Shown here: one piece after another, positions 1-64,000 of the stretch | How positions within the stretch are numbered: the stretch's first letter is position 1 | Layout: each line of letters begins with the position of its first letter | Source of the DNA: an uncultured Sphingomonadales bacterium | Lineage (GTDB): Bacteria > Pseudomonadota > Alphaproteobacteria > Sphingomonadales > Rhodothalassiaceae | Direction of reading: 5' to 3' | NCBI GenBank assembly: GCA_947499155.1 | Contig: CANMND010000005.1 | Span: 186,001 to 250,000 of the forward strand | Length of the DNA: 64,000 bases | Position numbers and translations under genes: made by a program | Notes under the pieces: generated by a model | What the model was told of the DNA's origin: nothing | Database searches by the model: none | What the model saw: the letters and a program-made list of their open reading frames with translations, nothing else

Positions 1-1265
1 ATTGTATCTTCCCGCTCAGGACTTGTGGACAGCATGGCAACAGGGGCTCCAATCAGTTCCTCGATCCGGCGCACATATTTGACGGCGGTGGCAGGCAAAT
101 CGGCCCAGCTTCGCGCTCCTTCCGTGCTTTCTGACCAGCCTTCCAGCGACTCATAAATCGGCTCAACCGCCGCCTGGCCTTCCATATCGGGTGGGAATAC
201 GTCAATGACTTCGCCATTCAGTCGATAGCCCGTACAGACTTTTACTTCCGACAATCCGTCCAAAACATCAAGCTTGGTGAGGGCAATACCATCGATCCCG
301 CCAAGTTGAACGGCCTGACGGACCATCACTGCATCAAACCAGCCACAACGGCGCGAACGTCCGGTGACGGTGCCAAATTCCCGGCCCCGCTCTCCCAAAC
401 GCTGACCAATGGCATCGGATAATTCCGTCGGAAATGGTCCAGACCCCACACGGGTTGTATAGGCCTTGGTGATTCCCAGGACATAGTTCAATGATCCCGG
501 CCCTACCCCGGCGCCGCCTGCGGCCTGGCCAGCAAGTGTGTTGGATGATGTCACATAAGGATAGGTGCCATGATCCACATCCAGCATCATGCCTTGCGCA
601 CCCTCGAATAAAATGCGCTTGCCGTCAGCTTTGGCCTGGGCCAGCGTGCGCCATGTGTTGGTGGCATAGGGTGCTATGACGCTTGCGATGTCCATCAGGG
701 CCGAGGCCACCTCGTCCTTGTCTATCACATCTGCGCCCAATCCGGCCCGCAGTGCATTATGATGGGTAAGAAGTCCGTCCAGACGCGATTCCACAGCCTT
801 GCGGTCCGCCAGATCACAGACACGGATGGCCCGCCTGCCCACCTTGTCTTCATAGGCAGGGCCGATCCCCCGTCTGGTGGTGCCGATCTTGACGCCGGAC
901 GTGGCGTCTTCGCGCAAGGCATCCAACTCACGGTGAAACGGCAGGATCAGTGTGGCATTGGCGGCAATCTGAAGATTGTCAGGGGTAATGGACAGCCCCT
1001 GTTTAGTCAGGCGGGCGATTTCATCACGAAGCGCCCAAGGGTCAATGACCACGCCATTGCCAATAATTGACATTTTGCCACCACGGACAATGCCACTGGG
1101 CAAAAGCGAAAGTTTGTAGACCGTGCCATCAACCACAAGCGTATGGCCTGCATTATGGCCGCCCTGAAACCGCACCACTACATCTGCACGTTCGGACAAC
1201 CAGTCAACGATCTTGCCCTTGCCCTCATCGCCCCACTGGGAGCCTATCACGACAACATTGGCCAT
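1..1265 (-). CDS. purA: Adenylosuccinate synthetase (C-terminus cut by window edge)
   Basis: PurA joins IMP and aspartate using GTP, the first committed step from IMP to AMP, in the cytoplasm. The reading frame starts at an ATG on the minus strand (1263-1265) and is still open at base 1. About 421 residues are visible against roughly 430 for the family, so only the last few are missing. The N-terminus has the P-loop GDEGKGK with catalytic Asp13, and His41 sits in GGHNAGHT. Further in are the IMP-binding and switch segments, for example [14 protein letters not shown] and [10 protein letters not shown]. The start lies 7 nt behind the hisZ stop, so it is the last visible gene of the serC-serA-hisZ-purA run. 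Confidence 0.96.
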
Positions 1266-1272
1266 CGGGCCT

Positions 1273-2454
1273 TCACTCCTGCTCTATGGGTTCGTCATCC
1301 GTCAGGGACGTGGCGACACCCTTGTCATAGACATGGCTGCACCCTTGGGTGCGCGCACTTTCAAAATTATCATCAGTCGGGCAAAGCCCCTGAACCGTTC
1401 GCCAGCCGATATCACGCAAACGCCGACATTCAGATGGTTCGGTTCCAAATGGAAGATACAGCCGTGGAATTGGCTGCGGTTTTGGTGCAGCCCGCAACAG
1501 ACTATCGAGATACATGGAAAACCCGACAGCACTTTCCTTCGTACCATCGGAGCGCTCAACAAGATAGCGTCCGCCGCGGCCCAGTTCACCATGGCCACTT
1601 TGGGCAAAAAAAGCAAAGCCGATGCCGGTCTGATATTCAAACCCGCGCATCTCGCCTGCGTCGATTGTGACTACCAGATCACCACCTTGAGATAGCAAGG
1701 AACGGGCAAGGCTCACAAGCCGGTCTCTTTTTTCCGCAGCGTTTCCCTTCAGATCCAGTGATTCCAGCCGGGGGAGTACCTGATGGGCAGAGCCTGCTGC
1801 GTTCATGACCTCACCCAGAAGGGCGCGAGCTTCCGGCGGGAACTCCAGCAAGGCTGCAGCGTCTTTTGCATCAAGGGCATGCTGCGCGTTTTTTGCTTCT
1901 TCATCAGTCAGTTCAAGCTGCTCAGCCAAAGCCATCACCAGAGTGGGCGAGACCAGATCAACTGACAATCCCTCAATCCCCAGACCTTTGAGCGATTCTG
2001 CCGCCAGCAAAATCACTTCGATATCCCCTGCCAGTTCGTCAGAACCAATCAACTCCACACCTGCCTGGCGGAATTGTCTGGATGGTCGAAGCTGTGTTCC
2101 CTTTACCCGCAGCACATGCCCTGCATAAGACAGCCTCAGTGGCCGTACCTGCCCGCCAAGACGGTCTGTGGCGATGCGTGCCACCTGCAAAGTCATGTCG
2201 GAACGCACGGCCATCATCTTCTGGCTGGCGGGATCAAGAACGCGGAACATGGCGTCCGCCTGACTTTTTCCCGATGCGGCCAGAAGACTTTCCTCGAACT
2301 CCACAAGCGGAGGCGCCACCCGCTCATACCCATATTGCGAGACCGCCTTCATCAGACGGTCAGTCATCTGTGCTTCGTGCTCTGCCCATGGGGGCAGATC
2401 ATCCCGAAGACCTTCGGGCAACAAGGCCCTTGGAACATGGTTTTGCGCCGTCAT
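1273..2454 (-). CDS. hisZ: ATP phosphoribosyltransferase regulatory subunit HisZ
   Basis: HisZ is a histidyl-tRNA synthetase paralogue that lacks aminoacylation activity. It is the regulatory subunit for the short form of HisG at the first step of histidine synthesis. The protein (393 aa) has a class II synthetase-like fold: an early motif-2-like stretch ([24 protein letters not shown]), then [12 protein letters not shown], and a degenerate late GRGGRYL motif. The anticodon-binding domain of true HisRS is absent. A TTG two codons upstream is possible, but the ATG at 2454 has GGGGAGA 8 nt ahead and is preferred. hisG is not in the window; hisZ sits between serA and purA, apart from other his genes. 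Confidence 0.9.
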
Positions 2455-2469
2455 CGCCAACTTCTCCCC

Positions 2470-4047
2470 TCAAAATGCAAGGCGCGTTACCTGCTGCACA
2501 TGGGTCAGTGCATTGACGGCATCGAGCACCTCCTGATCGATGGGCTGGTCCACAGCGATCAGAGCCACTGCATACCCTCCCTTTGTCGATCGGCCAAGAT
2601 TGAAGGTGGCGATATTGATATCAAATTTCCCCAATTCACTACCAAGCGCACCGACAAAGCCCGGCTTGTCATCATTGATGATGTAAAGCATGTGCTCAGA
2701 CAATTCCGCCTCAAGCGGTACACCATGCACTTCGACGATTCGGGGAGCGCGATTGGCAAACAGTGTTCCCGCCACCGTCCGCGTCTGGTTTTCAGTGGTG
2801 ACTGTCAGGCGGATCAATGTGTGATAAGCACCCTCACGTTTATGTACAACTTCGGACGTCTCAATATCACGCTGACGGGCGATCACCGGCGCATTGACCA
2901 TGTTTACCGAATCCATGGCCGGCTTTAAAAGTCCTTCCAAAACCACAGCGGTCAGGGGTCGGATATTGAGTCCTGCCACATGGCCTTCATATTCCACCAC
3001 AACCTTGCGGATGCCGGTGCGTGTGAGTTGCCCCGCAAAGCCGCCAATCTGTTTTGCCAGCGCCATATAAGGCTTCAGGCGCGGCGCTTCTTCTGCCGTC
3101 ATTGAAGGCATGTTAAGCGCGTTGGTCACGCCACCCGTTAACAGATAATCCGCCATCTGTTCAGCCACCTGGATGGCTACATTCACCTGCGCTTCTGTGG
3201 TGGATGCTCCAAGATGGGGTGTAGCGACCAGCCCTTCAGCGCCAAACAACGGACTGGACGTTGCAGGCTCTTCCGCAAACACATCCAGGGCAGCGCCCAC
3301 GACATGGCCCGAGTCGAGAGCCTCTTTCAGGGCCACTTCATCAATCAGGCCACCACGGGCACAATTGACGATCCGCACGCCCTTCTTCATCAGACCAAAG
3401 GCACGGCCATCAATGATATGGCGGGTCTTGTCCGTCAGAGGGGTGTGAAGCGAGATAAAGTCGGACCGGGCAAACAGCTCGTCCAGCTCCACCTTTGTCA
3501 CACCGATTTCAGCCGCCCGCTCCACCGTCAAAAACGGGTCAAAGGCAATCACCCGCATTTTAAGCCCTTGCGCCCTGTCCGCCACGATTGAACCAATATT
3601 GCCGCAGCCAATGATACCAAGGGTCTTGCCCGACAACTCCACGCCCATGAACCGCGACTTTTCCCATTTTCCCGCCTGCGTAGATGCATTGGCGGACGGA
3701 ATCTGACGGGCAAGCGCAAACAGCATGGCAATGGCGTGTTCGGCTGTGGTTATGGAATTTCCAAATGGCGTGTTCATAACCACAACGCCATGGCTGGTTG
3801 CAGCGGTGAGGTCAATGTTGTCAATGCCAATGCCAGCGCGTCCTATCACTTTCAGATTATGCGCTGCTTCAAGCAGCTTTGCGGTCACTTTTGTGGACGA
3901 CCGGACAGCAAGGCCATCATAATCGCCTATAATGGCGACTAAATCTTCTTTGGAAAGGCCGGGCTTTTCATCGACTTCAATTCCGCGCTCGCGGAAAATC
4001 TCAGCGGCACGAGGGCTCATTTTATCGGCGATCAGAACTTTAGGCAT
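2470..4047 (-). CDS. serA: D-3-phosphoglycerate dehydrogenase
   Basis: SerA oxidises 3-phosphoglycerate with NAD+ to 3-phosphohydroxypyruvate, the entry to serine synthesis. The 525-residue protein is the long form. An N-terminal D-2-hydroxyacid dehydrogenase core contains the Rossmann motif GIIGCGNIGS. Catalytic Arg, Glu and His lie in NCARGGLIDE, VFAEEPA and ATPHLGAST. An intervening allosteric substrate-binding domain follows, then a C-terminal ACT domain (from about residue 450, MLYIINDDKPGFVGALG) that in this family senses serine. It lies 84 nt behind serC and 15 nt ahead of hisZ on the same strand, so it is probably co-transcribed from the serC promoter. Confidence 0.96.
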   Translation of the reverse strand: MPKVLIADKMSPRAAEIFRERGIEVDEKPGLSKEDLVAIIGDYDGLAVRSSTKVTAKLLEAAHNLKVIGRAGIGIDNIDLTAATSHGVVVMNTPFGNSITTAEHAIAMLFALARQIPSANASTQAGKWEKSRFMGVELSGKTLGIIGCGNIGSIVADRAQGLKMRVIAFDPFLTVERAAEIGVTKVELDELFARSDFISLHTPLTDKTRHIIDGRAFGLMKKGVRIVNCARGGLIDEVALKEALDSGHVVGAALDVFAEEPATSSPLFGAEGLVATPHLGASTTEAQVNVAIQVAEQMADYLLTGGVTNALNMPSMTAEEAPRLKPYMALAKQIGGFAGQLTRTGIRKVVVEYEGHVAGLNIRPLTAVVLEGLLKPAMDSVNMVNAPVIARQRDIETSEVVHKREGAYHTLIRLTVTTENQTRTVAGTLFANRAPRIVEVHGVPLEAELSEHMLYIINDDKPGFVGALGSELGKFDINIATFNLGRSTKGGYAVALIAVDQPIDQEVLDAVNALTHVQQVTRLAF

Positions 4048-4131
4048 GGACTAGGGTCCTTCATCCGCCCGGCAGTGCCTGGGCGGGACTTGATACAGCA
4101 AGAAACGGGATGAAATTCTGGCGTCAACAGA

Positions 4132-5289
4132 TCACGCACGTGCCTGCGCCTTGACGGTCGCATAAGCCCAATCAAGCCATGGCAGCAGCGCTTTTATGTC
4201 TGAAGATTCAACAGTTGCACCACACCAGATTCTGAGGCCAGGCGGCGCATCCCGGTACCCCTCAATATCATAGGCAGCGCCTTCCTTATCCAGAAGGGCG
4301 GCTATCTGTTTGGGGATGGATGCGCGTGCGTCATCGGGCAGCGCCAGAAACCACGGGTCCACGATCTTCAGGCAAATTGATGTGTTCGAACGGGTAGCAG
4401 GGTCAACAGCCAGAAAATCCACCCAATCGGTGCGGGCCACCCACTCTTCCATCAAGGCAAGATTACCGTCCGCTCGCCTGATAAGCGCATCAAGTCCGCC
4501 TACCCCTTCCGCCCATTGAAGGGCATCGAGATAATCTTCAACGCAAAGCATGGACGGGGTGTTGATGGTCGCGCCTTCAAAGATGGCCTTGTCCAGTGTT
4601 CCTTGCTTTTTTATGCGGAAGATCTTGGGAAGGGGCCATGGCGGGCTGTAGCTTTCAAGGCGTTCAACTGCACGAGGCGACAGAATCAGGACACCATGGG
4701 CCGCTTCACCGCCCAGCACTTTCTGCCAGGAAAATGTGGTGACATCCAGCTTGTCCCAAGGCAGATATTGCGCAAAAGCTGCTGACGTTGCATCGCATAT
4801 CGTCAAACCTTTGCGATCAGCCTTGATCCAGTCACCATCAGGCACACGAACACCTGACGTCGTGCCATTCCACGTAAAAACCACATCATGGTCCGTGTCC
4901 ACTGCCGACAGATCAACAATGTGGCCATAGTCGGCTGTCATGGTCCGGACATCTTGCAGGCGAAGCTGCTTTACAACATCAGTGATCCAGCCAGCACCAA
5001 AGCTCTCCCAAGCCAGCATATCCACAGGCCGTGGTCCCAAAAGATTCCACAAAGCCAGTTCCACAGCGCCCGTATCAGACGCTGGAACGATACCGATATG
5101 ATAATCGTCGGGAATGCCAAGAATGCTGCGGGTACGCGATAATGCGGACGCAAGCTTTGCCTTGCCAGGTTTTGAACGATGCGAGCGGCCGATCAGGGCA
5201 TCGCTTAGTACTTCCGGGGCCCATCCGGGACGCTTGGCGCAAGGCCCTGACGAAAACAGGGGCCGCGCGGGGCGGGTCGTTGGTTTCAT
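4132..5289 (-). CDS. serC: Phosphoserine aminotransferase (alphaproteobacterial type)
   Basis: SerC transaminates 3-phosphohydroxypyruvate with glutamate to phosphoserine; it also acts in the B6 pathway. The PLP-binding lysine is about K190, in [15 protein letters not shown], and the N-terminal segment [12 protein letters not shown] is typical of the alphaproteobacterial/archaeal branch. The frame is open for 45 codons upstream. However, the ATG at 5289 has a GGAGAGAGGA ribosome site just ahead, and the family begins there (385 aa). That ribosome site lies in a hairpin of the leader, which suggests translational control. First gene of serC-serA-hisZ-purA. Confidence 0.95.
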
Positions 5290-5290
5290 A

Positions 5291-5344
5291 TGTCCTCTCT
5301 CCTCACAGAGAGCGCGCGCCTCGTTGGGGAGGCGTGGCCCGCCA
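5291..5344 (-). ncRNA. serC-type structured leader RNA (5' UTR element)
   Basis: Read on the minus strand, the short serC leader folds into two clear hairpins. The first is CGCCTC/GAGGCG (5317-5334) with a six-base loop. The second, CTCTCT/AGAGAG (5295-5312), has its 3' arm inside the serC ribosome-binding site. A further possible pairing, GGCG with CGCC around a GGCCA loop at the 5' end, would compete with the first hairpin. Position and layout agree with the serC RNA motif known upstream of serC in Alphaproteobacteria. I identify it from synteny and pairing, not from a covariance-model hit. No ligand is suggested by the sequence. Confidence 0.6.
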
Positions 5345-5347
5345 CAG

Positions 5348-5375
5348 ACATTAGTGCCCCAACTTTTCCTGTCAA
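5348..5375 (-). promoter_or_regulatory. Putative promoter of serC-serA-hisZ-purA
   Basis: On the minus strand a perfect -35 TTGACA (5370-5375) is followed after 16 nt by TAATGT (5348-5353), a poor -10. Transcription would start near 5341, exactly at the base of the leader hairpins. The -10 is the weak part of the call. Confidence 0.45.
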
Positions 5376-5430
5376 TCTGTTTTTGTGCAGGTGCGAAGAA
5401 AGCACTCAACCCACACGAGGCCACTTGTAT

Positions 5431-6837
5431 TTATGCAGCTTTCCTGCGTCCTGTCAGCCAGTAAAACCTCAAGGATTGAGCAGTTATGGAGAATATGCTG
5501 GCAATCAATGTCGCTTCCAGCAAACCGATCAGTCCGCGCCCTTCTACCAGCGCCAAATACCATGACAAGGGCAACATGAGTATGAGATAGGCCACACCCT
5601 GGATCGCAGTTGGCCACCAGGTTTCACTTAAGCCCCGAAGACCCATGCTCATGGCCGCCTGTCCGCCATCAAACACGGTGACAAAAGCGATAAAAGAAAT
5701 AGCCGGGATCGCAATAGCAGCAAGGCGTGGATCGTCAGAATGGATCGAAAACAGCCATTCAGGTACATTGTATATGACGACGGCGCCAATCCCCAGAAAC
5801 AGCATGGCAAGTATCAGGCCCGTCCATCCAGCAAGCGCCGTATCCGCCATATCCCCGCGTCCGTGACTGATCCCGACCCGCACCGCAGTGGCAGATCCGA
5901 TACCAACGGACAGCATGAAGGGCACGGTCATGATATTAAACACGACCTCCTGACCCGCCAGAACAAGGGCACCCAACTTTTCTGCGATAATCACAAGACC
6001 TGCGAACGCGGCGATCTCGGCCCCGATGCTAACGGACGATGCATAGCCGATTGTGCGCTGATGCGCCCAATCCCGCCAACGCTGGCCATGGGGCTGCCTG
6101 AGGCCATATCGCCGCATCGAAGGTGCATACCAAAGATAGATCAAAATCAGCACAAGCAGGGTCCAGCGCACAATGGTGCTGGCAATAGCCGAGCCGCCGG
6201 CGCCAAGTTCAGGCAAGCCATAATGGCCATAAATCAGGACATAGTTCATGAGCACATTAACGCCGTTGGCGAGAAACAATGCGACCATCGGAACATAGGG
6301 TCTGCTGATGCCCTCCAGGAACCCGGTACAGCAAAAAAACAGGACATGTGCGGGTATGCCAAGGGCCAACAGCACAACGATCTTCGCAGATTCGCGGGCA
6401 ATGACCGGATCTTGTGCCAAAACACCCATCCACAAGGGCGCCGTCACCGCCAATAGCAGCATGATGATACCGACCCCGAAGGCGTATGGCATAGAACGCC
6501 GCCACACCCGACCGCATTCCCGCTCATCCCCCTGACCAAATGCGGTGGCGGTACTGACAATTACCCCCATCAAAAGTCCTATGGCCACAACCAGCAAGAA
6601 CATGATGACGGAACGATTGGCAAGAGATAGCCAGGCCAGTTCTTTTGTGGCGTAGTGCCCGACCATTATCGTATCGACAAAACCCAATGACAGCATGCCA
6701 AGTCGCGACATCATCGCAGGCCCCGAAAGGCGCAATAATTCAGGAAGATGACGCTTCAACCGCAATAGCAGCCAATCGATTTTGGCTTCGGGATTCGTGT
6801 GATCTTGACTGTTCACATGCTTGTCTTTGCTTGCCAT
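5431..6837 (-). CDS. MATE family multidrug/toxin efflux protein
   Basis: This 468-residue inner-membrane protein has about 12 hydrophobic segments arranged as two related halves, as in MATE (NorM/DinF) cation-coupled exporters of drugs and metabolites. Family-like segments include LRLSGPAMMSRLGMLSLGFVDTIMVG near the N-terminus and the matching start of the second half, IAAFAGLVIIAEKLG. The substrate cannot be read from sequence. It is the same strand as serC but has its own 130-bp upstream gap, and the serC promoter lies just past its stop, so it is probably a separate unit. Confidence 0.85.
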   Translation of the reverse strand: MASKDKHVNSQDHTNPEAKIDWLLLRLKRHLPELLRLSGPAMMSRLGMLSLGFVDTIMVGHYATKELAWLSLANRSVIMFLLVVAIGLLMGVIVSTATAFGQGDERECGRVWRRSMPYAFGVGIIMLLLAVTAPLWMGVLAQDPVIARESAKIVVLLALGIPAHVLFFCCTGFLEGISRPYVPMVALFLANGVNVLMNYVLIYGHYGLPELGAGGSAIASTIVRWTLLVLILIYLWYAPSMRRYGLRQPHGQRWRDWAHQRTIGYASSVSIGAEIAAFAGLVIIAEKLGALVLAGQEVVFNIMTVPFMLSVGIGSATAVRVGISHGRGDMADTALAGWTGLILAMLFLGIGAVVIYNVPEWLFSIHSDDPRLAAIAIPAISFIAFVTVFDGGQAAMSMGLRGLSETWWPTAIQGVAYLILMLPLSWYLALVEGRGLIGLLEATLIASIFSITAQSLRFYWLTGRRKAA

Positions 6838-6871
6838 GGCTCAGATGGAGCTCGTCATAAAATTCTGATTA

Positions 6872-6886
6872 GCCTCTGGTAGAGGC
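6872..6886 (-). repeat. Small hairpin upstream of the MATE gene
   Basis: GCCTCT and AGAGGC flank a 3-base loop 35 nt ahead of the MATE start codon. On the minus strand it lies in the expected leader. No U-tract follows directly, so it is not a clear terminator for dapE or an attenuator. Confidence 0.3.
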
Positions 6887-6970
6887 GGCACACTGCCATC
6901 AGTCAGACCGGCGCGCAATCCTGATCAGAACCAACATTCGGTCAGGAAGAAAAATCTCAAAAGCATGCCT

Positions 6971-8164
6971 CTATGAGGACATGGCGAACAATTTTTCCAG
7001 AATATCGTGATAGATATCGGCCAAAGCTGCCAGATCCTGCAGTGCCACATGCTCATTTGACTTGTGCATACTGGCCCCCACCAGACCGAATTCTGCTACC
7101 GTGCAATAAGACTTGATAAACCGCGCATCAGATGTGCCACCTGTAGTCGAAAGACTGGGTGACCTGCCAAGCCGGTCTTTAATCGCGCTGGTGATCGCCT
7201 CTGAAAACGGACCGGGCGGACTGAGAAACGCCTCCCCCGACACATGGATATCAAGCTCATAGGGAACGCCTGCCGTGTCCAGTGTCGCCCTCACCAGTTT
7301 TTCAAGGTCCTGACCTGTAAAAAGGTCATTAAAGCGGATGTTAAACGCGGCCTCAGCCCGTCCAGGAATAACATTGCTCGCGCCGTTGCCCACCTCGATA
7401 TTTGTGATTTCCAAATTGGATGGCTGGAAATGGGCAGTTCCATCATCAAGCTCCAGACGGCCAAGGCAGTCCAGAAGGCGTACCAGACCCGGTATGGGGT
7501 TATCTGCCAAATGCGGATAGGCGACGTGGCCCTGATGACCGTGCACGATCAGATGAGCGTTAAAACTGCCCCGACGACCGATTTTAATCATCTCACCCAG
7601 CTGCGACGGATTTGTTGGCTCTCCCACCAGACACATATCAGGGATATGGCCGTGCTCTTTCATCCACTCCAGCACCTTGACTGTACCGTTGATGGCCGGG
7701 CCTTCCTCGTCACCGGTAATGAGAAAGCTTAATGAGCCTTTAAAGCTTTGGCTCCCTGACGCCAGAAAGCGGCTGGTGGCCCCTGCGAAAGCCGCAATCG
7801 CGCCCTTCATATCGGCCGCACCCCGCCCGAACAAAACGCCGTCCTCAATCACAGCGCCAAAGGGGTCCACATGCCAGTTTTCCGGGTGACCGACAGGCAC
7901 CACATCCGTGTGCCCGGCAAAGCAGACATGAGGTGAGCCGGTTCCAAGCCTTGCAAAAAGATTGTCAACGGTCGCGGTACCTGGCGCTGAGAACGGCAGG
8001 CGGTGGCAGGTGAAACCAAGCCTCTCCAGAACCGACTGCAACAGGTCAAGTGCACCTTCATCGCGCGGCGTGACAGATGGGCAACGCACCAGCCCTTGCG
8101 CCAGAGCCACCACATCCACAAGACCATCCGGCAAAAGAGTAGCGCTATGCAAGGACGGCTCCAT
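6971..8164 (-). CDS. dapE: Succinyl-diaminopimelate desuccinylase
   Basis: DapE is a two-zinc M20 hydrolase that removes succinate from N-succinyl-LL-diaminopimelate, giving the precursor of lysine and meso-DAP for peptidoglycan. The 397-residue length fits the family. Metal-site motifs are CFAGHTDVVPVG, GRGAADMKG, LITGDEEGPA and a C-terminal MHKSNEHV, and STTGGTSDARF matches the family. The ATG overlaps the dapD stop by one base (TGATG), so the two genes are translationally coupled. dapF lies far away in this window, at 51458-52306. Confidence 0.96.
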   Translation of the reverse strand: MEPSLHSATLLPDGLVDVVALAQGLVRCPSVTPRDEGALDLLQSVLERLGFTCHRLPFSAPGTATVDNLFARLGTGSPHVCFAGHTDVVPVGHPENWHVDPFGAVIEDGVLFGRGAADMKGAIAAFAGATSRFLASGSQSFKGSLSFLITGDEEGPAINGTVKVLEWMKEHGHIPDMCLVGEPTNPSQLGEMIKIGRRGSFNAHLIVHGHQGHVAYPHLADNPIPGLVRLLDCLGRLELDDGTAHFQPSNLEITNIEVGNGASNVIPGRAEAAFNIRFNDLFTGQDLEKLVRATLDTAGVPYELDIHVSGEAFLSPPGPFSEAITSAIKDRLGRSPSLSTTGGTSDARFIKSYCTVAEFGLVGASMHKSNEHVALQDLAALADIYHDILEKLFAMSS

Positions 8165-9009
8165 CAGGTGCGCAGCAACGCATTGATCGACGTTTTTGCG
8201 CGCGTCCTTGCATCCACCCTTTTAACGATTACAGCGCAATAAAGTCCCGGTCCTGTCGAGCCATCAGGCAGGGCCCTCCCTGGAAGCGTTCCCGGTACGA
8301 CAACCGAATATGCAGGAACACGACCCTGGAAAACCTCGCCGGTCTCACGATCAACGATCTTGGTCGATGCGCCAAGGTAAACGCCCATGGACAAAACGGC
8401 TCCTTCTTCGACAATCACGCCTTCCGCCACTTCAGACCGAGCTCCGATAAAGCAGTTGTCTTCGATGATAACCGGCGCTGCCTGCAAAGGCTCCAGAACA
8501 CCGCCAATGCCGACACCGCCGGAAATATGCACATGGTCCCCGATCTGGGCGCAAGATCCAACGGTTGCCCAGCTGTCTACCATCGTCCCCACACCAATAT
8601 GGGCGCCAAGATTGACAAAGGACGGCATCAAGACTGCATCTTTTCCGATAAAGGCCGAGTGCCGCACGATGGAACCCGGAACCGCCCTGAAGCCTGCACG
8701 CTTGAAATCATCAACGTTCCAGCCCTGAAATTTAGACGGCACCTTGTCATACCAGACGGTATCCATACCTGGCCCGCCTTCGATCACCTGCATATCATTA
8801 AGCCTGAAGGACAAAAGGACCGCTTTTTTCAACCACTCATGCACAGTCCAGTCCGAGCCGGTCTTTTCTGCCACCCGCAGCACGCCCTGGTCAAGAAGGG
8901 ACAGTGCCTGTGTCACTGCATCGCGGGCAGGCCCTACAGTGTCGAAGCCAAGCTCTTCACGAGCATCCCACGCAGTATCAATGGCCTGTCGCAATTCCTG
9001 ATGTGACAT
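8164..9009 (-). CDS. dapD: 2,3,4,5-tetrahydropyridine-2,6-dicarboxylate N-succinyltransferase
   Basis: DapD transfers succinyl from succinyl-CoA to tetrahydrodipicolinate in the succinylase branch of lysine/DAP synthesis. The protein (281 aa) has an N-terminal helical domain and, from about residue 105, a left-handed beta-helix of hexapeptide repeats (for example [37 protein letters not shown]). These form the trimer interface and CoA site. It is coupled to dapE by a TGATG overlap, which places two sequential steps in one transcript. Confidence 0.96.
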
Positions 9010-9092
9010 GCTGATAAATTCCCGTTGTAAAAGTGGTAAACCGGCGGCGAGAATAGCTGTACCTTAAGGGAAGTCAACACTATGAGACACGA

Positions 9093-9827
9093 TCAGCCAC
9101 CATGTTGCGCCTTCAAGAAGGACACCAGATCGTCAATTTCATAATGAACACTTTCCGCCCGATGATCGAGCGCCCCATAGCTGTAGCAAGAGCGCAGCCA
9201 GACAGTGGTCATGCCAAGCTCAGCCGCCGGGGTAAGATTACGGACCATATCTTCAAACATGGCCGACGACTTTGGGTTAATACCATAATGGGATACAAAC
9301 CGTTCATACGTCTGAAGCCGGGGTTTTGGGTGGTAGTCGGCAGCCGCAATATCAAAAACATCTTCAATCACATGAGAGATACCAAGCCGGTCCATAACCC
9401 GTTGGGCATGGGGCACAGAGCCATTGGTAAAGACCAGCCGTCGTCCGGGAAGATCCGCGAGCGCGCTTGCCAGATCCGGATTTGGGTCAACGGCTGTTAC
9501 ATCAATGTCATGAACATAGGACAGAAAATCTTCAGGGATGATGCCATGATTGTCCATGAGGCCGCGCAAAGTGGTGCCATGTTCTTTGAAATAGCGTTTT
9601 TGAACGACAAAGGCTTTTTCTTTGTCCACGCCTAACAAATTCGCAATAAAGCCGGTCATTCTGACATCAATCTGGGCAAACAAGTTGCATTCAGAGGGAT
9701 AAAGCGTGTTGTCCAGATCGAACACCCAGGTATCAATCCCGGAAAGCCTTGGTGCAACGCCCGGCGTGACAGACCCGGCTGAGTTTTCTGGACGCACTGA
9801 GTTGCTATGAGCAGACTTGGCTGACAC
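9093..9827 (-). CDS. HAD-superfamily pyrimidine 5'-nucleotidase
   Basis: A 244-residue haloacid-dehalogenase-type phosphatase. Motif I is FDLDNTLYPSE with the nucleophile Asp; motif II is VFTNGS; a lysine near KPRLQTYE and the acidic motif FEDMVRNL complete the active site. The DNTLYP form is typical of pyrimidine 5'-nucleotidases of the SDT1/YjjG-like group, but the substrate is not proven. The start is a GTG; the first 30 residues are low-complexity, have no strong ribosome site, and may be partly untranslated. It lies upstream of dapD-dapE on the same strand, a common alphaproteobacterial arrangement. Confidence 0.82.
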   Translation of the reverse strand: MSAKSAHSNSVRPENSAGSVTPGVAPRLSGIDTWVFDLDNTLYPSECNLFAQIDVRMTGFIANLLGVDKEKAFVVQKRYFKEHGTTLRGLMDNHGIIPEDFLSYVHDIDVTAVDPNPDLASALADLPGRRLVFTNGSVPHAQRVMDRLGISHVIEDVFDIAAADYHPKPRLQTYERFVSHYGINPKSSAMFEDMVRNLTPAAELGMTTVWLRSCYSYGALDHRAESVHYEIDDLVSFLKAQHGG

Positions 9828-10132
9828 TATTCTGATTACCTTTTTTCAGGATGAGCAGATCTGCATTACCCGGGCGGGGCCAATCGTCCCCACGAGAATA
9901 TGCCTAACGCCAAGATGGATGATACGATCAACATTCGCAAGCTACAGCGCACACTTGTGCCCAGAAGAGTGACAGGCATCAACTTTAAAGTGCAAGGGAT
10001 CATGATACGTCTCTTCTGGATAGTGAGCATTCCTTCCGGGAAGTTTTAACTCTCAACGGGACTGTGGACCCACAATCGCCATTGTAACCAACAAGGAGGC
10101 ACGGCACACTGAGAACAACGGAAAGGCGAAAT
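9828..10132. other. Intergenic region between divergent genes
   Basis: This 305-bp gap separates the HAD gene (minus) from the DUF2336 gene (plus), so promoters for both should lie here. I see short dyads (GGGG/CCCC around 9877-9891 and CTTCCGGGAAG around 10032) but no convincing -35/-10 pair, no RNA gene and no ORF of note. Confidence 0.5.
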
Positions 10133-11368
10133 ATGGCACCAAAGCAGACCGTAAAAAAGGATGAACAGTACAGGCAGGCCCGCCGAATCCTTGAAGCTGG
10201 AACGGCTGATGAACGCCGGACGCTCGCTGCTGATGAAGCAACCCATCCCGAAGTGCTTTATTACCTTTCTCAGGATGAAGACAAGACAGTCAGACGCCTT
10301 GTCGCCAGCAATCCAGCCACGCCATCCAAAACCGATTTGTTTTTATCCAGGGATGAAGACGAAGACGTTCGGATCGAATTGGCACGAAAGATTGCCCGTC
10401 TCATTCCGGGCCTCACAGACCGGGAAAATTCAAGACTTAAAGAACGCACTCTAAAGATGCTTGAAGACCTTGCAGACGATACCTTGCCCAAGGTCCGTGC
10501 CATGCTGTCAGAAGAACTTAAACATTCAAGAACCATTCCCCCGGCCCTTGCACGCCGTCTGGCAAAAGATGTGGAAGAGATTGTCTCTTGTCCGATCCTT
10601 GAATATTCGCCTCTTTTGGACGACGATGCTTTAAAGGAAATCATTGCAGCAGGCATTACGAAAAGTGCACTGACCGCAATTGCCCGCCGCAGCCCCGTCA
10701 GCGAGGATATAGCAAACGACATTGCAGCCAGCCTTGAAATTCCGGCTGTGGCCGCCCTGCTTGCCAATCCTGATGCCGCAATCAGGGAAGAAACTCTTGA
10801 CCAGATAATCGAGCAGGCAAAGACCGTGACCGAGCTTCACAAGCCACTGGCCTTGCGCCCTGCACTTTCCATACGCGCCATGAAGCGCATTGCAGGCTTC
10901 GTTGCAAGCGCTCTTGTCCATCGCATGGTGGAAAAGCACAAGCTGGACGATCCTATTGCAGAAGAAGTTCTGGACCGGGTGCGTCACCGCATATCAAGCG
11001 AACGTCTTGATGACGCGGAAAAAGACAGGCTGGCACAGCAGGCCCGTGACTATTTCATGCGCGGTATGCTGACTGACAGCTTTATCCGCGACGCAATTGA
11101 GAGCAATCAGCGTCAATTCCTGATCGAATGCCTGTCACAAATGGCCAATCTCCAGTCTGATGCCGTGCGCCAGATCCTCAATGCCCGTAGCGGGCGGGCC
11201 ATCACCTCACTGGCGTGGAAGGCAGGGCTTGAAATGCGTACAGCCTTTCAGCTTCAGACCGAACTTGCGCTGGTGTCGCCTCCGCAGCTTTTAACGGCCA
11301 AAGAGGATGGGGCCTATCCGATGGAAGACAGCGAGATGATCTGGCAACTGAGCTATTTTACTGAGTGA
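10133..11368 (+). CDS. DUF2336 domain-containing HEAT-like protein
   Basis: A soluble 411-residue protein, almost entirely helical and charged, with no signal peptide or membrane segment. The N-terminal half shows repeating helical pairs typical of HEAT-like folds, such as HPEVLYYLSQDEDKTVRRLV and DVRIELARKIARL. The whole matches the DUF2336 family of Alphaproteobacteria, whose function is not established. It is a single-gene unit with an AAGG-type ribosome site before the ATG and a strong terminator just behind the stop. HEAT-like scaffolds usually bind other proteins; that is only a general inference here. Confidence 0.8.
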   Translation: MAPKQTVKKDEQYRQARRILEAGTADERRTLAADEATHPEVLYYLSQDEDKTVRRLVASNPATPSKTDLFLSRDEDEDVRIELARKIARLIPGLTDRENSRLKERTLKMLEDLADDTLPKVRAMLSEELKHSRTIPPALARRLAKDVEEIVSCPILEYSPLLDDDALKEIIAAGITKSALTAIARRSPVSEDIANDIAASLEIPAVAALLANPDAAIREETLDQIIEQAKTVTELHKPLALRPALSIRAMKRIAGFVASALVHRMVEKHKLDDPIAEEVLDRVRHRISSERLDDAEKDRLAQQARDYFMRGMLTDSFIRDAIESNQRQFLIECLSQMANLQSDAVRQILNARSGRAITSLAWKAGLEMRTAFQLQTELALVSPPQLLTAKEDGAYPMEDSEMIWQLSYFTE

Positions 11369-11409
11369 ACGTGTAACTGCACTGCCGCCAACCCGTTCTC
11401 ATGACAAAA

Positions 11410-11434
11410 CAGGGCCACTGATGGCCCTGTTTTT
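11410..11434. terminator. Rho-independent terminator (DUF2336 / cysK, bidirectional)
   Basis: CAGGGCCA (11410-11417), a CTGA loop and TGGCCCTG (11422-11429) form a perfect 8-bp stem followed by TTTTT. An A-run on the other side allows it to end the converging cysK transcript as well. Confidence 0.85.
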
Positions 11435-11460
11435 GCGTATCGCATCAAAGAAATTGCCGC

Positions 11461-12381
11461 TTATTCGACAGGCAAAAAGCCCTCAATCGACAAATAGCGT
11501 TCGCCCGTATCATAGCAAAAGCCCATGATCTTGCTGCCCTTTTTAATATCAGGCAGGGTTTTTGCTATTGCAGCCAGAGTGGCACCGGATGAGATCCCGA
11601 CCAGCATGCCCTCTTCACGAGCGGCGCGGCGGGCCATTTCCATCGACTCTTCAGCATCGACCAGAACAGTGCCATCAAGCAGCTTTACATCAAGTACAGC
11701 CGGGATAAAGCCCGCGCCAAGGCCTTGAATCGTATGTGGGCCGGGCTTGCCGCCCGAGATCACGGGCGAACCTTCCGGCTCCACCGCCAAAACCTTCAAA
11801 TGCGGCATGGTCTTTTTCAGTGCCTCAGCACAGCCGCCAATATGGCCACCAGTTCCAACACCTGTGATGATATAGTCAAGTCCTTCAGGAAAATCGGACT
11901 GAATTTCAGCGGCTGTCTTATCCCGGTGAACTGCAACATTTGCCTTGTTTTCAAACTGCTGCGGCATCCAGGCACCAGATATTTCGGCCACCAGCTCACC
12001 CGCTTTTGCAATGGCGCCATTCATACCCTTTTCTTTTGGAGTAAGAACAAATTCTGCACCATAGGCAAGCATCAGGCGACGACGCTCAATTGACATGCTT
12101 TCCGGCATAACAAGGATCAGCTTGTAGCCCTTGACCGCTGCAACCATGGCAAGGCCAACGCCGGTATTGCCTGATGTCGGCTCGACAATCACGCCACCCG
12201 GCTTCAACGCGCCGCTTTTTTCCGCATCCTCGATCATGGCCAGCGCAATACGGTCCTTGATAGATCCGCCAGGATTCGTGCGCTCCTGCTTGATCCAGAC
12301 CTCATGATCTTTACCAAACAGGCGGTTAATTCGCACATGGGGCGTATTGCCTATGGTATCCAGAATAGAATTGGCGCGCAT
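11461..12381 (-). CDS. cysK: Cysteine synthase A (O-acetylserine sulfhydrylase)
   Basis: CysK is a PLP enzyme that makes cysteine from O-acetylserine and sulfide. The PLP lysine is K42 in NPGGSIKDR. The substrate loop TSGNTG and the phosphate loop GTGGHIGG are present, and the length (306 aa) is normal. The frame is open 21 codons further upstream, but the ATG at 12381 has a strong AGGAGG site and matches the usual N-terminus ([13 protein letters not shown]). It follows cysE by 22 nt, so the two cysteine steps are one operon ending at the terminator at 11410. Confidence 0.96.
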
Positions 12382-12403
12382 CCGTCTTTCCTCCTTCAAT
12401 GAC

Positions 12404-13276
12404 TCAAATTGTAAAATCGTCGGGCCGTTCAGGCTCCGGCTCATGCCGTCCCTGCCAACCTACAGACCGATACATCACCCGGCTTCCCGGCGGCACACTT
12501 TTGGTCAGCCACACATTGCCCCCGATAATAGAATCGCGTCCGATCACAGTGTCACCACCCAAAATCGTCGCATTGGCATAGATCACAACACCATCTTCAA
12601 TGGTGGGGTGGCGCTTTTTGTTACGCAGATCGCGTTTCACGCTCAGCGCGCCAAGTGTCACACCCTGATAAATTTTGACATTCTTCCCGATCACGGCAGT
12701 TTCACCGATAACGATGGACGTGCCATGATCCAAAAACAGGGCGTCCCCAATTTTGGCACCAGGATTGATATCTATTCCGGTTGCCCGATGTGCGTATTCG
12801 GTCATCAGACGTGGCAGCAACGGTACTTTTTCCTGAACCAGGTAATGGGCGAGCCGGTAGCTGGAAACTGCGTAAATACTGGGATAAGCCAGGATCACCT
12901 CATTCAGCGACCCTGCTGCCGGGTCCCCCTCAAGGGCTGCCTCAGCATCAAGACGCGCCTGATCGGCTATTTCAGGAAGGGCCTGTGCAAAACGGACAGC
13001 GATACCCTGTGCCCGGTCACAATTTTCCGGCATCACCTCACACAGGGCGTAACACAAGCTGCCAATCAACTGAATCAGGCGGGCTTCCACTTCACGTACG
13101 GAACCCACCTTGCAACCGGCCAACTGGGGAAATATCAAAGACAGACATGTATCAAGAAGGGCACCAGCCTCTTCCATGCGAATATCCGGCACCTTACCGT
13201 AGGCATTTTGCCGATCCATCAACTGCGCTGCAGCATCTGACACGGATTGCGGCAGATAGTTTTCCGACTTTTTCAT
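12404..13276 (-). CDS. cysE: Serine O-acetyltransferase (CysE/EpsC type)
   Basis: This enzyme acetylates L-serine with acetyl-CoA, the first step of cysteine synthesis. The protein (290 aa) has an N-terminal helical domain and a C-terminal left-handed beta-helix with the catalytic-site segment [16 protein letters not shown] and GVTLGALS. It resembles the longer EpsC-like serine acetyltransferases more than E. coli CysE. It ends 22 nt before cysK, which fits the known CysE-CysK partnership (cysteine synthase complex). Regulation by cysteine is known for the family; no operator was identified here. Confidence 0.92.
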
Positions 13277-13404
13277 ATTATTCCATATCAGCGGAAATGA
13301 CGAAGTCCCGCCTCCTTTATCAGATCAGCTTGCCTTATCAGTTAGGCTCGCACGATAGTAACGCAAGTACTGAAAGACGCACTCACAAAAGCGTGAAATT
13401 GCCA

Positions 13405-14136
13405 TTATGACTGTGGCACATCTTTCCATACCGGGTCCGCTCGCATCAAGTAATCTGAACGTGCAATAACCCGCCTGTGAACCTCTTCCATGAAACCAGC
13501 CTTCCTTGTCTCATGAGACATAGGTGAACCAATTTCATAGACGACAGTCCCCGGTATGGTTCGCACCAACCCTTTTGGCCAGTGCAGCCCGGAATTTGTA
13601 GCCACAGGAATTGCCGGAATGGTGCCATCCAGTTGCAGATAAAATGCACCGCTCTTCAACTTTTTTTCTTCCCCCACACGGGTTCTTGTTCCTTCAGGAT
13701 AGACAACAAGCGCCCGCTTACCCTCCTGAATATCTTTAACCACTCCCTCCATCCCTAGATGGGCCGTCCCCGCCTGACGATCAATACGGACAATAGCCAG
13801 TTTCCGGAGCAGCAGCCCGATAACAGGAACTTTGAACAGCTCCTTTTTCGCCAGGGCCGTCATGTCAGGGCGCAGGTAGAAAAACACAATGGGATCAAGG
13901 TCTGACATGTGCTTGGAAACGATGATCGCAGCCTTGCCGTGATGCAAATTCTCTTTACCGTCAATTCTGACATGTACCTTAGCCACCACGCGCAACAGCC
14001 ACAAAACCATGCGTGTCCATAAGTGAATACCCCTCATTACCGGCCCGCGACCAGGAAATGGCAAAGTTACCAGTAAAAGAATGGCCCAAACCATAGTCAG
14101 AAGATAAAAGCTCAAAGAGAACAGAAAGGATCGCAC
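13405..14136 (-). CDS. 1-acyl-sn-glycerol-3-phosphate acyltransferase family protein
   Basis: A membrane-associated PlsC-type acyltransferase that would add the second acyl chain to lysophosphatidic acid, or act on a related lysolipid. The N-terminus has a hydrophobic segment (FLFSLSFYLLTMVWAILLLV). The acyltransferase signature is the HX4D motif in SKHMSDLDP and a later YPEGTRT. The frame opens at a TTG at 14151 without a ribosome site; a GTG at 14136 has GGAG 9 nt ahead and is preferred. It stands alone on the minus strand, divergent from the kinase gene. Confidence 0.85.
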   Translation of the reverse strand: MRSFLFSLSFYLLTMVWAILLLVTLPFPGRGPVMRGIHLWTRMVLWLLRVVAKVHVRIDGKENLHHGKAAIIVSKHMSDLDPIVFFYLRPDMTALAKKELFKVPVIGLLLRKLAIVRIDRQAGTAHLGMEGVVKDIQEGKRALVVYPEGTRTRVGEEKKLKSGAFYLQLDGTIPAIPVATNSGLHWPKGLVRTIPGTVVYEIGSPMSHETRKAGFMEEVHRRVIARSDYLMRADPVWKDVPQS

Positions 14137-14206
14137 GGATATTTGCTCCAAAGGACAAAATAACAGATGTTGCAGTCATACAGACAGATGCGTCATAACC
14201 ATATAT

Positions 14207-14225
14207 CTGTATCATCCTTATACAG
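14207..14225. repeat. Inverted repeat between divergent plsC-like and kinase genes
   Basis: CTGTAT and ATACAG are separated by 7 bases in the short gap between two divergent genes. It could be an operator or chance; no regulator gene lies beside it. Confidence 0.3.
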
Positions 14226-14285
14226 GAAACTTATTTTGGGTAGACTGGCGGCTCGTTACTTTCAGTCATCGTATTCCAGGTTTTT

Positions 14286-16178
14286 ATGAAGATCGCTCCC
14301 AGTGCGCTCACAACCAAACCTAACAAGCCGACCACATCCTTTTGGCAGATGATCGGACCAGTGCTGCTGTATCTTGTCCTGCACCTGGCATTCGAGGGAC
14401 ACGCCAACTCCTTCCAAACCCCTTTAAATATCACAGCATGGTATCCGCCCAACGCCATTGCCATCGTTTTTCTTCTAATCATGGGTTTGCGCTTCTGGCC
14501 AGTGGTCATAGTCGCATTTCTTCTTGGAAATCTGGCTATATGGGAACAGTGGCAGATTGACTGGTCCACTATACTGCCCCCTATTTTAAACGCCTGTGCC
14601 GCAATCACAGGTGGATACCTCCTTGTTCGCAATCGCCATTTTGTTCCAGGCCCCTACTGGTCACTCAAAGGTCTCGCCGGATTTTGTCTTGTCGCACTTG
14701 CAGTTGCCATTCTGTCCGGTATCGGTACGCAAGGAACATGGCTGCTTCTTGGGCGCATCGATCTGGACCAGATTTCCCAGATGTCCAGCGAGTGGATACT
14801 GGGCGACATGATCGGGCTGATGGTTCTCACCCCATTTTTGCTGGTTATTGCAGTCCCTTTCAGCAACGCATTTTTACCCAGAGGCCGTGACAAGGGTTGG
14901 CGCTATCTGCTGGGAAGAATTCGCAGAACTCCATATCGCGCTCTTGAAGCGCTTGTCCTGTTTGGCTTCACCGTCCTGATCATCCACACGGTCTTCCTGT
15001 CGCCCATAGCGCAATGGCACAATTTACTGTATCTGTGCTTTTTGCCCGTCTTGTGGGCTGTGCTGCGTTACGGCTTTATCGGGGCGACGCTAATAGCGAC
15101 CGTGATCGCCTTTGCTGGCTTAACGGCTGCCCTGCTTCTCGCCGATCCCATAGCATTGTTTCCCAACCGAAACGATATTCATATCTTTCAGTTGTTTATC
15201 CTTGTTCTGGCTCTCGTTGCTTATACACTCGGCGTCACCATGGATGAATTGCGACGCGCCAAGCGTTCAATCGAAGGCCATCGACAGGAATTGGAGGGGA
15301 TTGTCGCGGTCCGGACACAGGAGCTGTCGCGGGAAATAGAAGTACGGCGTCGTGCTGAAGGGGAACTTCGCGCGATGAATGATCAGCTTGAGCATCGAGT
15401 GCTGGAGCGGACCTATGCCTTGAGCAAGGCCCGTGAACGGGCCGAACGGGCAAGTGAGGCAAAAACCCGCTTTCTACAAAATATGAGCCATGAGCTTCAT
15501 ACGCCGCTCAATGCAGTTTTAGGTTTTGCCCAGTTGCTAGAACGAGAAGAACTTGGTCCGCTTGGTCACCCCAAATATCAAGACTATGCCCATCATATCA
15601 TGGCAGCAGGCAGCCACCTTTTGTCCCTGGTTGGTGACCTTCTCGACATGGCTTCCCTGACCGAAGAAAATTATCCACTACAGCGACAGCCACTTGATCT
15701 GACAATGCTCGCCGAAGAAGCCTGTCTCATGAGTGGACCCAAAGCCATGGAACGGCAAATCGCGCTGAAAATGAGTAACGGCTCCGGTGCGATGATGGTC
15801 AATGCTGACAAACATCGCCTGCTACAGGTTCTGCTTAATCTGGTAAATAACGCCATCAAGTTTTCACCCGAAAAAAGCACAATCACCATTTCAACACGCA
15901 CGGATGGCCAGACGGCTATTCTGGAAATCCTGGATGAAGGACCAGGTATCGATCCTGCGGAATCAGAGCTTGTATTTGAGCGCTTCTGGCGCGGCAGCAA
16001 AAGCCAGCTTTCCGATCAAGGCGGCATGGGCCTTGGCCTTGCTATTGCCAGATCATTGACGGAACGTCACGGCGGCACACTCGTCCTTCAAAGCAGGGGC
16101 AATTCAGGCACCTGTGCTGAGATACGTTTGCCCCTCTATAATCAGCTCTCATCGGGAGATCAGGACATGCACACTTAA
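14286..16178 (+). CDS. MASE1-type membrane sensor histidine kinase (orphan)
   Basis: A 630-residue hybrid of a multi-span membrane sensor and a histidine kinase. Residues 1-310 contain about eight hydrophobic segments with a WYPPNAIAIVFLL stretch, characteristic of MASE1 sensors. A coiled coil (about 325-395) leads to the HisKA domain with the phospho-acceptor H402 in NMSHELHTPLN. The ATPase follows: N box VNNAIKF, G1 DEGPGI, F box FERFW, G2 GMGLGLAI. The H box has LHTPLN where LRTPLN is usual. No response regulator lies next to it. It is followed 98 nt later by the Ddl-like gene on the same strand, which may place that operon under its influence; this is inference. Confidence 0.88.
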   Translation: MKIAPSALTTKPNKPTTSFWQMIGPVLLYLVLHLAFEGHANSFQTPLNITAWYPPNAIAIVFLLIMGLRFWPVVIVAFLLGNLAIWEQWQIDWSTILPPILNACAAITGGYLLVRNRHFVPGPYWSLKGLAGFCLVALAVAILSGIGTQGTWLLLGRIDLDQISQMSSEWILGDMIGLMVLTPFLLVIAVPFSNAFLPRGRDKGWRYLLGRIRRTPYRALEALVLFGFTVLIIHTVFLSPIAQWHNLLYLCFLPVLWAVLRYGFIGATLIATVIAFAGLTAALLLADPIALFPNRNDIHIFQLFILVLALVAYTLGVTMDELRRAKRSIEGHRQELEGIVAVRTQELSREIEVRRRAEGELRAMNDQLEHRVLERTYALSKARERAERASEAKTRFLQNMSHELHTPLNAVLGFAQLLEREELGPLGHPKYQDYAHHIMAAGSHLLSLVGDLLDMASLTEENYPLQRQPLDLTMLAEEACLMSGPKAMERQIALKMSNGSGAMMVNADKHRLLQVLLNLVNNAIKFSPEKSTITISTRTDGQTAILEILDEGPGIDPAESELVFERFWRGSKSQLSDQGGMGLGLAIARSLTERHGGTLVLQSRGNSGTCAEIRLPLYNQLSSGDQDMHT

Positions 16179-16276
16179 ATTCTGATGTGTGCCACCAAAT
16201 CACCCAAAGTCACAGACTATGATCATGTGAAAGAATACCGTAAGAACCTTCAAACGATCTTCAAGGCGGAATATTT

Positions 16277-17500
16277 ATGGCAACGGACAAGGCAACCATC
16301 GCCGTGCTTTTTGGCGGACGCAGCGTCGAACATGACGTAAGCGTTCTTACCGGCATACAATTTCTCGAAGCCCTCGATCAGACCCGCTTTACAGGACTTG
16401 CAGTTTATGTGGACCCGAACGGTCAGTGGTGGACAGGTTCAAGCCTTTTAAAGCGCAGTTTTTATCCCCTCACTGCGGACAAGGCAGCAACACTTCAGGC
16501 TGTGACCATGCCAACAGGCCTGGGAATCGGGAAAAGGCCATGCCTGATGACAAGCCGAAAAACCCTGATGGGACAAAAGGTGGATGAAATCCCCTTCGAC
16601 CTTCTGGTACCGGCAATCCACGGCAGCAATGGCGAAGACGGCACATTGCAAGGTCTTTTGTCCTTTTCCAGTATCCCCCATGCCGGATCACGGACATTGG
16701 GGTCAGCGCTCAGCATGGACAAGCACGCCACAAAGGAAATGCTTTCAGGCAAAAACATTCCGCTTTTGCCGCACCTGTTGGTGGATCGTCCGGAAACTGG
16801 CGGCTTTGTCGGCAGGAAAGAGCTTCTGCCTGCGCTTGAGAAAAAATTCGGGGCAGATATTTTCCCTGCCATCGTCAAGCCCCGCAATCTTGGATCAAGC
16901 GTCGGCGTATCAGCAGTGCAGGATCCTGATACGCTGGAAGCAGCCATTGCCACAGTGTTTCGCATGGACAAAAGCGCCCTGATTGAGCCTTTGGTCCAAA
17001 ATCTGGTCGAATATAATGTGGCCGTTATGCGCCGCAACGGCGTGATTGAGACATCCGCAATCGAAAAGCCGCTCAAATCCGGAGAGCTTCTTGATTTCAA
17101 AACCAAATATTTGGCAGGCAGCCGAGGCGGGCCGAAACTGGATGATGCGCCAAGCGAAGGCATGGCATCCCTGAACCGCGAACTGAACCCCGACAATCTC
17201 ACGCCAGAACAGGACGCCCTGATCCGCAACAGTGCAACCACTGCCTTTGACACTCTTGACCTTGCCGGGACAGTAAGAGTTGATTTCCTCAGCAATGAAG
17301 AGACCGGCGAAATCTGGCTAAACGAAGTGAACTCCATACCCGGATCATTTGCCTATTTCCTGTGGCAGGCGGCCCAAAACCCGCTCAGCTTTACTGCCCT
17401 TGCCACCCATATGGTGGAGGAAGGACTTGCCTTCCACCGCACCAGACAAGGTGACACCAGTGCAACCACAGGCAATGCGCGGATTTTCGCCGGTGATTGA
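16277..17500 (+). CDS. D-alanine--D-alanine ligase-like ATP-grasp enzyme
   Basis: An ATP-grasp ligase of 407 residues with the Ddl layout: N-terminal FGGRSVEHDVSVLTG, the central VPAIHGSNGEDGTLQGLL and SALSMDKHATKEML, and the metal/phosphate site NEVNSIPG beginning at N349. It differs from housekeeping Ddl: it is longer, the final motif continues SFAYFLWQ rather than the common FTxxS, and the omega-loop region (KYLAGSRGGPK...) is unusual. Substrate amino acids are therefore uncertain (D-Ala-D-Ala or another dipeptide). It overlaps the hydrolase gene by 26 nt, and that gene overlaps the MurF-like gene, so the three form a coupled unit. Confidence 0.82.
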   Translation: MATDKATIAVLFGGRSVEHDVSVLTGIQFLEALDQTRFTGLAVYVDPNGQWWTGSSLLKRSFYPLTADKAATLQAVTMPTGLGIGKRPCLMTSRKTLMGQKVDEIPFDLLVPAIHGSNGEDGTLQGLLSFSSIPHAGSRTLGSALSMDKHATKEMLSGKNIPLLPHLLVDRPETGGFVGRKELLPALEKKFGADIFPAIVKPRNLGSSVGVSAVQDPDTLEAAIATVFRMDKSALIEPLVQNLVEYNVAVMRRNGVIETSAIEKPLKSGELLDFKTKYLAGSRGGPKLDDAPSEGMASLNRELNPDNLTPEQDALIRNSATTAFDTLDLAGTVRVDFLSNEETGEIWLNEVNSIPGSFAYFLWQAAQNPLSFTALATHMVEEGLAFHRTRQGDTSATTGNARIFAGD

Positions 17501-18272
17501 GAGCGGCTGGAAGTTCCATACTCCGGCGCACACCGCTGGCACGCAGACACAGCCTGATATTGTCTGGCTTCATGGCTGGGGGCAAACCGGCGAAAGCCTG
17601 TTGCCGCTCGCCCGGCTATTTTCCCATCAGGCACACAACCATGTCCCCGACCTTCCCGGATTTGGCCAAACACCGATGCTGCACGAAGGTGCCAGCAGCG
17701 CTGACTATGCAGACGCGCTTTATCAGGTTCTGAACAAACTAGGCATAGGAACACGGCGACCTGTTTTGATCGGCCATTCCTTCGGGGCACGGGTCGCCAT
17801 CCGTTTTGCCGCCCGTTACCCCGAGTCTCTTGGTGGCATTGTGTTGATTGCTGGCGCAGGTCTTAAACGCCGCCGCTCTCTCGGCTTTCGTCTTCGTGCC
17901 CAGGCCTTGCGCATGGTTGGCAAATCAGCGCGCCTTCTGGACAGCCTGTTCAAAAGCAATCTCCAGACAGCTTTCAGGACGCGGTTTGGGAGTGCCGATT
18001 ACCGCAATGCCGGCCTCTTGCGCGGGACGCTGGTCTCTGTTGTCAATGAAGACCTGACTGAACAGGCACAGCAGGTAAACGTGCCCACACTGCTTATCTA
18101 TGGCGCAGAGGATGACGCCACGCCGCCTGAATTTGGCGAGCGTTACAAGTCCCTTATCCCGGATGCAACACTCCATGTTCTTCAGGGCTTTGGACATCTT
18201 GATGTGCTAAATCGTGGCGCATGGCAGTGCCAAAGTCTGATCGAGGGTTTTCTGGAGCGAATTAAGCCATGA
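17475..18272 (+). CDS. Alpha/beta-fold hydrolase
   Basis: A 265-residue alpha/beta hydrolase. The oxyanion region is WLHGWGQTG, the nucleophile serine lies in GHSFGARVA, the acid in YGAEDDATPP and the histidine in GFGHLDVLN, so a full catalytic triad is present. No signal peptide is seen, so it is probably cytoplasmic. The frame opens at 17349 inside the Ddl-like gene; the ATG at 17475 (or a GTG at 17493) gives the family-length protein. Its stop overlaps the MurF-like start (ATGA). The context suggests it trims or hydrolyses a product or activated intermediate of the two ligases; the substrate is unknown. Confidence 0.82.
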   Translation: MRGFSPVIESGWKFHTPAHTAGTQTQPDIVWLHGWGQTGESLLPLARLFSHQAHNHVPDLPGFGQTPMLHEGASSADYADALYQVLNKLGIGTRRPVLIGHSFGARVAIRFAARYPESLGGIVLIAGAGLKRRRSLGFRLRAQALRMVGKSARLLDSLFKSNLQTAFRTRFGSADYRNAGLLRGTLVSVVNEDLTEQAQQVNVPTLLIYGAEDDATPPEFGERYKSLIPDATLHVLQGFGHLDVLNRGAWQCQSLIEGFLERIKP

Positions 18273-19933
18273 CTATCGCAAACCTTGCAAATGCGGGCGC
18301 AATTGGCCTGTTGCTTCTTGCCCTTGTGGTTTTCATCTACCAGCGCGGGCTGACCTATCTCATGTTTTTCCAGCAGGAAGAATATGACCGTCGGCGCTTT
18401 ATGGTCTGGCTCAAGCAGACAAAGGCACGGGATCGAACAACAAGCCTTATCGCCATTGTGGCAGGGGTCGTTGGATTCGGCGCAACTTATGGGCAGGCCT
18501 GGACCGCGCCCGTCGCTTCCCTGATTTTGCTGATCGGCATGATTGAAGGGATAAGGCGCAGCATCCTTCCCCGACGTCACGCCAAAAAAGCCCTGGTCAT
18601 GACCAAGCGGGCCAGACGCATTTTGGCCGTCTATATGGCCTTTTCCATCACACTTTGCGCTGCTCTGGGGCTTGTGGCGAGCCAGTGGCAGACCGTTCAA
18701 AGCGGTGCGGTCCTGCTGATCATCCTGATGGTTCTGATTCTTGCCCAATCTGCCCCTTATCTTTTGTCCGCCGCCAATAGCGCATTATCACCACTTGAAT
18801 CCCGGGTGAAAAAGCGCTTTCTGACAGAAGCAAAAGACAAGCTGGCGCGTCTTGATCCTTATGTCATTGGCATTACCGGCAGTTATGGGAAAACCAGCAC
18901 AAAATCCATTTTGGCTCATATTTTATCAGGCGCAGCTCCAACGCTTGCGACACCGGGCAGCGTCAATACGGAAATGGGAATTACCCGGATCATACGAGAA
19001 CAGCTGACACCGGATCATCGCTATTTTATCGTTGAAATGGGTGCCTATGGACCTGGCTCTATTGCGCGCCTTTGCCGCCTCACTCCCCCATCAACCGGGA
19101 TCATTACCGCTATAGGCTGGGCACATTATGAGCGCTTTAAATCTGAGCAGACAGTCTTTGATGCCAAATTCGAGCTGGCAGATGCTGTCACAGCCGCTGG
19201 CGGCACATTAGTCATCAATCAGGATGCCATATCCCAGGACATGCTCTCCACCCGTACCGGCCGCACAGGCGAGACTTATTTGACTATTGGCCGTGGTGAA
19301 CAGGCGTCCCTTCGTCTTCTGGATGTAACCCAAACAGTCGATGGCCTGACCCTTAAAGTTAAAAGCAATGATCTGGGGATAACCGAGTTGCGCGCCCCGC
19401 TTTATGGTACCCATCAGGCCATGAACATACTGGCGGCAACAGCCCTTGGCATGCAACTGGGCCTGTCCATCGACGCCATCCGGGCAGCCTTGGCCAGTGT
19501 CCCCCAGGCCCGCCACCGTCTGGAGGTAACCGAAAGGGGCGGTATCACTATTATTGACGACGCCTATAATGCCAACCCTTCGGGCTTTGCATCAGGTCTG
19601 GAACTTCTGGATGTTTTGCGCAAACCCACCGAAGGCCGCCGTATCCTCATCAGTCCGGGTATGGTCGAACTGGGTGCCCGTCATGACGAAGAACACGCAC
19701 GAATCGGTGAAATCGCCGCACGGCATGTGGATATTGCCCTCATCGTCACGCCGGACCGCATTGAGACTTTTGTCGAGGCATTCCTTGCTCACAAGCCAGA
19801 CAGCGCGATTCTCATGCGTTTTGACCGTCAGGCCGATGCGGAAAACTGGATAAAGGCCAATGCGCGATCAGGCGACGCCATCCTTTACGAAAATAACCTG
19901 CCAGACCTCTATGAAGCCCATCCCGTTTTCTGA
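18269..19933 (+). CDS. Membrane-anchored MurF-like Mur ligase
   Basis: A 554-residue protein in two parts. Residues 1-165 hold about five hydrophobic segments (near 8-27, 58-77, 80-95, 115-135, 143-165). From about 200 on is a Mur ligase core: P-loop GSYGKTSTK with K208, the EMGAYGPGSIARL segment, AIGWAHYERF, a lysine in FDAKFELADA at the place of the carbamylated lysine, and DDAYNANPSG as in MurF, then a full C-terminal Mur domain. The usual N-terminal UDP-MurNAc-peptide-binding domain of MurF is missing. It should therefore make an amide bond at the membrane rather than on a soluble nucleotide precursor. It is coupled to the hydrolase and Ddl-like genes and ends at a terminator. Confidence 0.85.
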   Translation: MTIANLANAGAIGLLLLALVVFIYQRGLTYLMFFQQEEYDRRRFMVWLKQTKARDRTTSLIAIVAGVVGFGATYGQAWTAPVASLILLIGMIEGIRRSILPRRHAKKALVMTKRARRILAVYMAFSITLCAALGLVASQWQTVQSGAVLLIILMVLILAQSAPYLLSAANSALSPLESRVKKRFLTEAKDKLARLDPYVIGITGSYGKTSTKSILAHILSGAAPTLATPGSVNTEMGITRIIREQLTPDHRYFIVEMGAYGPGSIARLCRLTPPSTGIITAIGWAHYERFKSEQTVFDAKFELADAVTAAGGTLVINQDAISQDMLSTRTGRTGETYLTIGRGEQASLRLLDVTQTVDGLTLKVKSNDLGITELRAPLYGTHQAMNILAATALGMQLGLSIDAIRAALASVPQARHRLEVTERGGITIIDDAYNANPSGFASGLELLDVLRKPTEGRRILISPGMVELGARHDEEHARIGEIAARHVDIALIVTPDRIETFVEAFLAHKPDSAILMRFDRQADAENWIKANARSGDAILYENNLPDLYEAHPVF

Positions 19934-19934
19934 C

Positions 19935-19970
19935 AAAAAAAGAGCGGCGTCTGATTAGGCCACTCTTTTT
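19935..19970. terminator. Terminator between convergent MurF-like and TonB-domain genes
   Basis: AAAGAG...CTCTTT with an inner GGC/GCC pairing (one mismatch) is flanked by an A-run on the left and a T-run on the right, so it can stop transcripts from both sides. Confidence 0.7.
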
Positions 19971-19993
19971 CACATTTATAAGACACTTTTGGT

Positions 19994-20377
19994 TTAGTTC
20001 AGCACCCAGCTCAGCGGCAGATCAAATGTCAGTTCAGCCTCACTTAAGCTCTGGGGTGGTTTTGGCAATGGATTCACGCGATCCATGAGCCGCGAAATTT
20101 CGCCATCAAGAATTTTGTGGCCGGTAGATTCAATTACTTCATAAGACTGGATTGCACCGGATCGGTCCATCGTCACACGGACCCTGGCAACGCCCTCCAT
20201 TTCTCGTATCAGTGCCGTACGCGGATAAATCTGTTTCGATGCGACCGATTGAGCAACTGAGTTCTGCCAATTATCGAGACTCGACGCACTGGCAGGACCT
20301 GCCTGTACAAAAAAACCAAGCGCAATCGCCAATGCGCCAATAAAGACTACACGCGTAAGCATAACATCACATTCCAT
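19994..20377 (-). CDS. Secreted TonB C-terminal-domain protein
   Basis: A small 127-residue protein with a signal peptide (MLTRVVFIGALAIALGFFVQ..., cleavage likely after ASA). The remainder is a single TonB C-terminal-like domain: YPRTALIREMEGVARVRVTM, then SYEVIESTGHKILDGEI. True TonB has an N-terminal membrane anchor and a proline-rich spacer; both are absent, so it should be a free periplasmic domain. The start could be at 20377 or at an internal ATG at 20362. No ExbB, ExbD or receptor gene is adjacent, so a role in iron or TonB-dependent transport is not supported by context. Confidence 0.75.
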   Translation of the reverse strand: MECDVMLTRVVFIGALAIALGFFVQAGPASASSLDNWQNSVAQSVASKQIYPRTALIREMEGVARVRVTMDRSGAIQSYEVIESTGHKILDGEISRLMDRVNPLPKPPQSLSEAELTFDLPLSWVLN

Positions 20378-20551
20378 CTGTAAAATCTACGACCCACCTG
20401 ACCTGTGTCAGGCCAGCACCATTGGCATGGATCAAATCAGTAAAAATTTCCCTATCAAATAAGGTTAAATTGCGCATTAAGGGCACAAAATTACACGCAT
20501 ATGCATATCTGCAACACGGGAATACAGAGAAAAATATGGTTGTTAGGGAAA

Positions 20552-20626
<75 letters not shown>

Positions 20627-20675
20627 ATGACAGCATGACTGTGAGGGCGGTCTTTGCCATAGCCGGACAAAAGAC

Positions 20676-20697
20676 GCAAGCCTATCGGAAGGCTTGC
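20676..20697. repeat. Perfect 8-bp hairpin upstream of the small basic protein
   Basis: GCAAGCCT and AGGCTTGC flank a six-base loop between tRNA-Thr and the small gene at 20730. No T-run follows on the plus strand, so it is not a standard terminator; it would lie in the leader of the small gene. Confidence 0.4.
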
Positions 20698-20729
20698 AGC
20701 AAATTCTCCTCTCTTCTATCGTCAGGGTC

Positions 20730-20897
20730 ATGTCACAAGATCAAATAAAAAAGGATAAGGATGCGCTCAAAAGAGCCCGCCTTGCCGACGCCCTGAAGGC
20801 CAATCTGCGCCGCAGAAAAGAGCAAATGCGTGCGCGAAAAATACCGGATTCGGCCCATGAGGAAAACGATAAAAACAATGATACTTCAAAAACCTGA
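20730..20897 (+). CDS. Small basic hypothetical protein
   Basis: A 55-residue protein rich in lysine and arginine. A central helix of the type LADALKANLRRRKEQMRARK is followed by an acidic, disordered tail. The frame opens at 20694 but the ATG at 20730 has AGGG ahead and fits best. Small proteins with this ALKANLRRRK pattern recur in Alphaproteobacteria as I recall; no function is known to me. It could bind nucleic acid or ribosomes judging only by charge. Confidence 0.55.
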   Translation: MSQDQIKKDKDALKRARLADALKANLRRRKEQMRARKIPDSAHEENDKNNDTSKT

Positions 20898-21012
20898 CAT
20901 ATGCCGGTTCAGAATTACTCAATCTTCTCCAAAAGTTAACCGATTGCGAACCAGTTTACGTTAATATTGCCTGAAGCTGTCAGTTCAAAAAGCCATTACA
21001 GGCCGCGTTTTC

Positions 21013-21348
21013 ATGAACGATTTCGTCACGCCGAAAGACCGCAGGAATCACCCTCGCCGCTCCGTGATCTGGCTGGGAACTCTCAGGGTGGGAGAATTCA
21101 GCTTTCCGTGCCGCGTTCTTGACCTCTCGCTGGCCGGGGCTCGCATTCGCCTCTCACTTCCTCTCAAAAAAGATGCATCGGTTATTCTTTGCATTTCCCG
21201 CTGTGGCGACCTGCCGGCAAAAGTCGCCTGGCATCAGAATGACACTTTGGGGCTGGACTTCACCTTGCCCCCACAGGAACTATCCTTGTTGTTGGGAGAG
21301 TCGGCCGTCAGAACACTGGGACTTGACCAGGCCACCCAGAGAGGATGA
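21013..21348 (+). CDS. PilZ domain protein
   Basis: A 111-residue single-domain PilZ protein. The cyclic-di-GMP-binding signature is seen as the basic RRNHPRRS (RxxxR type) near residue 11 and DLSLAGARI near residue 37 (D/NxSxxG type), followed by the beta-barrel strands. It would bind c-di-GMP and act on a partner, since it has no output domain of its own. Neighbours give no target: the D-amino-acid aminotransferase begins 53 nt downstream. c-di-GMP enzymes are not in this window. Confidence 0.82.
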   Translation: MNDFVTPKDRRNHPRRSVIWLGTLRVGEFSFPCRVLDLSLAGARIRLSLPLKKDASVILCISRCGDLPAKVAWHQNDTLGLDFTLPPQELSLLLGESAVRTLGLDQATQRG

Positions 21349-21400
21349 AAGTAGGCGTATACCAAGATCAATTCCCCTCAAGTCGTGAGTACCTGCCCCA

Positions 21401-22297
21401 GTGTCCCGCATCGCCTATGTCAATGGTCGCTATCAGTCGCTGTCTGCCGCACATGTTCATATTGAGGATCGCGGCTTTCAGTTTTCAGATGGTGTCTATG
21501 AGGTCTGTCTTTATCTCAATGGTAAAGCCCTTGATTTTCATCCCCATATGGACCGGCTGGATCGGTCGCTGCTGGAGCTTTCCATCACGCCCCCCATGGG
21601 GCGACGCCCGCTTGGCCGGATCATGGATCGGCTTGTTGCACGAAACCGTCTGCGGCATGCGACCCTTTATCTTCAGGTAACCCGCGGAGTCGCAAAACGC
21701 GACCATGCATTTCCCGCCTGCCCTCCCCGTCCGACATTGGTGATGGTGGCGCGTCGATTCGATCCGTTTGCGCTTCTACAAAGGCAAAATTCCGGCGTTC
21801 ATATTGCCACCCTGCCCGATGGTCGCTGGAGTCGGTGCGATATCAAGTCAGTATCCCTGCTGGGGAATGTGCTGGCAAAGCAGGCAGCCAAAGATGCGGG
21901 GGCAGATGAGGCCTGGATGCTGGATAGTGATGGTCTTGTGACCGAAGGCGCATCCACAACCGCATGGATCGTGCAGTCAGACGGCACCTTGCGCACCCGC
22001 CAACTGGGGAACGACATCCTTCCCGGCATCACCCGGCAGGTTATTATGGAGATCGCCCGCGAAAACGACCTGGCTATCATTGAGGAGCCTTTCACCCCTG
22101 CAGACGCACATGGGGCGCAAGAAGCCTTCATAGCCTCCACAACAGCAGGTGTGATGCCGGTCATCGCCCTTGATGGCAAGCAGATTGGAACCGGCAAACC
22201 TGGTCCTGTCAGTCGCGGCCTGATTGCCCGTCACTGGAGCCATACGGCACGCGAGACAGGCTTTCATCCCGTCCAGGATGGTTTGCTTATCCTTTAA
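21401..22297 (+). CDS. D-amino-acid aminotransferase (fold-type IV PLP)
   Basis: A 298-residue class IV aminotransferase. The PLP lysine is K149 in CDIKSVSLLGNVLAKQ, the form usual in D-amino-acid transaminases. Later motifs EGASTTAW and LPGITRQVIMEIA bind the cofactor phosphate. Such enzymes interconvert D-Ala and D-Glu with their keto acids; branched-chain or aminodeoxychorismate activities are alternatives within the fold. The start is GTG with a weak ribosome site. The last 11 bases overlap the end of the converging SDR-type gene. Its product could feed the Ddl-like/MurF-like trio upstream, but this is inference. Confidence 0.85.
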   Translation: MSRIAYVNGRYQSLSAAHVHIEDRGFQFSDGVYEVCLYLNGKALDFHPHMDRLDRSLLELSITPPMGRRPLGRIMDRLVARNRLRHATLYLQVTRGVAKRDHAFPACPPRPTLVMVARRFDPFALLQRQNSGVHIATLPDGRWSRCDIKSVSLLGNVLAKQAAKDAGADEAWMLDSDGLVTEGASTTAWIVQSDGTLRTRQLGNDILPGITRQVIMEIARENDLAIIEEPFTPADAHGAQEAFIASTTAGVMPVIALDGKQIGTGKPGPVSRGLIARHWSHTARETGFHPVQDGLLIL

Positions 22298-23168
22298 GGG
22301 ATGTGGCCAAAGCCTCTAGACCCACACGGTAATCAGGAAAAGCGAGTTCCACGCCCAGTTCTTCCCTGATCAGCCGGTTACTGACTCGTTTATTGTCCTT
22401 GTAAAAACTGCGCGCCATCGGCGACATGTCTGCATCTTTAAAGGAGATTTCAGGCGAAGGCTCCATGCCAAGAAGTCCGGCAGCATAGGCCGTCACCTCG
22501 CTTTGGGGCGCAGGCAGGTCGTCACACACATTATAAATGGCACCTGCGCGCGGCCTTGCCATGGATGCGACAAGTGTGTTGACGATATCCTCCACATGAA
22601 TACGCGAGAAAACATGGCCCGGAAGTGCAACGCGCCGCGCTTGTCCTGCCAGAAGACTTTGCAAAACATTGCGTCCCGGTCCGTAAATTCCCGCAAGCCT
22701 GAACACATGGATCGGAACGCCATGATCCCGATAAAGCGCGAGCCATGCATTTTCTGCGGATTGCCGTCTTTCACCCCGTTCTGTTGCCGGACTGTTGGGT
22801 GTTGTTTCGTCCACCCAGCCGCCCCCATGATCACCGTAAACGCCGGTTGTGGAAAGATAGGCTACCCAGGACAGGCCTGACGCTTTGCTTAAGGTATCAC
22901 CATGATGGCGCAGAACCGGATCACCTTCAGCATCAGGGGGCACGGACGAAAGCACATGGGATGCCTGCGACAACTCTCTCTCGCCTGCATCATCCATAGG
23001 CGTCACGCCGTCAAACACATGAACAGACAATCCTGCCGCCTGCATTGCCTCGGCTTTTTCAGCACTGCGCACAGTACCCGTTACCTGCCAGCCCTGATAT
23101 GCCAGACGATCGGCAAGAAAACCGGCGCTAAACCCCAATCCAAAGCAAAAAAGTCTTTTTTCCGCCAT
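22287..23168 (-). CDS. NAD(P)-binding SDR-family protein (YeeZ-like)
   Basis: A 293-residue Rossmann protein of the extended SDR/epimerase type. The N-terminal glycine motif is FGLGFSAGFLADRLA, closer to the YeeZ-like atypical SDRs than to sugar epimerases. YLSTTGVYGDHGG and the following segment resemble the catalytic STGVYG region, and FRLAGIYGPGRN matches the substrate side. The reaction is unknown. It is divergent from the TPR gene with only 23 bp between start codons, and convergent with the aminotransferase, overlapping its 3' end. Confidence 0.78.
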   Translation of the reverse strand: MAEKRLFCFGLGFSAGFLADRLAYQGWQVTGTVRSAEKAEAMQAAGLSVHVFDGVTPMDDAGERELSQASHVLSSVPPDAEGDPVLRHHGDTLSKASGLSWVAYLSTTGVYGDHGGGWVDETTPNSPATERGERRQSAENAWLALYRDHGVPIHVFRLAGIYGPGRNVLQSLLAGQARRVALPGHVFSRIHVEDIVNTLVASMARPRAGAIYNVCDDLPAPQSEVTAYAAGLLGMEPSPEISFKDADMSPMARSFYKDNKRVSNRLIREELGVELAFPDYRVGLEALATSLKG

Positions 23169-23191
23169 CAGCTGCTGTCACCTTATGCATC

Positions 23192-24208
23192 ATGAAAAAC
23201 ACCCGTTCCTATCTTGCACAGATTGCGGCCATAATCACTGTGACATTCCCGGTTATGGCTGCTGCGCCGTTTTCTGTCGCCATGGCACAGTCATCCTCAG
23301 AGCCTTTGGCAGAAGTGCCTGTCAACCCGCGTCATCGCCTTGATCCTGATCGACAAGGGCAAGAGGGTGCTTTTGATGGCGAGCAGTCTCGTGAATCAGC
23401 CGGGTCATTTGCTCAACCGCCAGATCGCACCATGTCAAAGGCTGAGACAGAAAGGGAAGCCCGACGCTACCGGACCTGCATGGGCTTTATCGAGGTCAAC
23501 CCGCAACGCGCATTGGAAAACGCACAAAGCTGGCAGGCAGAGGGAGCAGGACTTCCCGCCAAACACTGCATGGCCGTCGCCATGGCAGCCCTTGGGCACT
23601 ATGAAGAGGCCGCAGAACATCTGCGTGTTCTGGCCGATGCGTTTCGTAGCGGACAGGGCTTAAGCTTTGATATTGTGCAGGCTGATAATCCCTATAGCCT
23701 GATTGCCAGCATTCATGCCCAGATGGGGAATGCTCTTTTAATGGCCGATCAGCCGCAGCAGGCCTATACGGCTTTTTCGCAAGGACTGGCAGAAGCACCC
23801 CCCCATGACGACGAGATAGTGCGTGAGCTTTACATTGACCGTGCCCGTGCCTCCGCCATCACAGGAGACTATCAAGACGCCATCAAGGATCTGGAGCAGG
23901 CAAGGCTGATCGACGGCTGGCGGGCCGATATCGCCCTTTATCTGGCAAGCGCCCGGCGCATGGCAGGTGAATATGATCCCGCATTTGACACCATCAATCT
24001 GGCCTTGGAACTGGACCAGGACAATCCGGCAATTTATCTGGAAAGGGGCAATATCAATCGACTATTGGGCCGCGTTACCGATGCCCGGACCGATTGGCAG
24101 ATGGTTGTTGCCCGCTGGCCCCAAAGTGCCGCAGCATACGCTGCCCGCGCCAATCTTGCAGCCCAGGACACGCCCTCTGCACCACCACCCAGCAACCCAA
24201 AAGACTGA
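23192..24208 (+). CDS. Exported TPR-repeat protein
   Basis: A 338-residue protein with a signal peptide (about 1-31, ending VAMAQ). A low-complexity linker follows, then from about residue 95 several tetratricopeptide repeats, such as AMAALGHYEEAAEHLRVLADAF, ALLMADQPQQAYTAFSQG and the later ALELDQDNPAIYLERGNINRL. It should be periplasmic and serve as a protein-interaction scaffold. The gene precedes trpF by 56 nt on the same strand and may be co-transcribed, but it has no evident role in tryptophan synthesis. Confidence 0.8.
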   Translation: MKNTRSYLAQIAAIITVTFPVMAAAPFSVAMAQSSSEPLAEVPVNPRHRLDPDRQGQEGAFDGEQSRESAGSFAQPPDRTMSKAETEREARRYRTCMGFIEVNPQRALENAQSWQAEGAGLPAKHCMAVAMAALGHYEEAAEHLRVLADAFRSGQGLSFDIVQADNPYSLIASIHAQMGNALLMADQPQQAYTAFSQGLAEAPPHDDEIVRELYIDRARASAITGDYQDAIKDLEQARLIDGWRADIALYLASARRMAGEYDPAFDTINLALELDQDNPAIYLERGNINRLLGRVTDARTDWQMVVARWPQSAAAYAARANLAAQDTPSAPPPSNPKD

Positions 24209-24264
24209 CGCTTCACCTTCGCCAAGCTTGCAGACATTTGACTTGCAGGCTAAACCGCACAGAC

Positions 24265-24921
24265 ATGGCACTTGATGTAAAAATATGTGGATTGAAGACA
24301 GCTGATGCGTTCCTTGCCGCCCAGTCCGGCGGGGCACGTTGGGCAGGCTTTGTGTTTTATGAAAAGTCGCCTCGCTATATCAGCCCTGCGGAAGCACGCG
24401 TCTTGTCTGCCCTGAAATCTGAATCTCTTCAAACCGTCGGGGTTTATGTGGATGCCGACGACGCGCTTTTTGCAGAAACAGCCAGTGCCGTTGACTGGTT
24501 TCAGCTTCACGGATCAGAGTCGCCGGAACGTGCGCTTGAACTGCGCAAACGCCATGGCCGGAAAATTATCAAGGCGATCAAGGTTCATACTGCCGACGAT
24601 ATAAAATCAGCCGATGCCTTCAAGGACGTGGCGGACATAATCCTGTTTGATGCAAAGCCTGCGCCTGACGCCATCCTTCCCGGAGGCAATGGCCGCGCCT
24701 TTGACTGGCATTTGCTTCAGCATCAAACCATGACCTTGCCCTGGATCTTGTCGGGTGGCATTGATGAACGAAATCTGCAGCAGGCCTTATCCACCAGCGC
24801 TGCTTATGCGGTCGATATTTCGTCAGGCGTCGAATCTTCTCCTGGCACCAAGGATCTGGCTAAAATTACCCGCTTTCTTGAACGGGCGCGAACCCTGACG
24901 GCAAAGGAGCACGACGCGTGA
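24265..24921 (+). CDS. trpF: Phosphoribosylanthranilate isomerase
   Basis: TrpF performs the Amadori rearrangement of phosphoribosylanthranilate in tryptophan synthesis. The start at 24265 gives [11 protein letters not shown], the family N-terminus with the catalytic cysteine in KICGL; the frame is open further upstream into the TPR gene. Length is 218 aa. Other motifs are [21 protein letters not shown] and the C-terminal [10 protein letters not shown] and [14 protein letters not shown]. It overlaps trpB (GTGA), which starts the trpF-trpB-trpA-accD-folC cluster. Confidence 0.96.
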
Positions 24922-26144
24922 CAACAGATAAGGGCAAAAGACCCAACAGTTACAGGGCAGGCCCCGATACAGACGGTCATTTTGGCGATTTTGGCGGTCG
25001 CTATGTGGCGGAAACGCTGATGCCACTGATTCTGTCAGTGGAACGCGCCTATGATGAGGCCCGCAACGATCCCGCCTTTCAGGCTGAACTTGATGACCTC
25101 ATGACCCATTATGTCGGTCGTCCCAGCCCGCTTTATCATGCAGCACCCTTAAGTGAGCATCTTGGCGGCGCCAAGATCTACTTTAAGCGCGACGAGCTGA
25201 ACCATACAGGTGCCCACAAGATCAATCACGCCGTAGGTCAGGTGCTTTTGGCGCGACGGATGGGGAAAACCCGCATTATCGCAGAAACCGGCGCAGGCCA
25301 GCATGGGGTCGCAACTGCAACCGTTGCCGCACGCTTTGGGCTTCCATGCACCATCTTCATGGGTGCAAAGGACATTGAACGCCAAAAGCCCAACGTCTTT
25401 CGCATGCGGCTTTTGGGTGCTGAGGTTCGGGCCTGCCATTCAGGATCTGCCACCCTTAAAGACGCCATGAATGAAGCAATCCGCCATTGGGTGTCCACGG
25501 TTGAAGATACGTTTTATGTGATTGGGACAGTCGCTGGCCCACATCCCTATCCGGCTATGGTGCGCGATTTTCAGTCCGTGATCGGTCATGAGGCCAAGGC
25601 ACAGATGCTGGAGCGCGAGGGCCGCCTGCCGGACAGTCTGGTTGCCTGCATCGGCGGCGGGTCCAATGCACTGGGCCTGTTTCATGCCTTTCTTGATGAC
25701 CCTGATGTTGCTGCCTACGCGGTGGAAGCTGCAGGCCGGGGCGTTGAAACTGGCGAACATGCTGCCGCCATTGCAGGGGGTGCACCGGGCGTACTTCATG
25801 GCAACCGCACCTTTTTGCTTCAGGATGATGACGGCCAGATCAAGGAAGCCCATTCCATATCCGCAGGTCTTGATTATCCAGGAATCGGCCCTGAACATGC
25901 ATGGCTCTCAGAAACCGGCCGTGTCAATTATGTGTCCGCCACCGATGATGAAGCCCTTGAGGCCTTTCAGCTTTGCGCCCGGCTTGAGGGTATCTTGCCC
26001 GCGCTGGAGCCAAGCCATGCCCTTGCCCATGTCATAAAGCTCGCGCCGACCCTGCCGAAAGACCATCTGATGATCATGAATCTGTGCGGACGCGGCGACA
26101 AGGATATCTTCACCATCGCTGATGCCCTGGGAGTGGAACTGTGA
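24918..26144 (+). CDS. trpB: Tryptophan synthase beta chain
   Basis: TrpB condenses indole with serine to give tryptophan. PLP binds K101 in [24 protein letters not shown] and the phosphate loop GGGSNALG follow. The 408-residue length is normal. It starts with GTG overlapping the trpF stop, preceded by AAAGGAG, and its own stop overlaps the trpA GTG, so the alpha and beta subunits are made in a coupled way, as their complex needs. Confidence 0.97.
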
Positions 26145-26965
26145 GCACCCGTATCGAAAAACGCTTCCAACTGCTCAAAGATCAAAAGCGGGCCGGCCTT
26201 ATCACCTTCACGACAGCAGGTGATCCCGACCCTGTGACCTTTGCACAGATTCTGGCGGGCCTTCCCAAAGCCGGTGCGGATATTATCGAGCTTGGGATGC
26301 CATTCACTGATCCCATGGCCGATGGCCCTGTTATTCAAAGAGCCAGTCTGCGGGCCTTAAAGGCCGGGATGTCCGTCAAAAGAACTCTGAAGATTGTCGC
26401 TGATTTCAGACTTAACGATCAGGATACGCCGATTGTGCTGATGGGCTATTTCAACCCGATCATGGCCTATGGCATATCCGAATTCGTGAAAGATGCAGCC
26501 AAGGCAGGGGTGGATGGCCTGATTATCGCCGATCTTCCGCCTGAAGAAGACGCCCAATTGCGACTCCCTGCCAATAAAGCAGGGCTTGCCATGATCCGTC
26601 TGGCGGCCCCCACAACAGACGACCAGCGCCTTCCTCGCGTACTCGACGGGGCGTCAGGTTTCCTTTATTATGTGGCGATTGCAGGAGTGACGGGAACCAA
26701 AAGTGCCGCTGACAGCCATATTTCGGAAGCTGTCACCAGAATCAGGGCGCAGTCGTCCTTGCCTGTCGCAGTCGGATTTGGCATCAGAACAGCCGACCAT
26801 GTGGCGCAGATCACCAACCATGCAGATGCTGCCATCGTTGGTTCTGCTATCATTAGTGAGATTGAAAGCAGACTTGATCAGCAAGGTCGGGCCACTGCAG
26901 GTCTGGTAGACGAAACCTTGAACTTCGTGCAATCTTTGGCATCTGGCCTTTCCCGAAATCGGTAA
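26141..26965 (+). CDS. trpA: Tryptophan synthase alpha chain
   Basis: TrpA cleaves indole-3-glycerol phosphate to indole, which tunnels to TrpB. The TIM-barrel protein (274 aa) has FTTAGDPDP, the catalytic Glu in [17 protein letters not shown], and [14 protein letters not shown] with its Asp. The phosphate-binding end is [11 protein letters not shown]. The GTG start overlaps trpB by 4 nt. accD begins 28 nt downstream. Confidence 0.97.
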
Positions 26966-26993
26966 TGGTTAAGGGACAATAAGGAACGCATTC

Positions 26994-27872
26994 ATGAACT
27001 GGCTTACTGATTATGTGAAACCGCGCCTGTCGAGAGTGATCAAAAAGCGCGAGGCTCCTGACAATCTGTGGCACAAGTGCAATTCCTGCGGTCAGATGAT
27101 TTTCCACAAGGAATTCGTCGCCGCCCAAAAGGTCTGCGCCAATTGCGGTCATCATGCCCGCATGACTCCGCCAGAGCGTTTTGAGCTGCTGTTTGATGAC
27201 GGCACCTACAGCCTCATCGACTTGCCTGTGGTAAAAGACGACCCGCTCAAGTTCCGCGATACCAAGCGTTATACAGAGCGCCTGAAAGACGCCCGCAACA
27301 AGTCTGGTGACAAGGACGCCATACAGGTAGGCCACGGCAAAATGGGCGGCATAGATAGCATAATTGTCGTGCAGAACTTCTTTTTCATGGGTGGTTCCAT
27401 GGGCATGGCCGTTGGTGAAGCCATTGTCCGTGCCGCCGAGAAAGCAGTGAAGCTCAAGGCACCACTGATCATCTTCAGCGCGGCAGGCGGCGCCCGCATG
27501 CAGGAAGGGATTTTATCTCTGATGCAGATGCCCCGTACCACTGTTGCCGTCGACATGGTGAAGGAAGCTGGCCTACCTTACATCGTGGTCCTCACAGACC
27601 CCACAACCGGCGGCGTCACGGCTTCATACGCCATGCTGGGGGATATCCACATTGCAGAACCCGGCGCACTGATTGGCTTTGCAGGCCCAAGGGTCATTGA
27701 ACAGACCATTCGCGAAAAGCTGCCTGATGGCTTTCAGCGTGCGGAATATCTTCTGGAGCATGGCATGGTGGATATGGTGACACACCGTCATGACCTGAGA
27801 CCAACGCTGGTTCGCATCCTGTCCATGTTGATGGCAAAGGCGCACCCGGCTCCGCTTGAAGCAGTGAACTAG
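26994..27872 (+). CDS. accD: Acetyl-CoA carboxylase carboxyltransferase subunit beta
   Basis: AccD with AccA transfers carboxyl from carboxybiotin to acetyl-CoA, making malonyl-CoA. The protein (292 aa) begins with a four-cysteine zinc finger ([10 protein letters not shown] and VCANCGHHA), followed by the crotonase-like carboxyltransferase fold with [26 protein letters not shown] and [17 protein letters not shown]. The trpA-accD-folC order is conserved in Alphaproteobacteria. Confidence 0.97.
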
Positions 27873-27882
27873 GACCTTTTTT

Positions 27883-29238
27883 ATGGCTGACAAGATCGGC
27901 GGACCGGATGGAAACGGGCGGCAATCCGTTGAAGCCATCCTGAACCGCCTTGGCCATTTGCACCCCAAAGTGATCGACCTGTCCCTGGGCCGGATCGAAA
28001 CTCTTTTGGCAAAGCTTGGCAACCCACAGGACAAGCTGCCGCCGGTTTTGCATGTAGCAGGCACCAATGGCAAGGGTTCTACAGTAGCAACGGCCCGCGC
28101 CATTGCGGAAGCTGCCGGGCTGCGAGTCCATGTCTATATCTCCCCTCATCTTGTGCACTTTAACGAGCGCATTCGTCTTGCCGGCAAGCTGATCGAAGAA
28201 GGCGCGCTTACCGCCCTGCTGGAAGAGGTGGAGGCTGCAAATGGCGATAATCCCATCACTTTTTTTGAAATCACCACCGCCGCGGCTTTTCTTGGGTTTT
28301 CACGGGTTGATGCTGACCTCACTATTCTGGAAGTCGGCTTGGGCGGACGTCTTGATGCGACCAATGTGATCAAGCATCCGGCTCTATGCGCCATTACCCC
28401 TGTATCACTGGATCATCAAAGTTATCTGGGCGATGACCTCAAAGATATCGCCTATGAGAAAGCCGGAATTATCAAACCCGGCGCACCTGTCATTTGCGGA
28501 CCGCAAGCTGATGCTGCGATGCGGGTCATTAATCAGGTCTGTGCAGACAAAAACGTGCGTCTCCATGCTTTTGGACGTCAGTGGCGGGCTGGCCTGCGCA
28601 ATGGGGAAGATGGCGAGGCGCGACTGGTCTATAAAGATGACCGGGGCATACTGGATCTGCCAGCGCCGGTATTGGTCGGCGCTCATCAGGCGGGCAATGC
28701 AGGCATCGCCATTGCCATGTTGCGCCACCAGAACGCTGTGACCATCTCGGACGCTGCTATTCGGGCAGGATTGGGCTGGGTCCGCTGGCCTGCACGCCTG
28801 CAACGGCTGACCCATGGTCCTTTATTCGACAAACTTCCCGCGAATTCTGAATTATGGCTTGATGGCGGCCATAATCCGTCCGCTGCCCGTGCCTTGCGTG
28901 AAGCACTTCTCACCATGTCCGATGGGACGCGCCCAGTTATTGCCATTATCGGCATGATGGGCAATCGCGACCCAGCGGACTTTCTTATTCCGTTGCAAGG
29001 TGTGGTGCAGACTGTTTATGGCGTCACAATTCCAGGAGTGGACCATCCTTGCCCCGCTGCTGATATTGCTGCGGCTGCTGGCAAGGCGGGAATGCAGGGC
29101 CTAATGGCTTCTGATGTGGGATCTGCCCTTGACGCCATTAGCCAATCCAGGGTCCAGGACCCGCCCTTGGTCCTGATTGGTGGATCCCTTTATCTTGCAG
29201 GCGACGTTCTGGCCAAAAATGGTCCCTTGCCGGACTGA
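27883..29238 (+). CDS. folC: Folylpolyglutamate synthase / dihydrofolate synthase
   Basis: FolC adds glutamate to dihydropteroate and to folates. This 451-residue Mur-ligase-like enzyme has the P-loop HVAGTNGKGSTVA, the SPHLVHFNERI motif, FEITTAAAF, EVGLGGRLDATNV, TPVSLDHQSYLG and the C-terminal LWLDGGHNPSAAR. It starts 10 nt after accD. No terminator is evident behind it; 185 bp separate it from the next gene. Confidence 0.95.
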   Translation: MADKIGGPDGNGRQSVEAILNRLGHLHPKVIDLSLGRIETLLAKLGNPQDKLPPVLHVAGTNGKGSTVATARAIAEAAGLRVHVYISPHLVHFNERIRLAGKLIEEGALTALLEEVEAANGDNPITFFEITTAAAFLGFSRVDADLTILEVGLGGRLDATNVIKHPALCAITPVSLDHQSYLGDDLKDIAYEKAGIIKPGAPVICGPQADAAMRVINQVCADKNVRLHAFGRQWRAGLRNGEDGEARLVYKDDRGILDLPAPVLVGAHQAGNAGIAIAMLRHQNAVTISDAAIRAGLGWVRWPARLQRLTHGPLFDKLPANSELWLDGGHNPSAARALREALLTMSDGTRPVIAIIGMMGNRDPADFLIPLQGVVQTVYGVTIPGVDHPCPAADIAAAAGKAGMQGLMASDVGSALDAISQSRVQDPPLVLIGGSLYLAGDVLAKNGPLPD

Positions 29239-29309
29239 CAAGATCCCACACCCCCTAACTGTCAAAGATAAAGCTAATTATAGTGACCGGTTAAGAGGGT
29301 GTTGAGAAT

Positions 29310-29352
29310 TGCCTGATAGGCTTTAGTCATTAAAAAAATCAGGCATCAGGCA
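29310..29352 (+). repeat. Alternative hairpins in the leader of the TusA-like gene
   Basis: TGCCTGAT (29310-29317) can pair with either of two overlapping copies of ATCAGGCA (29338-29345 and 29345-29352). An A-run sits between the arms. Two mutually exclusive stems 70-110 nt ahead of a start codon could be regulatory, or a local duplication of no function. Confidence 0.35.
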
Positions 29353-29423
29353 TTTGAAATCCATGATGGTGATGACGATTCGCGTCGCCGCCGCCGCAGA
29401 CAATTGAGCCAGGTATACTTCTT

Positions 29424-29693
29424 ATGACAGAACTCGATGTAACCGGTTTAACCCGCCCCCGGCCAATATTGAAAATCAGACGCGCTTTGATGGCGCTCAA
29501 TGCAGGTGAGCGTTTGGAAGTAACAGGAGATGACCCCGCACTCATATCCGATGTTCCAGCATTTTGCGCCCAGTCAGGCCACAAGCTCGTTATGGCCCAT
29601 CAGCACGGCAAGCATTTGGTTTTTGAACTGGCACGCGGCGTCAATCCCTTGTCCGTATCATCTGATCGTACACAGCTGCAACGCACCGGTTGA
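29424..29693 (+). CDS. TusA-family protein lacking the catalytic cysteine
   Basis: An 89-residue protein with the TusA/SirA two-layer fold: ELDVTGL, LKIRRALMALNAGERLEV, TGDDPALISDVPAFCAQSGHKLV. In TusA the first helix starts with CPxP, where the cysteine carries the persulfide. Here the same place reads TRPRP, with Arg11 (codon CGC) instead of cysteine, one base from TGC. Sulfur transfer by the usual route should not be possible. The remaining C (FCAQ) is at a different place. It lies alone, 185 nt behind folC. Confidence 0.75.
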   Translation: MTELDVTGLTRPRPILKIRRALMALNAGERLEVTGDDPALISDVPAFCAQSGHKLVMAHQHGKHLVFELARGVNPLSVSSDRTQLQRTG

Positions 29694-29805
29694 GCAATCC
29701 CGCCTTATTAGCGCTTTCCCTTTCCGATAGAAATCTGCAAGACTAAGGCCCGGTCAGCCATGGCCGGGTGCCGAATCCGGCTATATCAAGGGATAAGTCA
29801 CATCA

Positions 29806-30543
29806 ATGACCAGTCAGCTTTCTGTTCGTCTTATTGCGGTTTTACTGGTGACAGGTCTTTTGTCCGCCTGCGCATCCGACAAGCCCAGAACCCGTGCTGA
29901 AAAAGAACGGGCTGTGACAGAACAATTATCGCAGATTCCAACTCTGGACATTTCCTCACGTCTTTACAGTCAGGCTCTCAATCTGAAAAGTGCCGGTGAC
30001 TGTGCGCTTGCCATTCCGTTGTTTCACCGATTGTCCATGCGGGGCGAAGGATTTGAGCTGGCCCATTATCATCTGGCTGATTGCCTGTTCAAGACGGCCC
30101 CTGAAAGCGCCACGGATACAAGATGGATTGAGGCTTTGTTATGGATGCGCCGGGCCGCTGATGCCGGTGTCCCGCAAGCTCAGGGTGCACTGGCGGCCCT
30201 TTATGCAACAGGTCCTGACAATGCGCGCAATCTGGCGGAGGCCGCCATGTGGTATCAGCTTTTTAAGAACAATCCAGCGCGGAAGAAGCCGGGGTTCTCA
30301 TCCAATCTGGATCGTATGGATATTATTCGTATAGAAAATGCCCTGACCGGCCCTGCCCTGGCCGAAGGGGAAGCGCGCGCCGCCAACTTCACGCGTTTTC
30401 ACTGGTCACCACCTGACCAGAGACCCGCATCCGGCCCCGCCATGCGCGATGAAGAGAAACGAGAGGATGGCGGTATCGAGCTTTTAAGCCCCGATGAAAA
30501 GCGCCCCAACCGGACGCCAAGCCTGCATTCCTCTCGTTTTTGA
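29806..30543 (+). CDS. Lipoprotein with Sel1-like repeats
   Basis: A 245-residue predicted lipoprotein. The signal peptide ends at the lipobox LLSAC, so the cysteine at about 22 would be lipidated. The mature part has helical repeats of the Sel1/TPR kind: AIPLFHRLSMRGEGFELAHY, EALLWMRRAADAGVPQAQGA, LAALYATGPDNARNLAEAAMWY. The C-terminal 60 residues are polar and disordered. It may be an envelope scaffold. It ends 2 nt from the stop of the converging malic enzyme gene, with no terminator between. Confidence 0.75.
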   Translation: MTSQLSVRLIAVLLVTGLLSACASDKPRTRAEKERAVTEQLSQIPTLDISSRLYSQALNLKSAGDCALAIPLFHRLSMRGEGFELAHYHLADCLFKTAPESATDTRWIEALLWMRRAADAGVPQAQGALAALYATGPDNARNLAEAAMWYQLFKNNPARKKPGFSSNLDRMDIIRIENALTGPALAEGEARAANFTRFHWSPPDQRPASGPAMRDEEKREDGGIELLSPDEKRPNRTPSLHSSRF

Positions 30544-30545
30544 CC

Positions 30546-32849
30546 TCAATCCTCCTTCTGGCCGCGCGCAATGAAGGGCCGATCGATAGAATCCACAAGT
30601 GCGAGCGCCCCGATGTTCAGCAAGCCTCGGGCTGTTACAGATGGAGTAACAATATGGGCTGGCTTTTTTGTCCCCAACAACAAGGGACCAACGGGCAGAC
30701 CATCGCCCAGAACTTTCAAAAGCTCGTAGGAGATATTCGCTGCATCCAGGTTGGGCATAATCAAAAGATTGGCCATTCCAGTCAGCCTTGAATTGGGGAA
30801 GACATGTTCACGGATGGCTTCATCCAGGGCAGCGTCACCATGCATCTCACCTTCCACTTCCAGTTCAGGATCTGCCTCATGCAGCAAGGTAAGGGCTTTG
30901 CGCATTTTCTTTGCGCTTTCCGTCCGCGATGATCCAAAATTGGAGTGGGACAGCAAAGCAACTTTTGGCACATGGCCAAACCGGCGCACTTCTTCTGCTG
31001 CAAGAAGAGTTGCTTCAGCGATTTCTTCGGCCGAAGGATTTGGTGATATGAACGTGTCGCATAGAAAAAATGTGCCCTTGTTCAAAATCAGGACCGACAA
31101 CGCCGATGCCGCCTTGACCTCAGGGGCCATGCCCACGATTTCCAGCACATGATAAAGATGGGTGTGGTACCTTCCCACCGCCCCACAAACCATGGCATCG
31201 GCCTCCCCGCGCTTTAGTGCAAGAGATGCAATGGCAGTAGAGCTGGTGCGCATCACTGTCCGGGCCTCATCTGGTGATACACCCTTGCGTTCCATCAGGG
31301 CATGATAGCCGCGCCAGTATTCACTATAGCGGGCGTCACTTTGTGGATTAATCACCTCGAAATCACGATGAGCGCGCATACGCAGCCCCAGCCGTTCAAT
31401 CCGGCTTTCCACGACCTTTGGCCGCCCGACCACACTGATATCAGCGATGCGCTCATCAAGGAGGGCCTGAGTTGCCCGCAGGACGCGCTCATCCTCGCCT
31501 TCGGCAAATAGCAGGCGTTTTCTTTGCACGCGCGCCCGCTCAAAGATTGGCTGCATCAGGTTGCCGGACCGGAATACGAATGTGGCAAGGCGGGCATTAT
31601 AAGCTTCAAAATCAACGATAGGCCTCTTGGCAACGCCACTATCCATCGCAGCTTTTGCAACAGCCGGAGCCACTTCCATCATCAGGCGGGAATCAAAGGC
31701 CTTGGGGATGAGGTAATCCGGCCCCAGACGCAAGGACTCGTCCTTATAGGCACGGGCAACAACGTCTGAAGCTTCTTTTTCTGCAAGGGCTGCAATAGCT
31801 TTCAGGGCCGCGACCTTCATCTCATCATTGATATCCGTCGCCCCCACATCCAGCGCGCCCCGAAAAATAAAGGGATAGCACAAGACATTATTGACCTGAT
31901 TGGGGAAGTCCGAGCGTCCCGTTGCAATAATGGCGTCGGGTCGCACTTGCCGCGCCAGATCCGGCATGATCTCAGGCTCTGGATTGGCCAGCGCCATTAT
32001 AACCGGCCTATCGCCCATTTTTTTCACCATTTCAGGCGTCAGAACGCGAGGCGCAGAAAGGCCAAGAAACACATCGGCCCCGTCAATCGCCTCATCCAGC
32101 GTGCGTAAATTGGTATCGCGAGCATAACGCGCCTTATAGACGTTCATGCTGCTTGTGCGCCCCTCATAGACCACGCCATCAATATCACACAGAGTGATGT
32201 TTTCAGGCTTTAATCCCATGGTTACCAGAAGATCAAGACACGCAAGACTTGCCGCCCCCCCGCCTGTGGAGACGAGTTTGATATCCGCCATATCCTTTTT
32301 AACAATTTTAAGGGCATTAAAAATAGCAGCCCCTGCGACAATGGCGGTTCCATGCTGATCATCATGAAAAACAGGAATACCCATCGTCTCGCGCAGACGC
32401 TTTTCAATAACAAAACACTCAGGTGCTTTCACATCTTCCAGATTGATCGCGCCAAAAGTCGGCTCAAGCGCTGCCACTACCTTGCAAAACAAGTCGGGGT
32501 CCGTGGCGTCAACCTCGATATCAAAGCAATCAATATTGGCAAATTTTTTGAAGAGCACCGCCTTGCCCTCCATCACAGGCTTGGCAGCCAGCGGGCCGAT
32601 ATTACCAAGACCCAAAACCGCAGTTCCATTGGTAATCACAGCCACCAGATTGGCTCTTGCCGTTAAATCGGCCGCCATATCGGGATCATCTTCAATGGCT
32701 TTGCAGGCTGCCGCTACGCCGGGAGAGTAGGCGAGGGCGAGATCCCTCTGTGTCACCAGCGGCTTGGTCGCAACCACCGCCAGCTTTCCAGCCGGTGGCA
32801 TTAAATGATAACGGAGAGCAGCTTCATAAAGCTTGTCAGAACTGGACAT
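30546..32849 (-). CDS. maeB: NADP-dependent malic enzyme with phosphotransacetylase-like domain
   Basis: MaeB decarboxylates malate to pyruvate, giving NADPH. The 767-residue protein has a malic enzyme N-terminal half (tyrosine region [42 protein letters not shown]). From about residue 430 comes a phosphotransacetylase-like domain ([45 protein letters not shown]) that in this family is regulatory, binding acetyl-CoA, rather than catalytic. It links the TCA cycle to pyruvate and NADPH supply. It is a single gene on the minus strand. Confidence 0.95.
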
Positions 32850-32950
32850 AGGAAAGACACACCAAAGGATTGAGGACAGTCAGACTCTCTTATAACGTGC
32901 CTTTGACACCAACGCACGTGCTTGCCTAAGAAAATGTCTTTTCAAGATTT

Positions 32951-33691
32951 TCAGTCATCCATTTCTTCGATTTGGTCCGATGCGCCATGCACAGTCACAT
33001 CGCCAAAGCCGGACTTGTTGATCGTCACATCATCGGGGCCGCCAAAAACATCAATATCACCAACACCATTGATATTGGCCGTCAGCTTGCGGCTGGCCGT
33101 TACTTCCATTTCTCCGGCACCATTGATCGTCAGAATGGCGTCTTCACAATGAAGGTCTTTAGCATTCACCTCGCCCGCACCATTGGTTGTAGCCGTAATA
33201 TGTCCACAGGTCCCTGACATGGAGACTTCGCCTGCACCATTAATGGTAAGTACGAGGGTTGGACTGTCAAGATTGACAAGTTCAGCCTCTACCGCCCCGT
33301 CTGACACCAGCTCTTTAAGGTCTGGCAATGTCACCGTGACAAGAACGCCGTCCTTTGCACGTGACCTGACCGATTTGTCCAAGCCGATGCTGAGCTTGCC
33401 ATTTTCTACATCGGTCTTCAAAAGTGCAAGAAGCGCACTATCCCCTTCAAAGGCCAGAGAATAGTCCTCGCCTGCCGTGATTTTTGCCTCAAAGACTCCG
33501 TAAAGGTAAATCCGGTCAAAATCAGAAACTTCCCGTGTTTCAGTCTGGACATCCCCAGCCAGCGCAACAGTGCTGTGCGAGAAGCGATCTTCGACAGCAC
33601 CAAAAATCGATGTCAGAAATACAATGCCAAAAACAGCGACAAGTACGCCTGCAAACACCAATTGACGCTGTCTCCCAGTGTGTCCGGTCAT
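32951..33691 (-). CDS. DUF2807 (putative auto-transporter adhesin, head GIN) domain protein
   Basis: A 246-residue protein with one N-terminal hydrophobic segment (about 11-32, LVFAGVLVAVFGIVFL), a signal anchor or peptide. The envelope part matches the DUF2807 head-GIN domain. Its C-terminal third is a clear five-fold beta repeat of about 20 residues, each with N-G-x-G-[ED]: INGAGEV, TNGAGEV, INGAGEM, INGVGDI and KSGFGDV. This predicts a short right-handed beta-helix on the outside of the inner membrane. Function unknown. A good promoter lies directly upstream. It ends 101 bp before maeB. Confidence 0.8.
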   Translation of the reverse strand: MTGHTGRQRQLVFAGVLVAVFGIVFLTSIFGAVEDRFSHSTVALAGDVQTETREVSDFDRIYLYGVFEAKITAGEDYSLAFEGDSALLALLKTDVENGKLSIGLDKSVRSRAKDGVLVTVTLPDLKELVSDGAVEAELVNLDSPTLVLTINGAGEVSMSGTCGHITATTNGAGEVNAKDLHCEDAILTINGAGEMEVTASRKLTANINGVGDIDVFGGPDDVTINKSGFGDVTVHGASDQIEEMDD

Positions 33692-33736
33692 TTCTTTTCT
33701 AATCCAACTTTATACTAATATATATCAAGTCTATAT

Positions 33737-33765
33737 ATAATATACCTGTTCACTGAAGTGGTCAA
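33737..33765 (-). promoter_or_regulatory. Promoter of the DUF2807 gene with AT-rich dyad
   Basis: On the minus strand TTGACC (33760-33765) and TATTAT (33737-33742) are spaced by 17 nt, each matching five of six consensus bases. Transcription would start near 33730, about 40 nt before the start codon. The -10 runs into an AT-rich stretch (33711-33744) with imperfect inverted TATAYTA copies at its ends, which could be an operator. Confidence 0.6.
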
Positions 33766-33847
33766 GGCAACGCTCCAGGCAGTAAGGGCATAGAAATTCA
33801 CAGCTACAGTCTTGTCAAAAGCGGGATTCATCAGCACACTAAATGGA

Positions 33848-34228
33848 ATGACAGATCATAATCCGATTTCCCGTCTTCCCGTCGATGCAAGCTTTCGCTC
33901 TGGGAGGTCTAGTGCCGCAGATAAGGCGCTCCAGGTCGTCTTTGTACGCCAAGAGCTGGACCTGATTCTCAATATCTATGGCCGCTATGTTGTCATGGGA
34001 GAATGGCGAGATTATGCTATTGCGCACGAGACCGACTGTGCGGTCTTTTCCATCTTCCGGCGTACCAGTGAACGCCCGCTTTACCGAATAAAAAAAACCC
34101 CGGCTCTTGCTAACAGGCAGGGACAATGGACATTGCTGGGAATGGATGGCCGCGTGCTGAAACGGGGCCACGATCTGCCTATGCTGTTACGTGTGTTCGA
34201 CAGACAGATGCTGTCTTCAGTGGACTGA
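33848..34228 (+). CDS. DUF2794 domain-containing protein
   Basis: A 126-residue soluble protein. Its core (VVFVRQELDLILNIYGRYVV, GEWRDYAIAHETDCAVFSIF, RRTSERPLYRIKK and a final LKRGHDLPMLLRVFDR) matches the DUF2794 family, a small conserved alphaproteobacterial family of unknown function. The frame opens with a TTG at 33812, but the ATG at 33848 gives the usual N-terminus. Its stop abuts the stop of the converging LytTR regulator within the palindrome TGATCA. Confidence 0.78.
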   Translation: MTDHNPISRLPVDASFRSGRSSAADKALQVVFVRQELDLILNIYGRYVVMGEWRDYAIAHETDCAVFSIFRRTSERPLYRIKKTPALANRQGQWTLLGMDGRVLKRGHDLPMLLRVFDRQMLSSVD

Positions 34229-35056
34229 TCAGTTTTGCAAAAATCGCGTAACCACTCCCTTGTAGGACCGACTTACTTTCAGCTCCTGCCCCGATTTCAA
34301 GACAAGAAAACACTCTCCATTGGCATGGGGGTGCACTTCTGACACCCGATCGAGATTAATGATTGTAGAGCGGTGGATACGCTGAAACTGTACAGGGTCC
34401 AGTTTGCGTTCCATGACCTTCATCGTCTCGCGCAGAATGTGCGTGTCACCCTTTGAGTGAATGCACATATAATCTCCTGCGGCATCGATGAAGTCGACAT
34501 CTTTCACATCCACAATAATGATTCTGCCCCGGTCCTTGATATGGAGTTGGTGAAAATAGCGCTGCTCGCTTTCCCGCTGAACGGGACCTGCGCCCAGAAA
34601 GCTTGCCAGAGATGAATTTCCTGGACCATCAATCGCGTCAAACATAGCGACCAGACGGGCATTTTGTTCAACAGCCCGACGTTCTGCCAATCGCTCCCGC
34701 GCCCGGTACATGGCACCTTCCAGGCGCTGCTCTTCAACCGGCTTTAGCAGATAATCAAGCGCATATGTCTCAAAGGCTTCGACTGCATATTGGTCAAATG
34801 CCGTGACAAAAATAATCAACGGCATATCGATAAGTCCCAATAAGGACCGGACAACAGCAAAGCCATCAAGGCCCGGCATCTGGATATCCAGAAAAACAAG
34901 GTCAGGCCGATGAGTCTTAATACTTTTGATCGCTTCACGACCATTTGCACATGTATCAATTACGTCTACGTCACCAACAGACTCCAGCCTCAAGGCAAGG
35001 CCCTTTAACGCCAGAGGCTCATCGTCAACCAGAACTACCCGAATAGATTCTGCCAT
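34229..35056 (-). CDS. LytTR-family response regulator
   Basis: A 275-residue two-domain regulator. The receiver domain has acidic DDEP, the phospho-acceptor D57 in FLDIQMPG, the T in VTAFDQYAVEAFE and the K in DYLLKPVEEQR. The C-terminal LytTR DNA-binding domain runs from about 170 (VDFIDAAGDYMCIHSKG, FQRIHRSTIINLDRVSEV). The frame opens at 35113, but the ATG at 35056 (AESIRVVLVDDEP) fits the domain. It starts inside the kinase gene (32-bp overlap), so the two are a coupled pair. Targets cannot be read here. Confidence 0.9.
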   Translation of the reverse strand: MAESIRVVLVDDEPLALKGLALRLESVGDVDVIDTCANGREAIKSIKTHRPDLVFLDIQMPGLDGFAVVRSLLGLIDMPLIIFVTAFDQYAVEAFETYALDYLLKPVEEQRLEGAMYRARERLAERRAVEQNARLVAMFDAIDGPGNSSLASFLGAGPVQRESEQRYFHQLHIKDRGRIIIVDVKDVDFIDAAGDYMCIHSKGDTHILRETMKVMERKLDPVQFQRIHRSTIINLDRVSEVHPHANGECFLVLKSGQELKVSRSYKGVVTRFLQN

Positions 35057-36167
35057 CCACCTTCTCTTCCCGTTTAGCTGCCGTCGTATACTCACAAGGA
35101 ATAATGATCTCAACCGCCAGACCGCCTTCAGATAAATTGCTCAAATAAAAGCCATGCCGATTTCCGTAAACTTCCGTCAAACGCGCTCTGATATTGCGCA
35201 GGCCCACGCCACTTGAATCCGCCCCGGTAACCTGAGGTGTGGAAAAACCAAGGCCGGGGCCATCATCGGACAGGCAAATAATCAACCTGTCATTTTCAAC
35301 CCGTGCAGCGATCGTGATCGTTCCGCCTTCTTCACGCGGGGCCACCGCATATTTAATTGCATTTTCAATCAACGGCTGGAGCAACAAGCTGGGGATCAGT
35401 GCCTGCAAGGCACGGTCTTCGATATGAAGTATTGTGGTCAGGCGGTCTTCAAACCGGACCTTTTCTATCTCAAGATACAGCCCAACTGCATAAAGCTCTT
35501 GTTCCAGCGTCACATGTTGATCTGGCTGATTAACCAGAGTATAGCGCAAAAACGCTGCCAACTTGCTCAGCATTCGATCCGCAAGTCTTGCTTCTTTTGA
35601 AAGGACCAGGGTTGAAATTGCATTAAGCGTATTAAACAGAAAATGTGGATTAAGTTGATAGCGCAACATCTGCAGCTGGGCTTCATGGGCCATGGCAGAC
35701 GCCTTCAGCGTCGCTTCACGCTGGGTCTGCAGCTGTTCATAATAATTGAAACCGAAATAAAGTGCTGACCAGGCCAACAGCACAAACGCATCGAACATGG
35801 CATTTTCAAACAGACCCAGATTAAGCAAGCCACCAGGGTCATATAATGTCCCCGCTGTCACCTCTATTGCTGAAAAAATCATGGCAAAGACGGGGCAAAA
35901 AAACACCACAGCCACCACCACCACAGGCAGACTTCGCTTTCTTAAGGGGCGATAAGCATAACGCAAAACTGTAGACAGAATAAACCCGGTCGCTGTGGCT
36001 ACTGCCGTTGTATCGAAATAATTAAAGCCCCAGTCGATGGTCAGTCCGTGAAAAATCCTCAAGCAGGCATAGCCCGCCCAGCCCAGGCATTGAAATGTCC
36101 AGAATGTCTGCTCACGGCTCTTGACCAGGGACGCCATCATATCCTGATCGCGCCCTTTATGATCCAC
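35025..36167 (-). CDS. LytS/YehU-type sensor histidine kinase
   Basis: A 380-residue membrane kinase. The first 145 residues hold four hydrophobic segments, then a short coiled coil leads to the His_kinase domain with phospho-acceptor H175 in YQLNPHFLFNTLNAIS. The ATPase has the N box LLQPLIENAIKYAV and G boxes SDDGPG and GVGLRNIRARL. It pairs with the overlapping LytTR regulator. The start is a GTG immediately after the stop of the upstream DUF6491-like gene (TGAGTG); an ATG at 36140 is an alternative. Confidence 0.9.
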   Translation of the reverse strand: MDHKGRDQDMMASLVKSREQTFWTFQCLGWAGYACLRIFHGLTIDWGFNYFDTTAVATATGFILSTVLRYAYRPLRKRSLPVVVVAVVFFCPVFAMIFSAIEVTAGTLYDPGGLLNLGLFENAMFDAFVLLAWSALYFGFNYYEQLQTQREATLKASAMAHEAQLQMLRYQLNPHFLFNTLNAISTLVLSKEARLADRMLSKLAAFLRYTLVNQPDQHVTLEQELYAVGLYLEIEKVRFEDRLTTILHIEDRALQALIPSLLLQPLIENAIKYAVAPREEGGTITIAARVENDRLIICLSDDGPGLGFSTPQVTGADSSGVGLRNIRARLTEVYGNRHGFYLSNLSEGGLAVEIIIPCEYTTAAKREEKVDGRIYSGSSG

Positions 36168-36614
36168 TCAGTCTTTTGGTTTTCGTTCATATTCGACGAA
36201 CTTGCCCAGACCACAGGATGCGCCCTCACCAACGCTGCCCATAAGTACTGTAATAAAATCTGTGCTACAAAGCTGGTTTATCCCCGTCTTGTATGTGTAG
36301 CTCTTGTAAAAATCCAATGATGGACAGCGATAGGGCATGGTATTGAGGTACCCACGCCTCCCCTTCATCTCAAAAAAGATCTCCGTCTCACTCAAGACAT
36401 TGCTTTGCGAAATTTGCGTTAGGGAAATACAGCTCTTCGTATCGCCTGTTGGTGCATACCGTTCCAAAATCGTCGGTGTTTTGTCCGACTTATCCTTGTC
36501 AATATTTTCTGACTGGTTTTGATCTGAACTATTCTGGCCAGTGTCAGACGCGGCAATCGACAGATATCCGAAACTGAACCCCAGAGCGACGAGAGCAATA
36601 ACAAGACTACGCAT
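36168..36614 (-). CDS. Exported DUF6491-like protein
   Basis: A 148-residue secreted protein with a signal peptide (MRSLVIALVALGFSFGYLSIA) and a polar linker (about 24-50). A small domain follows with conserved cysteines: SCISLTQI, FFEMKGRRGYLNTMPYRCPSL, QLCSTDFITVL and SCGLGKF. The pattern fits the DUF6491 family of short envelope proteins as I remember it. AGAGGAGG precedes the ATG. The gene directly precedes the LytS-type kinase with no gap, so it may be co-translated; it could be a cue or target of that system. Function unknown. Confidence 0.65.
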   Translation of the reverse strand: MRSLVIALVALGFSFGYLSIAASDTGQNSSDQNQSENIDKDKSDKTPTILERYAPTGDTKSCISLTQISQSNVLSETEIFFEMKGRRGYLNTMPYRCPSLDFYKSYTYKTGINQLCSTDFITVLMGSVGEGASCGLGKFVEYERKPKD

Positions 36615-36707
36615 TCCAGCCTCCTCTATGGAGTTGAGAGTGACAAGTATAACAAAGATCAGGATGAACAGCTTTTGATATTAAGGCAATCCACGTCACG
36701 CCTGTTT

Positions 36708-37472
36708 TTATTTGCGGGACATAAGGCTGGCACCCCAGCCTGCAAGGAGTGCGATAAGAACTGACATCAAGCCATATATCAGTGGCCTTTCCCGCGACAA
36801 AGTATGGATCATACGCTCCAGGCCGGTTTTCTCCACGTTAATGGCAATGTCCCGGGTTGTGGCTGCCATTCCGTCCACAAACAATATCACCTGCCCATTA
36901 TAAACGCCCTCAGGCACTGTGGCAGGAAGGCGGATATCTGTCCGAAACAAGGTGCCTTCGCGCAGTTCCACCGTGCCTTCACCAAAACGGTAAAGCCCCT
37001 TTTTTTCCATATTGCGCACAAAGCCTGCGCGAAAGGCAGAGGCCTCACCAGGTGTTGGTGTTCCTTCAACAGCAAATGGCAGATGTCCAGGACCAATAGA
37101 GAGCGCCGCCAGAGTCCTGCTACTGGTTATTTCGGCAAGAGGCCGGGTGCTGGCCAGAGCATAATAGGCGGGGGCTGCATCTACCCGCGCGGAATCCCTG
37201 TTGATCCAAACACCGCCTATCTGCGCCTTGCGTCTCACCATCATCGGGCGCACCGGGCCACTGATGCCGATCACCAGATCCACTTGTGCACCCTTGCGGG
37301 CGGGTGGACTGATGGCCCCGAACAATAGCAGGCTTGTACCCGCAAAATCATAGCGCAGTTCAACAATTTCCTGGCTTATATCTGTCACAAGTCTTTGTGC
37401 CGTGGCCTTCAAGTCACCGGCGGCAATCATGACAAGAGTCAGCAACAAACACAGTGTGCGCTGCGCTGTCAT
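36708..37472 (-). CDS. TIGR02186 family membrane protein
   Basis: A 254-residue protein with a signal peptide (about 1-26), a large periplasmic domain and one C-terminal transmembrane helix (LIYGLMSVLIALLAGWGASL). Segments such as LRYDFAGTSLLLFGAI, IGISGPVRPMMVRRKAQIGGVWIN and GTLFRTDIRLPATVPEG are those of TIGR02186, a conserved alphaproteobacterial family. It overlaps the TauE/SafE-type permease gene (ATGA), its usual partner, so the two probably form a transport or sensing unit at the inner membrane. Its biochemical role is unknown. Confidence 0.8.
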   Translation of the reverse strand: MTAQRTLCLLLTLVMIAAGDLKATAQRLVTDISQEIVELRYDFAGTSLLLFGAISPPARKGAQVDLVIGISGPVRPMMVRRKAQIGGVWINRDSARVDAAPAYYALASTRPLAEITSSRTLAALSIGPGHLPFAVEGTPTPGEASAFRAGFVRNMEKKGLYRFGEGTVELREGTLFRTDIRLPATVPEGVYNGQVILFVDGMAATTRDIAINVEKTGLERMIHTLSRERPLIYGLMSVLIALLAGWGASLMSRK

Positions 37473-38386
37473 GGTGACACCGGTGCGATTGAATAAATAT
37501 CAAGCGGAACAGAGACCATATCCCAGCCCATACGCAGACAAACGGCCAGCACTACAAGTGCCAGCAGGGCACGCAACTGCTCGCCCTTGAGTTTCATGCC
37601 CATACGCGCACCGACCTGAGCACCGACAACCGCGCCCCCCAGCAGCAGCAAGGTCAAGATCACATCCACCGTCTGCGTCTGCACTGAATGCAGTACAGTG
37701 ATTATGGCAGTAACAAAGACGATCTGGAACAAAGACGTACCGACAACAACATTGGTTGGCATTCCCAAAAGGTAGATCATGGCAGGGACCATGATGAACC
37801 CGCCGCCTACGCCCATTATCGCCGCCAGCAGGCCAACCAGCGCTCCCACACCCAAAGGCAGATAAATCGAAATATAAAGCCGCGACTTGCGGAATCTGGT
37901 TTTCATTGGAAGGCTGTGCTGCCAGCCACGGGGCGGGCGCTTTTTTGCCGGCAGTGTTCCCTGGCGTGCCTTTACCAGGGTGGAGACGCTTTCCCAAAGC
38001 ATCATGCCGCCAATACCACCTAAGAACAGCACATAGATCAAGGAGATCATCAGATCCACTTGACCAATTTTTTCCAGATAGGTGAATAAAAAGGCCCCGA
38101 TAACGGAGCCAACGGCTCCTCCCGCAATCAGGATTCCCCCCATTTTTATATCAACACCCCCACGTCGCCAGTGTGTGAGGGCGCCGGATACGGAAGATGC
38201 ACAGATGAGATTGGCCCCCGTTGCGACCGCAACAGCCGGTGGTACGCCGGTAAAGATAAGCAATGGGGTCATCACAAAGCCGCCACCAATACCGAACATA
38301 CCGGACAGCAGGCCTACAGTCACACCCAGACCGATCACCAGAAAGATGTTAAGCGACATCTCTGCGATCGGGAGGTAAAGTGGCAT
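37469..38386 (-). CDS. TauE/SafE-family sulfite/anion permease
   Basis: A 305-residue inner-membrane protein with about eight hydrophobic segments in two halves, each opening with a glycine-rich motif (GLLSGMFGIGGGFVMTP and GLLAAIMGVGGGFIMVPAMI) as in the TauE/SafE permeases. Members export sulfite, sulfoacetate or similar anions, or move other small anions. The frame extends to 38506, but the ATG at 38386 with AGGTGG ahead starts the first helix. It is coupled to the TIGR02186 gene. No sulfonate-catabolism gene is nearby, so the substrate is open. Confidence 0.85.
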   Translation of the reverse strand: MPLYLPIAEMSLNIFLVIGLGVTVGLLSGMFGIGGGFVMTPLLIFTGVPPAVAVATGANLICASSVSGALTHWRRGGVDIKMGGILIAGGAVGSVIGAFLFTYLEKIGQVDLMISLIYVLFLGGIGGMMLWESVSTLVKARQGTLPAKKRPPRGWQHSLPMKTRFRKSRLYISIYLPLGVGALVGLLAAIMGVGGGFIMVPAMIYLLGMPTNVVVGTSLFQIVFVTAIITVLHSVQTQTVDVILTLLLLGGAVVGAQVGARMGMKLKGEQLRALLALVVLAVCLRMGWDMVSVPLDIYSIAPVSP

Positions 38387-38590
38387 GGGGGAAGACCACC
38401 TTTCATAGTGAGTGCGTGACTGGCAGTTCTCTTGGTACTCTGAATGCGAGCCAGACGCAATATGGCCGGCCCGCTTAAAGTCCATAAAACCCTGCAAAAA
38501 CAGCAAGCAGTGTACTTTTCAAGAAACTGTAACAGCTTATGCGCTGTCAGCTTGCCGGATTTGCCCCCGCATACCCGTGCGATAAACAAC

Positions 38591-38627
38591 AAACGGCCCT
38601 GAAGTATCGAACTTCAGGGCCGTTTTT
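38591..38627 (-). terminator. Strong terminator behind the TCA-cycle operon (lpd)
   Basis: A perfect 14-bp stem (38591-38604 with 38612-38625) and a 7-base loop. On the minus strand it is followed by a T-rich tract (GTTTGTTGTT), about 22 nt after the lpd stop; on the plus strand it also has TTTTT. Confidence 0.9.
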
Positions 38628-38648
38628 ACAAAAAGCCAGAGACTGGCC

Positions 38649-40058
38649 TTACATATGGATCGCACGCTTGTGAACGGCCATCGCCGCTTCTTTCACGGCT
38701 TCGGAATGGGTAGGATGAGCATGACAGGTGAGCGCAATATCTTCTGAACTTGCCCCGAATTCCATGGCAAGCGCCACTTCAGCAATCATGGTGCCAGCAA
38801 GGCTTCCAATGATATGGACACCCAACACCCGGTCAGTCTCTTTATCGGCCAGAATCTTGACGAAGCCTTCTGTGTCCTTGTTGGCCTTGGCACGTGAGTT
38901 GGCCATGAACGGGAATTTGCCAACGGAATAGGCAACACCCATGTCCTTAAGCTGTTCTTCGGTTTTACCGACACTTGCGACTTCAGGCATGGTGTACACA
39001 ACACCAGGGATCACATCACGGTTCACCAGCCCGGTCAGTCCTGCGATATTTTCTGCACAGGCCACCCCTTCGTCTTCAGCCTTATGGGCAAGCATCGGGC
39101 CTTCGACCACATCACCAATGGCCCAGATTCCAGCAACATCGGTTGAAAAATCTTCCTTGATGGGAATCCGTCCGCGCTCGTCGGTTTTGATACCCGCCTT
39201 GTCCAGCGCCAGACTGTCTGTGTGAGGCTTTCGACCCACTGCCACCAGAACCACATCGGCCTCGATCGTCTCGCCATCACCGCCTGATGCCGGCTCTATC
39301 GTGACCTTGGCCTTGGCTTTCGAGCTTTCCACTCCAGTCACTTTCGTCCCGGTCTTAAAGGTCATGCCCTGTTTTTTGAGGATACGCTGGAAGCTTTTTG
39401 AGACTTCCTTGTCCATGCCTGGCACGATGCGATCGACATATTCAATCACCGTCACCTCTGACCCCAGACGCTGCCATACCGAACCCAGTTCCAGGCCAAT
39501 ATAGCCGCCGCCAATGACGACCATGTGCTTGGGCACTTCGGGTAAGGACAAGGCTTCGGTCGAGCTGATTACCCGTTCGCCATCGATATCAATGCCGGGA
39601 AGGGTCGCTACATCAGATCCTGTGGCAATAATGATGTTTTTGGCCTTCAGATCGCGGCTTGTGCCTTTGCCTGTATCGACAGTAATGGTGCTTTTATCTT
39701 TGAAGCGTCCTGCACCCTTCACCCATTCAACCTTGTTCTTTTTGAACAGGCCCTCAACGCCTTTGGTAAGGCCCGACACAGACTCATCTTTTGCTTTCAG
39801 CATGGCATCAAGATCAAGAGTCACCTTGCCGACGCCTACACCCCATTGTTTGTGAGTGCCACTGGCCGCCTCATGGTAAAGTTCTGACGCGTGCAGAAGG
39901 GCCTTTGATGGAATGCAGCCCACATTAAGGCACGTACCGCCCAATGTGCCGCGTTTTTCCACACAGGCAACCTTCAGGCCAAGTTGTGCGGCGCGAATGG
40001 CGGCAACATACCCGCCTGGCCCCGCACCGAGGACTACCAGATCAAATTCATCGGCCAT
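38649..40058 (-). CDS. lpd: Dihydrolipoyl dehydrogenase (E3)
   Basis: E3 reoxidises dihydrolipoyl groups with FAD and NAD+ for the 2-oxoacid dehydrogenase complexes. The 469-residue protein has the FAD motif GAGPGGYVAA and the redox disulfide C43/C48 in GGTCLNVGCIPSK. The NAD motif is GGGYIGLELG, and the active-site His-Glu pair is in CHAHPTHSE near the C-terminus. It is last in the mdh-sucCD-sucAB-lpd run, 55 nt behind sucB, so it most likely serves 2-oxoglutarate dehydrogenase. Confidence 0.96.
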   Translation of the reverse strand: MADEFDLVVLGAGPGGYVAAIRAAQLGLKVACVEKRGTLGGTCLNVGCIPSKALLHASELYHEAASGTHKQWGVGVGKVTLDLDAMLKAKDESVSGLTKGVEGLFKKNKVEWVKGAGRFKDKSTITVDTGKGTSRDLKAKNIIIATGSDVATLPGIDIDGERVISSTEALSLPEVPKHMVVIGGGYIGLELGSVWQRLGSEVTVIEYVDRIVPGMDKEVSKSFQRILKKQGMTFKTGTKVTGVESSKAKAKVTIEPASGGDGETIEADVVLVAVGRKPHTDSLALDKAGIKTDERGRIPIKEDFSTDVAGIWAIGDVVEGPMLAHKAEDEGVACAENIAGLTGLVNRDVIPGVVYTMPEVASVGKTEEQLKDMGVAYSVGKFPFMANSRAKANKDTEGFVKILADKETDRVLGVHIIGSLAGTMIAEVALAMEFGASSEDIALTCHAHPTHSEAVKEAAMAVHKRAIHM

Positions 40059-40113
40059 TGGTGACTCCGCTTTTCTTTATCTTTCAGGATCAAACAAGGA
40101 TACCAAAGTGCTT

Positions 40114-41697
40114 TTACAGGTCCAGCAGCAGACGGCTGGGATCTTCAATTGCTTCCTTCATCCGTACCAGGAATGTCACCGCTTCGCGTCCATCGACCAG
40201 ACGATGATCGTATGACAATGCCAGATACATCATCGGACGAATAACAACTTCACCGTTCACGGCGACCGGACGCTCTTCAATCCGGTGCATGCCAAGAATG
40301 CCTGACTGCGGCGGATTGAGGATAGGGGTTGACAACAGCGAGCCAAAAATTCCGCCGTTGGAAATGGTGAAAGTACCCTTCAACATATCATCAATGGCCA
40401 GCTTGCCATCTCGGGCCTTCTTGCCATAGGCGGCAATGGCTTTTTCCGTGTCGGCAAAGGAAAGTGCATCTGCACCATGAACCACCGGTACCACCAGCCC
40501 TGCAGGTGCAGAAACCGCTACACCGATATTGTAGAAGTTCTGATAGACGATTTCGTCGCCATCAATACGGGCGTTAACACCTGGAACCTCACGAAGGGCA
40601 AGGACAGCTGCCTTCACAAAGAAGGACATGAAGCCAAGCTTGATGCCGTGCTTCTTCTCGAACAGGTCCCTGTAATCCTTACGCGCCTTTATGACCGCCG
40701 ACATGTCCACATCATTGAATGTGGTGAGCATGGCAGCGGTATTTTGTGCATCTTTGAGACGCTCCGCAATGCGCTTGCGCATCCGGGTCATGGGAACTCG
40801 CTCTTCCTCAGCTTGTTGAGGAACCGCCGCTTTTGCACCAGCCTGCGGCTGTGATGCAGTGAGGACACGTGCTGTGCCCTTGTCAATAGCAGCAAGGACA
40901 TCAGCCTTGGTCAGCCTGCCATCCTTACCAGTGCCCTTGATGGACTGGGGGTCCAGATTATAGTCGGCAACAAGGCGGCGCACAGCCGGTGCCATGGGGC
41001 CATCGGTTCCGTCATTGGCAGTGCTTTCCGTCTCTGGTGCTTTTGCTGCCTTCTCAGGTGCCTTGGCAGATGCGGCAGGCGCTGCTGCAGTCTCTGCCTT
41101 GCCACCGGACGCTTTTGCGCCCTTTTGAATACGGCCGATTACGTCACCCGGATGGATGGTTGCGCCTTCTTCCACCAGCACTTCCGCCAGGACACCGCTT
41201 GCGGGGGCATTCACCTCCATTGCGGCCTTGTCCGTTTCAAGCTCGGCCACTGGCTCGTCGATTTCGACCTGGTCACCCTTGGCTTTAAACCATGCGCCCA
41301 GACCTGCCTCTGTGACAGACTCACCTGCCTGAGGAACGATGATATCGACCATCTCCGCTGCGGTCTTTTTATCGGATCCGGATGCGGACTTGTCTGATTT
41401 GGAAGAGGATTTGTCCGCCCCCTTCGCTGATGAAGATTTCGTTTTGTTCACAGCGCCACTTTCACTTTCCACCATAGCGATCAAAGCCCCTACTTCGACT
41501 GTATCGCCTTCTTTCACAAGTTGTTCGGACAAAACACCACTGGCCGGAGCATTGACTTCCATTGCCACTTTATCCGTCTCAAGCTCCACCACCGGTTCGT
41601 CTTTTTCGACCCGATCCCCGACCGCCTTAAACCAGGTCCCAATCGTTGCTTCAGTGATCGATTCACCAAGACTGGGTATGCGGATTTCATGAGCCAT
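40114..41697 (-). CDS. sucB: 2-oxoglutarate dehydrogenase E2 with two lipoyl domains
   Basis: Dihydrolipoyl succinyltransferase, the core of the 2-oxoglutarate dehydrogenase complex. At 527 residues it is longer than the usual 400 or so because it has two lipoyl domains. The first has lipoyl lysine K43 (ELETDKVAM) and the second K157 (ELETDKAAM), joined by a Ser/Lys/Asp-rich linker (about 84-114) and followed by an Ala/Pro-rich linker. A peripheral-subunit-binding domain (about 230-268, [12 protein letters not shown]) and a catalytic domain with H498 and D502 in SYDHRLVDG complete it. Gene order with sucA and lpd identifies the substrate as succinyl. Confidence 0.95.
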
Positions 41698-41772
41698 CAG
41701 GCAGCGCTCCTCTTCCAGTTTCCTGTTCCGTTAAGCAGAATAAACACGATTCTCATAGAAACAAAACCGATG

Positions 41773-44682
41773 TTAAATATTCAGGGCCTGGTCAAGCAGG
41801 GCCGCCTGCTCTTGCAGATGCCGTGACGCAAGACCCGTCGCTGTCGATGCTGTCGGCCTGCGACCGGCATAAACTGGACGCGACTGCTTGCATTCGGCTT
41901 CGACCATGGCTGCTTCCAGATAAGGTTCAATGAATGTCCAGGACCCCATATTGCGTGGCTCTTCCTGACACCAGATGACCTTTTCGGCATTTTCAAACCG
42001 TGCCAGCTGCGCCACCACCGTTTCGTGAGGGAACGGCGCCAACTGCTCGATCCGCAGGATATAGGTATCATCCTGGCCACGCGATTCCCGCTCTTCCAAC
42101 AGATCATAATAAACCTTGCCTGAACAAAGAATGACCCGCTTGATCTCCTTGTCCGATTTCAGTGACAAGGTGGTGCCTGGCCGCATTTCTGCATCGTCAC
42201 GCAAGACGCGATGGAACTGCGTACCTGGTCCCATATCCGACAGGCTGGATGTAGCGCGCTTAAGACGCAGCAGGGATTTTGGTGTCATAATCACCAACGG
42301 CTTCCTGAACTTGCGATGCATTTGGCGGCGCAGAATATGGAAATAGTTGGCGGGCGTGGTGCAATTGGCCACCTGCATATTGTCTTCAGCAAACATCTGA
42401 AGGAACCGCTCCAGCCGTGCTGAACTATGCTCTGGCCCTTGCCCTTCATAGCCATGAGGCAACAGCATAACGAGGCCAGACATACGCAGCCACTTTGTTT
42501 CTGCAGACGTTATGAACTGGTCGATAATGACCTGCGCGCCATTGACGAAGTCGCCAAACTGCGCCTCCCAAAGCACCAGCGCCATCGGCTCTACAAGCGA
42601 ATAGCCATATTCATATCCCAGAACGCCCATTTCTGAAAGCGGGCTATCCAGTATTTCGATATGGGCATCCTTTTTGACCTGATCGAGCGGGATATACCGG
42701 TCTTCAGTTTTCTGATCGATCCACACGCCATGCCTTTGGCTGAAAGTACCGCGCCCTGAATCCTGTCCAGACAGCCGTACATGATAGCCTTCAGACAACA
42801 GGGTACCAAATGCCAGTGCCTCTGCGGTCGCCCAGTCCACCCCTTCGCCAGTGGTAATCATCTGGTCCTTGGCATCCAGAATGCGGGCCAATGTCCGATG
42901 AATATTGAACCCGTTAGGCACTTCGGTCAGCACCTTGCCAACAGAGCGCAATGTGCTTTCGTCAACACCCGTATCGGCGCGCCTTGCAAGATTGGCCTGT
43001 CCGGGCTGGATAAAGCCTTCCCAGGAGCCTGCCAGCCAGTCCGCCTTGTTGGGCAGATAATCTTCTGCTGCAACAAACTCCTCTTCGAGCATGTCGTGAA
43101 AGGCATCTACCCACTGCTTGATCTCGTCTTCAGTAACGACACCTTCCTGGACCAGACGCTCACTATACAGCTCGGTCACTGACTTATGCTTTTTAATGGC
43201 GGCATACATCAATGGCTGTGTAAAGGACGGCTCGTCTGCTTCGTTATGTCCAAAGCGACGGAAGCAGAACATGTCCACAACAACGTCCTTCTTGAACACC
43301 TGGCGGAATTCGGTTGCCACTTTGCTCGCGAACACGACTGCTTCCGGATCATCACCGTTCACGTGGAAAATCGGTGCCTGCACCATCTTTGCCACATCGG
43401 ACGGATAAGGAGACGAACGCGAGTAATTGGGTGAGGTGGTAAAGCCGATCTGGTTGTTGACGATGAAATGCACAGTTCCGCCTGTCCGATAGCCTCTCAG
43501 CCCCGACAACATCAAACATTCCGCCACCACGCCCTGACCGGCAAAGGACGCGTCCCCATGCAATAGCAAGGATAAGACTTCGCCTCGGGCGTCATCTTTT
43601 CTTTGAGTCTGCTTGGCACGCACACGGCCCAGCACTACCGGGTCCACCGCTTCCAAATGAGACGGGTTGGGTGACAGGGAGAGATGCACCTCATTACCGT
43701 CAAATTCCCGGTCAGATGAGGTGCCAAGGTGATATTTCACATCACCAGATCCCTCAACCTCGGCCGGGTGGGCTGCGCCACCGTGAAACTCATGAAATAT
43801 CTGGCGATAAGGCTTCATCATCACATTGGCGAGCACATTAAGCCGCCCACGGTGGGGCATGCCAAGAATGATTTCCTTTACACCTTTCTTGCCACCAGTC
43901 TTGATTACACCTTCAAGTGCGGGAATCATCGCCTCCCCACCCTCAAGGCCAAATCTTTTGGTTCCGGTGTATTTCTTGCCGAGGAACTTCTCAAACTGTT
44001 CTGCTTCGATCAGCTTGCGCAGAATGGCGCGCTTGCCTCTCTTGCTGAACTGGATCTCCTTGTTACGTCCTTCAATACGGTTCTGGATCCACGCCTTTTC
44101 CTCTGGCTCGTTGATGTGCATGAACTCAACACCAACATGATGACAATAAGTGCGCTCAACGATCTCGATGATCTCGCGCATTGTTGCCTTTTCAAGGCCC
44201 AGCACATTGTCGATAAAGATCGGACGATCCATATCTTCTGGACCAAAGCCATAGGTCTCCGGCTCAAGCTCTGCATGCCGTGGCCGGTGATCAAGGCCAA
44301 GCGGGTCAAGCTGGGCCAGCAAATGGCCCCGCACCCGATAAGCACGGATCATCATAAGAGCACGGATGGAATCAAGCGTGGCCGCTCGTACGTCTATATC
44401 CCTGGCCGGTGCAGGAGACGCCGGGACAGCACTGGCTTCACTGGATATCCCGGGATCAAGGGCCGAAACATAATCGTCATCGTCTGTCGTTAGTGGCCAG
44501 TCCGTCCGTGCCCATGAGGGGTAATTGCGAGACTTGCCCGCTCCACCCTCAAGGCGCTCGAAATATCGCTGCCAGCTTTCATCGACAGATGTCGGATCTG
44601 CAGAATACCGATCATATAACGATTCAACAAACGAAGAGCTTGCGCCGGAAAGGATATCCAGCTGTCCGTAATCTCGACCCAC
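41773..44682 (-). CDS. sucA: 2-oxoglutarate dehydrogenase E1 component
   Basis: E1 decarboxylates 2-oxoglutarate using thiamine diphosphate and passes the succinyl group to the lipoyl arm of SucB. The 969-residue protein has the N-terminal segment with SWQRYFE that docks to E2, the GMPHRGRLNVLANV motif, HGDASFAGQGVVAE with the ThDP site and NNQIGFTTSP. The C-terminal transketolase-like domain includes SEMGVLGYEYGYSL and LLPHGYEGQGPEHSS. It starts with a GTG preceded by AGGAGG, 21 nt behind sucD. Confidence 0.97.
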   Translation of the reverse strand: MGRDYGQLDILSGASSSFVESLYDRYSADPTSVDESWQRYFERLEGGAGKSRNYPSWARTDWPLTTDDDDYVSALDPGISSEASAVPASPAPARDIDVRAATLDSIRALMMIRAYRVRGHLLAQLDPLGLDHRPRHAELEPETYGFGPEDMDRPIFIDNVLGLEKATMREIIEIVERTYCHHVGVEFMHINEPEEKAWIQNRIEGRNKEIQFSKRGKRAILRKLIEAEQFEKFLGKKYTGTKRFGLEGGEAMIPALEGVIKTGGKKGVKEIILGMPHRGRLNVLANVMMKPYRQIFHEFHGGAAHPAEVEGSGDVKYHLGTSSDREFDGNEVHLSLSPNPSHLEAVDPVVLGRVRAKQTQRKDDARGEVLSLLLHGDASFAGQGVVAECLMLSGLRGYRTGGTVHFIVNNQIGFTTSPNYSRSSPYPSDVAKMVQAPIFHVNGDDPEAVVFASKVATEFRQVFKKDVVVDMFCFRRFGHNEADEPSFTQPLMYAAIKKHKSVTELYSERLVQEGVVTEDEIKQWVDAFHDMLEEEFVAAEDYLPNKADWLAGSWEGFIQPGQANLARRADTGVDESTLRSVGKVLTEVPNGFNIHRTLARILDAKDQMITTGEGVDWATAEALAFGTLLSEGYHVRLSGQDSGRGTFSQRHGVWIDQKTEDRYIPLDQVKKDAHIEILDSPLSEMGVLGYEYGYSLVEPMALVLWEAQFGDFVNGAQVIIDQFITSAETKWLRMSGLVMLLPHGYEGQGPEHSSARLERFLQMFAEDNMQVANCTTPANYFHILRRQMHRKFRKPLVIMTPKSLLRLKRATSSLSDMGPGTQFHRVLRDDAEMRPGTTLSLKSDKEIKRVILCSGKVYYDLLEERESRGQDDTYILRIEQLAPFPHETVVAQLARFENAEKVIWCQEEPRNMGSWTFIEPYLEAAMVEAECKQSRPVYAGRRPTASTATGLASRHLQEQAALLDQALNI

Positions 44683-44703
44683 AATGAGCCTCCTGTGAGG
44701 GCC

Positions 44704-45579
44704 TCAGCCCTTTAATACCTCCACCAGTGTCGTACCCAATGAGGCGGGGCTGTCAGCAACTGTGACACCAGCCGCCCGCAACGCCTCGATCTTGTCTTCG
44801 GCTCCCCCTTTGCCTCCAGACACAATCGCACCCGCATGGCCCATAGTGCGCCCCTTTGGCGCTGTCAGGCCTGCAATAAAGCCGACAACAGGCTTTTTCT
44901 TCTTCGCCTGCGCCAGAAACTCTGCCGCTTCTTCTTCTGCGGACCCGCCGATTTCACCAATCATGATGATCGACTCGGTCTCATCGTCGTCCAAAAACAT
45001 TTCAAGTACGTCAATGAAGTTGGTCCCGTTCACAGGGTCTCCACCAATGCCAACGCAAGTGGACTGGCCAAGACCTGCAGCCGTTGTTTGTGCAACAGCC
45101 TCATAGGTAAGTGTTCCTGAACGCGAGACAATCCCCACCGACCCGCGGCGATGAATATGCCCTGGCATAATGCCAATCTTGCATTCATCAGGCGTAATCA
45201 CTCCAGGACAGTTGGGGCCGATCAGGCGTGACGATGAACCCGCCAGAGCTCTTTTCACCCGCACCATATCGAGGACCGGGATGCCTTCCGTAATCGTGAC
45301 AATCAGCTCGATCCCGGCATCTACCGCTTCCAGAATTGCGTCGGCGGCAAATGGTGGCGGCACATAAATGACGCTGGCATTGGCGCCGGTTTTCTCACGG
45401 GCGTCATAAACTGTATCAAAAACAGGCAGATCCAGGTGCTTTGTTCCGCCCTTTCCAGGGGTCACACCGCCGACCATCCTGGTGCCATAAGCGATGGCCT
45501 GTTCGGAATGGAACGTGCCCTGACTTCCTGTAAAGCCCTGACAAATAACTTTGGTATTTTTATCGACGAGGATAGCCAT
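44704..45579 (-). CDS. sucD: Succinyl-CoA synthetase alpha subunit
   Basis: SucD binds CoA and carries the phosphohistidine in the reversible conversion of succinyl-CoA to succinate with nucleotide triphosphate formation. The 291-residue protein has the CoA site [36 protein letters not shown] and the active histidine in [15 protein letters not shown]. It lies 5 nt behind sucC, so the two subunits are made together. Confidence 0.97.
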
Positions 45580-45584
45580 CGGCC

Positions 45585-46754
45585 TTATGCCCCCCCTTTT
45601 GCAGCAGCAACCGCTTTCACAGCGGCATCATTCAAATCATCGGCGGCAGTAATCGCCAGACCGGATTCACTCAGCATCTGTTTGCCCAGTTCCACATTGG
45701 TCCCGGCAAGGCGCACCACCAGAGGCACGGTGAGATTAACTTCACGCGCAGCTGTGATAATGCCGTCTGCTATAATGTCGCAGCGCATGATACCGCCAAA
45801 GATATTGACGAGGATCGCCTCAACATTTTCATCAGACAAGATGATCTTGAAAGCTTCCGTCACCCGCTCTCGCGTGGCGCCACCACCCACATCCAGGAAG
45901 TTGGCAGGCTCGCCTCCACGCAGCTTGATGATATCCATGGTTGCCATGGCAAGGCCTGCACCATTCACCATGCAGCCGATTGAACCATCAAGGCGGATGT
46001 AATTAAGCTCATGCTGGGCAGCACGAAGCTCCATGGCATCTTCTTCCGACTCGTCACGCAATTCACGCACATTGGCATGACGGAACAAGGCGTTGCCATC
46101 GAAGGACATCTTGGCGTCAAGCACCACAACATCGCCTGCTTCGGTCACCACCAGAGGATTCACTTCCAGCAGGCTGGCATCAAGAGCGATGAACGCGTCG
46201 TAAAGCGATTTCACCACCTTTACAGCCTGCTTTAAGGTATTGCCCTTAAGTCCAAGGCTGAAGCCGATCCGACGCTGATGATAAGGCATGAGGCCGGTCG
46301 CAGGATCAATGATAACCGTCAGGATTTTCTCGGGCGTTTCGGCCGCCACTTCCTCAATGTCCATACCGCCTTCAGTGGAGGCAATTATCGCAGGACAGCC
46401 ACTGTCCCGGTCAATCAGAATAGAGAGGTAGAATTCCTTGGCAATGGCGCAGCCATCCTCGATATAGACACGCTTGACTTCCTTGCCTTCCGGCCCCGTC
46501 TGATGGGTTACAAGCTGCATCCCAAGCATTTCACGCGCGGTCTTTTCAACTTCTTCGATGGATTTGACCACCTTGACGCCGCCGCCCTTGCCACGGCCAC
46601 CGGCGTGGATCTGGGCTTTCACCACCCAAACAGGCCCACCCAGTTCCTTTGCGGCATCGACAGCTTCCGCTGGCGTATAGGCAACGCCGCCACCAAGCAC
46701 CGGTGCGCCGAACGTCTTCAACAGGCCTTTGGCCTGATACTCATGAATATTCAT
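45585..46754 (-). CDS. sucC: Succinyl-CoA synthetase beta subunit
   Basis: SucC is the ATP-grasp subunit that binds nucleotide and succinate. The ATG at 46754 gives [12 protein letters not shown], the family N-terminus (389 aa); an ORF start 8 codons further up lacks support. Motifs are [36 protein letters not shown] and a C-terminal [23 protein letters not shown] precedes the start. It follows mdh by 68 nt. Confidence 0.97.
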
Positions 46755-46822
46755 GCTTTCCTTCCCAGTTCGGAGCACACCAACAGCGGCTCCGGCTCAC
46801 GTCTTATATCAATCCCGGCCCA

Positions 46823-47836
<1,014 letters not shown>

Positions 47837-48028
47837 TCAATATAAAGTGCTCCGGAAAATGGCTGTGTGCGCTGCCAGAGAGGCAACACTCCAGAGCCGG
47901 GTTCCTAGCGCGATTTGACGCGCTGCACAAGAGGCGGGTGCCGGTTCAGGGCGCCAACGGCCAACTGGCGAGCGATGATAGGGCCTAAACATAGCGCCTT
48001 AGGGGAACTCCCCGCGCTCACACGCTTT

Positions 48029-49195
48029 TTAAGCCCCATGTCCGCGCTCCAGATAGTGTTCCGACTGCATTTCAAGCAGACGCGAGACAGTTCGGTCGAA
48101 TTCAAACGACTCGGTTCCTTCCGGATAAAGATCCATCGGCGGCACCTCTGCCGAGACGAGCAGCTTCACATTTTGCTCATACAATATATCGATCAGAGTG
48201 GTGAAGCGTTTCGCCTCATTACGCATGGCCGGCCTCATCTGAGGCACCGCCACAATGATCACAGTATGAAAACGCCGGGCAATGGCCAGATAGTCGGCCG
48301 CCCCCATTGGTCGGGCACATAAACGCTTGAAAGAAAATACCGCAACACCCTTGCAAGCCTTCGGCACAAAAATATCGCGGCCTGAGACAGAGATGCTCTC
48401 ACTGGGCACCGACAGGCTGTTATCGACCTCATGATCTGTGAGTCGAAAAAAGGCCTCACTCAAATTCCTGGTTGTGTGTTCATCAACTGGCGTAAGCCAG
48501 GTGTCCATTCCGCGCATACGATCAAGCCTGTAGTCCGTTGGCCCATTAAGGCCAAGAACGTCAAAATCACGCTTGATCATTGCAATGAAGGGCATAAAAA
48601 GCTGACGGTTGAGGCCGTCCTTGTAAAGATCATCAGGCGGTCGATTGGATGTGGCGACGATCACTACACCCAGGTCCAGCAACTGCACAAAAAGACGACC
48701 CAGGATCATCGCATCCGCCACATCGGTGACATGGAATTCATCAAAGCATAAAAGCTGCGCTTCTTTGGCAAGGGCAGCGGCAACTGGCGGAATCGGGTCC
48801 GAAGACGCGTCTTTTCGCACTCCGCTTTGGGCTTTTCGCTCATTCTTGAGACGTACATGCACATCAAGCATGAATTCATGAAAATGGACACGGCGTTTTG
48901 ATGTGACCGGAACATGTGCAAAAAACAGGTCCATCAGCATGGACTTGCCCCGCCCGACGCCACCCCAAAGATAAAGCCCACGGGGGGCAGATGGGGCTTT
49001 GCCGAACAATCTTGCAAGCAGGCCGCGTTCAGGCAGGGTGTCCTTTGTCACAAGCTCGGACGCCAGTCTGTCCAGTTTTACAGCAACATTATATTGCGCC
49101 TGATCCTCATGCAGCTCACCAGCGTTCCGCAACTCCTTATAGGCGTCAAGCGGCCCTTGAGGTGCTGTTTTCAATTTGGCCAACGCACGGTTCAC
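48029..49195 (-). CDS. zapE: Cell division ATPase ZapE / AFG1-like
   Basis: ZapE is an AFG1-family P-loop ATPase that acts at the division site in gamma-proteobacteria; the family also handles membrane proteins in mitochondria. The 388-residue protein has Walker A LWGGVGRGKSMLMD, Walker B LLCFDEFHVTDV, sensor VIVATSNRPPDDLY and the arginine-rich C-terminus. The GTG start overlaps the ftsY stop (GTGA), which ends the dapF-mtaB-ftsY-zapE chain, in which every junction overlaps by 4 nt or less. Confidence 0.93.
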   Translation of the reverse strand: MNRALAKLKTAPQGPLDAYKELRNAGELHEDQAQYNVAVKLDRLASELVTKDTLPERGLLARLFGKAPSAPRGLYLWGGVGRGKSMLMDLFFAHVPVTSKRRVHFHEFMLDVHVRLKNERKAQSGVRKDASSDPIPPVAAALAKEAQLLCFDEFHVTDVADAMILGRLFVQLLDLGVVIVATSNRPPDDLYKDGLNRQLFMPFIAMIKRDFDVLGLNGPTDYRLDRMRGMDTWLTPVDEHTTRNLSEAFFRLTDHEVDNSLSVPSESISVSGRDIFVPKACKGVAVFSFKRLCARPMGAADYLAIARRFHTVIIVAVPQMRPAMRNEAKRFTTLIDILYEQNVKLLVSAEVPPMDLYPEGTESFEFDRTVSRLLEMQSEHYLERGHGA

Positions 49196-50136
49196 GCATC
49201 ATCTTTCACAGTGAGACCAACAAGGGTCTGGGCAAATATGTCCGCATCAAAGGGCCGCAAATCCTCAATTCCTTCGCCAACACCGATGGCATGGATAGGA
49301 AGGCCAAAACTGTCCGCCGCAGCCACCAGTATTCCGCCCTTTGCCGACCCATCGAGCTTGGTCATGATAATGCCGGTGATATCGGCAACTTCACCAAATA
49401 CCCTTACCTGATTGATGGCATTTTGCCCTGTGCCTGCATCAAGGACAATCAGCGTGTCATGGGGGGCCGTTTTGTCCTTCTTGCGGATTACCCGGACTAT
49501 TTTTGCCAGTTCGTCCATTAGTTCACTGCGATTGTGCAGGCGTCCTGCTGTATCAATCAGCAAAACATCGACACCCGCCGCTGTCGCCCGTTCCATCGCC
49601 TCATAGGCAAGACCAGACGCATCTCCGCCCACTCTTGTGGTGACGACCTCGCAGCCCACACGCTCGCCCCAGACCTGAAGCTGTTCAACTGCTGCGGCGC
49701 GAAAGGTATCACCTGCCGCCAGCATCACACTCTTCCCCTCATCGCGAAACTGGCGCGCCATTTTGCCAATGGTGGTGGTCTTTCCCGCACCATTTACTCC
49801 GGTCATCAAAATCACATGGGGCTTGTGGCTGCCATTAACGATCAGGGGCTTGGCAACAGGGCGCAAGATTACCGCCACCTGTTCCGCCAGTGCTGCCCGC
49901 ACCTCATCGGCACTTACATCCTTGCCGAACCGCCCACGGGAAAGCTCGCTCACAAGCGATGATGCAACCGACACGCCCAGATCAGAACTGATCAGCAAAT
50001 CCTCAAGCTCTTCCAGCGCCGCGTCATCAAGCTTTCGCTTTGTAAAAATACCGGCAATGCCGCCAGACAACGAGTCGGTTGATCGCTTCAACCCATCGGT
50101 CAGGCGCCTAAACCACGATTTCTTCTGTTCAGTCAT
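49192..50136 (-). CDS. ftsY: Signal recognition particle receptor FtsY
   Basis: FtsY is the membrane-associated SRP receptor GTPase. The 314-residue protein is essentially the NG domain with only a short basic N-terminus (KKSWFRRLTDGLKRS) that may bind lipid; the long acidic A domain of E. coli FtsY is missing. GTPase motifs are GVNGAGKTTTIGKMA, DTAGRLHN, TKLDGSAKGG and GVGEGIEDLRPF. It overlaps mtaB and zapE. Confidence 0.97.
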   Translation of the reverse strand: MTEQKKSWFRRLTDGLKRSTDSLSGGIAGIFTKRKLDDAALEELEDLLISSDLGVSVASSLVSELSRGRFGKDVSADEVRAALAEQVAVILRPVAKPLIVNGSHKPHVILMTGVNGAGKTTTIGKMARQFRDEGKSVMLAAGDTFRAAAVEQLQVWGERVGCEVVTTRVGGDASGLAYEAMERATAAGVDVLLIDTAGRLHNRSELMDELAKIVRVIRKKDKTAPHDTLIVLDAGTGQNAINQVRVFGEVADITGIIMTKLDGSAKGGILVAAADSFGLPIHAIGVGEGIEDLRPFDADIFAQTLVGLTVKDDA

Positions 50137-51461
50137 GCAGTATCCGCCATCACGTCCGCCTCGCGGTGCTGTCCCATAACCGGTTCACCGCGCAAGACAG
50201 ACCCATTTCGTTCCAAAATCCTTACATCCAGCATATCGCCCGGCTGCCAGGCACCTTCAATACGGACCGGTGCAAAATGGAGTGAATGACCAAGGGCTGC
50301 TTCACTGTCCTTATGCCTGATCCGGCGTTCCACCAGCACCGGCACCGTCTTGCCTGTCTGGCTGTCCAAAAACCGTTCCACCTGCTGATCACCCAGTGCC
50401 CGCAGGCGCGCAGCCCGCTCTTTCCTTACAGAATGAGGCACCTGCGGCATACGCGCCGCTGGCGTGCCTTCACGCTCTGAATAGGGGAATACATGGAGCC
50501 AGGTGAGATCACATTCTTCCACCAGCTTCATTGATTGTTCGAACATTGCATCGGTTTCAGTGGGAAAACCGGCGATGATATCGGCGCCAAAAACAATATC
50601 GGGCCTGCGGGCACGAACGGTCTCACAAAATTCGATAGCGTCCTCACGACTGTGACGGCGCTTCATGCGCTTCAGGATCATATTGTCTCCGGCCTGAAGG
50701 CTTAAGTGCAGATGGGGCATCAGCCGCTGTTCCGTGACCATGGCCTCAAACAAAGGCTCATCCACCTCGATGGAATCGATGGATGAAATACGCAGGCGCG
50801 GCAGGTCTGGCACATGGGTCAATATCTGCTGCACAAGACGACCAAGCGTTGGTGCACCGGGCATGTCCGCGCCCCAACTGGTGATATCCACACCGGACAG
50901 CACCACTTCGCCATAGCCGTTCTCCACAAGGCGTCTGATCTGGTCCACCACCTCTCCGGCTGGAACCGACCGCGAATTGCCCCGGCCATAGGGTATGATG
51001 CAAAACGTACAGCGATGATTGCAGCCATTTTGAATCTGAATAAAGGCCCGCGCCTTGCCCTCAAATCCCTCAATCAGGTGCCCTGCGGTTTCGGTGACCG
51101 AAAAAATATCGTTCACCTGCACTTTTTCAGCAGACCCAATGGCAAGCTCCACAAAGCTTTGCGGCTTCATCTTTTCCGCATTGCCGATCACATGATCGAC
51201 TTCCTTCATGCTGGCGAACATGGCCGGGTCCACCTGCGCACCACAGCCGGTCACAATCAGCCGTGCATCAGGATGTTGCCTGCGGGCCTTGCGGATCGCC
51301 TGACGAGCCTGCCGCATGGCTTCAGCGGTGACAGCACAGGTATTGACAATAATCGCATCGGACAGCCCTGCGGCTTCGGCATTGTCACGCATCACTTCCG
51401 ACTCATAGGCGTTAAGCCGGCAGCCGAATGTAATGATTTCAGGCCCGGATTGACTTGTCAT
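50133..51461 (-). CDS. mtaB: tRNA (N6-threonylcarbamoyladenosine-C2)-methylthiotransferase MtaB
   Basis: MtaB is a radical-SAM methylthiotransferase that converts t6A37 to ms2t6A in tRNAs reading ANN codons. The 442-residue protein has an N-terminal cluster domain (TFGCRLNAYESEVM with further conserved cysteines at INTCAVT-like and VTGCGAQ), the radical SAM motif CNHRCTFC, and a C-terminal TRAM-like region. It overlaps dapF and ftsY by 4 nt. Confidence 0.93.
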   Translation of the reverse strand: MTSQSGPEIITFGCRLNAYESEVMRDNAEAAGLSDAIIVNTCAVTAEAMRQARQAIRKARRQHPDARLIVTGCGAQVDPAMFASMKEVDHVIGNAEKMKPQSFVELAIGSAEKVQVNDIFSVTETAGHLIEGFEGKARAFIQIQNGCNHRCTFCIIPYGRGNSRSVPAGEVVDQIRRLVENGYGEVVLSGVDITSWGADMPGAPTLGRLVQQILTHVPDLPRLRISSIDSIEVDEPLFEAMVTEQRLMPHLHLSLQAGDNMILKRMKRRHSREDAIEFCETVRARRPDIVFGADIIAGFPTETDAMFEQSMKLVEECDLTWLHVFPYSEREGTPAARMPQVPHSVRKERAARLRALGDQQVERFLDSQTGKTVPVLVERRIRHKDSEAALGHSLHFAPVRIEGAWQPGDMLDVRILERNGSVLRGEPVMGQHREADVMADTA

Positions 51462-52306
51462 GACGCCACTCCTTCAGGCGGAAGGGTGACCCGACCCTCA
51501 AAAACAAAAGTTGCAGGACCTGTCATATAAACATGGTCATTTTCAATCCAGGCAATCTCCAACACGCCTCCCGGCATGTCCACCCGGGCGAGACGGTCAG
51601 AAAGTCCGCGCCGATGGGCACCCACAAGACTTGCACAAGCCGCTGTCCCGCAGGCAAGGGTAAGCCCCGCGCCGCGTTCCCAGGTTCGCACCACCAGATG
51701 ATCGGGGGCAACAACACGCACAAATGACACATTCACACCTTGTGGAAACAGCGCATGATGTTCCAGCCGGGCACCCTGCCCCGCCGCATCATAAACAGTT
51801 TGTTCGTCCACAAAGAATATCAGATGTGGATTGCCCATGGATAGCGCCGTCGGGCGTGACAGATTGCCATCGGATAGCTCAAGCGTTGCGGTATCCATTG
51901 CAGACGCCAGGGGAATGTCCTGCCAGTCGAGGCCGGGCCTGCCCATATCAACACGGATGCCAGCCCCGGACTGCGACACATTCAAAATACCGGCGCGGGT
52001 TTCAATTCTGACCGCATCCGCCCCTGTCTCTTCCATCAACAGACGGCCAATGCAGCGGGTGGCATTACCGCACGCACCAACTTCTGCGCCGTCGGCATTA
52101 TGGATTTCCATGAGCGCGTCTGCCTGATCACTTGGGCGGATCACAATCAACTGGTCACAGCCAATCCCTTTTTGACGGTCAGAAAGCGCGCGCACCTGTG
52201 ATCCTGTCAACGCCAGCGGATGCTTGCGGGCGTCAAACACGATAAAATCATTGCCCAGGCCGTGCATTTTCATGAACGGGCGGCGGATGTGGCCATATGT
52301 GCTCAT
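51458..52306 (-). CDS. dapF: Diaminopimelate epimerase
   Basis: DapF epimerises LL-DAP to meso-DAP for lysine and peptidoglycan without a cofactor, using two cysteines. Here they are C79 in GACGNATRC and the one in LACGTAACAS. The N-terminus has FMKMHGLGNDFIVFD; length is 282 aa. It leads the dapF-mtaB-ftsY-zapE chain and supplies the step after dapE, which is at 6971-8164. Confidence 0.97.
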   Translation of the reverse strand: MSTYGHIRRPFMKMHGLGNDFIVFDARKHPLALTGSQVRALSDRQKGIGCDQLIVIRPSDQADALMEIHNADGAEVGACGNATRCIGRLLMEETGADAVRIETRAGILNVSQSGAGIRVDMGRPGLDWQDIPLASAMDTATLELSDGNLSRPTALSMGNPHLIFFVDEQTVYDAAGQGARLEHHALFPQGVNVSFVRVVAPDHLVVRTWERGAGLTLACGTAACASLVGAHRRGLSDRLARVDMPGGVLEIAWIENDHVYMTGPATFVFEGRVTLPPEGVAS

Positions 52307-52596
52307 CGCCTGCCTTATATGGGCCGAAGCCCGGTCAAGTCCAGCATCTCTCCTGCCCTAAAGACTCTATCCTGCACGCATCCCTGCCATCCCGATAATC
52401 TGCACGCACCAAAATAATACTATAAAATTCGTACAATTCATTGACACCGAACAGATCAGGAGCAGAGAGCTTCTGGACCAACACCCAGACGGCAACAAGG
52501 TCCATTCACCGTGCCATTTAAAGGCGACACACACCGTAACATGATTGACATTAAGAGATGGTCGTCGCACATCGGAGACGAGCTTGAGGAGTTATC

Positions 52597-53451
52597 ATGG
52601 TACCCATTCCGTTTCCACTTAATGACGAAGTCCTTGCCACATTTGTTACTGCGGCTCTCGCAGAAGATCTTGGCAGTGGCGATATTACCAGTAATTCCGT
52701 CATACCCGCCGACAGGCGTCTTGACGCCGTGATGGCTGCACGCGAACCCATGGTGGTCTCCGGCCTGCCTGTCGCTTGCGCCATATTCCGGGCGCTTGAT
52801 CCCGATGTTACATTCAGTTCGATAACGGCTGACGGCACTCAGGTCGAAGAGGGTGCCACGATCCTGGAAATCAGGGGCAAGGCCCGGGCGCTTTTAAGTG
52901 CAGAGCGAACGGCGCTCAATATTGTGCAGCACTTGTCCGGCATTGCCACGATGACTCATGCCTATGTGGACGCAATCGAAGGCACCGGCGCCCATATTCT
53001 CGATACCCGCAAGACCATACCGCTCTTGCGCGCTCTCAACAAATATGCCGCTGCCTGTGGCGGGGCCAAAAACCACCGCATGGGGCTTTATGATGCGGTG
53101 ATGATCAAGGACAACCATATTGCGGTTGCCGGCTCGATCGCACAAGCGGTTGCAGCGGCCCGGACCGCCGGCCAAATGCCTGTACAGGTGGAATGCGATA
53201 CCATCGCTCAGGTGCGTGAAGCGCTTGAAGCCGGGGCCGACAGCCTGCTTTTGGATAATATGCCGCCCCACATGCTGCGCCAGGCCTTGCGCGTGATTGA
53301 CGGGCGCGTGCCGACGGAAGCTTCAGGAGGGGTGCGTATGGAAACCGTACGGGCCATCGCCGAAACCGGCGTCGATTATATCTCCATCGGCCGCCTCACC
53401 CAAAGTGCGCCGGCCGTGGATATCGGCCTTGATTTCAAGGCCGTCACATGA
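52597..53451 (+). CDS. nadC: Quinolinate phosphoribosyltransferase (nicotinate-nucleotide pyrophosphorylase)
   Basis: NadC makes nicotinate mononucleotide from quinolinate and PRPP. The 284-residue protein has the N-terminal ALAEDLGSGDITS, RTALNIVQHLSGIAT, DTRKTIPLLR with catalytic lysine and arginine, and the C-terminal EASGGV and ISIGRLTQSAP. GAGGAG precedes the ATG. nadA and nadB are not in the window. The stop overlaps the DUF423 start (ATGA). Confidence 0.96.
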   Translation: MVPIPFPLNDEVLATFVTAALAEDLGSGDITSNSVIPADRRLDAVMAAREPMVVSGLPVACAIFRALDPDVTFSSITADGTQVEEGATILEIRGKARALLSAERTALNIVQHLSGIATMTHAYVDAIEGTGAHILDTRKTIPLLRALNKYAAACGGAKNHRMGLYDAVMIKDNHIAVAGSIAQAVAAARTAGQMPVQVECDTIAQVREALEAGADSLLLDNMPPHMLRQALRVIDGRVPTEASGGVRMETVRAIAETGVDYISIGRLTQSAPAVDIGLDFKAVT

Positions 53452-53843
53452 ACGGCCTGCTGATTTCCGCCGGTATCAATGGGGTCATGGGTGTGGCAGC
53501 CCTTGCCGCTGGCGCCCATGCACTTAAAGCCCGGTTGCCTGAGGCCTCGCTCGAGAGGTTCTTGCAAGCTGGTCAGATCCAGCTTTGGCACGCGATTGTT
53601 CTTGTGGCGCTGGCAGCCCTCACGGCACGATTGCCAGGGATGGCAGGGACGGGAAATCTTGCAGGGACTGCCGGCTGGACCATCACCGCAGGTCTTATCC
53701 TGTTTTCCGGCTCACTTTACTGGCTCGCCTTTAAGGGCACAGGTGGCCTTGGCGGCTTTCATTGGCTGACACCCTTGGGCGGCCTTGTCCTGATGGCAGG
53801 ATGGGGGATGATTCTTGTGGCAGGCCTGAAGGCCGGATCCTGA
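53448..53843 (+). CDS. DUF423 family membrane protein
   Basis: A 131-residue protein with four hydrophobic segments and the typical N-terminal GVAALAAGAHALKARLPE followed by QLWHAIVLVALA and LFSGSLYWLAFKG, as in the DUF423/YgdD family of small inner-membrane proteins. Function unknown. It overlaps nadC and ends 6 nt from the converging ABC permease gene. Confidence 0.85.
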   Translation: MNGLLISAGINGVMGVAALAAGAHALKARLPEASLERFLQAGQIQLWHAIVLVALAALTARLPGMAGTGNLAGTAGWTITAGLILFSGSLYWLAFKGTGGLGGFHWLTPLGGLVLMAGWGMILVAGLKAGS

Positions 53844-53849
53844 CGCGGA

Positions 53850-54620
53850 TCAGGCTTTTGCCATAAAGCGCCCGAATGCCCGGACCGCCATCATGACACA
53901 AACAGCGGAAAAGCCGGTGAGCAGTGCGCCATACTGAACTACACCTCCCCATGACTCACCAAAATAAGCCCCCCGGGCCATGCGCACGGCCCAATCCACC
54001 GGATTAATGGTGGCAATGGTCCCAATCCATGGTGGCAAGGCATCTGTCGCCATCATCATGCTCGACAAAAACACCAGCGGCAAAATAACAAAATTCATCA
54101 CAGCTATGATGGCGTCATGGCGCGGCACAATCAGCGCCAGCGCATTGGACAGTGCCCCAAAGGCCGAGCCCAGCATAAATGCTGCGAACAACACGACCAG
54201 ATAGCCGGAAAAGCCCCCGTCCATGCCCGCGCCCATAAGCAGGCCAACCAGAATGATCGTGGTGGCCTGCAGCGCGACAATGACACCCGATTGAGCCACA
54301 TAAGCACCGATCAGGGCCATGCGCGAAACTGGCGTTGCCAGAAAGCGATCGAGAATACCCCGATCTGAATCCATCAACAGCGACATGCCCGCATAAGCCG
54401 AACCAAAAAGGGCTGCCATCATGGCAAGGCCCGGCACCAGAAAATTCACATAAGACTCAGTTTCAAACCCCCCAAGGGACGTAACCTTGCCAAACAGCGG
54501 ACCAAAAAGCGCCAGCCAGATAATCGGCTGCACGATCGACATGATGACAAAGACCGGCATGCGGAAATTATGAACCAGAAGCCGCATGGTTAAAACACAA
54601 AGATCACGCATCATCTTCAT
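53850..54620 (-). CDS. ABC-2 type transporter permease
   Basis: A 256-residue inner-membrane protein with six hydrophobic segments of the ABC-2 (DrrB-like) type, including the NFLVPGLAMMAALFGSAYAG stretch and INPVDWAVRMARGAYFGE near the end. It forms an exporter with the ATPase gene, which it overlaps (ATGA). Substrates of such exporters are drugs, lipids or polysaccharide parts; none is suggested here. Confidence 0.87.
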   Translation of the reverse strand: MKMMRDLCVLTMRLLVHNFRMPVFVIMSIVQPIIWLALFGPLFGKVTSLGGFETESYVNFLVPGLAMMAALFGSAYAGMSLLMDSDRGILDRFLATPVSRMALIGAYVAQSGVIVALQATTIILVGLLMGAGMDGGFSGYLVVLFAAFMLGSAFGALSNALALIVPRHDAIIAVMNFVILPLVFLSSMMMATDALPPWIGTIATINPVDWAVRMARGAYFGESWGGVVQYGALLTGFSAVCVMMAVRAFGRFMAKA

Positions 54621-55606
54621 GCTGCGGCTCCTTTGCGTCCGCCCGCACCTTCATGGCCTTCCGCATTGGCAAGGGCAAACTGCTTGCCTGTCACAGACAG
54701 ATAAACATCATCCAGACTGGGCCTGCTCATCGCCACATCCTGAAGATCAAGACCGGACAAGGCCCCTACAATGGCAGGAATAGAGCGTGCGCCGTCCTTT
54801 GTGCGCACATCGACCCGTTGCCCTGACACAGTGACAGTATCAATCATGGCAAGGGCGCGTAACCGGGTACTGGCGTCTGCGGTATCCGTCTTGCCACTAA
54901 ATGTCAGGCTCACCAGGTCCCCATTAAGACCGTCCTTCAAGCCAGACGGCGTACCGCGCGCCACTATCAGTCCTTTATCAATAATGGCCACCTGGTCTGC
55001 GAGTCGGTCCGCTTCCTCAAGATAATGTGTGGTGAGAAAAATCGTCATACCCTCTTCATCGGACAGTCGTTTCACTTCACGCCACATGACACTGCGGCTT
55101 TCAGGGTCAAGACCCGATGACGGCTCGTCAAGAAACAGGATTTTAGGCTTATGGATCAGTCCCATGGCCAGATCCAGCCGACGCTTCATGCCGCCGGACC
55201 AGCCCTTCGTCCGTCTTGAGGCCGCGTCTTCAAGATCAAACAGCTGCAAAAGTGTTTCCACTCGCTGCGCAAGATCCCGCCCGCCAAGGCCAAAAAGCCG
55301 ACCTTGCAGATAAAGATTTTCTGTACCAGTCAGATGCACGTCAACGGATGAAGCCTGCGCCACATAACCAATGGCACGCCGGATGCCATCGCTGTCGCCC
55401 ACAACGTCATGACCCGCCACAAATGCCCGCCCGGCTGTGGGTTGAGACAAGGTGGCAAGAATGCGAACCGTGCTGGATTTTCCTGCACCATTGGGACCAA
55501 GCAGGCCAAATATAGTCCCTTGCACCACATCCAGATCAATGCCGCGCACGGCCTCCACCGGACCCGGGAAGGTTTTTACCAGCGCCTTAACATCAATGAT
55601 CGGCAT
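54617..55606 (-). CDS. ABC transporter ATP-binding protein (DrrA-like)
   Basis: A 329-residue ATPase with Walker A GLLGPNGAGKSSTVRIL, a Q-loop in GYVAQASSVDVHLTG, the signature GWSGGMKRRLDLA, Walker B KILFLDEPSSGLD and an H-loop in LTTHYLEEADRL. A C-terminal DUF4162-like extension (about 230-329) is typical of the DrrA/daunorubicin-resistance class. It starts 7 nt behind PhzF and overlaps the permease gene. Confidence 0.92.
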   Translation of the reverse strand: MPIIDVKALVKTFPGPVEAVRGIDLDVVQGTIFGLLGPNGAGKSSTVRILATLSQPTAGRAFVAGHDVVGDSDGIRRAIGYVAQASSVDVHLTGTENLYLQGRLFGLGGRDLAQRVETLLQLFDLEDAASRRTKGWSGGMKRRLDLAMGLIHKPKILFLDEPSSGLDPESRSVMWREVKRLSDEEGMTIFLTTHYLEEADRLADQVAIIDKGLIVARGTPSGLKDGLNGDLVSLTFSGKTDTADASTRLRALAMIDTVTVSGQRVDVRTKDGARSIPAIVGALSGLDLQDVAMSRPSLDDVYLSVTGKQFALANAEGHEGAGGRKGAAA

Positions 55607-55613
55607 ATACTCA

Positions 55614-56447
55614 TCAAACTTCAGAGGACAACAACACAGGAACCGGGACTGACATTTCCCCGGCGATTACTTCGACACAATGCCCCGAGATATGTACCCG
55701 ATCTTCTGCCACCTTAAGCCATAACTCACCACCGCGCGGCGATAACTGGCGGGCAAACAGATCATTTTTACTCAGCTTCTCAGCCCAGAAAGGTGCCGAC
55801 ACACAATGAGCTGATCCGGTGACCGGATCTTCATCTACACCAAAGGCGGGGAAAAAGCAGCGTGACACAAAATCGCTATCATCACCTTTTGCCGTCGCTA
55901 TGAAGCCGTGAGACCCCAGCGTCTTCAAGGCTTCAAAATCGGGTTTGAGACGACGGACCGTTTTTTCATCTTCGAACACGAAAAGATAGTCCCGCCCGCC
56001 GCTGTAGCACGCAATGGGCTTCGCGCCAAAGACATGGTCAGAGATATCAGGAGCGACCGCAGGCACCGGGCGGCGAGCAGGAAAATCCATGGACAAAATA
56101 TCATCATCCATGGACACGATCAAAACGCCTGAGTGACTGGAAAAGCGCACGGCCTCGTTCTGTCCCCGCATGGTGCTCAAAATAGCATGTCCTGCTGCCA
56201 GCGTTGCGTGGCCACACAGGTCCATTTCTGTTTCCGGTGTGAACCAGCGCAAATGAAAATCTGCATCATTGGTTTCAGACGGCACGAAAAAGGCGGTTTC
56301 AGACACATTGTTTTCACGGGCAATGGCCTGAAGGACCATATCAGGCAGCCATTCATCCAGCGGACACACCGCTGCCGGATTTCCACGAAAGGCCTCTTGC
56401 GTGAAGGCATCAATCTGCAAGAATGGAATACGCAAAATATCCCTCAT
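55614..56447 (-). CDS. PhzF-family isomerase
   Basis: A 277-residue protein of the PhzF/diaminopimelate-epimerase-like fold. It has the N-terminal QIDAFTQEAFRGNPAAVC, the catalytic Glu in NNVSETAFF, DLCGHATLAAGHAI and the C-terminal DPVTGSAHC. Members isomerise varied small acids; the phenazine role applies only where other phz genes exist, and none are here. It overlaps the ArsC-like gene (ATGA). Confidence 0.87.
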   Translation of the reverse strand: MRDILRIPFLQIDAFTQEAFRGNPAAVCPLDEWLPDMVLQAIARENNVSETAFFVPSETNDADFHLRWFTPETEMDLCGHATLAAGHAILSTMRGQNEAVRFSSHSGVLIVSMDDDILSMDFPARRPVPAVAPDISDHVFGAKPIACYSGGRDYLFVFEDEKTVRRLKPDFEALKTLGSHGFIATAKGDDSDFVSRCFFPAFGVDEDPVTGSAHCVSAPFWAEKLSKNDLFARQLSPRGGELWLKVAEDRVHISGHCVEVIAGEMSVPVPVLLSSEV

Positions 56448-56809
56448 GCCTCCACCCCGCCAGCTTGCCTCACAATCTGTTCCTTCGTCTGGTCATTAAA
56501 GCCAAGATAAAAGCGCCCCCCCACATCCCAAACCGGACGCTTTATCAAGGCGGGGTGCGCCATCATCAAGGCACGCTCTTCTTCCGGACCGATATTGTCA
56601 CGCTCAGCTTCTGGCAGGTTTCGCCATGTTGTACTGCGCCGGTTAAGAAGAACAGAACAGCCAAGGCCATCGATCCAGCGATCAATCACACCCGCATCCA
56701 CGCCCTGTTCGCGCAGATCGACAAACCGGTGGTCAATCCCTTCCGCGTCCATCCACTTGCGCGCCTTGCGGCAGGTATCACAATTTTTCAGTCCAAAAAG
56801 GATAACCAT
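56444..56809 (-). CDS. ArsC/Spx-like thioredoxin-fold protein
   Basis: A 121-residue protein of the ArsC family. The active-site motif is CDTCRKARKWM near residue 10, and LLNRRSTTWRNLPEAE and LIKRPVWDVGGRFYLGF follow, as in the YffB/Spx-type ArsC-like proteins. The CX2C motif suggests a reductase or redox-sensing role rather than real arsenate resistance, since no ars genes are nearby. Confidence 0.85.
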   Translation of the reverse strand: MVILFGLKNCDTCRKARKWMDAEGIDHRFVDLREQGVDAGVIDRWIDGLGCSVLLNRRSTTWRNLPEAERDNIGPEEERALMMAHPALIKRPVWDVGGRFYLGFNDQTKEQIVRQAGGVEA

Positions 56810-56934
56810 CCATCCCCGCTAACTGGCACCACTAACAGGTCTTAATGGCTGGCCCGATAGTTTGGGCTTTATGCCTGCCTGTCGCCTAGGTCCGTTCACT
56901 TTGTCTTAGCGGCATAGTGTGCCCGTGGCCAGAC

Positions 56935-57876
56935 TTAACCTTCAAGATCACCATCAAGTTCTCTGACCGTCAGATTTGGCTTTTCAAAACCGATGGGATC
57001 AATCTTGATAATGATTTCCGCGTCCGGGAAGCGCTCACCCAAAGCGGCTTCCACCTCCAGGGCCGTCAGATGGGCCGACTTCAAACTTGAATCCGGTGCA
57101 ACTTCAATATGAAACTGGATGAAGTCGTGCAGTCCTGCGTGCCGGGTCTTTAAATCGTGAAGACCCAGAACATCGCTGTTGCCCAGGATAAGATTAAAAA
57201 TCTCTTCGCGCAGACTGTCGTCCATCTCCTTGTCCATCAGCATATCAATGGCCTTGCGGACAATACGGGTTGCACCAAAACCGATATAACCGGCGATGGC
57301 CAGGCCAAATACGCCATCCACCCACAATATTCCCCCAAAACCGCTAAGCGCCAATCCCGCAATCACGGCTAGATTGAGTAACAAATCGCCCTTGTAATGA
57401 AGATGGTCCGCCCCGATTGCGATCGAGTCCGTGCGCTTAATGACAAAATGCTGAAAGACAACCAGGACACCTGTCAGCACAATAGCGAAAACCGATATGG
57501 CGACCCCTATCCAGGTATGCTCCACCACCTGCGGCTTAAAAAGCCGTGTGAGAGCTTCAAGAGCAAGGAAGCTGGCAGACCCCAGCATAATGGCGCTTTG
57601 GGCAAGGGCCGCCAACCCTTCCGCCTTGCCATGGCCAAAACGATGGTCGGCGTCTGGTGGTATGAGTGCAGTGCGCACACCCATGAAGGTGATGATCGAC
57701 GCCAAAAGATCAAGCGCTGAATCAGTAAGAGACCCCAGCATGGCGACAGACCCGGTCATCACCCAGACCACGGCTTTGGATAGTGTCAGAATGGCACCGA
57801 CTGACATGCTGGCCAGTGCCGCCCGGCGCATCCAGAAGCCTTTCTCCTTATTATGGTCTCCAGAGCTTATTGTCAT
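56935..57876 (-). CDS. Cation diffusion facilitator (FieF-like) efflux protein
   Basis: A 313-residue metal/proton antiporter. The six-helix membrane part has the metal site SLTDSALDLL and the matching HLHYKGDLLLN; after about residue 210 is a cytoplasmic metal-binding domain (HAGLHDFIQFHIEV, SAHLTALEVEAAL). FieF members export iron and zinc; the metal cannot be fixed here. The frame opens at 57948 inside pdxH, but the ATG at 57876, 26 nt behind the pdxH stop, gives the family N-terminus. Confidence 0.88.
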   Translation of the reverse strand: MTISSGDHNKEKGFWMRRAALASMSVGAILTLSKAVVWVMTGSVAMLGSLTDSALDLLASIITFMGVRTALIPPDADHRFGHGKAEGLAALAQSAIMLGSASFLALEALTRLFKPQVVEHTWIGVAISVFAIVLTGVLVVFQHFVIKRTDSIAIGADHLHYKGDLLLNLAVIAGLALSGFGGILWVDGVFGLAIAGYIGFGATRIVRKAIDMLMDKEMDDSLREEIFNLILGNSDVLGLHDLKTRHAGLHDFIQFHIEVAPDSSLKSAHLTALEVEAALGERFPDAEIIIKIDPIGFEKPNLTVRELDGDLEG

Positions 57877-57902
57877 GAATTGGACTTCATTCTTAACGCC
57901 CC

Positions 57903-58499
57903 TCAGGGATAAAGCATCTCGCTCGTCCAGCCACCTTTGCCATCGCACTGAAATTGATGGCGTTCATGCAAACGGAAGGCCTTCTCTTCCCAAAATTCAA
58001 TGCAACGCGGCACGACACGAAACCCCGACCAGAAGGGCGGGCGCAAGACATCGCCTCCTTTATGGGCGGCTTCAACCTTGCGCAAAGCATCCTCAAAGTC
58101 TGAACGACCGCCCGGCATGGGCTGAGACTGCCGGGACGCCCAGGCACCAATTCTGCTCTCTCGGGGGCGGCTGGCAAAGTAGCTGTCTGCCTCACTGTCG
58201 GTCACCGGCTGCGCCTCACCCTCAATGCGGATCTGCCGCTTCAGGCTCTTCCAGTAAAACAACAGGGCTGCATGCGGGTTTTCCTGAAGGTCGCGCCCCT
58301 TGTGCGAGCCAAAATTGGTGTAAAAGACAAAACCACCCTCGTCCCATGCCTTTAAAAGCACTATTCGTGCAGATGGCCGACCGCTGGCATCCGCCGTGGC
58401 AAGTGTCATGGCATTATGATAGGCAGGCTCGCTTTTTTCTGCTTCGCCATACCATTGACCGAAGATTTCGAACGGGTTTGTGTTCAATGTATCGTCCAC
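57903..58499 (-). CDS. pdxH: Pyridoxamine 5'-phosphate oxidase
   Basis: PdxH oxidises pyridoxine/pyridoxamine 5'-phosphate to pyridoxal phosphate with FMN. The 198-residue protein has the N-terminal NPFEIFGQWYGEA, MTLATADASGRPSARIVLLK (FMN site), FYTNFGSHKG and the C-terminal RVVPRCIEFWEEKAFRLHER. A TTG at 58520 opens the frame, but the GTG at 58499 has AGGAG 8 nt ahead and is the better start. Confidence 0.94.
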   Translation of the reverse strand: MDDTLNTNPFEIFGQWYGEAEKSEPAYHNAMTLATADASGRPSARIVLLKAWDEGGFVFYTNFGSHKGRDLQENPHAALLFYWKSLKRQIRIEGEAQPVTDSEADSYFASRPRESRIGAWASRQSQPMPGGRSDFEDALRKVEAAHKGGDVLRPPFWSGFRVVPRCIEFWEEKAFRLHERHQFQCDGKGGWTSEMLYP

Positions 58500-58586
58500 T
58501 CTCGCATCTCCTGTGGCCAACAGTTTATGATCATATCGTCGTGCCCCATATAACGATAGACCAGTGAAAGACCAGTGGTAGCGATA

Positions 58587-58614
58587 TTGGAACGCGCATG
58601 AGAGGGTCTATATT
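58587..58614 (+). promoter_or_regulatory. Putative promoter of the dnaJ-like gene
   Basis: TTGGAA (58587-58592) and TATATT (58609-58614) are spaced by 16 nt in the pdxH/dnaJ divergent gap. Only the -10 is a good match. No CTTGAA/CCCCAT heat-shock type promoter was found. Confidence 0.42.
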
Positions 58615-58723
58615 ATGCAAAGGATATGGAGGCCAGCTGGGGTGACAAGTCTCTGCTCGCCCTTTACATCATTAGCTCTTATCCTATGTTCCTACCGCAT
58701 AAAGCGGACATGCAGGGCCTGAC

Positions 58724-59620
58724 ATGAATGATCTCTATACAATTCTCGGTGTTTCAAAAACTGCGACTGACGCAGAAATAAAGCGTGCCTATCGCACTCT
58801 TGCAAAAGAACTGCACCCTGATGTGAACCAGGGTAACGAACAGATTTCCGACCGCTTTAAAAAAGTATCTGCCGCCTATTCCATTCTGGGCGACAAGGAA
58901 AAGCGTGCCCGTTATGACGCTGGAGAAATTGATAACAGTGGCGCAGAGCGTGGCCCCTTTCGCCCCGGTGGCCATGGCGGCTTTCATCCCGGCGGTTATC
59001 AATCGGGTGGTGCAGGTTTTGGCGGTGGCGCCGAAGATATCTTCGCTGACCTCTTTGGGTTTGGCCGCAACCAAAGACCACGGGCCCGGCGCGGGCGCGA
59101 CGTGGTTTATCGTCTTAAAATAGCCTTTCTGGATGCAGTCAACGGCACCACTCGGCGGGTCACCTTATCCAGCGGCAAAACCCTTGATGTGAAAATCCCG
59201 GCAGGTGTCCGCGACGGCCAGCAGATCCGTCTGGCAGGCCAGGGAGATCCGGGATTGTCTGGCGGTCCCGCAGGTGATGCACTGGTCACAGTTGAGGTCA
59301 TGAGTCATCGCTTTTTCAGACGCGAAGGCCATGATATCCACATGGACCTGCCTGTCAGTATTGATGAAGCTGTCCTTGGGGCCAGGGTTTCCGTTCCCAC
59401 GGTCGACGGCACCGTTTCACTTTCGATCCCAAAAGGATCATCAAGCGGCAGACGGCTGCGGCTTAAGGGCAAGGGGATAACAGCGTCCGGCAAGACCGGA
59501 GACCAGTATGTAACAGTCCAGATCATGGTGCCTGCCTCACCGGACAAGGATCTGGAAAAGTTCCTGGAAAAATGGGCCAAAGAACGCACCAACACAGTGC
59601 GTGATGAATTGGCTTCCTGA
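58724..59620 (+). CDS. DnaJ-class co-chaperone (type II, CbpA-like)
   Basis: A 298-residue J-protein. The J domain (1-70) has HPD at residues 31-33. A Gly/Phe-rich region (about 77-115) leads directly to the two C-terminal substrate-binding beta domains (SSGKTLDVKIPAGVRDGQQIRL, DLPVSIDEAVLGARVSVPTVDG). The zinc-finger domain of classical DnaJ is missing, so it is a type II co-chaperone. Its stop overlaps the next start (TGATG). Confidence 0.92.
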   Translation: MNDLYTILGVSKTATDAEIKRAYRTLAKELHPDVNQGNEQISDRFKKVSAAYSILGDKEKRARYDAGEIDNSGAERGPFRPGGHGGFHPGGYQSGGAGFGGGAEDIFADLFGFGRNQRPRARRGRDVVYRLKIAFLDAVNGTTRRVTLSSGKTLDVKIPAGVRDGQQIRLAGQGDPGLSGGPAGDALVTVEVMSHRFFRREGHDIHMDLPVSIDEAVLGARVSVPTVDGTVSLSIPKGSSSGRRLRLKGKGITASGKTGDQYVTVQIMVPASPDKDLEKFLEKWAKERTNTVRDELAS

Positions 59621-60483
59621 TGCGTGTCCTGCCACACCTGAAAGTACATGGAAAAATATGGTGGAATACACTTGTCCGCTTTACGAATGATCACGGCTTT
59701 GAGCACGCAGGAAACCTGACATTCCTGGGCACACTTGCTCTTTTTCCCTTCCTTATCTGTCTTTTGGCGATTTCAGGTATTCTTGGCCAGACCGAGGCCG
59801 GTCAGAAAGCAGTGGAATTCCTGCTTGCCAATCTTCCCGTAGGGATTGCCGCCACTTTGCGGGGGCCGGTTGAAAATATCATTTCCGCATCCGGCGGCAA
59901 GATCGCCACCTTTTCCATGCTTTTTGCCTTGTGGTCATCCATTCAGGGCGTCGAAGCAGCACGACAGTCAGTCATTCATGCCTATGACAGGCGTGACTTT
60001 GCAGCTTCCTACCTCAAACGTCTGCTGGCCGATCTGGTTTTGGTGATCGTCACAGTCGTATGCATCACGCTCGCCATGTCATTGATCGTGTTGGCTCCGG
60101 TCATACTGCACCGGATCGAAATGTGGCTGAACCTGCCACGAATTATCCATGATGCAGGGTTCTGGGTCCGTATAACTGCCGCGCCACTTTTGCTGTTTCT
60201 TGCTCTTCTTGCAACGTACAGGATATTTACTCCGCGCATTCCGGGACATAGTGGTACATATTTCCCAGGGGCTGCACTGACTGTCGTGGTGTGGTTTGCA
60301 CTGGGTCAAGGCATGGCAATTTATCTTAAACATGCAGATCGCTATGACATAGTGTATGGCAGCCTTGCAGGTGTGATCTTGCTGCAACTTTTTATTTATG
60401 TGATTTCGGGTACATTTATACTTGGCGCCCATCTCAATGCCAGCTATTCACGGGCCAATGGCAACAATGTAGAGACGACATGA
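59620..60483 (+). CDS. YihY/BrkB family inner-membrane protein
   Basis: A 287-residue protein with six hydrophobic segments. Family segments are GNLTFLGTLALFPFLICLL (usual SAALAFYxxLSLFP-like), LWSSIQGVEAARQSVIHAYD, and LGQGMAIYLKHADRYDIVYGSLAGVI near the end, as in the YihY/BrkB proteins. The name virulence factor BrkB is historical; the function is unsettled. It is coupled to the dnaJ-like gene. Confidence 0.88.
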   Translation: MRVLPHLKVHGKIWWNTLVRFTNDHGFEHAGNLTFLGTLALFPFLICLLAISGILGQTEAGQKAVEFLLANLPVGIAATLRGPVENIISASGGKIATFSMLFALWSSIQGVEAARQSVIHAYDRRDFAASYLKRLLADLVLVIVTVVCITLAMSLIVLAPVILHRIEMWLNLPRIIHDAGFWVRITAAPLLLFLALLATYRIFTPRIPGHSGTYFPGAALTVVVWFALGQGMAIYLKHADRYDIVYGSLAGVILLQLFIYVISGTFILGAHLNASYSRANGNNVETT

Positions 60484-60505
60484 CGAGAAAAAATATGCCA
60501 TAATA

Positions 60506-60533
60506 TTGACGTTGCAAGACGCCCGTATAAGAT
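60506..60533 (+). promoter_or_regulatory. Putative promoter of fabI
   Basis: TTGACG (60506-60511) and TAAGAT (60528-60533), 16 nt apart, in the 155-bp gap ahead of fabI. The -35 matches five and the -10 four of six consensus bases. Confidence 0.4.
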
Positions 60534-60638
60534 GCGCCCAACTTCGCGCTCTGCTCGCAGGCACATTAAGCTGTGCCATAAAGATACACTAAATAGCACA
60601 ACCACAATTTCCATGGGTGATTGCTGAAAGGATTTTGC

Positions 60639-61451
60639 ATGACCTCTGTTACAGGTCTTCTTGCTGGAAAACGCGGCCTTATTATGGGCGTCGCCAATGA
60701 TCGTTCCCTTGCCTGGGGCATATCCAAAGCCGCCGCTGAACAAGGCGCTGAGCTTGCCTTTACATATCAGGGTGATGCGCTGGAGCGTCGGGTGCGGCCA
60801 TTGGCAGAGAGCCTCAACAGCTCGTTGCTTATGCCTTGCGATGTCTCTGACATGAACTCATTGGATGCTGCTTTTGACACTTTGGCAAAAAGCTGGGATC
60901 GTCTCGACTTTGTCGTCCACGCCATTGGATTTTCCGACAAGAACGAACTGCGCGGACGCTATTGCGATACCAGTCGGGACAATTTCTTAAAAACGCTTGA
61001 TATCAGTTGCTATTCCTTCACTGCTATTGCCAATCGTGCCGAAAAAATGATGACGGATGGCGGCAGCCTGCTGACCCTTTCCTATTATGGTGCAGAAAAG
61101 GTCATGCCGCATTACAACGTCATGGGCGTGGCAAAAGCGGCTTTGGAAACGAGCGTGAAATACCTTGCCAACGACCTCGGGCCAAAGGGCATTCGTGTGA
61201 ACGGCATATCTGCAGGCCCGATCAAGACGCTGGCGGCTTCCGGCATCGGAGACTTTCGCTATATTCTCAAGTGGAATGAATACAACTCACCCTTGCGACG
61301 CAATGTGACGATTGAAGATGTGGGTGGGGCTGGACTTTATCTGCTTTCGCCTCTTTCATCTGGTGTTACAGGCGAAATCCATCATGTGGATGCCGGATAC
61401 AACACAGTCGGCATGAAACAGGCCGATGCACCGGACATTGACCTGAGCTGA
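60639..61451 (+). CDS. fabI: Enoyl-[acyl-carrier-protein] reductase (NADH)
   Basis: FabI reduces the enoyl-ACP double bond at the end of each fatty acid elongation round. The 270-residue SDR-fold protein has the NADH site MGVANDRSLAWGISKAAAEQG, the LTLSYYGAEKVMPHYNVMGVAKAALE segment with the Tyr-x6-Lys catalytic pair, and GPIKTLAASGI. The ATG at 60639 has GAAAGGA ahead; the open frame begins six codons earlier. aroC follows at 24 nt. Confidence 0.96.
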   Translation: MTSVTGLLAGKRGLIMGVANDRSLAWGISKAAAEQGAELAFTYQGDALERRVRPLAESLNSSLLMPCDVSDMNSLDAAFDTLAKSWDRLDFVVHAIGFSDKNELRGRYCDTSRDNFLKTLDISCYSFTAIANRAEKMMTDGGSLLTLSYYGAEKVMPHYNVMGVAKAALETSVKYLANDLGPKGIRVNGISAGPIKTLAASGIGDFRYILKWNEYNSPLRRNVTIEDVGGAGLYLLSPLSSGVTGEIHHVDAGYNTVGMKQADAPDIDLS

Positions 61452-61475
61452 TTGGCCCAAGCGGGGGGAGAAACC

Positions 61476-62549
61476 ATGTCCTGGAACAGCTTTGGCCATG
61501 TTCTGCGCTTTACAAGCTGGGGTGAATCCCATGGGCCCGCCATCGGGGCAATACTTGATGGCGTCCCCCCCGGTCTTCCCTTGTCAGAAGGTGATATCCA
61601 GCCCTTCCTTGATCGCAGGCGGCCCGGCTCTTCGCGCTTTACAACACAACGCAAAGAAGCCGATCAGGTCCGAATTCTGTCCGGGGTTTATGAGGGGAAA
61701 ACCACCGGCACGCCCTTGTCCTTGCTGATTGAAAACACGGACCAGCGCTCAAAAGACTATTCAGATATCGCCCAAAGCTATCGCCCCGGCCATGCCGACT
61801 ATACCTATGATGCAAAATACGGCCTTCGCGATCCACGAGGTGGAGGACGGTCATCAGCACGAGAGACCGCCATGCGGGTTGCAGCCGGTGCGGTTGCGCG
61901 GAAAATCCTTGGGTCTGAAATCCGCATCCGCGCGGCCCTTGTCGAGATGGGTGGCGATGCAATCGACTATGAAAACTGGAGCTGGGACGAGGTGACCAGC
62001 AATCCCTTCTTCTCACCGGACCCGGCTGCCACTGAACGCTGGGCCAACAGCCTTGATGCAACGCGAAAGAGCGGAGATTCTCTCGGCGCAATAGTCGAAG
62101 TCAGTGCAGAAGGTGTGCCTGCGGGTTGGGGAGCGCCGGTTTACGGCAAGCTGGACCAGGACCTTGCCAGCGCCATGATGTCGATCAATGCGGCAAAAGG
62201 GGTGGAAATTGGCGCAGGCTTTGATGCAGCCCGCCTCAAGGGTTCAGACAATGCCGATGAGATACGCATGGATGCCGATGGCCGTCCGGTGTTTCTGTCT
62301 AATAAGGCAGGCGGTATTCTGGGTGGCATTTCATCAGGTCAGCCTGTTATCTGCCGTATTGCCTTCAAGCCCACCAGTTCCATCCTCATCCCACGCCGCT
62401 CCATCAACCGTGAAGGCGCTGAGGTAGACGTGATCACAAAGGGTCGCCACGACCCCTGCGTGGGCATTAGGGCCGTTCCTGTTTGTGAAGCGATGATGGC
62501 CCTTGTTCTTGCTGACCAGATGATGCTGCATCGGGCCCAATGCGGCTGA
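61476..62549 (+). CDS. aroC: Chorismate synthase
   Basis: AroC turns EPSP into chorismate with reduced FMN, the last shikimate step, which feeds trp and folate synthesis. The 357-residue protein has [46 protein letters not shown], and the C-terminal [17 protein letters not shown] and [16 protein letters not shown]. The ATG at 61476 is preceded by GGGGAGA; an upstream TTG is not needed. Confidence 0.97.
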
Positions 62550-62598
62550 TTGGTCTGCCTGATTAAAAGCGGTTTCGCCTGTCTCTGCCAGCCACAGG

Positions 62599-63201
62599 CT
62601 ATTCCTGCCGTCGTGCCGTCACATTCACCGAAACATCGACCGCAGGAGCGATGGCTGCTGCCACATCGCCGACAAGACCAAGACCGAAAACCGTGCGATC
62701 AAGTGTCAGTCCGCCCTCAACCCGCGCAATATCGCCCTCGATTGTCAGCTTGAAAGGCAAAACAACCGGCCTCGTCACGCCCCTCATCTCCAGGGTGCCA
62801 GAGGCTTCATACCGACCATTACCCATATGGCGGATGTCCTCGCTGGCAAAGCGGGCAACGGGGTATGCTTTCGTATTAAACCACGTCTCCCCTGCCAAAG
62901 TGCTGCGGGCATCCTGACCTTCCAGGTAAATACTGGCTGTATCCACATCGACTGCGATAACTGCATCATCGAGATTATCGAGATCAAAGATAATTTGTGC
63001 TGTAAATTTATCAAATCCACCATGGAGTGGCGTCGTATTCCATTTTGCTGCCCAGCGTATATCGCTTTTGTCAGGCTGGATGATCCATGCGGCCGCATTT
63101 GCGGATACAAATGAAGCAGGGCCAATGACAAGGGCAATGCAAAAAGCAACAGCAAGCCACATCTCCCGTAGTGAATTGTCACGCATTACACACACCCGCA
63201 T
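62599..63201 (-). CDS. YceI-family periplasmic protein
   Basis: A secreted lipocalin-like YceI protein of about 200 residues. A signal peptide (about 5-33, ending ANA) is followed by the YceI barrel: PDKSDIRWAAKWNTTPLHGGF, VDTASIYLEGQDAR, GTLEMRGVTRPVVLPFKLTI and LDRTVFGLG. YceI proteins bind isoprenoid lipids in the periplasm. Several starts are possible (63228 TTG, 63219, 63201, 63186); 63201 avoids overlap with the cytochrome b561 gene. It converges on aroC. Confidence 0.87.
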   Translation of the reverse strand: MRVCVMRDNSLREMWLAVAFCIALVIGPASFVSANAAAWIIQPDKSDIRWAAKWNTTPLHGGFDKFTAQIIFDLDNLDDAVIAVDVDTASIYLEGQDARSTLAGETWFNTKAYPVARFASEDIRHMGNGRYEASGTLEMRGVTRPVVLPFKLTIEGDIARVEGGLTLDRTVFGLGLVGDVAAAIAPAVDVSVNVTARRQE

Positions 63202-63211
63202 TATTTGATCT

Positions 63212-63799
63212 TTATGCATCAGAGCCAAGCCGTGGCCGTGGCCTTACAGAAAAGGGAAGCATCCGACGCAGAATATTGTCTTTTGCCACGAAATGATGCC
63301 AAAGGGCAGCCAATATGTGAACAAGGACAAATACGATAATAAGCCAGGCCATGATTTCATGCGCGCCATGGAAGAAATTATTGAGTGCCTTGTTGGGCCC
63401 AAAGGGGTCTGGAAGCGTAAACAGTCCAAAGATGCGGGTTGGAATATTCAGTTCCGCCGTTTCCGTGTTGATCCAGCCAGAAAGCGGCATCAAAATCAGC
63501 AATCCATAGAGCACAATATGAGAAAGATGAGCCAGCCATTTATCCTGTTGCCTCATACTGTCCGGCAAACGCGGAACGGGATTGGCGAAACGCCAGGCAA
63601 GGCGCATAAGAACCAGAATAATGGTGAGGAAGCCTAAGGACTTGTGCAACTGATATAGCTCAAACTTCAACTGCAGGCTTTCCACCAGATTGTGCATGGC
63701 ATAACCAAGCCCCAGCATGCCGACCACCAGAAATGCAACTGCCCAGTGAAATGCCTGACTGACAAGGCCCCAGCCTTCCTGGGTGTTTTTTACCCTCAC
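63212..63799 (-). CDS. Cytochrome b561 family protein
   Basis: A 195-residue inner-membrane di-haem protein with four hydrophobic helices. Candidate haem ligands are the histidines in QAFHWAVAFL, YQLHKSLGFL, GAHEIMAWL and LVHILAALWHHFV. Members of this YceJ-like group pass electrons between quinol and periplasmic partners. The start is a GTG with GGAG 7 nt ahead. It lies between two YceI genes, as yceJ lies next to yceI in E. coli. Confidence 0.9.
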   Translation of the reverse strand: MRVKNTQEGWGLVSQAFHWAVAFLVVGMLGLGYAMHNLVESLQLKFELYQLHKSLGFLTIILVLMRLAWRFANPVPRLPDSMRQQDKWLAHLSHIVLYGLLILMPLSGWINTETAELNIPTRIFGLFTLPDPFGPNKALNNFFHGAHEIMAWLIIVFVLVHILAALWHHFVAKDNILRRMLPFSVRPRPRLGSDA

Positions 63800-63843
63800 T
63801 AACCCTCTCCCATGCTCCCGCCTTCACCTGATATGCGAGCTGC

Positions 63844-64000
63844 CTAGTCTGCTACGGACACCTCAGTCGAAATAAAGATATCAATCCTGTCGCTGACGGC
63901 TGGTACCGCGTAATCGATGCCAAATGCAGATCGATCGACCTGTGTCGTGGCGGTAAATCCTGCAGCTTTCTTCCCTGACATGGGATGGTCACCAATTTTG
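63844..64000 (-). CDS. Second YceI-family protein (C-terminus only)
   Basis: The last 51 codons of a gene running in from beyond the window: KIGDHPMSGKKAAGFTATT, then VDRSAFGIDYAVPAVSD, the C-terminal strands of the YceI barrel, with a TAG stop at 63844-63846. The remainder, including any signal peptide, is outside. It precedes the cytochrome b561 gene by 44 nt on the same strand. Confidence 0.85.
   Translation of the reverse strand, partial: KIGDHPMSGKKAAGFTATTQVDRSAFGIDYAVPAVSDRIDIFISTEVSVAD

What the first reader, a model, noticed from the sequence alone, without database searches (positions are those of the whole stretch)
16277..19933. Coupled Ddl-like / hydrolase / membrane Mur-ligase module
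Three overlapping genes encode an ATP-grasp Ddl-like ligase, an alpha/beta hydrolase with a full triad, and a MurF-like ligase. Ddl and MurF normally act in sequence in cell-wall synthesis, but here the MurF-like partner is built for the membrane. The set looks like a parallel pathway that makes a dipeptide (perhaps with D-amino acids) and ligates it to a membrane acceptor, with the hydrolase editing or activating. The overlaps (26 nt and ATGA) show tight coupling.
Basis: partly seen in the sequence, partly recalled or inferred. Interest (0 to 1): 0.72.

Follow-up and report, generated by a model that had tools for sequence, protein, structure and literature searches.

The report
Membrane MurF substitute with partner Ddl
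Three linked genes encode what looks like an alternative way of finishing the peptide of the bacterial cell-wall building block, using a ligase built into the membrane, and in many relatives this set appears to stand in for two standard cell-wall enzymes, MurF and Ddl.

Summary
Genes 16277-17500, 17475-18272 and 18269-19933 encode a Ddl-type ATP-grasp ligase (DdlL), an alpha/beta hydrolase with an intact triad (Hyd) and a MurF-type ligase whose UDP-MurNAc-binding domain is replaced by a membrane region (MurX). The genome is Iodidimonas-like. DdlL is its only Ddl: the dcw cluster runs murB-ftsQ without ddl. Canonical murF is kept, so the set is not simply 'parallel'. MurX and DdlL occur in the same genomes (39 of 99 sampled in the order; 18 of 387 in the class), in seven loci inside the dcw cluster, and the trio recurs in Actinomycetota. 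In 19 of 25 MurX genomes searched no intact canonical MurF was found. Of the 17 whose murE-mraY junction could be read, 14 have no murF there and three keep a relic without a P-loop. Among 369 class genomes without MurX, 10 lack a MurF match. Best explanation: DdlL plus MurX perform the last two stem-peptide ligations, MurX probably on a lipid-linked tripeptide after MraY. DdlL has lost the usual Ser281 of the second-substrate site, so the dipeptide may not be D-Ala-D-Ala. Acceptor, dipeptide and role of Hyd are inferred, not shown.

The parts
16277..17500 (+). DdlL: long Ddl-type ATP-grasp ligase, 407 aa; only PF01820 match of the genome
   Evidence: rebuilt second-substrate site PGSFAYFLW (residues 355-363) with catalytic K277/Y278 kept; E. 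coli Ddl numbering from the alignment
17475..18272 (+). Hyd: alpha/beta hydrolase, 265 aa from ATG 17475; triad S102-D213-H241; further invariant S173, D175, Y176, V190, E192
   Evidence: (AlphaFold2 mean pLDDT 94.4)
18269..19933 (+). MurX: MurF-type ligase, 554 aa, N-terminal membrane region in place of the UDP-MurNAc-binding domain
   Evidence: (mean pLDDT 91.7)
18269..18868 (+). MurX membrane region (about residues 1-200): five long helices in the model; conserved loops QQEEYDxxRF and KKxLxxTxRxxR on the predicted cytoplasmic side
   Evidence: A1 and A2 conservation, helices, charge bias
18869..19930 (+). MurX catalytic domains: P-loop GSYGKTS (residues 204-210), DDAYNANP (430-437), C-terminal ENNLPDLYE where MurF has KGS

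Best explanation
The three genes are an alternative terminal module of peptidoglycan precursor synthesis. DdlL joins D-Ala to a second residue (D-Ala or something close), and MurX, a MurF whose UDP-sugar-binding domain has been replaced by a membrane domain, ligates that dipeptide to the stem tripeptide. Because MurX sits in the membrane and lacks the UDP-MurNAc-binding domain, its acceptor is most likely the undecaprenyl-pyrophosphate-linked tripeptide made by MraY (lipid I or lipid II), so the stem would be completed after, not before, lipid linkage. Hyd acts with MurX, probably as an esterase or peptidase that supplies, trims or proofreads the dipeptide or an ester of it; this is the weakest step. 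SHOWN here by computation: domain make-up, conservation, co-occurrence of DdlL with MurX, displacement of ddl, absence of intact murF in many MurX genomes, retained MurF chemistry motifs. INFERRED: functional replacement of MurF, lipid-linked acceptor, nature of the dipeptide, role of Hyd. In the window's own organism murF is still present, so both routes may run there, or MurX may serve a second branch.
For: Own genome: dcw order ftsI-murE-murF-mraY-murD-ftsW-murG-murC-murB-ftsQ-ftsA-ftsZ with no ddl; DdlL the only PF01820 match. Order sample: MurX above 300 bits and the long unsplit Ddl match in the same 39 of 99 genomes; 55 of the other 60 show the split short-Ddl match and 5 show none. Class sample: MurX in 18 of 387; DdlL above 220 bits in the same 18. 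Trio inside the dcw cluster beside ftsQ in 7 loci (L122, L123, L127, L131, L156, L160, L163). TIGR01143 search of 25 MurX genomes: full-length canonical MurF in 6 (G000, G195, G262, G419, G467, G283), not in 19. murE-mraY junction read in 17 of those 19: 14 have no murF, 3 have a MurF relic without P-loop. Control: 10 of 369 class genomes without MurX lack a MurF match, against 12 of 18 with MurX (Fisher p about 5e-13, relatedness ignored). 8-9 separate losses on a tree of 50 dcw clusters. FtsI with SxxK, SxN and KTG motifs in 13 of 17 MurF-less or relic clusters, so donors for D,D-transpeptidation are still expected. MurX keeps P-loop and DDAYN[AS]NP; its Mur domains align with MurF structures at Z up to 36.4; PF01225 not found in 4 of 4 MurX tested but found in own MurF. 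Trio in Actinomycetota in 19 of 20 stretches fetched, with murE abutting mraY in G482. Pairwise identities of MurX and DdlL correlate at 0.95 over 45 loci.
Against: In the window's genome and in the 14 other MurX clusters of its order that I fetched (L084-L097) canonical murF is present, with P-loop conserved, so MurX is not needed to replace it there. G195, G262, G283, G419 and G467 also keep both. No biochemistry. Several MurF-less genomes are drafts, and G108 and G483 could not be read. The lipid-linked acceptor rests only on the domain swap and the basic loops. MurX scores below the curated MurF cut-off (224.9 of 288.6 bits), and its C-terminal domain lacks the MurF KGS, so a different incoming amine is possible. 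Hyd is not near MurX in G283 (L165). Ten genomes without MurX also lack a MurF match.
Confidence: 0.6

Rival explanations
1. MurX is simply a membrane-tethered MurF acting on the normal soluble acceptor UDP-MurNAc-tripeptide, with the membrane domain serving only to place it beside MraY; pathway order is unchanged.
For: Functional replacement of MurF does not by itself require a lipid acceptor; MurX is close to MurF in the middle and C-terminal domains; three genomes keep a long relic with traces, by eye, of the MurF N-terminal domain that could still hold UDP-MurNAc.
Against: No PF01225 match in 4 of 4 MurX tested; 14 clusters have no murF relic at the junction, so no such partner is seen there; invariant residues of the membrane region lie in the predicted cytoplasmic loops.
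Confidence: 0.2
2. DdlL is an ordinary housekeeping Ddl that has displaced the dcw copy, and Hyd-MurX uses D-Ala-D-Ala to decorate another envelope molecule (lipid, lipoprotein or glycan). MurF-less genomes build tripeptide peptidoglycan cross-linked by L,D-transpeptidases.
For: Canonical murF persists beside MurX in the window's order; MurX differs from MurF at the C-terminal motif.
Against: It does not explain why DdlL was not seen without MurX (same 18 of 387 and same 39 of 99), why the module sits in the dcw cluster in 7 loci, why murF is missing in MurX genomes, or why FtsI motifs stay. L,D-transpeptidases were not surveyed.
Confidence: 0.15
3. MurF losses are assembly or annotation artefacts, or canonical MurF has diverged beyond the model, and MurX has an unrelated function.
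For: Many MurF-less genomes are fragmented drafts; the G108 and G483 junctions could not be seen.
Against: murE and mraY lie side by side on one contig in 14 genomes, including five estimated 99-100% complete (G127, G144, G197, G284, G296); 359 of 369 genomes without MurX give a MurF match by the same test; relics lacking the P-loop lie in the expected slot.
Confidence: 0.05

Closest known systems
MurF, UDP-MurNAc-tripeptide:D-Ala-D-Ala ligase (TIGR01143; structures 4cvk, 1gg4, 3zl8)
   Same: Mur middle and C-terminal domains, P-loop GxxGKT, DDAYNANP signature, best fold match (3zl8: Z 36.4, rmsd 4.1, 370 aligned)
   Different: No PF01225 match, a membrane region instead, KGS replaced by EN[DN]LPD, below the curated cut-off
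[quoted passage not shown] E. coli Ddl 1iov, S. aureus Ddl 2i80)
   Same: Both domains; equivalents of E. coli E15, K215, Y216, R255 and N272
   Different: The E. coli S281 equivalent is F or Y in 57 of 57 and the V283 equivalent is W in 57 of 57; E263, P265 and N247 are invariant in the family
MurT/GatD lipid II amidating complex
   Same: A Mur ligase without the UDP domain that acts on a lipid-linked precursor with a hydrolase-type partner (recalled); a works-like analogy
   Different: MurX is not in the MurT family (25.1 bits of an 800 cut-off), the partner is an alpha/beta hydrolase, and MurX has a membrane region
Cyanophycin synthetase CphA (ATP-grasp + Mur ligase in one chain)
   Same: Combines ATP-grasp and Mur ligase chemistry (recalled); fold match Z 29.3 over the Mur part (7wae)
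   Different: Here the two are separate genes of Ddl and MurF type; 36 bits of an 877 cut-off

Membership tests
MurF (TIGR01143) | Mur ligase middle and C-terminal domains | tested here: met
   PF08245 119.9 bits, PF02875 43.8 bits
MurF (TIGR01143) | N-terminal UDP-MurNAc-binding domain (PF01225) | tested here: not met
   no match at E 0.05 in 4 of 4 MurX; own canonical MurF 32 bits
MurF (TIGR01143) | curated whole-protein score of 288.6 bits | tested here: not met
   224.9 bits
MurF (TIGR01143) | P-loop GxxGKT and DDxYNANP signature | tested here: met
   G204, G207, K208, T209 and D431, N434, N436 invariant in alignments of 22 and 29 MurX
MurF (TIGR01143) | ligation of D-Ala-D-Ala to UDP-MurNAc-tripeptide | not testable with these tools
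   needs biochemistry
Ddl (TIGR01205) | PF01820 and PF07478 domains, catalytic Lys-Tyr, Arg and Asn | tested here: met
Ddl (TIGR01205) | curated score of 245.65 bits | tested here: not met
   227.7 bits
Ddl (TIGR01205) | Ser281 (E. coli numbering) at the second-substrate site (role recalled) | tested here: not met
   0 of 57 DdlL have Ser; 7 of 7 correctly read comparison Ddls do
MurT/GatD | MurT profile and glutamine amidotransferase partner | tested here: not met
   25.1 bits of 800; partner is Abhydrolase_1
Cyanophycin synthetase | fused ATP-grasp and Mur ligase in one chain | tested here: not met
   separate reading frames; below cut-off
Alpha/beta hydrolase (PF00561) | fold and Ser-Asp-His triad | tested here: met
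   79.4 bits, triad invariant in 27 of 27, Z 25.4-28.3 to the 50 rows shown

The most novel reading that the evidence does not exclude
These bacteria finish the peptidoglycan stem at the membrane: MraY transfers a UDP-MurNAc-tripeptide, and MurX then adds a dipeptide made by DdlL whose second residue is not D-Ala (the Ser281 of Ddl is replaced by an aromatic residue, and the MurF KGS by ENDLPD, in partner enzymes of the same genomes). A re-ordered pathway with a different terminal residue, which has displaced MurF repeatedly and in two phyla.
Probability: 0.3. Interest if true: 0.92.

Novelty: new variant of a known kind. Interest (0 to 1): 0.8.

Why it matters
MurF and Ddl are taught as the soluble last steps of peptidoglycan precursor synthesis and are studied as antibiotic targets. 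A membrane-embedded substitute that has apparently taken over from MurF several times in Alphaproteobacteria, and in at least one Actinomycetota genome, would mean that the order of the pathway is not fixed, and it makes 'must the stem be complete before MraY?' directly testable. It also offers a natural Ddl family with a rebuilt second-substrate site, and it explains genomes that look as if they lack murF and the usual ddl.

Tried and rejected
Firmicutes relatives: I recall similar 'PGSLAFYLW' Ddls and membrane Mur ligases there but could not test it. tblastn of MurX and of the L132 MurX against plasmid records gave no record with 80% coverage, and in the rows shown the matches are limited to the Mur domains; the Subdoligranulum match is an ordinary dcw murF. 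The DdlL and L132 Ddl queries on plasmids returned Ddl/Van-type ligases below 60% identity (28.5-33.0% and 31.4-36.5% in the rows shown); their active-site motifs were not read.

Hydrolase fold: the 50 rows shown are esterases, lipases, C-C hydrolases and the like within three Z units of each other, so no substrate can be read from it. Neighbour genes: no fourth family recurs across both phyla in a way that I trust (several of its clusters are frames antisense to the trio or merged families).

PgsB/CapB and FolC were considered; a further Mur-domain gene at C5:214054 looks like folC (by score and place) and PgsB was not tested. The fold search of MurX barely tested residues before 28.

Papers: searches (listings with titles and starts of abstracts, capped lists) showed no title or abstract start describing a membrane MurF, this trio or murF loss in these groups; some returned no paper. 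Of PMC8871954 and PMC10556733 only passages were seen. The library holds open-licence papers only, so 'not in print' is not claimed beyond it.

Rows dropped: of the eight outside Ddl loci (L187-L194), L193 was not tried, L187, L191 and L194 gave no frame by my rule, and L188 was read in a wrong frame, so the comparison set is 7 Ddls (4 dcw-type, 3 other). G094 shows a second PF01820 match that is a 57-nt stub at a contig edge; I counted it as one gene. The 15 MurX-negative tips of the tree were chosen from genomes with a MurF match, so the tree counts losses only and does not test the association; one search does. Four fetched clusters (L275, L278, L279, L283) and L201, L206, L215 had too few genes for the tree or were not in it.
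Full report
WHAT IS THERE. The three frames are as reported, and the overlaps are real: ATG 17475 lies 26 nt inside DdlL, and ATGA joins Hyd to MurX. Pfam gives Ddl N and C domains, an alpha/beta hydrolase, and Mur ligase middle and C domains. The window lies in a 2.81 Mb genome (G000). A same-genus genome, G020, has the contig length of Iodidimonas muriae JCM 17843, so this is an Iodidimonas-like alphaproteobacterium; the size is near that printed for I. gelatinilytica (2.85 Mb, passage of PMC10556733), but the species is not established.

IS THERE ANOTHER ddl OR murF? DdlL is the only match to the Ddl N-terminal domain. The four other PF07478 matches are weaker (51 bits and below) and lie in frames of 453-704 aa; I take them for carboxylase-type ATP-grasp enzymes (an inference). 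The dcw cluster is ftsI-murE-murF-mraY-murD-ftsW-murG-murC-murB-ftsQ-ftsA-ftsZ, with murB and ftsQ overlapping and no ddl. Canonical murF is present.

CO-OCCURRENCE. In 99 sampled genomes of the order, MurX (above 300 bits) is in 39, and the long, unsplit Ddl N-domain match is in the same 39. Of the other 60, 55 have the split match typical of the short dcw Ddl and 5 have none. In 387 sampled genomes of the class, MurX is in 18 and DdlL above 220 bits is in the same 18; eight further genomes match at 90-115 bits with a different long Ddl. All 20 order-level stretches fetched around MurX hold DdlL-Hyd-MurX in that order. Of 17 class-level stretches, 11 hold all three, 4 hold Hyd-MurX (their DdlL is on another contig), and 2 hold MurX alone (G283, whose stretch extends over 15 kb, and G467, whose contig is 3.6 kb). 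Hyd is upstream of MurX on the same strand even where DdlL is divergent. In 7 loci the set lies inside the dcw cluster beside ftsQ, where ddl normally sits (L122, L123, L127, L131, L156, L160, L163). Of the 14 dcw clusters fetched from other MurX genomes of the order, 13 reach ftsQ and all 13 have murB followed by ftsQ without ddl, whereas 4 of 4 MurX-free clusters fetched then have the short ddl between them.

SECOND PHYLUM. One named hit, L132, is a contig titled Actinomycetota with the order Hyd-MurX-DdlL beside a sigma-factor-like gene. A sample of 396 genomes of that phylum gave 12 strong MurX matches (above 500 bits) and 22 more at 194-254 bits that run to the MurX C-terminus; other matches at E 1e-40 look like canonical MurF. 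Of 20 such stretches fetched (9 strong, 11 second-tier), 19 hold all three genes, though in L255 DdlL is about 5.6 kb off, and one ends after MurX. The 22 Ddls printed (these 19, L132, and L129 and L130 from other MAGs) all have Tyr at the Ser281 place.

MURX SEEMS TO REPLACE MURF. TIGR01143 was run on 25 MurX-bearing genomes: full-length canonical MurF in 6 (five over the cut-off; G283 at 225 bits), none in 19 (weaker matches there fall on murE, murC or murD where I could place them). Locating mraY and fetching the clusters let me read the murE-mraY junction in 17 of the 19. Fourteen have no murF gene; the gap is at most about 170 nt in ten and about 460-490 nt in four (L198, L201, L203, L204). 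Three (G365, G428, G137) keep an open relic in the murF slot in which I find no P-loop or YNANP motif; the two that were scanned fall below the Pfam cut-off for the Mur middle domain and show no PF01225 match. G108 and G483 could not be read. Control: 377 of 387 class genomes have a MurF-type match at 1e-45; 10 do not, all without MurX, four of them from one 0.9 Mb family. Setting MurX itself aside, 12 of 18 MurX genomes lack MurF against 10 of 369 others (Fisher p about 5e-13; relatedness ignored). On a midpoint-rooted tree of 50 dcw clusters, murF loss or decay maps to 9 events, 8 with weak nodes collapsed. Results against: G000 and the 14 other MurX clusters fetched from its order keep murF, as do G195, G262, G283, G419 and G467.

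ANATOMY. AlphaFold2 gives MurX mean pLDDT 91.7, with helices 3-36, 56-74, 79-103, 113-138 and 146-195. Positive charge on alternate loops only suggests five TM segments with the ligase in the cytoplasm; the hydropathy scan passes four in the window protein, and 31 of 64 MurX give four, 21 five, 9 three and 3 two. PF01225, the UDP-sugar domain of MurF (recalled), is not found in 4 of 4 MurX and is found in own MurF. Invariant residues include Q35, Y39, K107, T112 and R114 in the predicted cytoplasmic loops, the P-loop, and D431, N434, N436; that the basic loops meet a pyrophosphate-lipid is inference. MurF structures are the best fold matches. In DdlL, the E. coli Ser281 position (numbering) is F in 44 and Y in 13 of 57, and Val283 is W in 57 of 57, while K215 (56 of 57), Y216, R255 and N272 equivalents are kept. 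The C-terminal KGS of MurF corresponds to EN[DN]LPD in MurX. Changes at dipeptide-recognition places (roles recalled) in partner enzymes fit a changed dipeptide but do not prove it. FtsI shows SxxK, SxN and KTG in 13 of 17 MurF-less or relic clusters; in the other four one or more was not found by pattern, one of them being cut by a contig end. So D,D-transpeptidation, and hence a D-Ala-X terminus, is still expected.

MECHANISM. DdlL makes the dipeptide; MurX adds it to the tripeptide, most likely on lipid I or II; Hyd helps in a way that I cannot specify. Hyd is esterase-like by fold with an invariant triad. Pairwise identities of MurX and DdlL correlate at 0.95 over 45 loci, and with Hyd at 0.88 and 0.90, as for a unit inherited together; shared species history contributes to this.

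VERDICT. A real and widespread module for which I found no description in the searches listed under Tried and rejected. That it finishes peptidoglycan stems is well supported by genome logic; that it does so on a lipid-linked acceptor, perhaps with an unusual dipeptide, is a testable inference.

Noticed in passing
L199:8041-9345, L200:7458-8741, L202:11157-13565: MurF relics in the murF slot without P-loop or YNANP motif but still open, with traces (by eye) of the N-terminal domain; in L202 the relic is in frame behind MurE, and its sister genome G156 has a MurF match in a frame of 947 aa, probably a MurE-MurF fusion.
   Followed up: partly
L198, L201, L203, L204 between murE and mraY: A gap of about 460-490 nt remains where murF would be, possibly a later stage of decay.
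   Followed up: no
genomes G122, G311, G379 (family f32): Only one weak MurF match each (E about 1e-65 to 1e-67) and no MurX at 1e-40; perhaps another divergent MurF.
   Followed up: no
L080:12297-13856: A MurJ-like lipid II flippase gene (by eye) lies within the fetched stretch around the trio in 8 alphaproteobacterial loci.
   Followed up: no
L132:4852-5493 and 8 further actinobacterial loci: A SigR-like sigma factor gene (by eye) lies near the trio.
   Followed up: no
L202 and L214: No murD was detected in the fetched dcw stretches of G137 and G127.
   Followed up: no
window 14286-16178: MASE1 sensor histidine kinase just upstream of the trio on the same strand.
   Followed up: no
window 19994-20377: Small protein, convergent with MurX, that is little more than a TonB C-terminal domain.
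   Followed up: no
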